Of a stretch of 44,033 nt of DNA, positions 1-44,033 are shown one piece after another. Source of the DNA: a virus; the IMG/VR virus record IMGVR_UViG_3300042544_000495, positions 1 through 44,033 of that record. One strand, written 5' to 3'. Position 1 is the stretch's first letter. Every line of letters starts with the position of its first letter. The position numbers were made by a program, and so were the translations under genes. The notes beneath the pieces are model-generated. The model had not been told where the DNA came from and did not search any database. It saw nothing but the letters and a program-made list of their open reading frames with translations.

Positions 1-1
1 A

Positions 2-877
2 GTAACAGGATTGACTGGAGAGCCCGATGAAATTTATACAACACCAGCAGGTGTATCATCTATTGTGTTATCTTGTCAAATTACAAATAATAGTTTGGTA
101 ACACAACCCGTAACTATATTTGTAACATCAAATAAAGAAATACCTGTACCTGAATTTGGAAATGTATATAGTGGTAGTTCATTTATAAGTTCTTCTGTAA
201 ATTTATTAAATTTTAGTGGTAGTTTTGCTAGTGCATCTTTATTATTAAATGCAAATAGACAATTTTTAAGAAAAGAAATTGCAGCATATACACAAAACCA
301 AAATAGTTTATCAGAAACTCCATTTACTTTTATATCATCTTACTTTGAACAAAATACTTTGGATGATGTGGATGCAATAAAATATGATATTGTTAATAAC
401 ACAACAATTAGAACAAATAAAGCAGCAAAAGCATACTTTGATAAAAATGGTGTATCTTTAATTGATTCAACTGAATATTCTGCATCTATATTTGCTTTAG
501 ATTATTTAAAAGTATTATCAAATCAAATTATAAAAAACGAATCTGTAACTGGTTCTGCACTTTCACCATTATTATTTCAAAGTGGAGTTACTCAATCTGT
601 ATTGACATCATTTAATAACGGAACGAACGCTGGAGTTTCTGCATCTATATATGTTGTAAATTCTTTGGTAGACGTTATTAAAGCTACAATTGAATCTCCT
701 GTACTTGCTGAGCAAGAAGCTGTAAGATTAGTGACGAACGTAACAATACCACCAGCTGATTCACTATCACCGGTAGTTTCTGGTAAATTAGTATTAGAAG
801 AAACATACGGATTTATTGTTTCTGGTTCAACTCAATTAACTGTGGTTCTTTCTTTGTTAGAAAGTGCGAATGAATAA
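2..877 (+). CDS. Virion/adhesin-like structural protein, 5' end outside the window
   Basis: The reading frame is open from the first bases, so the gene starts upstream; the TTG at 11 is an internal Leu codon rather than a convincing start. The visible 292 residues are rich in Ser, Thr, Asn and Val and have no membrane segment. The first part (PAGVSSIVLSCQITNNS, then VTIFVTS) and the last part (VVSGKLVLEETYGFIVSG, then VVLSLLES) resemble the two halves of the 110-residue protein encoded at 12756-13088. Between them sits an extra segment of roughly 150 residues, mostly helical in character (around DNA 240-720). I infer a beta-sandwich virion protein with an inserted domain, probably part of the fibre or tail-decoration set that follows it. 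No family name can be given with confidence. Confidence 0.7.
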   Translation, partial: VTGLTGEPDEIYTTPAGVSSIVLSCQITNNSLVTQPVTIFVTSNKEIPVPEFGNVYSGSSFISSSVNLLNFSGSFASASLLLNANRQFLRKEIAAYTQNQNSLSETPFTFISSYFEQNTLDDVDAIKYDIVNNTTIRTNKAAKAYFDKNGVSLIDSTEYSASIFALDYLKVLSNQIIKNESVTGSALSPLLFQSGVTQSVLTSFNNGTNAGVSASIYVVNSLVDVIKATIESPVLAEQEAVRLVTNVTIPPADSLSPVVSGKLVLEETYGFIVSGSTQLTVVLSLLESANE

Positions 878-895
878 CAATAATATCATTGATTG

Positions 896-924
896 ATATT
901 TATAAGGGATTCTCTATATTTATA
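896..924 (+). promoter_or_regulatory. Putative late promoter, two copies of ATATTTATA
   Basis: ATATTTATA occurs at 896-904 and again at 916-924, ending 20 bases before the ATG of the giant fibre gene. The same nonamer precedes many other virion genes in the window, and no -33 TTTG element is present. I infer a phage late promoter; the doubling may mean strong expression. Confidence 0.55.
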
Positions 925-944
925 ACAAAGCTGGAAAGTAACGC

Positions 945-3900
945 ATGGCAATAAGTAATCTATTAACGGGCAGGGTAAGGGTTGTAAGCCCGAAAAATGT
1001 AACATCTGATAGGTATCAATTCTTGGATTTATCTCAAGCAGAGCCGAATTTGGGTGTTCCTAGCTTTTCTGCATCATTATTAACGAATCCTGCTATTGTA
1101 GTTTCGGATAGTGAAGGTAATAGAGGATTTGCAAGAACAATTAGTTTAGACCAAATTTCAGGTTCTTTTTCTGGTTCATTTCAAGGGGACGGTAGTAACT
1201 TAACAAATCTACCTGCAGCAATTAGAATAGCTAGTGGTTCGGCAACTGCATCTTTTATAGGAGGTAATTTAGTTGTAAATACAAATACAACAGTTCAAGG
1301 AAATTTAATTGTAAGAGATTCTATATTTGCAGAACAATTAGTAGTATCTTATATTTCATCATCTGTAATATATTCATCGGGTTCAAATAAGTTTGGAGAT
1401 GATATATTAGATATACAACAAATAACTGGTTCACTTAATATTAGCGGCAGTGTTACAATAACTGGTTCACTTAAAGCGCAACAAATAACAGGTTCTGTAT
1501 CTGGTGCATTTACTGGAGATGGTGCTGGATTGTTTAACATTCCTCGTTCTGCATTTAGTGGTGATTCATTTAGAATAGCTAGTGGTAGTGTAACTGCTTC
1601 CGTAGACCCTACATATGGATTTAAAGTTGAATCGGCATTAAGTGGTTCTGAATTTACTGGTAGTGTAGATATTAGTGGTAGTATATCAGCATCTTTATTT
1701 ATCGGAGATGGTAGAGGATTATTTAATTTACCAGCTTTAACAGCAACATTAATAGCAAGTGGTTCTGCAACTGCATCTATCGCACCAAACACTGGATTGG
1801 TTGTAAATACATTCTCAACATTCCAATTTCCAGTATCCGCATCAATGTTTAGTGGTAGTGGTAAGGGATTATTTGATATTCCACAATCAGCTTTAGCAGA
1901 GGATGCAACTTTAATAGCAAGTGGTAGTGTAACGGCATCGGTATCACCTAATTTTGGATTTAGAGTAGAATCTGCTACGGTTGGTTCTCAGATAACTGGT
2001 AGCATGTTTGTTACTGGTAATATTCAATTGGGTGTTGGTGGTGTTTATTCTGGTAGTGGTGCAAGATTATTCGATATACCACGTTCAGCATTAACTCCGG
2101 ATGCATTGGTAGCAACATTAATAGCAAGTGGTAGTGTAACGGCATCAACATCTCCGGATTTTGGATTTAAAGTAATATCTGCACAAAGTGGTTCTAGTTT
2201 TACTGGTAGTTTATTTGTAAGTGGTGGAATTGAAATTAATTCTGGTTCATCTTACTCTGGTAGTGGTGCTAGATTATTTGATATTCCAGTAAGAGCATTA
2301 AGAGATTTAGACTTATCTAAGATTTCAAGCGGTTCGGCAACTGCATCAATTTCTCCTGATAAAGGATTGGTAGTAAATACATTCTCTACATTTAGTGGAA
2401 GTATGCTTATTTCAGCATCTAAGCAATATTTTCCATCCGAATCTATACAAACTGTATTTAACGTAACTAATAATGATAATTTAAATTATAATTTTACTGG
2501 GGCAGCTATTGGTTCGAATCCAACATTAACATTAGTAAGAGGTATAACTTATATTTTTAATTTAAATGTAAGCGGACATCCTTTTCAAATAAAAACAATT
2601 AATACAACCGGAACAAACGATTTATATAATACGGGTGTAACGAATAATGGAGGTCAAGTTGGTACTTTAATATTTGCAGTACCATCAAATGCACCTGATA
2701 GACTTTATTATATTTGTCAATTCCATGCATCTATGGCTGGTACTATTAATATAGTAGATGGATTATTGCAAAAAGGTGATGGTGTTACCATAACAGGAAG
2801 TTTGGATGTTAGTGATATTATTAGAGCTAGAGAATTTACTGGCTCATTTAGTGGTTCGTTTTTCCAAGGTGATGGTGGGGGATTATTTAATATTCCAAGA
2901 GCAGCATTTACTGGAGATTCTCCTAGAATAGCAAGTGGTTCTGTAACGGCTTCTGTAAGTCCTGATGATGGGTTTTTAGTAAAATCAGTTGAAAGTGGTT
3001 CAACTTTTAGTGGGTCTGTTGATATTAGTGGTTCTTTAATTATATTTGGAAATTTAATTGGACAAGAAATTAGTGGTTCAAGCTTTAGTGGTTCATTTCA
3101 AGGAGATGGTAGTAGATTAACAAATATAAACGTACCACCTCAAGTTGCAACAAAGATAGTATCTGGTTCGGTAACAGCTTCTGTAAGTCCTGATTCTGGA
3201 TTCGTAGTAGTATCTTCTGATAAAGGTTCTCAATTTACTGGTAGTATATTTTTAAGTGGTAGTATATTTGGAAATTCAAGTATAGAAATATCCAGTGGTT
3301 CGTTTAGCGGTAGTGGTGCTAGATTATTTGATATACCAAGAGCAGCTTTAACGCCAGATGCTTTATTATCTACTGAAATAAAAAGTGGTAGTGTAACGGC
3401 ATCGGTTAGTCCTGAATTTGGATTTAAAGTATTATCTGCGGAAAGTGGTTCTCAATTTACTGGTAGTTTATTTGTTAGTGGTAATATATCATTAGCAAGT
3501 GGTTCATCTTATTCTGGTAGTGGTAAAAATTTATTTGATATCCCACTATCAGCATTGGCAAACTTAGACCTTTCTAAAATTTTCTCTGGTTCTGCAACTG
3601 CATCAATTTCTCCTGATAGAGGATTTGAGGTATTCGCTTCAGTATCAAACTTTTCTGGTTCAGTATCAGCATCCGTATTTAGTGGTAGTGGTAAAGGATT
3701 AACAGATATTCCATTTTCAGCGTTATCAGAAGAATTAAAAAGAATTGCTAGTGGAAGTGTAACTGCATCGGTTTCTCCTGATGATGGATTTAGAGTAATA
3801 TCAGCTGAAAGTGGTTCTCAATTTACAGGTTCTTTATTTGTAACTGGTGGATACATTAGAGTTGAGACTGGCTCATTTTTCTCTGGTTCTGGTGCTGGAT

Positions 3901-6900
3901 TAAAAGATATTCCTAGAAACGCATTGACCGAAGATGCTTTAATATCTACCGAAATTAAAAGTGGTAGTGTAACTGCATCTGTTTCTCCTGATTTTGGATT
4001 TAGAGTAATATCAGCTGAAAGTGGTTCGCAATTTACTGGTAGTTTATTTGTAACTGGTGGATATATTAGAGTTGAGACTGGTTCTTTCTTTAGTGGTAGT
4101 GGTGCTGGATTATCTGATATTCCTGAATCTGCATTATCATTTAAAATTAATAGAATTGCAAGTGGTTCGGTAACTGCATCAATTTCGCCTGATTATGGGC
4201 TTAGAGTAAATACATTTTCTACAATTAGTGGAAGTTTTATAGTATCATCTTCGGCAAGAGAATTAGCATATTCTGATATAGATACTGTATTTAACGTAAC
4301 CAATGCTGGAAGTAGTGCATATAATATAAGTAATAGATTAGTAAGTGGTTCAAACCCAACTTTAACTTTAGTTAGAAATGTAAATTATACATTTAATGTA
4401 AATGCTAGTGGGCATCCATTTTGGATTAAAGATACAAATAGTACAGGTACTGCAAACTCATATGATACTTGGGTAACTAATAATGGTGATGATGTTGGTG
4501 TTATAACATTTTTAGTTTCAGGAAGTGCACCGGATACACTTTATTATAATTGTCAATTACATGGTTCAATGGCCGGCACTATTAATGTAGTAGATGCATT
4601 ATATGTTCCAGCAGAAATAAAATTAATTGGAGATACAAAAGTAATTGGTGTAGTAACTGCTTCTGTATTTAGTGGTAGTGGTAAAGGATTATTTGATATT
4701 CCTTTCTCAAATATTACTGGTGATGCAGTACGAATAGCAACTGGTAGTATAACAGCATCGGTATCACCACAAAAAGGATTTTTTGTTGAATCAGTTGAAA
4801 GTGGTTCATCTTTTAGTGGAAGTATTTTAATTGATTCATCTTCTTTTATTTATTCAGAAGGTACTTATTTACGAAATATTCCTCGTTCTGCATTAACTGA
4901 AGATGCATTAGCTTCATCTGAAATTAAATCAGGTTCAGTAACAGCATCGGTATCTCCTGTATTTGGATTTATAGTAAAAACACCATTTACTTCATCAGTA
5001 AGTGAAAGTTTCTTTGTTACACAAATAGCATCTCAATTTACGGGTTCAATATCCGTATCTGGTAGTTTATTTGTAAATGATACAAGCGGAGGACTATTTA
5101 TAGATTCATCATCATTTATATTTGCTGATGGAACATATCTTAGAAATATTCCTCGTTCTGCATTAACTGAAGATGCACTATTATCATCGTTTATTGTATC
5201 TGGTTCAGTAACGGCATCTGTAAGTCCTGATTTTGGATTTAAAGTAATAGCAACTAATATATTTAGTGGTTCTGAGTTTGGTTCTCAATTTACTGGAAGT
5301 GTTGATGTAAGTGGAAGTGTTAGAGCATTTAGATTTATAGGAGATGGTTCTCAAATTACAAATGTACAAGCGGCAGCATCACCTTTAATAGCAAGTGGTT
5401 CTGCAACGGCTTCGGTAGCTAGTGGTGATACTTTTGTAGTTACAACCGGTGCAACTGGTTCTGGCTTAAATTATCAAATTGGTACTCGTATAACTGGTAG
5501 TGTTGATGTTAGTGGTAGTTTAAAAGCTCAATTTATATTAGGTGATGGTAGATTTATAACAAACGTACAAGCGGCAGCTGCACCATTCATTGGTAGTGGT
5601 TCTGCAACTGCATCGGTTCAAAGTGGTGATTCCTTTGTAGTAACAACTGGAGCAACTGGTTCGGCCATTGGTTCTAGATTTACGGGTTCAATTGACGTAA
5701 GTGGTAGTGTTAGAGCATTTTCATTCATTGGAGATGGTTCTCAATTAACGAATGTACAAGCATCTGCAGCTCCATTAATAGCAAGTGGTTCTGCAACGGC
5801 ATCCGTTCAAAGTGGAATACAATTTGTAGTAACAACGAATGGTGTATTCTCAAGTGTAGGTTCTAATTCTGGTTCTTATTATGGTTCTATATTCACTGGT
5901 TCGGTAAGTATTAGTGGTTCGATATCATCATCTCGTTTTGAAGGTGATGGTGGTGGATTGTTTAATATCCCAGCATCGGCATTAGAAGATTTACAATTAA
6001 GTATAATTCAATCTGGTTCTGGTAGAGCAATTGTAGACCCAGAAAAATTAGATGTAAACGTACCTATAACAGCTGCATTATTTATTGGTGATGGTGGTGG
6101 ATTATTTAACATTCCGGCAAACGCATTACAAGACCTTAAATTAGATAGAGTTATATCTGGTTCGGTTGAAGGTGTGATATCTCCAAATAAAGGATTTGAA
6201 GTAAATACATCTGTAAGAATATTCTCTGGTTCACTAACTGTGAGTGGTTCGGTATTTGTTAGTGGTGGAAATGTAATAGCAGCATCTGGTTCTTCATTTA
6301 TTGGAGATGGTAGTGGATTAAGAAATATCAATATCGCTAATTTAGCATTTGAAACTTCTCTATTACAATCTGGTTCTGTAACTGCACAAATCTCTCCAAA
6401 TTTAGGATTAGTTGTAAATACATCAGCATCTATACAAGGTGATTTGAATGTATTGAATAAAATATTAGTAAATAATATTACGGCAAGTAATGTTATTAAA
6501 TCTCAATTATTTACCGGTTCATTCTTAGGTACATATAATTTCCAAGGAGTTGGGGCTACGGCTAGTGCAGAATATGATATTTTAAGATTCAATCCAACAC
6601 AAGGATATTTCATACCTCAGCCGGAAACATCATTAACTGAAACAGTAGCATTTAATAATGTAAGTAATTTAACTATTGTACACAATTTGGGTATAAAATA
6701 TCCAATGGTTCAGGTGTACGCTACTGGTTCTGAAGACCAAATTTTACCTGGAACAATAAAATCAATTGATGATGATACTATACAAATTGTATTTAGTGGA
6801 TTAACATCTGGACATGTTGTAATTGGTAGTGGTGGTTCTTTAATAAATGGAACTATTAATGGAGATAGGGTATTTGGTGAAGTTTATTCGGCATCTTATG

Positions 6901-9900
6901 CTAGGAGAGCAGCTTTAGCAGACGCTGTAACTGGATTTGATTCGGCATCGTTGGTAGCATTATCAGCATCGTTATCAAATGCAAACGCTTATGTAAGAAA
7001 TGACCAAACAGCTTCAATGGCTGTTTTAAATTCTAAATTTGCAGAAACCGCATCATATGTAGCTGATTTAAGTAATCTTAATTTAACTGATTATGTAAGA
7101 AATAGTAGAACATCTTCAATGACTGTTGGTACTGCTTCTTTAGCAATTACCGCATCATATGCATTATTTGCACAAAATGCATCAAACGTTGATACGGCTA
7201 ACTTTATACAAAATTTCCAAACCGCATCAATGAGAGTTGGTACGGCTTCATTAGCAATATTTGCATTTACTGCATCATACGCTTTAAATGCAGCTGGAAG
7301 TGATACTTCATCGTTCTTACAAATTAATACTGACCAAACTTTTAGAGCATCTTTAGTAGTTAGTGCTAGTTTGGGTGTGAGTGGTAGTGTATTTTTTGGA
7401 AATTTACCATCTGCATCATATGAGCAAGTAGTAATATGGGATACAGTAACAAAAAAATTAGGATATAGAAATATAGCAGCAGCTGTGGGTTCATCTGGTA
7501 CATCAGGAACTTCTGGTATAAGTGGAACGGATGGTACATCAGGAACTTCTGGTACAAGTGGTACAAGCGGTACTTCTGGGACTTCTGGAACATCTGGAGT
7601 AGATGGTACATCAGGAACTTCTGGTACATCAGGAACTTCTGGTACATCAGGAACTTCTGGAACTTCTGGATTAGATGGTACATCAGGAACTTCTGGTACA
7701 TCAGGAACATCAGGAACTTCTGGTACATCAGGAACATCAGGAACTTCTGGAACATCAGGAACATCTGGAACATCGGGAACTTCTGGAACATCTGGAACAT
7801 CGGGAACTTCTGGAACATCTGGGACATCGGGAACTTCTGGAACATCAGGCACAAGCGGAACATCTGGAACATCAGGCACAAGCGGAACATCAGGAACTTC
7901 TGGAACTTCTGGAACATCAGGAACATCAGGAACAAGCGGTACAAATGGAACTGCAGGAAGTGGTGGTTCATCAGGAACTTCTGGAACATCAGGAACTTCT
8001 GGAACATCAGGAACTTCTGGAACATCGGGAACAAGCGGTACAAATGGTTCTGCTGGTACAGCAGGTACTTCTGGTACATCGGGTACTTCAGGAACTTCTG
8101 GTTCTAATGGTAGTAGTGGTACTTCGGGAACTTCTGGTACATCGGGAACTTCTGGTACATCGGGAACTTCTGGTAGTGGTGGTGATAGTGGTAGTAGTGG
8201 AACATCTGGTAGTGGTGGTTCTTCTGGTACATCTGGAACAAGTGGTACATCTGGTTCAACTGGTTCAGATGGTACATCAGGAACTTCTGGTACATCCGGC
8301 TCAGCTGGACAAGATGGTACATCGGGAACTTCTGGTTCATCAGGAACTTCTGGTTCAACTGGTTCGGCTGGAACTTCGGGTACATCGGGAACTTCTGGAA
8401 CTTCTGGAACATCAGGAACTTCTGGTTCGGATGGTACATCGGGTTCATCTGGTACAAGCGGTACATCGGGAACTTCTGGAACAAGCGGTACATCTGGTAC
8501 AAGCGGTAGTGATGGTTCGTCTGGTACAAGTGGTACTAGTGGTAGTAGTGGTACATCGGGTACTTCGGGAACTTCTGGTACATCTGGAACATCAGGCACA
8601 AGTGGTAGTGATGGTTCGTCTGGTACAAGTGGTACAAGCGGAACTTCTGGTACAAGCGGCGTTGGTACTGATGGTACATCTGGTACTTCAGGAACTTCTG
8701 GAGAAAGTGGTTCATCTGGAACTTCAGGTACATCTGGTACAAGTGGTACAAATGGTAGTGCTGGTTCAAGTGGTACAAGTGGTGTTGGTACTGATGGTAC
8801 ATCAGGAACTTCTGGAACTTCTGGAGAAAGTGGTTCATCAGGAACTTCTGGAGCAAGTGGTACATCGGGAACTTCAGGTACAAATGGTTCAGCTGGTACA
8901 TCCGGTACAAATGGTTCAGATGGAACTTCTGGAACATCAGGAACTTCTGGTAGTGATGGAACAAGCGGTACAAGCGGCACAAGTGGTAGTGATGGAACTT
9001 CTGGAACATCTGGAAGTGGTGGTACAAGTGGTACATCAGGAACATCTGGATTAGATGGAACTTTCTTTGGTAGTAGTGGTACTTCTGGTACAAGCGGTAC
9101 AAGTGGCACATCAGGAACTTCAGGAACTTCTGGAGAAAATGGTTCATCAGGAACTTCTGGTTTAAACGGAACATTCTTTGGTAGTAGTGGTACAAGCGGC
9201 GTAAGTGGTTCTGATGGTACATCGGGAACATCAGGAACTTCTGGGGAAAATGGCTCATCAGGAACTTCTGGAGAAAATGGTTCTTCTGGAACTTCTGGAT
9301 TAAATGGTACATTCTTTGGTAGTAGCGGTACTTCTGGAACATCGGGAGAAAGTGGAAGTAGTGGAACGAGTGGAATAAATGGTACGGATGGTACTAGCGG
9401 AACTTCAGGAACTTCTGGATTAAACGGAACTTTCTTTGGTTCTTCAGGAACTTCTGGTATAAATGGTACTGATGGTACGTCTGGTACAAGTGGTACAAGT
9501 GGTACATCGGGAATAAATGGTACTGATGGTACTTCAGGAACTTCTGGATTGAATGGTACAATGTTTGGAAGTAGTGGTACTTCTGGAATAAGTGGTACTT
9601 CAGGTACTTCTGGAGAAAGTGGTTCTTCTGGAACTTCTGGAACTTCAGGAACTTCTGGTTTAAATGGTACAATGTTTGGAAGTAGTGGAACATCTGGTTT
9701 TGATGGTACTTCTGGTACAAGCGGAGCTGGTACATCTGGAACTTCTGGAGAAAGTGGTTCATCGGGAACTTCTGGTTTAAATGGTACAATGTTCGGAAGT
9801 AGTGGTACTTCTGGAGAAAGTGGTTCATCGGGAACTTCTGGTTTAAATGGCACGGATGGTTCATCAGGAACTTCTGGTACATCGGGAACATCAGGAACTT

Positions 9901-11054
9901 CTGGATTAAATGGAACTTTCTTTGGAAGTAGTGGTACAAGTGGTACTTCAGGAGTAAGTGGAAGTAGTGGAACATCAGGAACTTCTGGAACATCAGGAAC
10001 ATCAGGAACTTCTGGATTAAATGGTACAATGTTTGGAAGTAGTGGTACTTCTGGAACATCGGGTACTTCCGGAGTAAGTGGTACATCGGGCACATCTGGT
10101 ATTTCTGGGACAGCAGGAACTTCTGGATTGAATGGTACTATGTTTGGTAGTAGTGGTACAAGCGGCACATCAGGAACTTCTGGAGTATCTGGTTCTGCTG
10201 GTACATCGGGAACTTCTGGTACATCAGGAACTTCTGGATTAAATGGTACAATGTTCGGTTCATCAGGAACTTCTGGAATAAGTGGTACGGCTGGAACATC
10301 GGGAACGTCTGGATTAGGAACTTCTGGAACTTCTGGTACATCAGGAACTTCTGGTGTTAATGGTACATTCTTTGGTAGCAGTGGTACGAGTGGTATTAAT
10401 GGTGAGACTGGCGCTTCCGGTTCTTCTGGTACATCAGGTACAAACGCTCCGGGATTTTCATCTGGTACTTCTGGTAGTGGTGGTGCAAATGGTACTTCTG
10501 GATTAAATGGTACATTCTTTGGTTCATCTGGGACTAGTGGTGCAAATGGTACATCGGGTACTAATTCACCGGCATTTTCATCTGGAACTTCTGGTACAAA
10601 TGGATTTTCTTTGGTTGGAACAACCAATGATGGATTATTAACTTACACAAATGCACCCGTTGGTGCAACTGTTGAAAGTAATATAACATTTGATGGTACG
10701 AATTTAGCAGTAGTAGGTAACGTAATATCAACAACATATAGAGAAACATTTAATGATTTAGGAACTGGTGGAAGTGCAACATTGGATTTATCAACAGCAA
10801 ACAACTTTAGAAGACAATTTAACGGAACTGCAACAATAACAATAACAAACGCACCTAATTCTCCAATTGGATTTGGATTTACATTAGTAACCGTAAATGC
10901 CGGAGCATATGCAATTACTTGGCCTGCTAGTGTTGATTGGGTTGGTGGAAGTGCGCCAATACTTACTTCTTCTGGAACTGATGTTTTAGTATTCTACACT
11001 TATAATGGTGGAACATCTTACTATGGATTTGTAACAGGTAAAAACTTAAGTTAA
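945..11054 (+). CDS. Giant repeat-built tail fibre/adhesin with cupredoxin domains and Thr-Ser-Gly array
   Basis: This 3369-residue protein is probably a trimeric, fibre-like adhesin at the baseplate or tail tip. Residues 1 to about 2050 are built from roughly 60-70-residue modules of the type SGSVTASVSPDxGF, SGSxFTGSLxVSG, SGSGxGLFDIPxSAL, the GDGSGL-N-IP kind of shaft repeat known from marine T4-like fibres. Two cupredoxin-like domains interrupt this (about 500-605 and 1110-1220). Residues about 2182-3220 are almost pure Thr-Ser-Gly triplets. The last 150 residues form a non-repetitive head with ITWPASVDW and DVLVFYTYNGG, as in phage fibre C-termini. The ATG at 945 lies 20 bases after ATATTTATA; there is no strong Shine-Dalgarno. 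The SYISSSVIYSSGSNKFGD segment near residue 130 is repeated in the fibre at 13105, so the two are paralogous at their N-termini. Fibre identity is well supported; the receptor is unknown. Confidence 0.85.
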   Translation: MAISNLLTGRVRVVSPKNVTSDRYQFLDLSQAEPNLGVPSFSASLLTNPAIVVSDSEGNRGFARTISLDQISGSFSGSFQGDGSNLTNLPAAIRIASGSATASFIGGNLVVNTNTTVQGNLIVRDSIFAEQLVVSYISSSVIYSSGSNKFGDDILDIQQITGSLNISGSVTITGSLKAQQITGSVSGAFTGDGAGLFNIPRSAFSGDSFRIASGSVTASVDPTYGFKVESALSGSEFTGSVDISGSISASLFIGDGRGLFNLPALTATLIASGSATASIAPNTGLVVNTFSTFQFPVSASMFSGSGKGLFDIPQSALAEDATLIASGSVTASVSPNFGFRVESATVGSQITGSMFVTGNIQLGVGGVYSGSGARLFDIPRSALTPDALVATLIASGSVTASTSPDFGFKVISAQSGSSFTGSLFVSGGIEINSGSSYSGSGARLFDIPVRALRDLDLSKISSGSATASISPDKGLVVNTFSTFSGSMLISASKQYFPSESIQTVFNVTNNDNLNYNFTGAAIGSNPTLTLVRGITYIFNLNVSGHPFQIKTINTTGTNDLYNTGVTNNGGQVGTLIFAVPSNAPDRLYYICQFHASMAGTINIVDGLLQKGDGVTITGSLDVSDIIRAREFTGSFSGSFFQGDGGGLFNIPRAAFTGDSPRIASGSVTASVSPDDGFLVKSVESGSTFSGSVDISGSLIIFGNLIGQEISGSSFSGSFQGDGSRLTNINVPPQVATKIVSGSVTASVSPDSGFVVVSSDKGSQFTGSIFLSGSIFGNSSIEISSGSFSGSGARLFDIPRAALTPDALLSTEIKSGSVTASVSPEFGFKVLSAESGSQFTGSLFVSGNISLASGSSYSGSGKNLFDIPLSALANLDLSKIFSGSATASISPDRGFEVFASVSNFSGSVSASVFSGSGKGLTDIPFSALSEELKRIASGSVTASVSPDDGFRVISAESGSQFTGSLFVTGGYIRVETGSFFSGSGAGLKDIPRNALTEDALISTEIKSGSVTASVSPDFGFRVISAESGSQFTGSLFVTGGYIRVETGSFFSGSGAGLSDIPESALSFKINRIASGSVTASISPDYGLRVNTFSTISGSFIVSSSARELAYSDIDTVFNVTNAGSSAYNISNRLVSGSNPTLTLVRNVNYTFNVNASGHPFWIKDTNSTGTANSYDTWVTNNGDDVGVITFLVSGSAPDTLYYNCQLHGSMAGTINVVDALYVPAEIKLIGDTKVIGVVTASVFSGSGKGLFDIPFSNITGDAVRIATGSITASVSPQKGFFVESVESGSSFSGSILIDSSSFIYSEGTYLRNIPRSALTEDALASSEIKSGSVTASVSPVFGFIVKTPFTSSVSESFFVTQIASQFTGSISVSGSLFVNDTSGGLFIDSSSFIFADGTYLRNIPRSALTEDALLSSFIVSGSVTASVSPDFGFKVIATNIFSGSEFGSQFTGSVDVSGSVRAFRFIGDGSQITNVQAAASPLIASGSATASVASGDTFVVTTGATGSGLNYQIGTRITGSVDVSGSLKAQFILGDGRFITNVQAAAAPFIGSGSATASVQSGDSFVVTTGATGSAIGSRFTGSIDVSGSVRAFSFIGDGSQLTNVQASAAPLIASGSATASVQSGIQFVVTTNGVFSSVGSNSGSYYGSIFTGSVSISGSISSSRFEGDGGGLFNIPASALEDLQLSIIQSGSGRAIVDPEKLDVNVPITAALFIGDGGGLFNIPANALQDLKLDRVISGSVEGVISPNKGFEVNTSVRIFSGSLTVSGSVFVSGGNVIAASGSSFIGDGSGLRNINIANLAFETSLLQSGSVTAQISPNLGLVVNTSASIQGDLNVLNKILVNNITASNVIKSQLFTGSFLGTYNFQGVGATASAEYDILRFNPTQGYFIPQPETSLTETVAFNNVSNLTIVHNLGIKYPMVQVYATGSEDQILPGTIKSIDDDTIQIVFSGLTSGHVVIGSGGSLINGTINGDRVFGEVYSASYARRAALADAVTGFDSASLVALSASLSNANAYVRNDQTASMAVLNSKFAETASYVADLSNLNLTDYVRNSRTSSMTVGTASLAITASYALFAQNASNVDTANFIQNFQTASMRVGTASLAIFAFTASYALNAAGSDTSSFLQINTDQTFRASLVVSASLGVSGSVFFGNLPSASYEQVVIWDTVTKKLGYRNIAAAVGSSGTSGTSGISGTDGTSGTSGTSGTSGTSGTSGTSGVDGTSGTSGTSGTSGTSGTSGTSGLDGTSGTSGTSGTSGTSGTSGTSGTSGTSGTSGTSGTSGTSGTSGTSGTSGTSGTSGTSGTSGTSGTSGTSGTSGTSGTSGTSGTSGTSGTNGTAGSGGSSGTSGTSGTSGTSGTSGTSGTSGTNGSAGTAGTSGTSGTSGTSGSNGSSGTSGTSGTSGTSGTSGTSGSGGDSGSSGTSGSGGSSGTSGTSGTSGSTGSDGTSGTSGTSGSAGQDGTSGTSGSSGTSGSTGSAGTSGTSGTSGTSGTSGTSGSDGTSGSSGTSGTSGTSGTSGTSGTSGSDGSSGTSGTSGSSGTSGTSGTSGTSGTSGTSGSDGSSGTSGTSGTSGTSGVGTDGTSGTSGTSGESGSSGTSGTSGTSGTNGSAGSSGTSGVGTDGTSGTSGTSGESGSSGTSGASGTSGTSGTNGSAGTSGTNGSDGTSGTSGTSGSDGTSGTSGTSGSDGTSGTSGSGGTSGTSGTSGLDGTFFGSSGTSGTSGTSGTSGTSGTSGENGSSGTSGLNGTFFGSSGTSGVSGSDGTSGTSGTSGENGSSGTSGENGSSGTSGLNGTFFGSSGTSGTSGESGSSGTSGINGTDGTSGTSGTSGLNGTFFGSSGTSGINGTDGTSGTSGTSGTSGINGTDGTSGTSGLNGTMFGSSGTSGISGTSGTSGESGSSGTSGTSGTSGLNGTMFGSSGTSGFDGTSGTSGAGTSGTSGESGSSGTSGLNGTMFGSSGTSGESGSSGTSGLNGTDGSSGTSGTSGTSGTSGLNGTFFGSSGTSGTSGVSGSSGTSGTSGTSGTSGTSGLNGTMFGSSGTSGTSGTSGVSGTSGTSGISGTAGTSGLNGTMFGSSGTSGTSGTSGVSGSAGTSGTSGTSGTSGLNGTMFGSSGTSGISGTAGTSGTSGLGTSGTSGTSGTSGVNGTFFGSSGTSGINGETGASGSSGTSGTNAPGFSSGTSGSGGANGTSGLNGTFFGSSGTSGANGTSGTNSPAFSSGTSGTNGFSLVGTTNDGLLTYTNAPVGATVESNITFDGTNLAVVGNVISTTYRETFNDLGTGGSATLDLSTANNFRRQFNGTATITITNAPNSPIGFGFTLVTVNAGAYAITWPASVDWVGGSAPILTSSGTDVLVFYTYNGGTSYYGFVTGKNLS
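2443..2763 (+). other. Cupredoxin-like domain 1 within the giant fibre
   Basis: Residues about 500-605 read as a plastocyanin-like beta-sandwich: TVFNVTNN, TLVRGITYIFNLNVSGHPF, then LYYICQFHASMAGTINIV. The four usual type 1 copper ligands are present: His545 in SGHPF, Cys591, His594 and Met597 (C-x2-H-x2-M). The His-to-Cys distance of 46 is close to that of plastocyanin. Copper binding is inferred from this pattern. Confidence 0.7.
3745..4135 (+). repeat. Near-identical 210-base tandem module duplication in the giant fibre
   Basis: Two consecutive copies of a 70-residue shaft module (GFRVISAESGSQFTGS, then VTGGYIRVETGSFFSGSGAGL) are almost identical in DNA as well as protein. The GGATTTAGAGTAATATCAGC string begins at 3786 and again at 3996, exactly 210 bases apart. 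Most other modules in this gene have diverged much further, so this looks like a recent tandem duplication. Confidence 0.75.
4253..4602 (+). other. Cupredoxin-like domain 2 within the giant fibre
   Basis: A second, diverged copy of the cupredoxin domain, residues about 1110-1220 (TVFNVTNAGS, NASGHPFWIKD, LYYNCQLHGSMAGTINVV). The copper-ligand pattern is again complete: His1157, Cys1203, His1206, Met1209, with the same spacings as the first copy. Conservation of exactly these residues between the copies suggests selection for metal binding or for the fold around it. Confidence 0.7.
7489..10607 (+). repeat. Thr-Ser-Gly coding repeat array, long copy
   Basis: About 3.1 kb of degenerate 9-base units (GGNACNTCN and AGT/AGC variants) encode about 1,040 residues of Gly-Thr-Ser and Gly-Ser-Ser triplets, with Ala, Asp, Asn, Glu, Ile, Val or Leu at some positions. 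From about 9050 the array gains a second-order repeat: 13 copies of G-L-N-G-T-[FM]-F-G-S-S-G-T-S-G or close variants. Proline is almost absent, so a standard collagen helix is unlikely. The DNA also reads open on the opposite strand because the triplets have no antisense stops. Confidence 0.95.
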
Positions 11055-11065
11055 TAATTATAGTT

Positions 11066-11968
11066 ATGGGAATATTTAGAAGACTAGTAGAATCAGAATC
11101 ATCGGCAGTTTTTCCGTTTGTATTTAGAATAACAACGACTACGGCTAATACTGTATTTACAACTCCTTTAGTAGATTATGGTGGTTTAACTCCTAATTTA
11201 ACGATTAGCTGGGGAGATTCTACATCATCACCACTAATAACATCATCAAATTCAGTAGATAGAATACATACCTTTGTAACAGCCGGAACTTATACAATTA
11301 CTATAAATGGATTTATGCCAGGTTTTCGTGTCGATAATAATGCTGGTATTAGAACTCTTGTTACGGAATTAGTACAATGGGGAATTGTTGGATTAAGAAC
11401 TATAAATTTTTATGGATGTACTAATTTGACAGCAATACCTGGAAGTGCTTCATTGAGTGGTGTGGGTGGGTATACTGGTTTAGCAGAGGTAGTTTCTTTT
11501 GCCTCTTTTATGAGAGGTACTAGAATAACAGCAATTCCTGAGGATGTATTTGATTATTCACCAAACGCAACAACATTTACGGATAGTTTTTCTGGTATAA
11601 CAACTATAACAACCGTACCAACTGGATTATTTGATAATGTAACTTTAGCAACAACATTTGCATCTTGCTTTTTTGCTTGTACTGGATTAACATCAGTACC
11701 TTCTACATTATTTGATACTAATACTTTAGTAGTAAACTTTTCATCAACTTTTAGAAATTGTAGAGCATTAACAAATGTATTACAATTTACATTTAATACA
11801 AACGTAACTATTTTTAATAATATTTATAATATGAGTTCAACTGTAAATTCATTAACGGGAACTGCACCTGAATTGTGGTTAAGAACTCCAACTCCATCTG
11901 GAACTGATGCATTCAACAATTGTACTGGTTTATCAAATTTTGCATCAATACCTGTAAACTTTAAATAA
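11066..11968 (+). CDS. PKD-like plus BspA/DUF285-type leucine-rich-repeat protein
   Basis: A 300-residue protein starting 11 bases after the fibre stop. Residues about 15-95 look like a PKD/Ig-type domain (LTISWGDSTSS, then HTFVTAGTYTITINGF). Residues about 110-290 carry the surface-type leucine-rich repeat of the BspA/DUF285 kind, seen as recurring L-x-x-I/V-P-x-x-L/V-F-D and F-x-x-x-F-x-x-C-x-x-L-T-x-V-P blocks. No signal peptide is seen, so it is more likely a virion part than a secreted protein. Its place between a giant fibre and a fibre-type chaperone suggests a receptor-binding tip or a fibre accessory protein. The fold assignment is moderately sure; the role is inferred from position. 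Confidence 0.7.
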   Translation: MGIFRRLVESESSAVFPFVFRITTTTANTVFTTPLVDYGGLTPNLTISWGDSTSSPLITSSNSVDRIHTFVTAGTYTITINGFMPGFRVDNNAGIRTLVTELVQWGIVGLRTINFYGCTNLTAIPGSASLSGVGGYTGLAEVVSFASFMRGTRITAIPEDVFDYSPNATTFTDSFSGITTITTVPTGLFDNVTLATTFASCFFACTGLTSVPSTLFDTNTLVVNFSSTFRNCRALTNVLQFTFNTNVTIFNNIYNMSSTVNSLTGTAPELWLRTPTPSGTDAFNNCTGLSNFASIPVNFK

Positions 11969-11969
11969 T

Positions 11970-12413
11970 ATGTATTTACGAATTATAGATGAAACAATAA
12001 ACTATCCTTATAGTATTCCTCAATTAAGAGCAGCATTTCCAAATGTAAGCTTACCTAGCGAATTAACTGATACATCATTGATAGAGTGGGATATGTATGT
12101 AGTTACTCCAACTCCAATGCCAACCGATTACACAAAAAATATCACCGAAGGAACGCCTGTTTTAACTGATGGTGTATATTATCAAAATTGGATTCAAACC
12201 AATGCATCTCAAACTGAAATAGATTATAGATTAGAAAATCAATGGTTTATTGTTAGAGAAACTCGAAATGAATTATTGGTAGAGTGTGATTGGACACAAT
12301 TAGCAGATGTATCAGCTGAAACAAAAGCAATTTGGTCTGAATACAGACAATCTTTAAGAGATATTACATCTCAACCCAATCCATTTAGTATAACTTGGCC
12401 TGTGAAACCTTAA
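11970..12413 (+). CDS. Tail-fibre-type assembly chaperone
   Basis: A 147-residue protein whose ATG follows the preceding stop by one base, so the two are likely translated together. The C-terminal third contains the signature of phage tail assembly chaperones of the Caudo_TAP / Phage_tail_APC kind: RNELLVECDWTQLADVS, W-x-x-YRQSLRDIT, and a final ITWPVKP. The N-terminal half (about 1-90) is variable in such families and usually recognises the partner fibre. Known members help fold or trimerise tail fibres and are not always in the finished particle. It sits directly after the PKD/LRR protein and two genes after the giant fibre, either of which could be its client. Confidence 0.8.
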   Translation: MYLRIIDETINYPYSIPQLRAAFPNVSLPSELTDTSLIEWDMYVVTPTPMPTDYTKNITEGTPVLTDGVYYQNWIQTNASQTEIDYRLENQWFIVRETRNELLVECDWTQLADVSAETKAIWSEYRQSLRDITSQPNPFSITWPVKP

Positions 12414-12427
12414 AAGGAAAATTATTT

Positions 12428-12436
12428 ATATTTATA
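12428..12436 (+). promoter_or_regulatory. Putative late promoter ATATTTATA
   Basis: An exact ATATTTATA lies 28 bases before the ATG at 12465, in the short gap after the chaperone gene. No TTTG element sits at the -33 position. Same class as the other late motifs in the window. Confidence 0.5.
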
Positions 12437-12464
12437 CACATAACACAAAAGTATATAGATATAG

Positions 12465-12743
12465 ATGGTAATACATAGTCCAATATTTTCAGGTTCAATT
12501 ATTCAAGCTTCAAATGCATACGCAAATTTAAGCGGTTCATTTACTGGTTCATTTACTGGTTCATTTAAAGGAACTATTGATGTATCTCAAGCATCTTTTG
12601 ATTTTCTTAATATAAATCAAAGATTATCTGTTACTGGTTCTCAAATAATTACTGGTTCTATTAGATTAACACAAGGTGGTTATTTAGTAGATGGTGTGGA
12701 CGTATTAGATTCGGCAATAGCCTTTGCAATAGCATTAGGATAA
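12465..12743 (+). CDS. Small fibre-like virion protein
   Basis: A 92-residue protein made largely of the same SGSFTGSFTGSF and TGSQIITGSI strings that form the shafts of the two giant fibres, followed by a short alternating-hydrophobic tail (VDVLDSAIAFAIALG). It carries no other recognisable domain. It has its own ATATTTATA motif upstream and sits 12 bases before the next small virion gene. It could be a short fibre, a fibre-attachment piece, or a remnant of a larger fibre gene that lost its distal part. It is shorter than normal fibre proteins. Confidence 0.65.
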   Translation: MVIHSPIFSGSIIQASNAYANLSGSFTGSFTGSFKGTIDVSQASFDFLNINQRLSVTGSQIITGSIRLTQGGYLVDGVDVLDSAIAFAIALG

Positions 12744-12755
12744 AAATAAAACAAA

Positions 12756-13088
12756 ATGGCAAATACATTTAAAAATAGTATAACAAGTTCAATCGGAATA
12801 ACAGGCGTAAAAGTATATGAAGCTCCGGCAGGAACAGCAGCAACTGTAATTGGTGTCAATGTAGCAAATACATCAACTCAAAATATTTCTGTAAGTGTAA
12901 TGCTTAGAGACAATGGTGGAAACAAATGCGTATTTTTGGTAAAGAATGCTTTAATTGTACAAGGTAGTTCAAATGTTATGGTAGGTGGAGACCAAAAAGT
13001 TGTATTAGAAGCAACAGACTTTATTTCAGTTACATCATCGTTAGCAGCTTCGGCAGATGTAATTGTTTCAGTATTAGAATTGACATAA
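12756..13088 (+). CDS. Small virion structural protein, paralogue of the left-edge gene
   Basis: A 110-residue protein with alternating hydrophobic residues typical of a compact beta-sandwich (VIGVNVANTSTQNISVSVML, VIVSVLEL), no signal peptide and no membrane span. Its first 55 residues resemble the start of the truncated protein at the left edge (PAG, then V, I-N/A-N-x-S, V-x-V), and its last 40 resemble that protein's end, so the two appear to be one fold with and without a large insertion. It lies between a small fibre-like gene and the second giant fibre. A decoration or fibre-junction role is plausible but not shown by the sequence. Confidence 0.7.
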   Translation: MANTFKNSITSSIGITGVKVYEAPAGTAATVIGVNVANTSTQNISVSVMLRDNGGNKCVFLVKNALIVQGSSNVMVGGDQKVVLEATDFISVTSSLAASADVIVSVLELT

Positions 13089-13104
13089 TAAAAAGATATA
13101 TTAA

Positions 13105-16100
13105 ATGGCGTTTAACGGTAATAATCCAAATGGTTTAAATCAGACTAGTGTAAATAGTGTATCACTTTTTGTAAGTGGTTCTCCTATTTTAAATGCCTCA
13201 TCTGAATCTGTTAATATTGTAGGAAATTTTAGTTCTTCTGCAGTACAAACAAATGTAATTGGAGTAATTGGTACATCACCACTTCAAATAAAAGCAAATA
13301 CCCAAATTAGTGGCTCTTTTAATATTTCATCATCAATATCAGCATCTTTGTTTAGAGGAGATGGTAGTGGATTGTTTAATATATCAGCTACATCAATTGG
13401 TGATTTGGATAGATTAAAATCAGGTTCAGCAACGGCAATAATTTCTCCAAATAAAGGTTTAGTAGTTAATACTGATTTAACAGTAGCTGGTACAATAAAT
13501 GCAACTGAATTAAAAGTAACTTATATATCATCATCAATAATCTACGCAAGTGGTTCATCAAAATTTGGTGATGCTCAAACTGATAAGCAGGAATTTACTG
13601 GAAGTGTTGGGATTACTGGTTCATTAACATTTGGTGTTGGTTCTTTACCGCAAGATGGTAGTACAAATGAAGTTTTAGTTTATAATACAACAACTGGTAG
13701 AGTTGGTGTAAAAACAGCAGCAGCAACATCAGGAACATCTGGTACTTCTGGAACATCGGGAACATCAGGAACATCTGGTTCATCTGGTACATCGGGTTCA
13801 TCAGGAACTTCTGGTTCTCAGGGTTCGTCTGGAACTTCTGGAACATCAGGAACTTCTGGAACATCAGGAACTTCTGGTTCAACTGGTTCGGCTGGCACAT
13901 CAGGAACTTCTGGAACATCAGGAACTTCTGGAACATCAGGAACTTCTGGTACAAGCGGTAGTAGTGGTACAAGTGGTACATCAGGAACTTCTGGAACATC
14001 GGGCTCAACCGGTAGTAGTGGTACAACGGGTTCGGCAGGAACTTCTGGAACATCAGGAACTTCTGGAACATCAGGAACTTCTGGTACAAGCGGTACATCT
14101 GGACTAAGTGGTAGTAGTGGAACAAGCGGTACGAGTGGTTCATCGGGAATAAGTGGTACAAATGGTACGGGTGGTACAACTGGTACAGCTGGTACATCGG
14201 GAACCTCTGGAAGAAGTGGTAGTAGTGGTACTTCGGGAACTTCTGGAACTGCAGGAAGTGGTGGTATAACTGGTGGTGGCGGTTCAAATGGAACATCAGG
14301 AACTTCTGGTAGTAGTGGGACAAGCGGTACAAGTGGAACGAATGGAACGGCTGGTAGTGGAGGTTCATCGGGAACTTCAGGTATAACTGGAGCCGGTGGA
14401 GGAAGTGGTTCATCGGGAACTTCGGGAACAAGTGGAAGTAGAGGTACATCAGGAACTTCTGGTTCATCAGGAACTTCTGGTTCATCTGGAACTTCTGGAA
14501 TAAGTGGTAGTGGGGGTTCATCGGGAACTTCAGGAACTTCGGGAACAAGTGGAAGTAGAGGTACATCAGGAACTTCTGGAGCACAAGGTTCATCGGGTTC
14601 AGCAGGAACATCTGGAACTTCTGGAGCACAAGGTTCTTCTGGTTCAGCAGGAACATCAGGAACTTCTGGTACATCTGGAATTTCAGGTTCGGCAGGTACA
14701 TCGGGAACATCTGGAACTTCTGGAGCACAAGGTTCTTCTGGTTCAGCAGGAACATCTGGAACTTCTGGAGCACAAGGTTCTTCTGGTTCAGCAGGAACTT
14801 CTGGTACAAGTGGTAGTAGAGGCACTTCAGGAACTTCTGGTATAAGTGGTAGTAGTGGGACTAGTGGTAGTAGTGGGGTGAGTGGTTCGGCTGGAACTTC
14901 AGGAACTTCTGGTACAAGTGGTTCGGCTGGAACTTCTGGTACAAGTGGTAGTAGAGGTACTTCAGGAACTTCTGGTACAAGTGGCTCATCGGGAACTTCT
15001 GGAGTAAGTGGTTCTGCTGGTACAAGCGGTAGTAGTGGTACTTCTGGAACTTCTGGAACTTCTGGAAGTAGTGGTACTTCTGGTTCTTCTGGAACTTCTG
15101 GAAGTAGTGGAACATCAGGTACGCGTGGTACATCTGGTACATCTGGATTATTAGCATTAACTGGTACAACTGATAATGGTGTAATCACACTAAATGGTTC
15201 AGCTCCTAACGGAACTGTTGAAGCAAATTTAAGATTCGATGGTACTACATTAGCAGTAACTGGTAACGCTACAATTAGTGGTGACCTTACTGTAAGTGGT
15301 ACAACAACATATATTAATACAACAACATTAAATGTAGGTGATAATATCATTACACTTAACGCAGATATTGGAGCATCAACTACACCAACTGAAAATGCTG
15401 GTATAGAAGTTAAGAGAGGCAATGCAGCAACAAAACAATTTTATTGGGATGAAGGTAGTGATAGATGGTATCACGACGATAACACATACATAGCTGGTAA
15501 TTTAGTTCTTAGTGGAACTGTTGATAGTGGACAAGGAGCAACTGAAGTTCATTTAATGAACCAAAATGTTCGTACAACTGATTCACCATCATTCAATAGA
15601 ATAACATCAACTGTAGCAACTGGTACATCACCATTAGCAGTATCATCTACAACTTTAGTTAGTAACTTAAACTCTGATTATTTAGGTGGACAACAAAATT
15701 CATTATTCTTTAGAAATTTAAGTGGAGGTACTGGTACTAGTATTGATACTTATGTTGATAATGGATTTAGAACCTTAAGTTATACAGGATATAGTTCTGG
15801 ATTGTGGTCTACTAATATGGGTGGTTCTACTGGAACAGTTCAAATGGAGTTTGAATATAATACTCCTGTTAGAGGATTCAAAATAAGAAATAGAACGGAT
15901 AATACATCTTGGTCATCGGTTGGATGGGTAACTATGACAACTGCAAATCAAGGACATATTGCTGGAACAATTTGGCATAGTGCAAATGATGGAACTGGTA
16001 CTGGATTGGATGCGGATTTATGGGACGGTTACCAATTCTCAGATTATTTAAACCAACCGGTTAGAACAACTGATAACGTAACACATAATAGACTAACATT

Positions 16101-19100
16101 AGGAGTTGCAACTGGTACATCTCCATTGGTAGTTTCATCAACTACATTAGTATCAAGCCTCAATTCAGATTTATTGGATGGGCAAGAAGGTACTTATTAT
16201 GACCAAAGACAATATACAAGAGCAGATAACTATTTAGGTGGTTACTATGTGAGTGGTGGTAGTGAAAAACCAAACAACGCTATATTTGGAGCTGGTAAGT
16301 TTAAAGTAGCAATGCTATCCAGTGGTAATTTAGGATTTAGTGGTCCTTGGAGTGATGTGTTATGGACAAGTACATATAGTGGTGGTGATGTTAAGAGTAG
16401 TTTCGCTATTGTAAGTGACAAATACTCAGAAAATGTTTTCTTCGCAAAACAAGCATTTGATTCGGCAAATTGGGGAAGTGGTAGATTAGTTCTTACTGAT
16501 TTCAATTCTCCATATGCATATTATATGAATCAGTATGTTCGTACAACCGATTCTCCTACTTTTAATGATTTAACAGTAACAGGTAGAGCTGTAATTGGTG
16601 GTAACTTTAGTAATCAGGCATATAGTTCAGTAGGTTCTACTAGATTACATTTTGGTGGTGGTGACTCTGATGCAAATAGCAATTACTACATCGGTACAAA
16701 CTTAGAAAATTTTGGTGGTAACTATACTAAATTGGATTTAAGATGGCACACTGGTATTCGTATGGGTGCACAGCCTGGATATGGTGGTGTTCGTTTCTAT
16801 AATAATGAAGATTTAGATGCAGTTATTTTATCAGTTGGTACTAGTGATGCAAACGTTAAAGTAACAAATAGCTTAATAGCTGGAAGTACTGGTACTCCTC
16901 AAGCTACTATACAAGCGGTTGGTAATTTAAGATGGTCTTCTGGTGGTAACTCATATTACACTTATAGTGATATGGATAGTGGAGGTCTTTATATAGAGAC
17001 TGTAGATAATGGCACCAGCCGTGCAAAAATGAGATTCCAAACTAGACCTTCAAACTCTGGAGCATATACAACATATCAAATTGATTCTAATAATAACGCT
17101 CATTATTGGAGTATTAATGGAACAAATTATTTAACATTAGATACTGGTAATTTGAATGTAAATAATGCCGGTTTAATTGTAAATGGTTTAGCAAGATTCA
17201 ATAGTAGTGGCGCTCCGTTTATGAGATGGCATAATACATCTGCATCTGGATATATGTTATTGGGAATGTATGATGATAATAGTACTCAAAGAGTTTGGTT
17301 TGGTATGGGTGGTAGAACACAATCTTTTGGTTCTTATGCAGCATATTCTACTGATGGATTATCTATGAATTTAGATGGAGCTGGCGCAATCAATATATCA
17401 AATAGAGGTTCATCAAAAAGAATCAATTTAAATACTGGTACTGAAGGTGCATCGAATTTTACTACATTAAGAATGGTAAATCAGGAAGTATATGTAACGC
17501 CTGATTCGGTAAATGGTAATTTACGTTCACCACTATATTATGTTTCGGATGATACAACTTATTTATGGAATAGTAATAGAATAGTAGTAAACCAAGTAAC
17601 ATTCCCTTATAGAGAATGGGATTATAGTTGGGGAGCTCATGGTACTGGTAGTGGTACTCAATCAATGTCCTTTAGAATGTGGGATAGTTACACTCAAAGT
17701 GGAGCACCTTCATCTTATGGTACATTAATTGAATATTATGGATTAGGTGGGCATCAACATGACCAATACTATTTCTATCAGGGTGAAATTCTTCATAGAT
17801 ACGGATGGTATGGTACTACGAACTGGCAAAGTGGGTGGAGAGCAATGTTGCATGCTGGAAACTATTCTGGATACGCAATTCCTATTAGTGGTGGTATAAA
17901 TATGACTGGTTCTTATGGTTTAAATGACCAAAGATTATATCTAAGAACTAACGGAGATACCAATCACTTTATATGGAATGCGGATGATGATTGGGAAGAA
18001 ATGAGATACTATTTTGGAACTGGATTTAGAGTTCAAAGTAGTAATGGTGTAACATCGGCAACATTTACAAATAGTGGTATTAACGCCGTTAATATGACCA
18101 TTGGTGGCGCACAAGTTTGGTATAATAGTGGTGGTTGGTTAGGTGATTTAGCATCTTATGGATTTACTAGAGCTTGGGGACATGCTATGTCTGGGGGTTC
18201 TGAATTTGTAATCCTATATAAAGGTGGACAAGGATATACATTAGTTGATGGCTCTTATTACGCTTACGAAGCAGGTGGATTCTATTCATCAAATAACTCA
18301 GCAGGAAACACATTATTAGGATTTAATGCAGATAGTACATCTTCTGTTAGATTTAATTCGGCAGTTAGAATTGGTACAAACAATAACCTTTACTTAGATT
18401 ACAACTACGGACAATCTGTTGTAGGTGTTTATACATCTACTAGATATCAGGGTGTATTTGCAATGAGTGATTCATATAAATTGGCAATTGATGGAAGTAG
18501 TCCTGGTAACTTATATGGTTTAGCTTGGTCACATCCAAACGCTGGAGGACAAGCTGGATTTTTAAATGACCACGGATTATTAGTAATGAACTATGGTACT
18601 ACATTCGCAGCAATTTCTTCTAGAATTTGGGCAAGAGACCAAATGAACGCACCAATTTATTACGATAGAGATACTGGATATTATGGTGATTTTAATAGTG
18701 AGACCAACTGGCAAGGTTTGACCAATTATGGTAAAATGAGAATTGGTTTAACTGCAAAGGGTAACTTTAGAAGAAATGATTATACTGGAGATACTAACTA
18801 TTGGGTAGGTTCAATGGGATGGGGTACAACGGACCTTATCTCTGTATTTACTTGGGGTAGTGGATTCTTTGATACATGGAGTAATCCGGCTAACCAACCT
18901 GCTGGTACATCTCACTGGACTGGAGTTCAGGCACTTCACTATGTAAGTTCATATAATAGTGGATATGGGTGGCAATTAGTTGGTGGACCTATTGAAGGTG
19001 CATGGTGGACATCTTATTGGAGTTCAAAGCGTGCTTGGTATAAGTTAGCAATGTACGGATTGAATGAAGTTGGTGTTGGTTCACTATATTCTACAATTAT

Positions 19101-20463
19101 GTACGATGCCAATGACACATCTCGATATGTAGACCCTAATGGATATAGTTATTTTACAAACACTGGTTTAGTATTAGAAGTTGTAAAACTTGGAACAGGT
19201 CCTAATAGTAGAGCATTTATGGCAGCAAACAACCAGGGTGATAACTCTTGGGGTATTGTTGGTGAATTTAGAGTAAATGGTGGACCTGGAGGTGATAGAC
19301 CTTCTATCTTATTCTCAAGCGGATTTAATAGTAATACATGGTCTTGTGGATATGGATATGCAGATGATTCTTATTTTAGAATCAATCACGACCACGGACA
19401 TAGAAACCAAAGTTGGGGTACTACCGACTTCTATATTGATAGAGGTGGTAACTCATATTCAAATGGTAGTTCTAGAGCACCAATATTCTATGACCAAAAC
19501 AATACGGCATATTATACTGACCCTACTGGATATTCTCAAATGAGTTCTGGTGAATTCAACAACTATATGAGAGCAGCTCGTATAGATTTCATTGGTACTG
19601 GTGGTAACTCTGGACAAGGTACAAATGCATACTCTATCTTCCAAGAAGGTGGTGGATGGGGTTATCCTTATCCGGATTTAAGAATTGCATATCATACTGG
19701 TATTAAATTGGGAGGAAATGCTGGTTCTTATGAAGGAACTAGAGTTTATTCTGATTACGATATGAGTGATTTGTGTATCCAATTGGCAGGTTCATCAAAC
19801 TATTCATTTAAGTATAAATGGATGTGGACCAATGACACGGGATATTACGCCAGTCAAAACGGAGCTCACTGGTATCCAAACAACATCACATATGGTGCTT
19901 GGAGAATGAATGGTAATAGAAATGGATGGTATGGACACGTAATCGATTCAGCATATTTACCTCACTATATGTGGGAGAGTGGTAATGGTGGAATATATTT
20001 ACAAGACGCTGGAAGATGGGTATTGTATCATTCGTTAGGAAATAACTGTACGGGATTTTGTACATCTTCAACATCTGGAGCATATGGTATATATGTAGCT
20101 AAAGGTATTTATTCTGAAGGTAATATAGTAGCTTATTCTGATAGACGAGCAAAAGAAAATATTATAACTGTTGATAATGCTTTAGATAAAGTATCACAAA
20201 TGAGAGGTGTATTTTATAGTAGAATTAATGATGAAACCAAAAAAAGAAATATAGGGGTAATTGCACAAGAAGTAGAAAAAATATTACCTGAGGTAGTAAC
20301 ATACGCAGCTGATGTGGATGAGTATGGTGTTTCATATGGTAATTTTGCTGGTTTATTTATTGAAGCAATAAAAGAACAAAATGAAATTATAAAAAAACAA
20401 TCAGCTGAAATTAAAGAATTGAAAGAAATTTTAAATAATTTAATACTTAATATTAAAGGATAA
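13105..20463 (+). CDS. Giant tail fibre with Thr-Ser-Gly array and S74 autocleaving chaperone domain
   Basis: A 2452-residue fibre. Residues 1-200 hold shaft modules shared with the 945 fibre (GDGSGLFNIS, VTYISSSIIYASGSSKFGD). Residues about 208-681 are a Thr-Ser-Gly array. From about 690 comes a module like NVGDNIITLNADIG with PTENAGIEVKRG, then some 1,500 Gly/Tyr/Trp-rich residues with recurring blocks such as PIFYDQNNTAYYTDP, common in marine phage fibres. The last 110 residues are a peptidase S74 intramolecular chaperone: YSDRRAKENI, then GVIAQEVEKILPEVV, ending in a coiled coil (IKEQNEIIKKQSAEIKELKE). Ser2345 and Lys2350 match the known Ser-Lys dyad, so cleavage is expected just before Ser2345, releasing about 108 residues after trimer folding. 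This is the strongest candidate for the main host-binding fibre. Confidence 0.9.
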   Translation: MAFNGNNPNGLNQTSVNSVSLFVSGSPILNASSESVNIVGNFSSSAVQTNVIGVIGTSPLQIKANTQISGSFNISSSISASLFRGDGSGLFNISATSIGDLDRLKSGSATAIISPNKGLVVNTDLTVAGTINATELKVTYISSSIIYASGSSKFGDAQTDKQEFTGSVGITGSLTFGVGSLPQDGSTNEVLVYNTTTGRVGVKTAAATSGTSGTSGTSGTSGTSGSSGTSGSSGTSGSQGSSGTSGTSGTSGTSGTSGSTGSAGTSGTSGTSGTSGTSGTSGTSGSSGTSGTSGTSGTSGSTGSSGTTGSAGTSGTSGTSGTSGTSGTSGTSGLSGSSGTSGTSGSSGISGTNGTGGTTGTAGTSGTSGRSGSSGTSGTSGTAGSGGITGGGGSNGTSGTSGSSGTSGTSGTNGTAGSGGSSGTSGITGAGGGSGSSGTSGTSGSRGTSGTSGSSGTSGSSGTSGISGSGGSSGTSGTSGTSGSRGTSGTSGAQGSSGSAGTSGTSGAQGSSGSAGTSGTSGTSGISGSAGTSGTSGTSGAQGSSGSAGTSGTSGAQGSSGSAGTSGTSGSRGTSGTSGISGSSGTSGSSGVSGSAGTSGTSGTSGSAGTSGTSGSRGTSGTSGTSGSSGTSGVSGSAGTSGSSGTSGTSGTSGSSGTSGSSGTSGSSGTSGTRGTSGTSGLLALTGTTDNGVITLNGSAPNGTVEANLRFDGTTLAVTGNATISGDLTVSGTTTYINTTTLNVGDNIITLNADIGASTTPTENAGIEVKRGNAATKQFYWDEGSDRWYHDDNTYIAGNLVLSGTVDSGQGATEVHLMNQNVRTTDSPSFNRITSTVATGTSPLAVSSTTLVSNLNSDYLGGQQNSLFFRNLSGGTGTSIDTYVDNGFRTLSYTGYSSGLWSTNMGGSTGTVQMEFEYNTPVRGFKIRNRTDNTSWSSVGWVTMTTANQGHIAGTIWHSANDGTGTGLDADLWDGYQFSDYLNQPVRTTDNVTHNRLTLGVATGTSPLVVSSTTLVSSLNSDLLDGQEGTYYDQRQYTRADNYLGGYYVSGGSEKPNNAIFGAGKFKVAMLSSGNLGFSGPWSDVLWTSTYSGGDVKSSFAIVSDKYSENVFFAKQAFDSANWGSGRLVLTDFNSPYAYYMNQYVRTTDSPTFNDLTVTGRAVIGGNFSNQAYSSVGSTRLHFGGGDSDANSNYYIGTNLENFGGNYTKLDLRWHTGIRMGAQPGYGGVRFYNNEDLDAVILSVGTSDANVKVTNSLIAGSTGTPQATIQAVGNLRWSSGGNSYYTYSDMDSGGLYIETVDNGTSRAKMRFQTRPSNSGAYTTYQIDSNNNAHYWSINGTNYLTLDTGNLNVNNAGLIVNGLARFNSSGAPFMRWHNTSASGYMLLGMYDDNSTQRVWFGMGGRTQSFGSYAAYSTDGLSMNLDGAGAINISNRGSSKRINLNTGTEGASNFTTLRMVNQEVYVTPDSVNGNLRSPLYYVSDDTTYLWNSNRIVVNQVTFPYREWDYSWGAHGTGSGTQSMSFRMWDSYTQSGAPSSYGTLIEYYGLGGHQHDQYYFYQGEILHRYGWYGTTNWQSGWRAMLHAGNYSGYAIPISGGINMTGSYGLNDQRLYLRTNGDTNHFIWNADDDWEEMRYYFGTGFRVQSSNGVTSATFTNSGINAVNMTIGGAQVWYNSGGWLGDLASYGFTRAWGHAMSGGSEFVILYKGGQGYTLVDGSYYAYEAGGFYSSNNSAGNTLLGFNADSTSSVRFNSAVRIGTNNNLYLDYNYGQSVVGVYTSTRYQGVFAMSDSYKLAIDGSSPGNLYGLAWSHPNAGGQAGFLNDHGLLVMNYGTTFAAISSRIWARDQMNAPIYYDRDTGYYGDFNSETNWQGLTNYGKMRIGLTAKGNFRRNDYTGDTNYWVGSMGWGTTDLISVFTWGSGFFDTWSNPANQPAGTSHWTGVQALHYVSSYNSGYGWQLVGGPIEGAWWTSYWSSKRAWYKLAMYGLNEVGVGSLYSTIMYDANDTSRYVDPNGYSYFTNTGLVLEVVKLGTGPNSRAFMAANNQGDNSWGIVGEFRVNGGPGGDRPSILFSSGFNSNTWSCGYGYADDSYFRINHDHGHRNQSWGTTDFYIDRGGNSYSNGSSRAPIFYDQNNTAYYTDPTGYSQMSSGEFNNYMRAARIDFIGTGGNSGQGTNAYSIFQEGGGWGYPYPDLRIAYHTGIKLGGNAGSYEGTRVYSDYDMSDLCIQLAGSSNYSFKYKWMWTNDTGYYASQNGAHWYPNNITYGAWRMNGNRNGWYGHVIDSAYLPHYMWESGNGGIYLQDAGRWVLYHSLGNNCTGFCTSSTSGAYGIYVAKGIYSEGNIVAYSDRRAKENIITVDNALDKVSQMRGVFYSRINDETKKRNIGVIAQEVEKILPEVVTYAADVDEYGVSYGNFAGLFIEAIKEQNEIIKKQSAEIKELKEILNNLILNIKG
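13726..15146 (+). repeat. Thr-Ser-Gly coding repeat array, short copy
   Basis: About 1.4 kb of the same degenerate 9-base units as at 7489-10607, encoding about 474 residues of Thr-Ser-Gly with Ser-Ala-Gly, Ser-Arg-Gly, Ala-Gln-Gly and Ile-Ser-Gly variants. Several blocks, such as the SGAQGSSGSAGTSGTSG unit around 14576-14800, are repeated almost exactly. The L-N-G-T-F/M-F-G inserts of the long array are absent here. The two arrays are similar enough in DNA to recombine with each other. Confidence 0.95.
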
Positions 20464-20467
20464 TAAT

Positions 20468-20899
20468 ATGGCACTAATTAGAGATTACGAATTACCAGGA
20501 ACTGGATTGACTGTACCAAATGCATATCACGTTGTTACAAATATAAAAGTTGAAAAAAGAATGGCAGATTTTAAGCCACCTGTTGACCTATCTAGACCCG
20601 ATGGTTTAACGCCAATGAATAGAAGCGCAGGTACGGAAGTATATTGGTCTGCTGGATATACTGGAGAAGTGGCAGTAACTATTTGGGTAAATAAAGCTGC
20701 AAGGGATGCCAATGCAAACCCAATTGGATTTATAGGAACTAACCCATCTGATAATAAACATGGTGTTAGTATTGGTACTGCTGGTATGGACCATAAGTGC
20801 GTATTTTTTATAGACCAATCATCAACATTGGACCATATGGCACAAGCATATAGACATTTATTAACTACCGATTATTATAGTGGTTCATTGGAAGTTTAA
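20468..20899 (+). CDS. Small virion protein of unknown function
   Basis: A 143-residue soluble protein starting four bases after the fibre stop codon, so probably in the same transcript. Visible strings are ELPGTGLTVPNAYHVVTNI near the start, a central VYWSAGYTGEVAVTIWVNKAARD, and a C-terminal HMAQAYRHLLTTDYYSGSLEV. No catalytic motif, signal peptide or membrane segment is visible. Its size, mixed alpha/beta look and position between the fibre and sheath genes suggest a tail or fibre accessory protein. I do not recognise a named family. Confidence 0.65.
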   Translation: MALIRDYELPGTGLTVPNAYHVVTNIKVEKRMADFKPPVDLSRPDGLTPMNRSAGTEVYWSAGYTGEVAVTIWVNKAARDANANPIGFIGTNPSDNKHGVSIGTAGMDHKCVFFIDQSSTLDHMAQAYRHLLTTDYYSGSLEV

Positions 20900-20906
20900 A
20901 ATCAAT

Positions 20907-20915
20907 ATATTTATA
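20907..20915 (+). promoter_or_regulatory. Putative late promoter ATATTTATA
   Basis: An exact ATATTTATA copy 19 bases upstream of the ATG at 20935, inside a 35-base AT-only gap. Surrounding AT richness makes a chance match more likely here than at other sites. Confidence 0.45.
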
Positions 20916-20934
20916 TAATATAAAATAAAAAATT

Positions 20935-21336
20935 ATGGGATTAACATACGATTGGAAATTAATAGGACTTAAAAAACAAAACACAGAAAATTTATCTGAT
21001 GTAATTGTTGGTACTAATTGGAGATTAACAGGTACCGATGAAGATGGTAATAGCGGTATATTCAATGGAGCAACTCCTTTTGAAATACAAGACCTTAATG
21101 GTGATGGTTTTGTTGATTATAGAGATTTGACAGAAGAATTAGTATTGGGTTGGATACAAAACCATGTAAGTGGTTCATCTCCATCGAACTATATGAATCA
21201 TATAAATCAACAAATACAAAAACAAATTAATACTGTAAAATTTGCAACAATAGATGTAAATGAAATTGATTTACCTTGGTCACCAACATCTGGTAGTGCT
21301 ACACCAACCCCACCAGAGGTTGCACCAACAACTTAA
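20935..21336 (+). CDS. Small T4-like phage protein with an EF-hand-like calcium loop
   Basis: A 133-residue protein. The core (VGTNWRLTGTDEDG, then DLTEELVLGWIQNHV, then INQQIQKQINTVKF and LPW near the end) resembles a small conserved family of marine T4-like phages with the pattern W-x-x-T-G-T-D and L-T-E-E-x-V-x-G-W; I recall it as DUF7936-like but cannot confirm this. Residues 53-64 (DLNGDGFVDYRD) fit a canonical EF-hand or dockerin-type calcium loop, with Asp53, Asn55, Asp57, Asp61 and Asp64 in the ligand positions. The C-terminus is a Pro/Thr-rich tail. A virion role is inferred from its place just before the sheath gene. Confidence 0.65.
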   Translation: MGLTYDWKLIGLKKQNTENLSDVIVGTNWRLTGTDEDGNSGIFNGATPFEIQDLNGDGFVDYRDLTEELVLGWIQNHVSGSSPSNYMNHINQQIQKQINTVKFATIDVNEIDLPWSPTSGSATPTPPEVAPTT

Positions 21337-21364
21337 TAATATTTAAAGATTTTTATTGTAATAT

Positions 21365-21404
21365 GTTCAAAGCACTTATTTATAAACAAATTTGTGTTTT
21401 GAAC
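21365..21404 (+). terminator. Stem-loop, possible terminator between fibre and sheath modules
   Basis: GTTCAAAGCAC (21365-21375) pairs with GTGTTTTGAAC (21394-21404) over 11 positions including one G-U pair, with an 18-base loop. The bases that follow (ATTTTCTTTA) are only moderately T-rich, so this may be a weak terminator or an RNA-processing structure. Confidence 0.4.
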
Positions 21405-21413
21405 ATTTTCTTT

Positions 21414-21422
21414 ATATTTATA
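21414..21422 (+). promoter_or_regulatory. Putative late promoter ATATTTATA for sheath
   Basis: An exact ATATTTATA sits 10 bases after a stem-loop and 59 bases before the sheath ATG. The long leader includes GGAG eight bases upstream of the ATG, one of the few good Shine-Dalgarno sequences in the window, fitting a highly expressed gene. Confidence 0.55.
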
Positions 21423-21481
21423 TAGGTAATTACATGGGATTTTCTTAATTACAAACTTAAAATACAAATTGGAGAAATAAA

Positions 21482-23830
21482 ATGGCAGAAAGAATCGTAT
21501 CACCGGGAGTTTTCACAAGAGAAAATGACCTTTCATTCTTAGCACAAGGTGTAGGAGAAATCGGAGCAGCATTTATAGGACCTTTTAAGCAAGGACCTGC
21601 ATTCGTACCTACTATTGTGAGAACCCAATCAGAGTTCGAAGATATCTTCGGTACTCCTGATGGAACTTATTATACTGAATATGCAGTACAAAACTATTTA
21701 AGAGAAGCTGGACAAGCAACAATCGTAAGAGTTGCTGGTATTGGTGGATATCAACAATTAGCACCTTTGGCAATATTTGCATCTGGTTCTAATAGAGATA
21801 CCCAAGCTAAATTAGTTGGAGTATTACATTCAACATATACTGGTAACGAAGGTGTTGGTTTTCCATCAACAACTTTAGTACAAAATGATGCTAGTATTGG
21901 TTCGTTTGTACTTTCTAGTTCAGCAGTAACTTTTAATGTATCTGCATCTATTTTACCAACAGATACTAATGATTTAGCAGATGTATTTGGTGAATCTCCA
22001 TATGGTTCAAAAACAGCATACGCTTACAAATACTTTGAAAACATTGCACAATTTTACACTGGTTCATCTAATGTAATTGGTAATAAGACAGTTTTAACTG
22101 TAGCTCAATTACCAACACAAGAATTCGGTGATGCAAAAGAAGCTGAAACTCCAATTGTTCAATCACAATTAATTAGTGGTGAAAGATATAATCTATTCCA
22201 ATTTAAAACTATTGGACATGGTACATTATATAATACTAAATTTAAAGTTGGTATTTCTAATGTAAAAGCAGCTGGTGAAGATGGAGCAACTGATTATTCT
22301 ACATTTACTGTAACAATTCGTTCATATAGTGATACTGATAAGAGAAAGAGTGTTGTTGAAACATTTAACAATGTAAACTTAGACCCTGCTTCTCCAAACT
22401 ATATCGCTAGAAGAATTGGTGATAGATATTTCACAATTGATTCTAATGGTAAAATTACTGAATATGGTGATTATACTTCAAAATCAAAATATGTAAGAGT
22501 TGTAGTTCAGGATTCAAACGCTAATATTTTAGGACCTGGTTCTTATCCAATATCAGCAGCACCATTCGGACACGAAGCATACACTAACCCTGTTTATTTA
22601 GGTAGTACTGAAAGTAGAGTACCTGCAGTGGTTTACCAAACTGGTTCAGCAAACAACACATCATCATCTCCTGTATATTATGCTGGTTTTGATTTTGAAA
22701 CTGCTGGTGTAAAAAATGATAACGCTCAGTACTTAGCACCAATACCTGCATCAGCAGTTGCTGGGGCAAACAAAGCATTCGCATTTGATGGTGAGCAAGG
22801 GTTATCATATGTAATGACCGGTTCAGCATCAACTGATATGGTTAAGAGACAATTTATATTAGGATTCCAATTCGGATTTGATGGTACTAACCCAACTGTA
22901 AAAATAGCTAAAGCTGGTGATACTGATTGGGGAAATGCAAATCAGCAAGGATTCAATTGCGCAACTTCAACAGCATCTGGTTCGGTAGCATATACAAAAG
23001 CAATCAACGCTGTATCTAATCCTGATGAGTATGATATCAATATGGTAGTAACTCCTGGTATTGTAAGACAATTACATCCGGCTATTACTTCTAAAGTAAT
23101 TGATATGGTTGAAGATAGACAAGATTGTTTCTACATCGCTGATTTCAACGATTATGATGATACAATTACTGAAGCAACTGAGCAAGCAAATTCAGTAGAT
23201 TCAAACTATGTAGCAACTTACTATCCTTGGGTTAAAACAATTGATAGTAACACAAATAAATTAACAACTGTACCACCATCAGTATTGATGCCGGCTGTAT
23301 TCGCTTCTAATGATAGATTAGCAGCTGAATGGTTCGCACCTGCTGGTTTAAATAGAGGTGGTATCACTGGAGCAGTTAGTGTATTAAATAGATTAACGCA
23401 CGCTGAAAGAGATACTCTTTATGAGAACAAAGTAAACCCAATCGCAGCATTTCCTGGACAAGGTATTGTAGCATTCGGACAGAAGACATTGCAAGATAAG
23501 GCATCTGCTTTAGATAGAATCAATGTTAGAAGATTACTTATCACTCTTAAGAAGTTCATCGCTTCAACATCTCGTTTCTTAGTGTTCGAACAAAACACAT
23601 CTACGACTAGAAATAGATTCTTAAATACTGTTAATCCTTATTTAGAGTCTGTACAACAAAGACAAGGTCTTTACACATTCAAAGTTGTAATGGATGAAAG
23701 TAACAACACACCTGATGTGATTGATAGAAACATATTAGCAGGACAAATTTTCTTACAACCGGCTAAGACAGCTGAATTCATCGTAATTGATTTCAACATC
23801 TTACCAACTGGAGCAAGTTTCACAGCATAA
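21482..23830 (+). CDS. 18: Contractile tail sheath protein (gp18-like)
   Basis: This 782-residue protein forms the outer contractile layer of the tail. The start (MAERIVSPGVFTRENDLSF) and the EFEDIFG, YYTEYAVQNYL and ATIVRVAG strings near residues 45-85 are typical of T4-like sheath proteins. The C-terminal 200 residues carry the conserved core: NPIAAFPGQGIVAFGQKTL, RINVRRLLITLKKFI, FVFEQN-type and IDFNILPTG strings. It is longer than T4 gp18 (659 residues), with the extra length in the middle, surface-exposed part (about 100-480), which is less conserved in the family. It is followed directly by the tube gene, the usual T4 order, and preceded by a late-type motif and a GGAG ribosome-binding site. 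Confidence 0.95.
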   Translation: MAERIVSPGVFTRENDLSFLAQGVGEIGAAFIGPFKQGPAFVPTIVRTQSEFEDIFGTPDGTYYTEYAVQNYLREAGQATIVRVAGIGGYQQLAPLAIFASGSNRDTQAKLVGVLHSTYTGNEGVGFPSTTLVQNDASIGSFVLSSSAVTFNVSASILPTDTNDLADVFGESPYGSKTAYAYKYFENIAQFYTGSSNVIGNKTVLTVAQLPTQEFGDAKEAETPIVQSQLISGERYNLFQFKTIGHGTLYNTKFKVGISNVKAAGEDGATDYSTFTVTIRSYSDTDKRKSVVETFNNVNLDPASPNYIARRIGDRYFTIDSNGKITEYGDYTSKSKYVRVVVQDSNANILGPGSYPISAAPFGHEAYTNPVYLGSTESRVPAVVYQTGSANNTSSSPVYYAGFDFETAGVKNDNAQYLAPIPASAVAGANKAFAFDGEQGLSYVMTGSASTDMVKRQFILGFQFGFDGTNPTVKIAKAGDTDWGNANQQGFNCATSTASGSVAYTKAINAVSNPDEYDINMVVTPGIVRQLHPAITSKVIDMVEDRQDCFYIADFNDYDDTITEATEQANSVDSNYVATYYPWVKTIDSNTNKLTTVPPSVLMPAVFASNDRLAAEWFAPAGLNRGGITGAVSVLNRLTHAERDTLYENKVNPIAAFPGQGIVAFGQKTLQDKASALDRINVRRLLITLKKFIASTSRFLVFEQNTSTTRNRFLNTVNPYLESVQQRQGLYTFKVVMDESNNTPDVIDRNILAGQIFLQPAKTAEFIVIDFNILPTGASFTA

Positions 23831-23850
23831 TATGAAAATAAACAAAGTAG

Positions 23851-23859
23851 ATATTTATT
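23851..23859 (+). promoter_or_regulatory. Putative late promoter ATATTTATT for tail tube
   Basis: A one-base variant (ATATTTATT) of the late motif, 22 bases before the tube ATG. An AAGG sequence follows at a suitable distance for ribosome binding. The variant base lowers confidence. Confidence 0.4.
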
Positions 23860-23881
23860 AATATAATAAAAAGGAATAAAA

Positions 23882-24370
23882 ATGGCAGAAATATTAGAGT
23901 TTGATAAGATGTTCTATACGAACTTCGAACCGAAGATGAAAAATAGATATGTGATGGAGATTGAAAATATCCCTTCATATCTTGTAAAGGCAGCAAATAG
24001 ACCTTCAATTCAATTTGAACCTATTGTAATGGACCACATCAACGTTAAGAGAAAGTTGAAAGGTAAGGGAGATTGGCAAGATGTGACTATCACTTTGTAT
24101 GACCCAATTGTTCCTTCAGCAGCTCAGGCGGTAATGGACTGGATTCGTTTAGGACATGAATCAATAACTGGTAGAGATGGATACGCTGACTTCTATAAGA
24201 AAGATATCACATTCTATCTATTAGGACCTGTTGGTGATAAGATTGAACAATGGACTTTAAAAGGTGCATTTATCTCTCAGGCTAACTTTGGTGACTTAGC
24301 ATTTGATTCTAATGAACCTGCAACAATAGAATTAACATTAACTTACGATTACGCAATCTTAGAATTCTAA
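23882..24370 (+). CDS. 19: Tail tube protein (gp19-like)
   Basis: A 162-residue protein that should polymerise in rings to form the inner tail tube. Its length is almost that of T4 gp19 (163). Typical strings are FEPKMKNRYVMEIENIPSYL at residues 15-35, then KRKLKGKGDWQDVTITLYDP, a helix-rich middle (AAQAVMDWIRLGHESITGRDGYADFYKKD), and the end TIELTLTYDYAILEF. It sits immediately after the sheath gene and is followed by a strong terminator, so sheath and tube form their own transcription unit, as expected for two proteins needed in many copies. Confidence 0.95.
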   Translation: MAEILEFDKMFYTNFEPKMKNRYVMEIENIPSYLVKAANRPSIQFEPIVMDHINVKRKLKGKGDWQDVTITLYDPIVPSAAQAVMDWIRLGHESITGRDGYADFYKKDITFYLLGPVGDKIEQWTLKGAFISQANFGDLAFDSNEPATIELTLTYDYAILEF

Positions 24371-24388
24371 TCAAAAGTATATAAAATT

Positions 24389-24417
24389 AAGGGGATTTCA
24401 AAAGAATCCCCTTTTTT
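24389..24417 (+). terminator. Rho-independent terminator after tail tube
   Basis: AAGGGGATT (24389-24397) and AATCCCCTT (24405-24413) form a perfect 9-bp stem with a 7-base loop, followed by a run of T to 24417. Confidence 0.9.
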
Positions 24418-24443
24418 GTGCTTTCTATTTTTTTAAAAACTAT

Positions 24444-24452
24444 GTATTTATA
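24444..24452 (+). promoter_or_regulatory. Putative late promoter GTATTTATA
   Basis: A one-base variant (GTATTTATA) of the late motif, 25 bases before the ATG at 24478 and just after the tube terminator, where a new promoter is needed. Confidence 0.5.
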
Positions 24453-24477
24453 TATACAAACTTAAAATAACAAAGTT

Positions 24478-25239
24478 ATGAGCGAAAAACAATATGATTT
24501 TCCAACGGAGGTATTAGACCTTCCATCTCAAGGTAAAGTATATCCAAAAGATAATCCATTATCATCTGGCAGAATTACTATAAAGTACATGACTGCAAAA
24601 GAAGAAGATATTCTATCAAATCAAAATCTTATCAAAAAAGGTATTGTTTTGGATAAATTATTTGAATCTATTATCGTTGATGGTGTAAACCCAAATGATA
24701 TTATATTGGGTGACAAAAACGCTATTATATTAGCAACAAGATTATTAGGATATGGTCCTGATTATGTATTTAATTTCTATTCTTCTAAATTAGGACAATC
24801 AATACAAGCAACGGTTGATTTGGGTAAAGTTAAAACAAAAGAAGTAGACTTTTCAATGTTCAATAATAAAAATGAATTTGAATTTAAATTACCAAGCAAC
24901 GGAACTAAGATTACATTTAAATTACTTACACACGCAGATGAAACGGCTATTGAAAGAGATATTACCGCATTGGAAAAACTTGGTAAAGATGTATCTGCAT
25001 CAATCACAACTCGTTTAAGATATATGATTAAATCAGTTGATGGTGATAACGCTATTGGTACTATTAATAAATTTGTTAATGGTATGTTAGCTAGAGATAG
25101 TAGAGCATTTAGAGAATATATAAAAACAATATCACCTGATTTGGATATGAAGTTTGAATATACCCACGAAGATGGTGAGGTGGAGGAGGCGCCTATCTCG
25201 ATGGGGGTAGGGTTTTTTTGGCCTGGCTCCGAATCATAG
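24478..25239 (+). CDS. 26: Baseplate hub / tail chaperone protein, gp26-like
   Basis: A 253-residue protein resembling the T4 base plate protein family that includes gp26 (PF12322 by recall): DLPSQGKVYPKDNPLSSGRI, then IKYMTAKEEDIL, then GDKNAIILATRLLGYGPDY, and a C-terminal FFWP. The Cys-x-x-Cys pair that follows the GYGxxY segment in many relatives is missing (YSSKLGQ instead). Such proteins are needed for hub and tape-measure assembly. The last 60 bases change character: codons such as GAG, GTG, GCG, TCG and GGG appear, which this genome otherwise avoids, and the frame ends in GGG-TTT-TTT-TGG. A recoding event there could fuse it to the next gene. Confidence 0.75.
   Translation: MSEKQYDFPTEVLDLPSQGKVYPKDNPLSSGRITIKYMTAKEEDILSNQNLIKKGIVLDKLFESIIVDGVNPNDIILGDKNAIILATRLLGYGPDYVFNFYSSKLGQSIQATVDLGKVKTKEVDFSMFNNKNEFEFKLPSNGTKITFKLLTHADETAIERDITALEKLGKDVSASITTRLRYMIKSVDGDNAIGTINKFVNGMLARDSRAFREYIKTISPDLDMKFEYTHEDGEVEEAPISMGVGFFWPGSES
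25182..25219 (+). other. Candidate programmed frameshift site (T7 run) in the gp26/gp51-like pair
   Basis: A run of seven T (25213-25219) lies just before the end of the gp26-like frame, preceded by GGAGGAGG at 25182-25189 and a G-rich stretch. The downstream gp51-like frame is the +1 (equivalently -2) frame and is open through the T run, starting right after a TAG at 25208-25210. Slipping by +1 or -2 on the T run would give a fusion reading FFGLAPNHSIMVHTQIFDM. Many phages make a second, longer tail chaperone this way (lambda G/GT, and Mu by a -2 shift). Confidence 0.45.
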
Positions 25240-25243
25240 TATT

Positions 25244-25432
25244 ATGGTCCATACCCAAATATTTGATATGGTTCAATATGGGAATGGATTTACTATAATG
25301 GAAATGTATAAAATGCCAACTTATCTTAGAAATTTTTACTATAATAAGTTGGTAGATGCAAAGAAAAAAGAATCAGAAGAAGTTCAGAAAACAAATAAAT
25401 CATCAAATTCTAAAGTTAGGATACGCCGATAA
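25244..25432 (+). CDS. 51: gp51-like hub assembly protein or frameshift extension
   Basis: A 62-residue frame with the pattern Y-G-N-G-F-T-I-M-E-M-Y-K-M-P-T-Y-L-R-x-F-Y-Y-N-K-L, then a charged KKKESEEVQK tail. This fits the short gp51-like proteins that follow gp26 in many T4-like phages and the T-type domains of other tail chaperones. The ATG comes four bases after the upstream stop and has no ribosome-binding site, so translation would need coupling, or the frame is reached by frameshifting from the gp26-like gene. In the fused reading eleven additional codons upstream of the ATG are also translated. Its stop codon lies in the loop of the terminator hairpin that follows. Confidence 0.65.
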   Translation: MVHTQIFDMVQYGNGFTIMEMYKMPTYLRNFYYNKLVDAKKKESEEVQKTNKSSNSKVRIRR

Positions 25433-25455
25433 TCATTGGTAATCCTAACTTTTTT
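25412..25455 (+). terminator. Rho-independent terminator overlapping the gp51-like gene end
   Basis: AAAGTTAGGAT (25412-25422) pairs perfectly with ATCCTAACTTT (25442-25452), 11 bp, with a 19-base loop that contains the TAA stop, followed by T to 25455. Ribosomes reaching the stop would cover the left arm, so termination may depend on translation of the gp51-like frame. Confidence 0.8.
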
Positions 25456-25464
25456 ATTTATGGG

Positions 25465-25473
25465 ATATTTATA
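25465..25473 (+). promoter_or_regulatory. Putative late promoter ATATTTATA
   Basis: An exact late motif placed directly after a terminator and 20 bases before the ATG at 25494; it would drive the tape-measure and baseplate genes. Confidence 0.55.
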
Positions 25474-25493
25474 GATGTTAAATTGTATATACT

Positions 25494-25733
25494 ATGAAAA
25501 GATATAAAATATCAGAATCAAAATTAAATGAGTTTTGGGGATTATTTGGTAAGAAAAAACCTGAAACTATGCAGCAAATTATTGATGATGACCCAATATT
25601 AAAAAAATTAGATGCTGAATTAGCAGATATTAATCAATCATATGTTCCTAGACTTAGACAAATGAAAAAAGAAGACCCAAGATTGTTTAAAAAAATGCAA
25701 GATATGGGGATTATAGGAAAAGATTTTAAGTAA
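25494..25733 (+). CDS. Small hypothetical protein before the tape measure
   Basis: A 79-residue, highly charged, helix-prone protein (MKRYKISESKLNEFWGLFGKK, then DPILKKLDAELADINQSYVP). Short proteins starting KISESKL-type are frequent in T4-like marine phages, but I know no function. It lies 8 bases upstream of the tape-measure gene and shares its late promoter. It could be a tape-measure chaperone or a hub component; nothing in the sequence decides. Confidence 0.6.
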   Translation: MKRYKISESKLNEFWGLFGKKKPETMQQIIDDDPILKKLDAELADINQSYVPRLRQMKKEDPRLFKKMQDMGIIGKDFK

Positions 25734-25741
25734 TACTATAA

Positions 25742-28162
25742 ATGGCAATAAAACCACTTACACCAGCTGAACAATCAGAATTAAATCGTTTGTTAGAAGA
25801 AAACGCTCAGATATCTGAACGTATTCGTATTATAAACGAAAAAATTGCTACTGCCGTAGGTTCTGAAAAACAGCAGTTGGAAGATATGATGGAGCAGGAA
25901 AAAATAAGATTAAAGCTCCAAAAAGAATCTGCAATTCAATATCAAAAAAGAAAGGAATATTTAGATTACGAAGAAGATGCATTGGAATCAATTGCATCGT
26001 TAAGTAAGGCCACTAAAAAAATTATAGATGGTAAGTTTACTACTGAAAGTTCATTAGCTTCTGTTACTCAACGAGTAATTAAAATGAAGCAAGCTGAGGT
26101 AAACTTGGATGGCGCTGCTTTAGAAAAATCAATAGCAAGGAGAGAAACATTAGAAGGGTTGCAAAAAGCTGTAATCGAACAAGCACAATCATTAGCACAT
26201 CACAGCGGAGAGCATATTGCTCATGAGGAAAAAATAGAACAATTTGAGAGAAGTATATCTCATTTAACTACAAAACAAAAAGAAGAAGCTAGGCAATTAT
26301 ATAAAATAAAAGAGGCTTTAGAGAAAAAAGAAGAAAGAATTGCTGAATTGCATGAACAACAACATCAATTAATGCATCATTTGCCGGGGTTTATGAGTGA
26401 AGCTTTGGATTTTTCTAAAGGATTAATTAAAGCTATTACAAAATTAGGACCTTTGGCATTAGTATTTGCTGCAGCTGGGGCAGCATTACATTCGTTTATT
26501 GCATTAGACCAAGCTGCAGAAGATTTTAGAAAAGAAACTGGATTAACACTATCACAAACAAAAGAACTAGCACATCAAGCGCATCATATTGAGATGTATT
26601 ATAGAGATGCTGGTATTGAGTTGAAGGATGTGTTTGATACAATGTCAGCATTAAAAACATCATTTAGTGATGTAGCACAATTTTCGGAAGAAACTGTAGC
26701 TGCATTAACTTTAATGAAAACCAATTTTGGTGTTACCGCTGAACACGCAGCTAATGTACAAAGTATATTTGAAAGTGTGGGTGGATTGAGTTCCGATACA
26801 GCTGCAAATGTTCAATTGCAAGTTGCTAATATGGCTAAGATGTCTGGAATAGCTCCTGATAAAATATTTAAAGATATTGCAGAAAATGCGGAAGCAGCAT
26901 CAACATTTTTTAAAGGTGATTTGAATGCATTAACAAAAAATGCAGTACAAGCACAAAGAATGGGTACTTCTTTAAAACAACAAGTATCTTTAGCAGAAAA
27001 ATTATTAGATTTTGAAAATGGTATAGAGGAAGAATTGGTAGCAGCAACATTTGTTGGGGGTGAATTTAATTTAAGTAGAGCAAGAGCATTGGCAATGGAA
27101 GGTAAACTTGCTGAAGCTAATGCAGAAACGTTATCACAATTACAAAGAAGTGGTGACTTCCGTAAAAAAGATTACTTCACACAACAACAATTAGCTAAAG
27201 CAGCTGGTATGAGTGTGGAAGAAATTAATAAGCAATTAAACGCACAAGAAAAATTAAACTCATTATCAGCTGAAGACCAAAAAATGGCACAAGAAGCTAT
27301 TGATAAAGGATTAGATATAACTAATATAGATAAAGAACAATTAGGACTTGAAGTAAAGAAATTTGCAGCACAGCAAGAACAGCAAGGGCAATTGACTAGA
27401 ATGCAAAACGCATTTATGGGTATTGTTGCTACTGTTGGTGGCGTACTATCTCCACTATTAGAAGGGGTAGCAAGTATAATGAATTTAATACTATTACCAA
27501 TAAACGCAGCTGTTGAGGGATTGGCAAAAATGGCAGGATTCTTAAAAGAAAATTTGGATATAGCTGGTGTATTTTTAGGAGTATTAGGTGCAATATACGC
27601 ACAGAAAATAGCAACTGTTGTTGTATCTCAATATGAAAATGCTATTATGATAGCTAAGCTGGCACTTACAAATAGGGCAGCATTAGCAGAGAAAAAAGGA
27701 TTATTAGCTGGTGTAGCTAAAATGGCTATAAGTGCATATAACTCAATTGCAGCATTCATCCCTGTTATAGGTCCAATTTTAGGTGCGGTGGCAGCTGCTG
27801 GTGCATTGGCGTATGGATATAGTTTGGTTAGTAAAGCTGGAGACGTAATGTCACCTGCTGATGGTAAAACTAGAGTATCAACAAAAGAAGGTGGTTTATT
27901 TGAATTATCGCCAAACGATGATTTAGTAGCAGCACCTGGAGCAGCAAAAGCGATGCAAGGAGCAGCGGCTGGCGGAGGTACACCTCAAATTAATTTAGCA
28001 ATTTTATCTGCACCATTAAATGCTATGATAGCTGAAATAAAAGGATTAAGAGCAGATATGGCTGCTGGTAAAATATCGGTACATATGGATGGAGCAAAAG
28101 TTACAGCAGGAGTATCAAATCAGGTTAATAAGAGTACACGAAATAACTTTGCAATAGCATAA
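25742..28162 (+). CDS. Tail tape-measure protein
   Basis: An 806-residue protein. Residues 1-225 are long charged helices with heptad character (for example EEKIEQFERSISHLTTKQKEE). A hydrophobic, glycine/alanine-rich segment follows at about 233-260 (LGPLALVFAAAGAALHSFI). The middle (about 270-560) is alpha-helical with many Ala and Gln. Further hydrophobic segments occur near 565-640 and 670-705 (IPVIGPILGAVAAAGALAY). Near 730 a STKEGGLFELSPNDDLVAAPG string resembles the C-terminal motif of tape-measure proteins (GExGPE-type). Tape measures set tail length and are ejected to help DNA cross the membrane. Gene order (chaperone pair, then this) fits. T4 gp29 is 590 residues, so the tail may be somewhat longer. 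Confidence 0.85.
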   Translation: MAIKPLTPAEQSELNRLLEENAQISERIRIINEKIATAVGSEKQQLEDMMEQEKIRLKLQKESAIQYQKRKEYLDYEEDALESIASLSKATKKIIDGKFTTESSLASVTQRVIKMKQAEVNLDGAALEKSIARRETLEGLQKAVIEQAQSLAHHSGEHIAHEEKIEQFERSISHLTTKQKEEARQLYKIKEALEKKEERIAELHEQQHQLMHHLPGFMSEALDFSKGLIKAITKLGPLALVFAAAGAALHSFIALDQAAEDFRKETGLTLSQTKELAHQAHHIEMYYRDAGIELKDVFDTMSALKTSFSDVAQFSEETVAALTLMKTNFGVTAEHAANVQSIFESVGGLSSDTAANVQLQVANMAKMSGIAPDKIFKDIAENAEAASTFFKGDLNALTKNAVQAQRMGTSLKQQVSLAEKLLDFENGIEEELVAATFVGGEFNLSRARALAMEGKLAEANAETLSQLQRSGDFRKKDYFTQQQLAKAAGMSVEEINKQLNAQEKLNSLSAEDQKMAQEAIDKGLDITNIDKEQLGLEVKKFAAQQEQQGQLTRMQNAFMGIVATVGGVLSPLLEGVASIMNLILLPINAAVEGLAKMAGFLKENLDIAGVFLGVLGAIYAQKIATVVVSQYENAIMIAKLALTNRAALAEKKGLLAGVAKMAISAYNSIAAFIPVIGPILGAVAAAGALAYGYSLVSKAGDVMSPADGKTRVSTKEGGLFELSPNDDLVAAPGAAKAMQGAAAGGGTPQINLAILSAPLNAMIAEIKGLRADMAAGKISVHMDGAKVTAGVSNQVNKSTRNNFAIA

Positions 28163-28173
28163 AATATAAGTAA

Positions 28174-30075
28174 ATGCCAACAATAGAAGAATTATTTAAA
28201 AGTAAAAAATTAGTTAGTGGGCAAACTGCTGAACAACAATATGATATTCGTAATACTGCTGATTTACGAAGAAATCCATATAATGTTTTAATGACTCCAT
28301 CTTTTAGAATTGCTGAAATTGGTAGAAGAAATTTATCAATCCGAACAAGAGAAAGAAGATTAGAAGAAGAAGTAACTGGACTAAGAATATTAGCAACAAC
28401 AACAAGCCCTTTTATATACGGAACTGATATAATTAAATTCACTACAAAAAGTAGAGGGATTGTGGATGATATGAAAAGTGGAGCTAAGGGTGTTAGTAAT
28501 GGTGGTATATTAAGTACATTTTTAAATAAAGCAGAGAATTTAGGTAACAATATATTATCAAAATTAGGAGTTAAATTACCTGAACAATTAATACCAAGCC
28601 GTATTGCTCTTAATAAAGATTTTGGAACAATAGGTCCATTAGGTCCTGGTGCAAAGCCGGGCGGAGAGTATGCAACTATGATTAGATTACAAAAAATAAA
28701 ATCAGCTGGTGCAGGAAATTTTTTAGGTAAAGTATTAGCCAATAACTTACAAGGAAGACCAAATGAAAATCAATTGATTGGTTCAGCTTTAGAAATTGGA
28801 AAAAAGGCGTTAAACAAATTATTATTGGGGTCACCATCGCAAGCAGCACAACTTAAAGCTAAATTGAGTGATACTGGTGAGACTGCAGGATACGCTAGTA
28901 ATTATCCATATTCAAAAACTGTATTACCTTGGGTTGATGCGAGTACGATAGAAATTAGAGATGATTTATCTTCAAAGTATGTAACATTTCCACAAAAAGA
29001 AATAGGTCCAGATGTTGAATGGGGTAAATATATTAGACCAAATGTAATAAAAACACCAAAAACAAAATTTAGTAGAAATGAAATACAACGTAATAATAGT
29101 ATTGAAAGAGTCAGAGCGATGTTTACAACATCAGATTACTTAAATAAACAGGTTTCATATCCATCAGCAACTGGGTTAAAAAATGATTTAATCAAAGATG
29201 CGGAAAAGCAATTAGATGATTATGATTTTGTAACTTTAAAATTTTGGTCTGTTGTTAAAAAAGCAGCTGTAAATTTTAGAGCAACTATAAGTGGATTATC
29301 TGAAACATTAACTCCTTCTTGGGATACTAACAAATTTATTGGAAATCCATTTAATTTTTATACATACAATGGTATTGAGAGGAGTCTAACATTTAGTTTT
29401 AAAGTATATTCTTTATCATATGATGAACATGTAGCAGCTTGGCAACGATTAAATTTTTTAACAAGTCTTACTTATCCACAAGGGTATTCACAAAATTCAG
29501 TATATGCACCTTTTATTAAATTTACATTAGGAGATATGTTTAGAAATAAAGAAGCATATATAGATTCATTAACATATACAATTGATGATAATTCACCTTG
29601 GGATATTGGTCTTGATGCTGAAACTAAAAATTGGAAATTGCCAAAAATTGTAAATGTTGATATTACGCTTAAATTAGTAGAAACAATTGGAAGTACATAT
29701 CAAAAAAGATTATATGGATATGGTGATGTTCCTGCTAATGTTTCAATTAAGCAAGATAGTAACAAAGAATTAAATGCGGATGGTTCTCCTAAAAAGAAAG
29801 AAGATGGCACTCAGACTGATGTAAAACAGGATTCAAATACAAAAAATCCATCCGAAGAAAAACCAAAAGAAAAAATAGGTCCACATGGTATATTTGTAGA
29901 AAAATACAAAGATTTCAATATATACAAAAAACCAAAACCACCAAATATGCAATATTCGGTAAGAGATGGAGAGCAACCACTTCATACAGGACCTGAAAGT
30001 AGAGGGGATGAGGGAGAATTACTACGTTATGAAAGAAAGTGGATTGATAATTTTATTGCAGAACCATCACGTTAA
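28174..30075 (+). CDS. Baseplate/tube-cap-like structural protein
   Basis: A 633-residue protein in the position where T4-like phages have the tube cap and tube initiator genes (48/54). The N-terminal 200 residues are basic and helix-rich. The middle (about 370-530) has a tube-like beta-domain: PFNFYTYNGIERSLTFSFKV, W-x-R-L-N-F-L-T-S-L-T-Y-P, FTLGDMF and SLTYTIDDNSPWDIG, a pattern I associate with gp54/gp48-type and other T4-like baseplate proteins. The last 100 residues (from about 530) are Lys/Glu/Pro-rich and probably flexible. I infer that it starts or caps the tail tube on the hub. The exact T4 counterpart is uncertain. Confidence 0.6.
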   Translation: MPTIEELFKSKKLVSGQTAEQQYDIRNTADLRRNPYNVLMTPSFRIAEIGRRNLSIRTRERRLEEEVTGLRILATTTSPFIYGTDIIKFTTKSRGIVDDMKSGAKGVSNGGILSTFLNKAENLGNNILSKLGVKLPEQLIPSRIALNKDFGTIGPLGPGAKPGGEYATMIRLQKIKSAGAGNFLGKVLANNLQGRPNENQLIGSALEIGKKALNKLLLGSPSQAAQLKAKLSDTGETAGYASNYPYSKTVLPWVDASTIEIRDDLSSKYVTFPQKEIGPDVEWGKYIRPNVIKTPKTKFSRNEIQRNNSIERVRAMFTTSDYLNKQVSYPSATGLKNDLIKDAEKQLDDYDFVTLKFWSVVKKAAVNFRATISGLSETLTPSWDTNKFIGNPFNFYTYNGIERSLTFSFKVYSLSYDEHVAAWQRLNFLTSLTYPQGYSQNSVYAPFIKFTLGDMFRNKEAYIDSLTYTIDDNSPWDIGLDAETKNWKLPKIVNVDITLKLVETIGSTYQKRLYGYGDVPANVSIKQDSNKELNADGSPKKKEDGTQTDVKQDSNTKNPSEEKPKEKIGPHGIFVEKYKDFNIYKKPKPPNMQYSVRDGEQPLHTGPESRGDEGELLRYERKWIDNFIAEPSR

Positions 30076-30100
30076 AAGATACAACAATTGTAAATAAAAT

Positions 30101-30391
30101 ATGCAAAGCAGATATAAAAATAGTAGATTCAAAAAAACAATAGATGGTAGGGAGGTACTACAATCTAAAATATATCCTAATATCGCAAAAACGGATGATG
30201 ATATATATGTTGCAACTGAAACTGGTGATAGATTTGATACATTAGCATATCAATTTTATAACGATTCTACTTTATGGTGGATAATTGCTTGTGCTAATAA
30301 TATTCATAATGCAAATATTGGAATAAAGGAAGGAACGATTTTAAGAATACCACAAAATTACATTGATATTTTGCGTGATTTTGAACAATAA
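30101..30391 (+). CDS. 53: LysM-type baseplate wedge protein, gp53-like
   Basis: A 96-residue protein. Residues about 40-88 match a LysM-like fold as found in baseplate wedge gp53 and in tail protein X: ETGDRFDTLAYQFYNDSTLWW, then IIACANN and GTILRIP. The start (SRYKNSRFKKTIDGREVLQS) is typical for short baseplate proteins that wrap a neighbour. In T4, gp53 is the last wedge component and links wedges around the hub. The length is about half that of T4 gp53 (196), so only the LysM core and a short N-terminal arm are present. Confidence 0.7.
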   Translation: MQSRYKNSRFKKTIDGREVLQSKIYPNIAKTDDDIYVATETGDRFDTLAYQFYNDSTLWWIIACANNIHNANIGIKEGTILRIPQNYIDILRDFEQ

Positions 30392-30403
30392 TAATTTACA
30401 TAT

Positions 30404-33220
30404 ATGTGGCCTAAGCTAAGTAACATTGAAGATAATATTTATATAAATTTAACATCTGAGGTATCCAGCAGTAAAGTAGGATTTAATGCAAGTAAAAGAA
30501 TGGCTTGGATTAGAGTTTTTTCTGGGGCAAGGGTGCTTGAATATGATAGTAGTAAAGATACTATTGTTAAAGATAAAGATGGAAAGGAGACAACAAAAAA
30601 AGGAACTAGAGCTAGAAATGGTCTTATATTATCATCTGTAAACCAATCCGATGTTTTTAAAGGTACTACTGAATTTACAAGTACATATGGTGATAGTGTT
30701 AGTAGTGGTGATATGGGTCTTAGTTGGGACGGTAACCCAATATCATCTGGAATAGGTGCACCATTAAGACCATCTCCAATTATAACTGCATTGGAAATAA
30801 AAGAAGGCAAAGACCAAATATCAAGAGAATGCACATTAACTATGAAAGCATTTTCATTAGCCCAAATAGAGTTAATGCAGACTTATTTTTTGGAACCTGG
30901 ATATTCTTTATGTATTGAATATGGTTGGAATAGTGTAAATGGTATAAAAAGTGCAATTAATACAAATGTTAAAGAAAATAAAGCACAACATATACTATCT
31001 CAAGCTGTAAATATAAATTTAGATTATAACAAATTACATTCAATACGTGTAAATTCTGCTGGAGACTATGATTCTTTTTTAGGATTTATAGTTGGTGGTA
31101 CGGTATCATCTGATGGAGATAAATGGACAGTATCTGTTAAACTTAGAGGAGCTCCCGGATTACCAACATTTTTACAAACTCAAAATAAATCACTACAAAT
31201 TGATGGTAAGGGTGATATAGTTGATAAACCTGGAGAACCCAAACCTTATGGGGTATCTGAAACAGAAGAAGCAGGTAGTGGTGAAATTCGTAGAGATAGA
31301 AGATTCAAAAATATGTTTAATCAGTTACCATCTCAAAGGCAAACTGACCAAGTACGAAAATTAATGCCCACAACTGATTGGGATTCTTATTTAAATTTAG
31401 ATGCTGCTGTTAATAAAAGTATTACAACATATGCAAACCCTGGATTTATCGCTAAAATTTTCGGTAACTCCAGTGAAATAAAAGTTGGAAAATCTACAAT
31501 TGAAAAGGAAAAATTATTTTCAAAAAATAAATATATAAGATTTGATTTGGCGGTAAAAATATTAAATTCAAATAGTGAATTTACTGCTTACACAATGGGT
31601 AGTAAAAAACTTAGTGTTGAATTTGATATTAGTAAAGCAAAAATTGGAGCATTTCCAAATATGTTTTCAACTAAGGCATCTAAATTGGTAATACCGGGGT
31701 TTATGCCTGATTTCTCTGTTTATTTTTTAAATGAGGGGCAAGTAGACCAATTAAAAGGTGGTATATTTAGAAGCGGTGGTAACGAGTATGGAATAGTACG
31801 AAATGCAATTCCTGGTCAACCAATACAATTTGTTGAACAAACTGATTTAAATGAAGATGGGTATGTTGAAAAGGCGGGATATTGGGGATATTTAAAAAAC
31901 TTATATATAAATTTTGATTTATTTGTTGAAAAATTAACACAAAAAAATAAAAACATAAGAGAGGTTTTTGTTGATATGTTGAATGAGATGTCATCTGCAG
32001 TAAATTCATTTTGGAATTTTCAAATAGTTGAAGAAACAGTAAACACTGGTAAGGTTGAAGAAGGAAAACCAACGCCAAGTAAAATTATAATAACTGTAAT
32101 AGATGAAAACTGGGTTGGTAGTAATCCCAATACTAACACAAAGGTATTTTATCACAGTGGGCCCAAATCTGTATTTTTAGATGCCAATCTTGATATATCA
32201 GTACCATCTGAAATGACAAATCAAATTATTAGTAGAAGATTAGCATTAGCAAATAATCCGGATGAACCAATTGTAGGCGTAGGTGGATTTTTTAATTCAC
32301 AAACTGATTTATTTTTAGATAGTGTTACTGATTCAAATGGTAATAAAAGAAAAAAATTAACTCAAGCTGAAAAGGATGCTCAAGATTTAGCACAAAAAGA
32401 ACAACAAAAAGAAACAGAGAAAAAGCCACATGAAAAGATACAAGAAGATATTGTAAAAAACGAAGGAGCACTAGAAAAAGCAAGAAACGATAAAAAAGAT
32501 TTGCAGGCAGAAATTGATAAAATAAAAGCTGATTATGCAAAAAAAGGAGCTAGGGGTCTTGATGTTGAATTTATACAAGAAGCTGCTGATACAGTAGCTA
32601 ATGTATTTAGAAGTGATAAAGCTATAAAAGAAGCTGCAGATAAAGAAGCTGCTAAAGATGTTCAAGAAGATTTACGTGATAAAGATATAGCAAAAATTAG
32701 AGCTAAAATTGAGACATTGGATAAAAGTATATCGGATATCAAAAAAGAAATTGAAAAGAAAGAAGAAGAAGTAAAAGAGCAAAAGAAAAAAGATGAAGCG
32801 GATGATGAGCAAAATAAAAAAACAGCTCTTTCAAATAATTTAGCTAAAATAGATGTATTACCACTTCCAGATTGGGCATCAATGAATCCTGATAAAATTA
32901 CTGCTTTAGAAAACCCAGAAGCTTTAAAGAAATTATTTGTTATATATTGCTTAAACGATGAACCATTTTTTGATAGAATGAAAAATGATGCATTTACTGC
33001 TAAGAAGGCTAATGGAACATTATCACATCCATTACCAATAAAATATAATTTTAAAGTATTGGGAACAAGTGGTATTCGTAGAGGAGATACGTTTAATATA
33101 AACGGAATTCCAGCTAAGTATGCTAAGCATGGTTTATTTCAAGTTACACAAATAGAGCAAAGTTTGGAAGGTATGATGTGGACAACAAATGTGACTGGAG
33201 AATATAGACAAAAACAATAA
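30404..33220 (+). CDS. Large baseplate hub-like protein
   Basis: A 938-residue protein. Residues about 120-175 (PSPIITALEIKEGKDQISRE, then TYFLEPGYSLCIEYGWN) and the last 65 residues (YNFKVLGTSGIRRGDTFNIN, then KHGLFQVTQIEQSLEGMMWT and VTGEYRQKQ) are patterns of phage hub proteins that form the central baseplate ring (gp27/gpD-type). Between about 655 and 820 lies a long Lys/Glu/Gln/Asp-rich coiled-coil region, unusual in a hub protein and possibly a projecting rod or an insertion. It follows the LysM/gp53-like gene by 12 bases and is followed after one base by the next gene, so these are probably co-translated. No lysozyme domain (as in T4 gp5) is visible. Confidence 0.6.
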   Translation: MWPKLSNIEDNIYINLTSEVSSSKVGFNASKRMAWIRVFSGARVLEYDSSKDTIVKDKDGKETTKKGTRARNGLILSSVNQSDVFKGTTEFTSTYGDSVSSGDMGLSWDGNPISSGIGAPLRPSPIITALEIKEGKDQISRECTLTMKAFSLAQIELMQTYFLEPGYSLCIEYGWNSVNGIKSAINTNVKENKAQHILSQAVNINLDYNKLHSIRVNSAGDYDSFLGFIVGGTVSSDGDKWTVSVKLRGAPGLPTFLQTQNKSLQIDGKGDIVDKPGEPKPYGVSETEEAGSGEIRRDRRFKNMFNQLPSQRQTDQVRKLMPTTDWDSYLNLDAAVNKSITTYANPGFIAKIFGNSSEIKVGKSTIEKEKLFSKNKYIRFDLAVKILNSNSEFTAYTMGSKKLSVEFDISKAKIGAFPNMFSTKASKLVIPGFMPDFSVYFLNEGQVDQLKGGIFRSGGNEYGIVRNAIPGQPIQFVEQTDLNEDGYVEKAGYWGYLKNLYINFDLFVEKLTQKNKNIREVFVDMLNEMSSAVNSFWNFQIVEETVNTGKVEEGKPTPSKIIITVIDENWVGSNPNTNTKVFYHSGPKSVFLDANLDISVPSEMTNQIISRRLALANNPDEPIVGVGGFFNSQTDLFLDSVTDSNGNKRKKLTQAEKDAQDLAQKEQQKETEKKPHEKIQEDIVKNEGALEKARNDKKDLQAEIDKIKADYAKKGARGLDVEFIQEAADTVANVFRSDKAIKEAADKEAAKDVQEDLRDKDIAKIRAKIETLDKSISDIKKEIEKKEEEVKEQKKKDEADDEQNKKTALSNNLAKIDVLPLPDWASMNPDKITALENPEALKKLFVIYCLNDEPFFDRMKNDAFTAKKANGTLSHPLPIKYNFKVLGTSGIRRGDTFNINGIPAKYAKHGLFQVTQIEQSLEGMMWTTNVTGEYRQKQ

Positions 33221-33221
33221 A

Positions 33222-33581
33222 ATGTCAGTAAACAAATACAGATACGAAAAGATTAATAATAATTTATCGGAATATGAACTTCCCGAAATAATCACCCACG
33301 TACCATCTCCATTAGTAGATGATTATAACAGAGGATTTATAAAAAGATACTTTATTCAAAAAGCAAATGATGCTACTGGATACATATATGAAATTGATTC
33401 ATTATCATTTTTAAATTTTAAAATAAGTCCATTTTTTAATGTTGTAATTATACGTTGGAGAATAAGTGGAAGCGTAGATGAAATAAAAGAATCTAATTTC
33501 AATTCAATAAAAATAGGAATGAAGACTATTTCATCCTTACATTTATATTTACCAAACTATTTACAATTTTCTAAACAATAA
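33222..33581 (+). CDS. Small baseplate-associated conserved protein
   Basis: A 119-residue protein starting one base after the hub-like gene. It contains TGYIYEIDSLSFLNFKISPFF, IIRWRISGS and SSLHLYLPNYLQFSK; proteins with this pattern occur next to hub genes of other large phages, but I know no assigned function. No catalytic or membrane features are visible. It closes the tail operon: its stop codon is followed immediately by the promoter of the tmRNA gene. Confidence 0.6.
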   Translation: MSVNKYRYEKINNNLSEYELPEIITHVPSPLVDDYNRGFIKRYFIQKANDATGYIYEIDSLSFLNFKISPFFNVVIIRWRISGSVDEIKESNFNSIKIGMKTISSLHLYLPNYLQFSKQ

Positions 33582-33613
33582 TTTGGTAATCTAAATTATT
33601 ATTCGTATATTTA
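33582..33613 (+). promoter_or_regulatory. Host-type promoter for tmRNA
   Basis: TTTG (33582-33585), 20 bases, TATATTTA (33606-33613): the Bacteroidota housekeeping-sigma layout (TTTG ... TAnnTTTG). The tmRNA 5' end at 33624 lies 11 bases after it. Confidence 0.8.
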
Positions 33614-33623
33614 CATATTATAT

Positions 33624-34008
33624 GGGGATGCCATGGACTTGATTGCAATGAGAATGGTAGTACCACACGTAGACAGAAGTGCTAGATGTCTTTAAATCTG
33701 TACAAAACAATAACTGACGAAATGTCAACTATGACCTTCGAAGACCTTATGGCTTTCGTAGGTGCTGATTACGCTGTAGCAGCCTAGTCACAACAATCGG
33801 GTCGGTGCACATACAACCTAGGAACAGAAGTGTTTACAAAGGCTTTATTCGTTGAGCCCGAATCAACGAATTGGTGGAAAAGCTGTACTAACCATACGGC
33901 CCCAATTATTTTGGAAAGTGAATAAGATTAAACTTTACCTAAACGTGTGATATGCTGGTATTATGATTACTTTGTAAGACAGGGGTTCGATTCCCCTCAT
34001 CTCCACCA
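33624..34008 (+). ncRNA. ssrA: Phage-encoded transfer-messenger RNA (tmRNA)
   Basis: A 385-base RNA that should rescue stalled ribosomes with SmpB and tag the unfinished protein for degradation. The 5' GGGGATG pairs with 3' CATCTCC in a 7-bp acceptor stem containing the G3-U70 wobble that marks alanine RNAs; ACCA is encoded at the end. The T arm is AGGGG-TTCGATT-CCCCT. The long P2 helix is visible: GTAGTACC/GGTATTAT (33657-33664, 33957-33964), then ACACGT/ACGTGT (33665-33670, 33943-33948). The tag frame ends at TAG 33785-33787 and reads GADYAVAA if it resumes at GGT 33761, or AFVGADYAVAA from GCT 33752; the YAVAA end is a typical protease signal. A perfect 9-bp hairpin at 33847-33871 fits a pseudoknot stem. 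It has its own promoter and terminator. No smpB is in the window, so host SmpB is presumably used. Confidence 0.93.
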
Positions 34009-34050
34009 AAATCCCATTCTACATTAATTTGGTAGTTTGGGATTTTTTTT
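34008..34050 (+). terminator. Terminator of tmRNA, overlapping the next promoter
   Basis: AAAATCCCA (34008-34016) pairs with TGGGATTTT (34038-34046), 9 bp, followed by T to 34050. The -33 TTTG of the next promoter lies in the hairpin loop. Confidence 0.8.
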
Positions 34051-34059
34051 GTATCTTTG
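34028..34059 (+). promoter_or_regulatory. Host-type promoter for the polymerase-like gene
   Basis: TTTG (34028-34031), 20 bases, TATCTTTG (34052-34059), a perfect match to the Bacteroidota consensus. Transcription would begin at or next to the ATG at 34065, giving a leaderless or nearly leaderless mRNA. Confidence 0.8.
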
Positions 34060-34064
34060 TACCT

Positions 34065-35351
34065 ATGAATATTGTTGAGTCTATTGAGGAAATTAATGAA
34101 TTAAAACAAAAGCTGGAAACGGAAGCATCTATTTGGTATCCATTGTGGGTGGATAATAGTAAGCATCCGTTAAACACTCCTCTTTCGCTCATAATTGTAC
34201 GATGTTCTGATGGTTTGTACATTCTACCACATAAACATACAGACGCTCTATCGCTATCTAATGAAGAAATAGAGACGGTACTTAATACCAACGGACAAAA
34301 GTGGGTATTCCAAAAGAAAAAGATATTACATACTTTTAATGTTTCAGTAAATCTATACGATGTGGATTCAGCATACTTTAGAAAGGAAGCAAAGATAATT
34401 GATTATGAAGCCCCTTTAAATCCTCTCCTTTCAACTCTAACTCACAAAGGGTATAGAGATGACTTGATACAATCCCTTCCTCTAATGAAGATTGTGGAGG
34501 TAATAGAACCGCAATTTGGTAAGTACTTCCATAAAGAACCTTATACTCCTACACTTAAGTGGTACAACGAAGTGTTTATACCTACCCTTTCAGATATTGA
34601 ACAATTCGGAATCCGTGTCGATGGGAAAAAATTTATTGATAGATGGCCTCAAGCTCAAAAGCAAATATCCTCCGATAACTTAGTGTACACCGAATACAAT
34701 CCATTTACGGTGACAGGTAGACCATCCAATAGACATGGTGGTGTGAACTATGCCGCCCTAAACAAAACCGATGGTAGTAGAGAATGTTTCGTTTCCGATG
34801 GGATATTCCTACAAATGGATTATAACGCATACCACCCTCGATTGATTGGTAAGTTGGTGAACTTCGAACTACCAACAACCAGTGTGCATGAGTGGTTGGC
34901 TGAACAATATGGATGTGATGTGAACGAAGGTAAGGGAATTACGTTCCGTTTACTATATGGTGGTATTGATGATGACTTCAGACAAATCCCATATCTTAAT
35001 GCGGTAGCTGATTACATTGATAACCTATGGGCTGAAACACAAAAGCATGGATACTTACAAACACCACATAGAGAAATACCATTAAGTTGGATAGAACAAC
35101 CAAATGCACAAAAGGTATTCAACTACTTATTACAAGCCGTTGAGACTGAAATGAATATTGAGGTTATGAGAAAGATATTGGATTATATAAAGGGAAGTGG
35201 TATTAACTTTTGTTTATATACCTATGACTCGTTTCTTTTTGATGTTCCTACTGATATTGATAAGGAATTGATTAAGGGATTGAAGGAAATAATTGAAGGT
35301 AGTGGGTTTCCTGTTAAGGCTAGTTGGGGTTTGGATTACGGAAAACTATAA
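34065..35351 (+). CDS. Divergent family A DNA polymerase-like protein
   Basis: A 428-residue protein. Motif A is LQMDYNAYHPRLIGKL with the catalytic Asp252; motif B is KGITFRLLYGG with Lys290, Phe294 and Tyr298 in exactly the spacing of E. coli Pol I Lys758, Phe762, Tyr766; motif C is YTYDS with Asp388. Unusual changes: His257 where Pol I has the steric-gate Glu710, Val286 for Arg754, and Ser389 for Glu883. Residues 1-150 look like a decayed 3'-5' exonuclease domain (PLSLIIVRCSDGLYILPHKH) without its acidic residues. I chose ATG 34065 because the longer frame from 34029 runs through the promoter and tmRNA terminator. Full T4-like phages use a family B replicase, so this may be a specialised or translesion enzyme. 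Activity is unproven. Confidence 0.75.
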   Translation: MNIVESIEEINELKQKLETEASIWYPLWVDNSKHPLNTPLSLIIVRCSDGLYILPHKHTDALSLSNEEIETVLNTNGQKWVFQKKKILHTFNVSVNLYDVDSAYFRKEAKIIDYEAPLNPLLSTLTHKGYRDDLIQSLPLMKIVEVIEPQFGKYFHKEPYTPTLKWYNEVFIPTLSDIEQFGIRVDGKKFIDRWPQAQKQISSDNLVYTEYNPFTVTGRPSNRHGGVNYAALNKTDGSRECFVSDGIFLQMDYNAYHPRLIGKLVNFELPTTSVHEWLAEQYGCDVNEGKGITFRLLYGGIDDDFRQIPYLNAVADYIDNLWAETQKHGYLQTPHREIPLSWIEQPNAQKVFNYLLQAVETEMNIEVMRKILDYIKGSGINFCLYTYDSFLFDVPTDIDKELIKGLKEIIEGSGFPVKASWGLDYGKL

Positions 35352-35357
35352 GAACCC

Positions 35358-35366
35358 ATATTTATA
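35358..35366 (+). promoter_or_regulatory. Putative late promoter ATATTTATA for nuclease
   Basis: An exact late motif 24 bases before the nuclease ATG. If it is the late promoter, the exported nuclease is made late, not as an early host-takeover enzyme. Confidence 0.5.
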
Positions 35367-35390
35367 GTATATACAAAAACGTGCTATAAT

Positions 35391-35993
35391 ATGAAGAAAA
35401 TCGTTATCCTTTTTAGTTTTTTAATCCTTTCTTTGGTTTCCTTTGGACAAAATGTAAGAATTAAAAATAATGTATTTGAGGTTTTATACTCACAATCATT
35501 AGAACAACCCTTAGTAATTAAGTATCGTTCAACAAACCGTCCTACAAATGTGAATAGAGGAGCTATGGATTTTTATAAAGAAGCAAATATCAAAACATCA
35601 GATGCGGAAGATTACGCTAAAAATATATACGATAAAGGACATGGTGCACCAGCTGCAACATTTTCTGATAATATGGTAAATCTAAAACAAACATTTTCTT
35701 ACTTAAATTGCATAATGCAGGATAAATATCTTAATAGAGGTGAATGGAGAATGTTAGAAGAACAAATTCGTAAATGGGATGATAACGAAAACATTACAGT
35801 ATTAATAAAAACATTCTTTGATACTCCTACAAAACGAGTAGCAACTGGAGCAGCAATTCCATCCCACTTACAAAAACACATCTATTTTGAAAAACAAAAG
35901 AAATGGAAGTGTTATGTATTTCTAAATGAAAAACCAAAATTTCATTGGGACGAATTGGAAATGGTATGTGACCCAGCTGACCACAAATTTTAA
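35391..35993 (+). CDS. Secreted DNA/RNA non-specific endonuclease
   Basis: A 200-residue protein with a clear signal peptide (MKKIVILFSFLILSLVSFGQ; cleavage likely near Gln20), so it should be exported. The mature part is a DNA/RNA non-specific endonuclease (NucA/Serratia nuclease type). The DRGH-type motif is DKGHGAPA with the general-base His84; the metal-ligand Asn115 lies in LNRGEW and Glu123 in W-R-M-L-E. The distances His84-Asn115 (31) and Asn115-Glu123 (8) equal those I recall for NucA, so the active site appears intact. IPSHLQKHIYF matches the later IPxHxxK strand. It is preceded by a late motif and overlaps the next gene by one base (TAATG). Possible roles are degrading extracellular or incoming DNA, or nucleotide scavenging; these are inferences. 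Confidence 0.85.
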   Translation: MKKIVILFSFLILSLVSFGQNVRIKNNVFEVLYSQSLEQPLVIKYRSTNRPTNVNRGAMDFYKEANIKTSDAEDYAKNIYDKGHGAPAATFSDNMVNLKQTFSYLNCIMQDKYLNRGEWRMLEEQIRKWDDNENITVLIKTFFDTPTKRVATGAAIPSHLQKHIYFEKQKKWKCYVFLNEKPKFHWDELEMVCDPADHKF

Positions 35994-38900
35994 TGAATAT
36001 GAATATAACTGAATTAATAAACGAAATAGTATCAGATTGGGCTTATAGAGTAAACGATGGTATGCCTGATGTGAAAAACCCAACTCATTTAAAGGAGTTG
36101 AGTATTATACTTAATGAAATGGGATTATCTCATATTAAAGATACTCTAATTGAAAATCTTTTAACTGAAAAAGGAAAGACTCCTGAAGAAATTGAAGAAG
36201 CAGATAAAAACTTTACTAATCCTATATTAAATAAAAAAGTAAATTATAAGGCAAAGGATGGTAGTGATAAGGAAGGTATTGTTGGAAACCTATTAAGACA
36301 ACCTGAAGGAAGTCCTGCTAGAACGGCAGCTGAGAAAATGTTACCACCAGAAGGTTCTCCAGAAAGAGAAAAGTTAAATCAAGAATTAGGTGGTGAAAAC
36401 CAACCAGGTAAAGGTGAAGACCCAAAAGCGGCTGGTGGAGCTGAAGATGGTGCACCAAAAGAAGACCCAATTAAAAAAGCAGCACCAATGTTTGACCCAA
36501 AAGCAGACCCTGCTATGGGAGCAAGAATGGATAGAGAGAAAGCAGCAAATGATAAGATAGCACAAAAGGATAAAGAAGATACTGCTGAGAAATCAAAAGA
36601 AGAACCAAATCCATTAGATGCAAAATTTAATCCAATTGATGTAAAAGATGTTGCAAAGGAAATGCCACAAGCTGATACGGATACATTTAGTGGCGGAAGT
36701 GATATTCCAGATGCAATAGACCCAAAAGAGTTAGAACAATTCAATACTGATATTAATAAAGTTGCAAAGCAAGTAGCTGATGCAAAGGCTAAAGGAGAAC
36801 CTGCGCCAAACATCAACTTATGTGATGTGACTGTGCCGGGTACTAACTTATATTGTGATGATAACTTAGGAATACCAAGAGATGAGATGCCACAATTCAA
36901 AGGAAATGCGGCACCTGGCAGTAAAGCGGCAGGAATGGATGCTGATGCTAGTGGTGAAGTTGATACTGAGCCTGTATTCAGAGAAATGTTGAAACAAAAA
37001 GGTATTAAAACTTTACAAACTGAAGTACCTGCTGATAAATTAAAAGCAACACAAAAAGATTTAGTTGGAGCAAAAGTAGTTGGTATGATGGGAGCTTTAG
37101 AGAAAGACCCTAATCATCCAAAAATTACTGCACCAATATATGTGAGTAGAGATGGATATGTAATTGATGGCCATCACCGTTGGGCAGCTGTGGTAGCATA
37201 TAATGCACAGAATCCAGACAAACAAATCCAAATGAAAACAACGGTATTGGACCAAGACATCAAAGATGCAATTCCAATGGCTAATAAGTTTGCAGAGGAT
37301 ATGGGTATTGCAGCTAAGAAAGCAGATGCAAATAAAGAAACGCCATCAACACCGACATCAGCACCAAAATTAACTGATAAGGTAAAACAAAAAATAGCTA
37401 ATTGGACTAAGGAAGAAAAAGCATTCTTTGAGAAAAACGAAGGAGCACCTGGTTCAGAAACTCGTAGAAGTTTAGGACAGGCTTTGAAAGATAAAGCAGC
37501 TGGAGCTTGGAAAGCAATTAAGAAAGGAGCTAAGCATGAAGTAGAAGAATTCAAAGCAGCTGGAGAAGGTGTTGGTAAATTCTTTAAAGGAGAGAAGTTA
37601 TCACATCACGAAAAAGATGCACTTAAAGCAGTTGCTATTAAAGTAGTAACTACGGCAGTTTTTGGGGCAGCATTTGGTGGATTATCGCATGGTGTGGCGG
37701 CATTTGGTAAGCACGTAGCAATGGAGTTTATACCACATGTTGTTGGTGAAACAATCTTAAAGGGAGCTGGTAAAGCAGCCTTATTTGCTGATATGGAAGG
37801 TGAAGCTGAAATGGATGCAAATATGGAAAAATTTGCTGAAATGATTGCAAAAGGACTTGAAGAAATGGAAATTAGTGATGAAATGATGGAGGATATGGTT
37901 GATTCATATAATAAGAAAAAAGAAAATGGTGAAACTGATAACGTTGAAACGCCAATAGAACCAAAAATGAAAGAAGAAAGTATAGATTTAGCAAATGAGT
38001 TAATGTTAGAAATGATTTATGGCTTTATAGATGAAGCAACATATCCAAAATCAGATGATGGTAAGTATTGGGTAAAAAGTAAAAAGACTGGTAATGTTTA
38101 TACTGTAATAGCACCAAAATCAGCACAACACGATGTTCCTAATAAGAGAGATATTAAAAATGCAGGAGGTACTACAACACCACAAGCTCCAACTAAAAAA
38201 TTAGGAGCTGGTGATTTTAGAAAAACTCCTGATATGAAGCCGGATGTAAAAAAAGCATCAGTTCCAGCTAAAAAAGAAAGAGTTGAAACAAATAATCCAC
38301 ACAAAAAGAACGGAGATGAAGGTAAGACTATTTTAGAAGTAAAACCCGAAGAACTTGATTCTATATTAGAAAAATATGTAAATACGGGAGAAGCAACTCC
38401 TGATGATATGAGAGAATTGGCACCAGAGTATTCAAACCAAGATATGGCTGATGGATATTCCGATGATGATTACTATTCAACTTCAAATGGTGGAAGAAAG
38501 CATTCTTCTTTGGTTAGAAAAGAGCCATATAAAGTAGATAAAGATACAAGAACAAAATTAAAAGAATCAGGATTTCCTGAAAAATATATTAAGTTTTTAG
38601 AAAGATGTATTAATACACAAGTTAAAGGTAAAAAACCACCTGTAACTGAATTAATAAAGCAAGGTGGTGCTGGGCAAATTCAATCTCAATTTGGTGAAGT
38701 AATGGCAATGGCATTTATGTCAATGAGAGACCCACAACAAAGAAGACAACTTGCTGATATAATGAGCGCTGAGATTGCAAAATCAGCAGAAGAATTTGGA
38801 GGTGGAAAACAAAGTTCAATTGCAACTAAAGATTGGGTAGAGGCCTCACTAACACACGCAGAAGCATTTGATTCGGCAATGGATGAAAAATATGGTAAAG

Positions 38901-40186
38901 GTCAATGGAGATTTGAAGGAGCTGCTTGGGATATTAGGAGTGATGTTGAATCATTAGGATTAGATTATAAAAACAAAGGATTCTCAACCGATGTAATGTT
39001 AAGAGTACAACCTTTAGATAAAAATGGTAAACCAAACGGACCTGCTAGAGCACAAAAGAATTCTTTAAAGAAAGATGAAAACATTTTCTTCTTTAATGGT
39101 TCAATTAATGAAGTTAATAATTTTGTATTAAACTTCTTAGATGATAAGGAGAGAAAAAGAGTAAAAGGATATGAAGCAATAGTAACAAAAGCAGGAGCAT
39201 CAAACAAAAATCCAGAAGATAGAGCGGCCGCCTTAGCAGCAGCTGAAAGAATTACTGGATTAAAAGGTACAAAAGCAATAGCTGCATTGAAACAATTAGC
39301 AGGTGATATTAGAACAAAAGCATTTGATGCAGCACCTTCGCATGTACAACAAGCAGTTTCTAAAGTTAGAAATTTTGGAGGAGCTCAAACAAAATCAGCA
39401 GAAAGTTTAATTAAAACAGCAAACACTAATATTAGAAACGCAAATAATGTGATTGATAATGCAAAAAATATAGATGGTGGTGATAAAGATTTTGCTAAAT
39501 TTGCTTACAAAGCAGTTAAGGATTGTAAAGCAAGTGGTACTAAAGATATAACTACATGTATAAGACAAAAATTAAGTGCAGCTGGGGAGGATACAACCGA
39601 TGATAGAGTATGTAAAGTAGCAGTGTTGGCATCTAAAGTAGCAATAGCTGCTGGTGATACTAAAGCTGAAAAAGCTTTGAGTAAACATTATAATTTAGCA
39701 GTAGAAGCCGGAAACGCTTTAATGGAAGTATTACCAGAAAGTCCTCAATTAATGGGAGGTTTAATGCAGAAATTGGCAGATGCATTCCCAATGAAGACTT
39801 GTATGCAGGGTGAGGAGTTTATGTGTATAGATGGTATGAAAGTAACTCAAAAAACTTTACAAACTGTATTTGGTGTAGCAAACTATGATGAATTACAAAA
39901 AGGTATGAAATTAAAAAGATTACCAAATGGTGAAACTATATTAGTATATGGTGCAAAAACCAAAGATGGTAAAGATATTCCGATTGGTGTAGTAGGTGCA
40001 AGACAAAAAGGTAAAGGATATGAAGGAACTGTTGGTTTTGAAATATCTTGTTCCGATGATTTTGCATTAGCTATTTCTGAAGCAAATCGTAAAAATGGAG
40101 ATACATCCGAATCAAATGAGAAAGCTAGACAATCTATTGGTAAAAGAGTAAATAATAGAGCGGCAAAAGCAAATAAGAAAAAATAA
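35993..40186 (+). CDS. 1397-residue multidomain protein with a ParB-like motif
   Basis: A very large soluble protein; its ATG overlaps the nuclease stop (TAATG), and a second ATG six bases later is an alternative. Residues about 60-310 are charged and low-complexity (KAKDGSDKEGIVG, EGSPEREKLNQELGGE). Residues about 330-440 contain a ParB/sulfiredoxin-type region with VSRDGYVIDGHHRWAAV (Asp392 in DGHHRW). Around 540-600 is an Ala/Gly-rich amphipathic stretch. Residues about 890-1030 include AAWDIRSDVESLGLDYKNKG, FSTDVMLRV and NSLKKDE, which could be a diverged PD-(D/E)xK-like nuclease core. The C-terminal third is helical with several Cys residues. It resembles the polyvalent proteins some phages inject or package with DNA. 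Position before late genes fits a virion or internal protein; function unknown. Confidence 0.6.
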   Translation: MNMNITELINEIVSDWAYRVNDGMPDVKNPTHLKELSIILNEMGLSHIKDTLIENLLTEKGKTPEEIEEADKNFTNPILNKKVNYKAKDGSDKEGIVGNLLRQPEGSPARTAAEKMLPPEGSPEREKLNQELGGENQPGKGEDPKAAGGAEDGAPKEDPIKKAAPMFDPKADPAMGARMDREKAANDKIAQKDKEDTAEKSKEEPNPLDAKFNPIDVKDVAKEMPQADTDTFSGGSDIPDAIDPKELEQFNTDINKVAKQVADAKAKGEPAPNINLCDVTVPGTNLYCDDNLGIPRDEMPQFKGNAAPGSKAAGMDADASGEVDTEPVFREMLKQKGIKTLQTEVPADKLKATQKDLVGAKVVGMMGALEKDPNHPKITAPIYVSRDGYVIDGHHRWAAVVAYNAQNPDKQIQMKTTVLDQDIKDAIPMANKFAEDMGIAAKKADANKETPSTPTSAPKLTDKVKQKIANWTKEEKAFFEKNEGAPGSETRRSLGQALKDKAAGAWKAIKKGAKHEVEEFKAAGEGVGKFFKGEKLSHHEKDALKAVAIKVVTTAVFGAAFGGLSHGVAAFGKHVAMEFIPHVVGETILKGAGKAALFADMEGEAEMDANMEKFAEMIAKGLEEMEISDEMMEDMVDSYNKKKENGETDNVETPIEPKMKEESIDLANELMLEMIYGFIDEATYPKSDDGKYWVKSKKTGNVYTVIAPKSAQHDVPNKRDIKNAGGTTTPQAPTKKLGAGDFRKTPDMKPDVKKASVPAKKERVETNNPHKKNGDEGKTILEVKPEELDSILEKYVNTGEATPDDMRELAPEYSNQDMADGYSDDDYYSTSNGGRKHSSLVRKEPYKVDKDTRTKLKESGFPEKYIKFLERCINTQVKGKKPPVTELIKQGGAGQIQSQFGEVMAMAFMSMRDPQQRRQLADIMSAEIAKSAEEFGGGKQSSIATKDWVEASLTHAEAFDSAMDEKYGKGQWRFEGAAWDIRSDVESLGLDYKNKGFSTDVMLRVQPLDKNGKPNGPARAQKNSLKKDENIFFFNGSINEVNNFVLNFLDDKERKRVKGYEAIVTKAGASNKNPEDRAAALAAAERITGLKGTKAIAALKQLAGDIRTKAFDAAPSHVQQAVSKVRNFGGAQTKSAESLIKTANTNIRNANNVIDNAKNIDGGDKDFAKFAYKAVKDCKASGTKDITTCIRQKLSAAGEDTTDDRVCKVAVLASKVAIAAGDTKAEKALSKHYNLAVEAGNALMEVLPESPQLMGGLMQKLADAFPMKTCMQGEEFMCIDGMKVTQKTLQTVFGVANYDELQKGMKLKRLPNGETILVYGAKTKDGKDIPIGVVGARQKGKGYEGTVGFEISCSDDFALAISEANRKNGDTSESNEKARQSIGKRVNNRAAKANKKK

Positions 40187-40215
40187 CCCGTTTTTACCCT
40201 TCCTTTTGGTTTTTG

Positions 40216-40224
40216 ATATTTATA
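40216..40224 (+). promoter_or_regulatory. Putative late promoter ATATTTATA
   Basis: An exact late motif, 25 bases before the ATG at 40250, in the 63-base gap after the 1397-residue gene. AGAGGAA lies just before the ATG as a ribosome-binding site. Confidence 0.5.
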
Positions 40225-40249
40225 GGTAATAAAAGAAACAAGAGGAATA

Positions 40250-40663
40250 ATGAAGACACAGTTACTTTGTACATTTACAACAAAGGAGGAGTTACAAAAC
40301 ACCTTACAACAAATAAGAGAGACCTATCATATAGTTTACAACTATATATACATATTACAAAACAAGTCCAATTTAGAAGAATTGTTTGTAACGTACAACA
40401 TAGATACAGCTTTCCAACCGGAGACTCCATTGGAAAACACAATCCTAATACATAGAAAGAAAGAATCAAACTCACTTTACACTATAAACGCTCTTAACGA
40501 ATTGGTTAAGGAGGAAAATGGTGGGGTGTTAGATACATCTTTTGTCATCAATTGGCAGAAGTTTAAGAATTCAATCATATTAACAAACGCCGAAGGAACT
40601 AAGAAAATTCAAACAAGAGTTTTTGAAGTAATTGACTTTGGTGAGGGAAATAAAACAGAGTAA
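40250..40663 (+). CDS. Conserved hypothetical phage protein
   Basis: A 137-residue soluble protein. It begins with a helical segment (TTKEELQNTLQQIRETYHIV), followed by ENTILIHRKKESNSLYTINALNELV and GGVLDTSFVINWQKFKNSI. I have seen this arrangement in hypothetical proteins of other large marine phages but no function is attached. ATG 40250 was preferred over an overlapping 80-codon frame at 40213 because it has AGAGGAA upstream and a composition like its neighbours. Confidence 0.65.
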   Translation: MKTQLLCTFTTKEELQNTLQQIRETYHIVYNYIYILQNKSNLEELFVTYNIDTAFQPETPLENTILIHRKKESNSLYTINALNELVKEENGGVLDTSFVINWQKFKNSIILTNAEGTKKIQTRVFEVIDFGEGNKTE

Positions 40664-40677
40664 TATTTATATTTACT

Positions 40678-41448
40678 ATGTATGCAGTTAGAGGATATTT
40701 CAAACCAGAAAGTTCATTTCACACAATCGCAGAATGGGAAGCCATATGTAAAGAATTTCTTGCTTTAGAGAAGCAGGGATTTGATACTAGAGGTGGAACT
40801 ATCGATTATAGTCCTCAACTCATACAATTAATTAACAAATATTTCTCACATCAATTATATATTGAAACTGAGCAATTTGCTGATTTGACAAGAAAAAAGG
40901 TATTAGATTTCATTGAAGATTTTGTAAACCATAGAGTTTGGTCTTTAAGAAAGGATTACAAAGATTATATAGTTAATATAGATAATGATAAAATTGCGTT
41001 CTTTCAAAGTAGAGGAGCAATAGAACCATATCTTTTAATGGATGAACAATTTACCATTGATACATATGGAACGACTGATGAGGAAGTAACGGCATTACAT
41101 TGGACTTCTAAAGCTGGTTTGATTAATTTAATAGATGCAACTAAAAACGGATATAAATTTTCAATATCCACATTTACAACACAGGCTAAAGAATTTTTTA
41201 GGCCTGATGCTAATTTTTTAGTAAAGGTAACCGGAACGTTAGTAGCAGCATTTAAATCGGATGCAAAAACATTTGCAACTGATAGAGGTAATAAAGCAGT
41301 TAATATGTTTAGATTATCATATCCTGATAATGAAAATAACCTTTGCCGAAATGTGGAGGACTGTAAAGATGATAAAACATCTCTATGGAATGAAATAGTT
41401 ATGAAACCAAAAGAAGTTATAACATATAAAGAAATTAAAAAATATTAA
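40678..41448 (+). CDS. Hypothetical protein, possible ADP-ribosyltransferase-like fold
   Basis: A 256-residue soluble protein. The second half has three blocks in an order that recalls ADP-ribosyltransferases: LHWTSKAGLINLI (a possible His in the first NAD-binding strand), YKFSISTFT (a Ser-Thr-Ser-like strand), and LWNEIVMKPKEVITY near the end (a possible catalytic Glu strand). The spacing is plausible, but the classical Arg of R-S-E enzymes is replaced by His, so if real it would be nearer the H-Y-E type. The first half (about 1-130) is helical and unlike anything I can name. Many T4-like phages carry ADP-ribosyltransferases (Alt, ModA, ModB). It ends five bases before the endolysin gene, so both are probably expressed together late. 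Confidence 0.6.
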   Translation: MYAVRGYFKPESSFHTIAEWEAICKEFLALEKQGFDTRGGTIDYSPQLIQLINKYFSHQLYIETEQFADLTRKKVLDFIEDFVNHRVWSLRKDYKDYIVNIDNDKIAFFQSRGAIEPYLLMDEQFTIDTYGTTDEEVTALHWTSKAGLINLIDATKNGYKFSISTFTTQAKEFFRPDANFLVKVTGTLVAAFKSDAKTFATDRGNKAVNMFRLSYPDNENNLCRNVEDCKDDKTSLWNEIVMKPKEVITYKEIKKY

Positions 41449-41453
41449 GTATC

Positions 41454-42296
41454 ATGTTATTAAAAAAAGGAGACAATAACGAAAACGTAAAGTTAATGCA
41501 ACAAAAGCTTGGTATCGAACCAGCTGTAACTAACTTTGGACCTAAAACTGAAGCGGCTGTTAAAGCTTGGCAATCAGCACATGGTTTAACCGCAGATGGT
41601 ATCGTAGGACCAGCAACTTGGGCAAAAATAATGGGAGAATCTACAGTAGTAGTTCCTCAACCAATTGTATCTGCACCAATAGCACCAGTAGGTGGATTGA
41701 AATTAGATAAACTTAAAGGACATATTCCTGATGCAGTTATCGCAATGATTCCTGATACTGCGGCTAAATTCCAAATTAATACTCCATTAAGATTAGCACA
41801 CTTCTTAGCACAATGTGGACATGAAAGTGGTGGATTTAGAGCAACGCAAGAGAACTTAAACTATTCAGCAAAAGGGTTGGCTGGTATCTTTAAAAAATAT
41901 TTCCCAACTGAAGCAGCAGCAGCTCCATATGCTAGACAACCACAAAAGATTGCATCTAAGGTATATGGTAATAGAATGGGTAACGGACCTGAATCAACTG
42001 GTGAAGGCTACAAATTTAGAGGTAGAGGGTATATCCAATTGACAGGTAAAGAAAACTATACTGCATTTGGTAAATCAATTGGTGAAGATATTATTTCAAA
42101 TCCTGATGTAGTAGCATCTAAGTACGCATTATTATCAGCAGCTTGGTTCTTTTCTAAAAATGGATTACATAAGATGGCAGATGAGGGAGCTAGTGATACA
42201 GTTGTAACAAAGATTACTAAAAGAGTAAACGGAGGAACAATCGGATTACCGGACAGAATCAAACACTTTAAAGAATATTACCATTTATTGGCATAA
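41454..42296 (+). CDS. Endolysin: peptidoglycan-binding domain plus GH19 hydrolase
   Basis: A 280-residue lysis enzyme. Residues 1-60 form a PG_binding_1 domain (KLMQQKLGI, FGPKTEAAVKAWQSAHGL, ADGIVGPATWAKI). A linker rich in Val and Pro follows (about 62-80). Residues about 85-280 are a glycoside hydrolase 19 (chitinase-like muramidase) domain: FLAQCGHESGGFRATQENLN with the likely catalytic Glu124, then RQPQKIASKVYGNRMGN, FRGRGYIQLTGKENY and TKRVNGG. There is no signal peptide or membrane anchor, so a holin or other export route is needed; no holin is recognisable nearby. The ATG has no Shine-Dalgarno and follows the previous stop by five bases. Its late position fits lysis. Confidence 0.9.
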   Translation: MLLKKGDNNENVKLMQQKLGIEPAVTNFGPKTEAAVKAWQSAHGLTADGIVGPATWAKIMGESTVVVPQPIVSAPIAPVGGLKLDKLKGHIPDAVIAMIPDTAAKFQINTPLRLAHFLAQCGHESGGFRATQENLNYSAKGLAGIFKKYFPTEAAAAPYARQPQKIASKVYGNRMGNGPESTGEGYKFRGRGYIQLTGKENYTAFGKSIGEDIISNPDVVASKYALLSAAWFFSKNGLHKMADEGASDTVVTKITKRVNGGTIGLPDRIKHFKEYYHLLA

Positions 42297-42298
42297 TA

Positions 42299-42332
42299 TT
42301 TGGTAGATTTGGAAAAATTTCGTATATTTATA
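42299..42332 (+). promoter_or_regulatory. Hybrid promoter: host-type and late motif superposed
   Basis: TTTG (42299-42302), 20 bases, TATATTTA (42323-42330) gives a host-type promoter. The same bases also contain ATATTTATA (42324-42332), the late motif. The gene could be transcribed both early and late from one site, 15 bases before the ATG. Confidence 0.65.
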
Positions 42333-42347
42333 GTATAAAGTAAAAAA

Positions 42348-43613
42348 ATGGCAAATATCAGATTAAAAGAATTATTAGAAGCTAATGTAGACCCTAAGTT
42401 AGTGGCTCGTAGCAAAGAGAGTGGTAAGTTGGTTTATTTCAAAACACCACAAGCTAAAAATGCAGCATTAAAAGCTGGGTCTCACTCAGACCCTAAAGCT
42501 GAAAAAGGTGGTAAATCTAAAGCAGATGTAAAACCAAATGATATGTTTGGTGGAGATTATGCAAAAAATAGAGGTGTTGCCGCTCCTAAAGCTGATCCTG
42601 TTATTGCAGTAGCATCTAGAGCTCAAATGGTCCCAAAAGCGGTAGCAGGTTGGGCAGATAAGAATGGTGTAGACCTTTCCAAAGTATCCGATGATTTAAA
42701 TTCAGGTAAGTTAAACGTATTTGATTTTATGACGGCCGTTAGTGGTATTCCTGGTAACAAATACGCTAAAGATATAATTGCTAAATATCCACAATCTGAT
42801 TCTAATATGAACTATTCACAATCAGTTAAACAAAATAATAATGATTCTGATGTAGATGGACAAACTGATGATGAATTGTACGATGCTTTATATGATATGG
42901 GATATGATTTTGGAAAATTTGGTAGTAAGAATTTTGATGAAGAAGGATTTGCTGATGCAGCAACAAATTTAGGTTATCGATATGATGCTAAAAATAAAGT
43001 ATGGAATCATAGAGATGAAATGGATGGAGATACTCCTAACACATCTAAATACGATGATACAAATTATTGGAAAGATGATGAATATAGTGATACGCAAGGA
43101 TATACTGGAGATGATGATGATTACGATGATGATAGCTGGGGAGATGATGTAAGACTTACATCGGATAGATTGAGCAAAGTAGAAAAAGCACTTGAAGATG
43201 ACTTAAATTTAAGAGGTAATGGATTTGAAACCACACGTGAAAGTAGTGGAGGTAGTGGTGGATGGGAAGGTCCTATGACAATCGTTTCTAAAGATGCAGA
43301 TTATAATGATGAAGATAATTTTATCAGTTTATCAGTAGGAAGTCCAAACAATGATGGTAAATTTTCAATCGTATTTGCAAATTCAAATGGTGAACCATAT
43401 TTTGAACCTAACTATGATGCACTTACTGGTGATATTGATTTAGAACCACAGCAGGCTTATAAAGTTACAAAGGCTTTAATGAAAATGCCTGAAGTTCAAA
43501 AGTTATTAAAAGGTGAAATAAATATAGATGAATTCAAACCTATATATGATAAATTGAAATCTAAATTTTCAAAAACGGAATCAACGAAACTAACATCAAT
43601 GATTAAAAAATAA
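42348..43613 (+). CDS. Acidic protein of unknown function
   Basis: A 421-residue protein. The start (VDPKLVARSKESGKLVYFKT, then AALKAGSHSDP) is a motif I recall from the N-termini of other large-phage proteins of unknown role. Residues about 60-110 are basic and Ala-rich, and about 165-265 are extremely acidic with many Asp and Tyr (GDDDDYDDDSWGDD), with no membrane segment. The C-terminal 140 residues look folded (MTIVSKDADYN, ISLSVGSPNNDGKFSIVFA). The acidic block might mimic DNA or bind divalent ions, but this is speculation. It has its own hybrid promoter and a strong terminator, so it is a single-gene unit between lysis and gp32. Confidence 0.65.
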   Translation: MANIRLKELLEANVDPKLVARSKESGKLVYFKTPQAKNAALKAGSHSDPKAEKGGKSKADVKPNDMFGGDYAKNRGVAAPKADPVIAVASRAQMVPKAVAGWADKNGVDLSKVSDDLNSGKLNVFDFMTAVSGIPGNKYAKDIIAKYPQSDSNMNYSQSVKQNNNDSDVDGQTDDELYDALYDMGYDFGKFGSKNFDEEGFADAATNLGYRYDAKNKVWNHRDEMDGDTPNTSKYDDTNYWKDDEYSDTQGYTGDDDDYDDDSWGDDVRLTSDRLSKVEKALEDDLNLRGNGFETTRESSGGSGGWEGPMTIVSKDADYNDEDNFISLSVGSPNNDGKFSIVFANSNGEPYFEPNYDALTGDIDLEPQQAYKVTKALMKMPEVQKLLKGEINIDEFKPIYDKLKSKFSKTESTKLTSMIKK

Positions 43614-43615
43614 CC

Positions 43616-43647
43616 AAAAGGGAGAAACTAAAAATTCTCCCTTTTTT
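43616..43647 (+). terminator. Rho-independent terminator before gp32
   Basis: AAAAGGGAGAA (43616-43626) pairs perfectly with TTCTCCCTTTT (43635-43645), 11 bp with an 8-base loop, followed by T to 43647. The -33 TTTG of the next promoter begins two bases later. Confidence 0.9.
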
Positions 43648-43648
43648 A

Positions 43649-43680
43649 TTTGGTAGAATGGAATAAATTTCGTATCTTTA
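43649..43680 (+). promoter_or_regulatory. Host-type promoter 1 upstream of gp32
   Basis: TTTG (43649-43652), 20 bases, TATCTTTA (43673-43680). It starts immediately after the terminator and gives a leader of about 170 bases to gp32. Confidence 0.75.
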
Positions 43681-43738
43681 CATTCTCTACAATCTATATA
43701 AATGCTTAAATCGGTTATAAAATATACTTCAAAAAAGA

Positions 43739-43770
43739 TTTGGAAAGTCCGATAAATTGTCGTATATTTG
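43739..43770 (+). promoter_or_regulatory. Host-type promoter 2 upstream of gp32
   Basis: TTTG (43739-43742), 20 bases, TATATTTG (43763-43770), a perfect consensus match. The second of two tandem promoters, giving a leader of about 80 bases. Confidence 0.8.
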
Positions 43771-43780
43771 TAATCTCTTA

Positions 43781-43789
43781 ATATTTATA
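43781..43789 (+). promoter_or_regulatory. Putative late promoter ATATTTATA in the gp32 leader
   Basis: An exact late motif downstream of the two host-type promoters, 67 bases before the gp32 ATG. Together the three sites would allow gp32 synthesis throughout infection. Confidence 0.45.
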
Positions 43790-43797
43790 TACATAGA

Positions 43798-43816
43798 GGG
43801 TGAAGGACACTCACCT
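43798..43816 (+). promoter_or_regulatory. Small hairpin in the gp32 leader
   Basis: GGTGA (43799-43803) pairs with TCACC (43811-43815), extended by one G-U pair, with the loop AGGACAC; an unstructured A-rich stretch then runs to the ATG. T4 gp32 represses its own translation by binding a folded leader followed by unstructured RNA, so a similar arrangement is possible but unproven. Confidence 0.3.
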
Positions 43817-43856
43817 AAATAAAACCATAAAACATAAACTCTTAAAACGTAAAAAA

Positions 43857-44033
43857 ATGGCTATTAACTTAGACGCAATCAGAGGTAGACTGAACAAACT
43901 ACAAAGCACAACTTCAAAGAAAGTAGAACTTTGGAAACCTGCTCCGGGCAAACACACTATTCGTTTAGTCCCTTACAAATTCAACAAAGAGAATCCTTTT
44001 ATTGAATTATTCTTTCACTACAACATTAACAAC
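43857..44033 (+). CDS. 32: Single-stranded-DNA-binding protein (gp32-like), 3' end outside the window
   Basis: The first 59 residues of a gp32-type protein that coats single-stranded DNA during replication, recombination and repair. The start MAINLDAIRGRLNKLQ is the short basic N-terminal arm used for cooperative binding between monomers. VELWKPAPGKHTIRLVPYKF and PFIELFFHYNIN follow the beginning of the OB-fold core, comparable to the T4 segment AVIRFLPSK and PFAILVNHGF. The zinc motif and acidic C-terminus lie beyond the window. Two tandem host-type promoters and a late motif precede it, and the gene marks the start of a replication module. Confidence 0.85.
   Translation, partial: MAINLDAIRGRLNKLQSTTSKKVELWKPAPGKHTIRLVPYKFNKENPFIELFFHYNINN

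Follow-up and report, generated by a model that had tools for sequence, protein, structure and literature searches.

We found that a contig of a T4-like phage of aquatic bacteria carries a complete tmRNA gene whose tag is 23 residues long (DEMSTMTFEDLMAFVGADYAVAA), with a core that is conserved in many phages and is under selection as protein. The occurrence of tmRNA in phages is already known; what is new here is the long conserved tag, for which no report was found in titles and abstracts of the open-licence literature. The window, which means the whole stretch of DNA analyzed, is the linear IMG/VR virus record IMGVR_UViG_3300042544_000495 of 44,033 bases. An earlier note on its sequence had described a complete tmRNA on a T4-like phage contig, to be checked with Rfam and ARAGORN over 33600-34020, and would have given up the claim if a covariance-model match, or the pseudoknots and tag-resume region, were absent. 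In the window, ARAGORN found a single tmRNA (33624-34008, tag DEMSTMTFEDLMAFVGADYAVAA) and no tRNA, and the Rfam family RF00023 matched the same coordinates over its full length (model positions 1-374 of 374) with 82.9 bits against a cut-off of 47 (E 8.3e-31). No other Rfam family reached its gathering score in the window. The pseudoknot PK1 and an open tag frame are present, and the gene is real, being confirmed by the two programs independently. Phage tmRNAs are also less rare than the earlier note had stated: PMC9004378 gives 402 of 18,146 phage genomes (2.3%), PMC8776804 describes a Cellulophaga isolate phage with tmRNA, PMC7162821 huge phages with both tmRNA and SmpB, and a 2014 list contains ten tmRNA phages (PMC4131195). 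The features of the gene and its flanks are as follows.

33582-33613, + strand: promoter-like element, TTTG-N20-TATATTTA
33624-34008, + strand: one-piece tmRNA gene, CCA encoded
33643-33670, + strand: 5' strands of helix P2, pairing with 33943-33977
33671-33703, + strand: pseudoknot PK1 upstream of the tag (stems 33671-33675/33687-33691 and 33679-33682/33700-33703)
33716-33787, + strand: tag reading frame, DEMSTMTFEDLMAFVGADYAVAA and stop TAG, resume codon GAC
33799-33833, + strand: pseudoknot-like module after the tag (stems 33799-33802/33816-33819 and 33807-33810/33830-33833)
33841-33871, + strand: pseudoknot-like module (hairpin 33847-33855/33863-33871, stem 33841-33843/33856-33858)
33882-33900, 33902-33914 and 33915-33936, + strand: three further helices
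34009-34050, + strand: intrinsic-terminator-like stem and T run
34028-34059, + strand: second promoter-like element, TTTG-N20-TATCTTTG, read from the sequence

RNA Structure

For the covariation test, 75 pairs written from the window sequence were laid on an alignment of 28 tmRNAs. Pairing was retained in 85.6% of the cells, as compared with 36.2-47.3% when the partners were slid by one to three columns, a comparison in which the structure is favoured, since it was derived from one of the aligned sequences. Changes on both sides were observed in 42 of the 75 pairs; these cells numbered 222, as compared with 81.3 on average after shuffling. The G3-U pair of the acceptor stem was invariant in all 28 aligned relatives, the T arm was 100% paired, and the helices of P2 were paired in 81-98.5% of the cells each. 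Both-side changes were found in four of the five pairs of PK1 stem 1 and in two of the four pairs of stem 2. The acceptor stem with G3-U, the T arm, the P2 helix and the pseudoknots, all seen previously by eye, are therefore present and covarying in the relatives; the encoded CCA seen with them holds for the window gene but not for every relative, as some lack it.

The helices of the modules after the tag were paired in 54-97% of the cells. The two stems of the module at 33799-33833 reached 74.5% and 57.0% in the 28 relatives, several of which have another module type. The hairpin at 33847-33871 showed both-side changes in nine of nine pairs and was 77.5% paired, the short stem at 33841-33858 only 54.4%, and the three further helices 84.4%, 84.7% and 96.7%. 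The low values are explained at least partly by the relatives that carry another module type. We also noticed that pseudoknot modules of several types after the tag are common to otherwise differing tmRNAs (L039, L048, L102 and L326 versus L003, L010 and others), and these types look as if they had been exchanged by recombination.

Promoter and Terminator

The promoter-like element at 33582-33613 has a counterpart, TTTG-N20-TAnnTTT[ACG], before all 40 unique tmRNAs of the window's locus type, with a spacer of 20 bases in every case, as compared with only 21 of 102 other viral unique tmRNAs (among the matches listed). A looser form of the pattern preceded 61 of 140 tmRNAs, against 1.4 expected in mononucleotide shuffles (among the matches listed). 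A generic sigma-70 scan placed one site at this element, which is fewer than in shuffles (mean 2.9). We take the TTTG/TAnnTTTG element to be the Bacteroidota promoter type, and early expression of the tmRNA from such a host-type promoter is plausible. The terminator-like stem at 34009-34050 consists of eight or nine pairs followed by a T run (RNA fold -14.2 to -15.6 kcal/mol), and an inverted repeat with a T run follows 34 of 39 unique tmRNAs of this locus type; an automated terminator scan, confined to loops of 3-8 bases, reported no terminator at this position. The promoter and terminator proposed from the sequence alone are thus borne out as a promoter-like element and as a terminator-like stem with a T run. 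The second promoter-like element, whose end lies six bases before the ATG of the polymerase gene, overlaps the terminator.

Neighbourhood and Conserved Place of the Gene

The genes that define the surroundings of the tmRNA are listed below.

21482-30391, + strand: T4-like tail genes left of the tmRNA (PHROG 23, PHROG 4542, PHROG 150 with PF12322, PHROG 7145)
21482-23830, + strand: tail sheath (PHROG 23, E 1.4e-70)
23882-24370, + strand: tail tube
24478-25239, + strand: baseplate hub
30101-30391, + strand: baseplate wedge
34065-35351, + strand: DNA polymerase gene, conserved right neighbour (PHROG 17, E 1.8e-12)

The T4-type sheath, tube and baseplate genes place the contig among the T4-like phages. 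Because the tail genes lie to the left and the DNA polymerase gene to the right, the tmRNA gene stands at the junction of baseplate and replication genes, and not simply inside the late gene order as had been proposed. To the right of the polymerase follow a non-specific endonuclease (PF01223) and, further on, an endolysin. The polymerase is 26.2% identical to a gene annotated as DNA polymerase family A in Flavobacterium phage immuto, where the family A polymerase lies at the start of the record and is followed by a single-strand binding protein, a recombinase and a helicase. By tail sheath, the nearest named records are Microcystis phage Mel-JY01 (47.8%), the 484-kb uncultured phage LR756508 (43.0%) and immuto (41.6%). 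No tmRNA was found in immuto, and Mel-JY01 gave only a 17-bit tmRNA piece. Flavobacterium and, as labelled, Microcystis are the hosts of the distant isolate relatives; judging from the promoter type and these distant relatives only, the host of the window phage is probably a Bacteroidota bacterium.

The polymerase (34068-35351, without the first Met) was used for searches of viral contigs, and the best 80 of 90 loci were kept. Among these, a complete tmRNA lay directly upstream of the polymerase in 66, and a tmRNA piece at the contig edge in two. A tmRNA is accordingly found at the same place in 68 of the 76 loci with upstream DNA, and in 68 of 69 testable relatives when four loci without upstream DNA (L063, L066, L067, L071) and seven distant ones are left out (best 80 of 90). 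The seven distant loci, at 43-47% identity (L072-L074, L076, L078-L080), have no tmRNA at this place, nor does L030, the sole close relative that lacks one, with a different open reading frame there (L030 4540-4950), suggesting that the tmRNA is dispensable on longer scales. Misassembly of a contig with a host tmRNA, and a remnant of integration, were rejected as sources of the gene in view of the same position in 68 of 69 relatives.

A relative of the window's tail sheath was detected in 26 of 30 tag-bearing virus records, at 31-79% identity, and in none of the other four, suggesting that phages with contractile tails share the tag across a broad group. Many long-tag phages carry tRNA arrays. 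SmpB was found in none of 30 related virus records, which are possibly fragments; the control matched in 10 genomes, and the window's 44-kb contig lay outside this search. A ClpP-like gene was present in three of the 30 tag-bearing records (L494-L496), 3.7-3.9 kb from the tag, and tblastn located a ClpP-related gene on the same strand, 3.1-4.3 kb upstream, in seven of 343 loci (L200, L215, L250, L275, L319, L320 and L339; among the matches listed), the flanks of which differ among loci. Since a ClpP-like protein of a phage may also serve as a head protease, we treat the proximity of this gene to the tmRNA as a lead only. G438 holds a second copy of the ClpP-like gene. In LR756508.1, which is related in sheath and polymerase, the tmRNA at 92434-92880 (L487) encodes, as we read it by eye from the resume context onward, a tag of 36 residues, GVNNADYESAGFTAEDFAQMDGESLYHGSERKPAAV, where ARAGORN reads another; a second RF00023 match of 112 bases lies at 414804-414915 of this record.

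The Long Tag of the Viral tmRNAs

The tag frame at 33716-33787 encodes 23 residues, and not ADYAVAA (seven residues) only, as the earlier note had read it. The long frame is open in all 40 unique tmRNAs of the polymerase-locus type. The tags of the relatives have 23-26 residues (122 unique tmRNAs with an ARAGORN tag of at least 22 residues; among the matches listed) and share the core E-[LM]-S-[TS]-x-T-F-[ED]-D-x-M-[AS]-F-[VI]-G. This core was found in 67 of 67 tmRNAs chosen without regard to the tag, namely the window and the polymerase loci (best 80 of 90). Degenerate patterns were written separately for the core and for the C-terminal part; either one matched at least 119 stretches of viral contigs, and together they gave at least 183 loci (L162-L344). 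A tmRNA was recognized by ARAGORN in 143 of these 183 (among the matches listed), and the other 40, several of which are cut by the contig edge, encode the same peptide. In all, the core is present in 211 of 211 viral tmRNA calls (window and L002-L344; among the matches listed), which represent 142 unique sequences, with some contigs entered twice and a few genes cut at the locus edge. One core expression matches 210 of the calls, and the remaining one, L182, reads DEMSTMTFDDLVSFVGAEDYAYQMAA by eye. Across 49 distinct cores of 15 positions, the S never changes, and E, T, F, D, M and F each occur in 44-48 (among the matches listed). The last five residues of the distinct tags are mostly YAVAA (46), YALAA (12) and YAYAA (5), and three distinct endings, EATFA, SMVHA and ELAIA, lack the -AA (among the matches listed).

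In these genes (L164, L165, L182, L195, L202 and others), ARAGORN often chooses the wrong frame or gives a short tag (ADYALAA, ANEYALAA), and annotation pipelines may thereby hide the long tag. Short tags such as ADYALAA at 138-161 were rejected, as the same genes hold the long frame, and so were alternative tags at 202-241 (VNKPEHYLSAP and the like), for which the alignment and the core search give the long frame. A second tag copy elsewhere in the phage genomes was likewise dismissed, since the protein search gave one match in each of 29 records. Searches of Pfam and PDB with the tag returned no match.

Tags of Bacteroidota and Absence of the Core

The Bacteroidota set comprised 395 genomes of the phylum of a Prevotella genome (L345, G001), with an RF00023 match in 393 and a score above the cut-off in 362. 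Host tags were obtained with ARAGORN from 131 Bacteroidota loci, 14 of which gave no tmRNA; L347 and L348 were left out. The tags had 8-10 residues in 114 of 118 cases (for example, GENNYALAA, ADDYSYAMAA and GEYNYALAA), the longest being ANNTPVYAMNSVPVYSLAA with 19 residues, so that the viral tag is more than twice as long as that of the likely hosts. The long core occurred in none of the 117 Bacteroidota tmRNAs kept, and when one form of the tag served as a protein query, it matched none of the 395 genomes and 29 of 29 phage records. The comparison with Bacteroidota tags that the earlier note had called for thus showed a similar ending of the YA[VL]AA type, and a length and core unlike those of the 118 host tags; its suggestion of a phage-chosen sequence is supported in so far as the tag is phage-specific.

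In 84,980 species genomes, the pattern GADYAVAA plus stop, which covers this ending only, occurred once, at a place without an ARAGORN tmRNA. Two tag forms had no tblastn match in 50,697 phage records, where a 36-residue control tag found its own record. Genome contigs scanned with an alignment of the polymerase gave 120 pattern matches and no polymerase relative.

Resume Codon and Selection on the Tag

We compared the resume context of 114 host and 122 viral tmRNAs (viral: among the matches listed). A at -4 and G at +1 were invariant in both, and T at -5 prevailed (94 of 114 and 116 of 122, respectively), a comparison that is partly circular, as ARAGORN picks resume codons by its own consensus, and that leaves out three of 117 host and 20 of 142 viral unique tmRNAs, with ARAGORN tags outside 7-11 and under 22 residues, respectively. 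The resume codon lies at 93-103 in the host genes shown, bar one, and at 89-101 in the viral genes, bar an outlier at 191.

The pN/pS ratio, computed from pairwise counts without a tree, was 0.45 in frame versus 1.04 and 2.35 in the other frames for 18 unique cores of the polymerase set. For 101 cores, a set that includes those picked by the tag pattern, it was 0.31 versus 1.17 and 2.33 (among the matches listed). The last eight codons of the tag gave 0.56 (12 unique) and 0.49 (60 unique; among the matches listed), and are thus no more constrained than the core. These data indicate that the tag core is under selection as protein.

Discussion

We consider it likely that the gene produces a working tmRNA, which works together with the SmpB of the host and marks proteins with a degradation tag specific to the phage. 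The one-piece tmRNA of this T4-like, probably lytic phage, with a host that is probably a Bacteroidota bacterium, would be transcribed from its own host-type promoter and charged with alanine by the host through its G3-U pair. Host SmpB may serve it, because no SmpB was found in related phage records. According to PMC3985003, tmRNA and SmpB enter stalled ribosomes and append a tag, the terminal ALAA of which is read by ClpX or ClpA, with Lon and FtsH acting too. The phage tmRNA would similarly rescue ribosomes stalled on broken messages during infection and append the 23-residue tag, whose last seven or eight residues (GADYAVAA) resemble the YALAA/YAMAA of the hosts and should direct the product to a host protease for degradation. 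The 15 residues before GADYAVAA, a conserved phage-specific element, may be a second recognition signal, for another protease, for an adaptor or for stronger delivery. A change or gain in recognition is suggested by analogy, as a conserved extension precedes a degron-like end and other tags are protease signals: the tag of Mycoplasma, which lacks ClpXP, ends in AFA (PMC3985003), and that of Mesoplasma florum, of other length and sequence, leads to Lon (PMC8138137). Taken by itself, a recognition role of the extension is nearly an even matter; the search for its partner found none, which counts against the explanation that we prefer.

The extension might have no role as a peptide, being conserved as a spacer or for RNA structure, with only the last residues mattering for degradation. 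Long tags can be tolerated and the tag sits in a structured RNA; however, it is the third codon positions that vary and the amino acids that are retained (pN/pS of 0.45 and 0.31 in frame versus 1.0-2.4), the S of the core never changes and its E, T, F, D, M and F hardly do so over the 49 distinct cores (among the matches listed), and constraint is no stronger on the eight C-terminal codons (0.49-0.56). We therefore regard this possibility as quite improbable. It seems somewhat unlikely that the gene mainly serves as a substitute for host tmRNA lost or cleaved in infection, as anti-defence or take-over, and that its tag differs merely through the age and isolation of the gene. Phage tRNAs are described as replacing cleaved host tRNAs (PMC10264068), and many of these phages have tRNA arrays. 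The stability of host ssrA in T4-infected E. coli reported in PMC9697503 cuts both ways, as rescue then seems useful to the phage, but a loss of host tmRNA is contradicted, at least for E. coli and T4; drift, moreover, leaves the selection on the core unexplained. Since prophages use ssrA as an integration site (PMC9004378), the gene could also be a functionless passenger, a copy of host ssrA acquired as an old integration site. With a conserved place, covariation, a promoter, selection on the tag, a tag unlike 118 host tags, and no integrase among the 19 of 26 main ORFs scanned with PHROGs, this origin is hardly credible.

The long tag bears on the question of why phages carry tmRNA. As it differs from the tags of the likely hosts in length and sequence, is selected as a peptide and was found only in viruses, the tag itself, and not only ribosome rescue, appears to be useful to the phage. 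We can conceive, if doubtfully, that many large aquatic phages have replaced the host tag with one of two parts, a core (E-L-S-T-x-T-F-E-D-x-M-A-F-V-G) read by a phage or host factor and a variable degron-like end. If so, what becomes of every rescued protein in the infected cell would be decided by the phage, which might send the products to a chosen protease (the ClpP-like gene lies 3-4 kb away in a subgroup) or give them a mark other than for degradation. The long tag could also become a tool for controlled protein turnover.

Comparison with Known tmRNA Systems

The tag of Mesoplasma florum ssrA, for which the Lon route is known (PMC8138137, PMC3985003), is likewise unusual in length and sequence. 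The four crAss-like phages and Chryseobacterium phage MA9V-3 (L379-L383) also have tmRNA in (presumed) Bacteroidota phages; unlike the window gene, their tmRNAs are permuted (two-piece) by ARAGORN and have tags of 13-17 residues without the core, such as GNNFVTDYTAIGA and GNVIDINKYVAKLEVAA. The published phage tmRNAs, namely those of mycobacteriophages, Bacillus phage G, Streptomyces phages, Melnitz, huge phages and Cellulophaga phage Calle, are similarly phage-borne and often lie among tRNA genes, whereas the tags examined are short, for example, ANSNVASAYALAA in Streptomyces phage records. In RNA features the window gene resembles bacterial one-piece tmRNA and Bacteroidota ssrA, which share the full-length RF00023 match, G3-U, PK1, the place and context of the resume codon and an ending of the YA[VL]AA type. 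In contrast to the 8-10 residues of 114 of 118 Bacteroidota tags, the viral tags have 23-26 residues with a conserved core.
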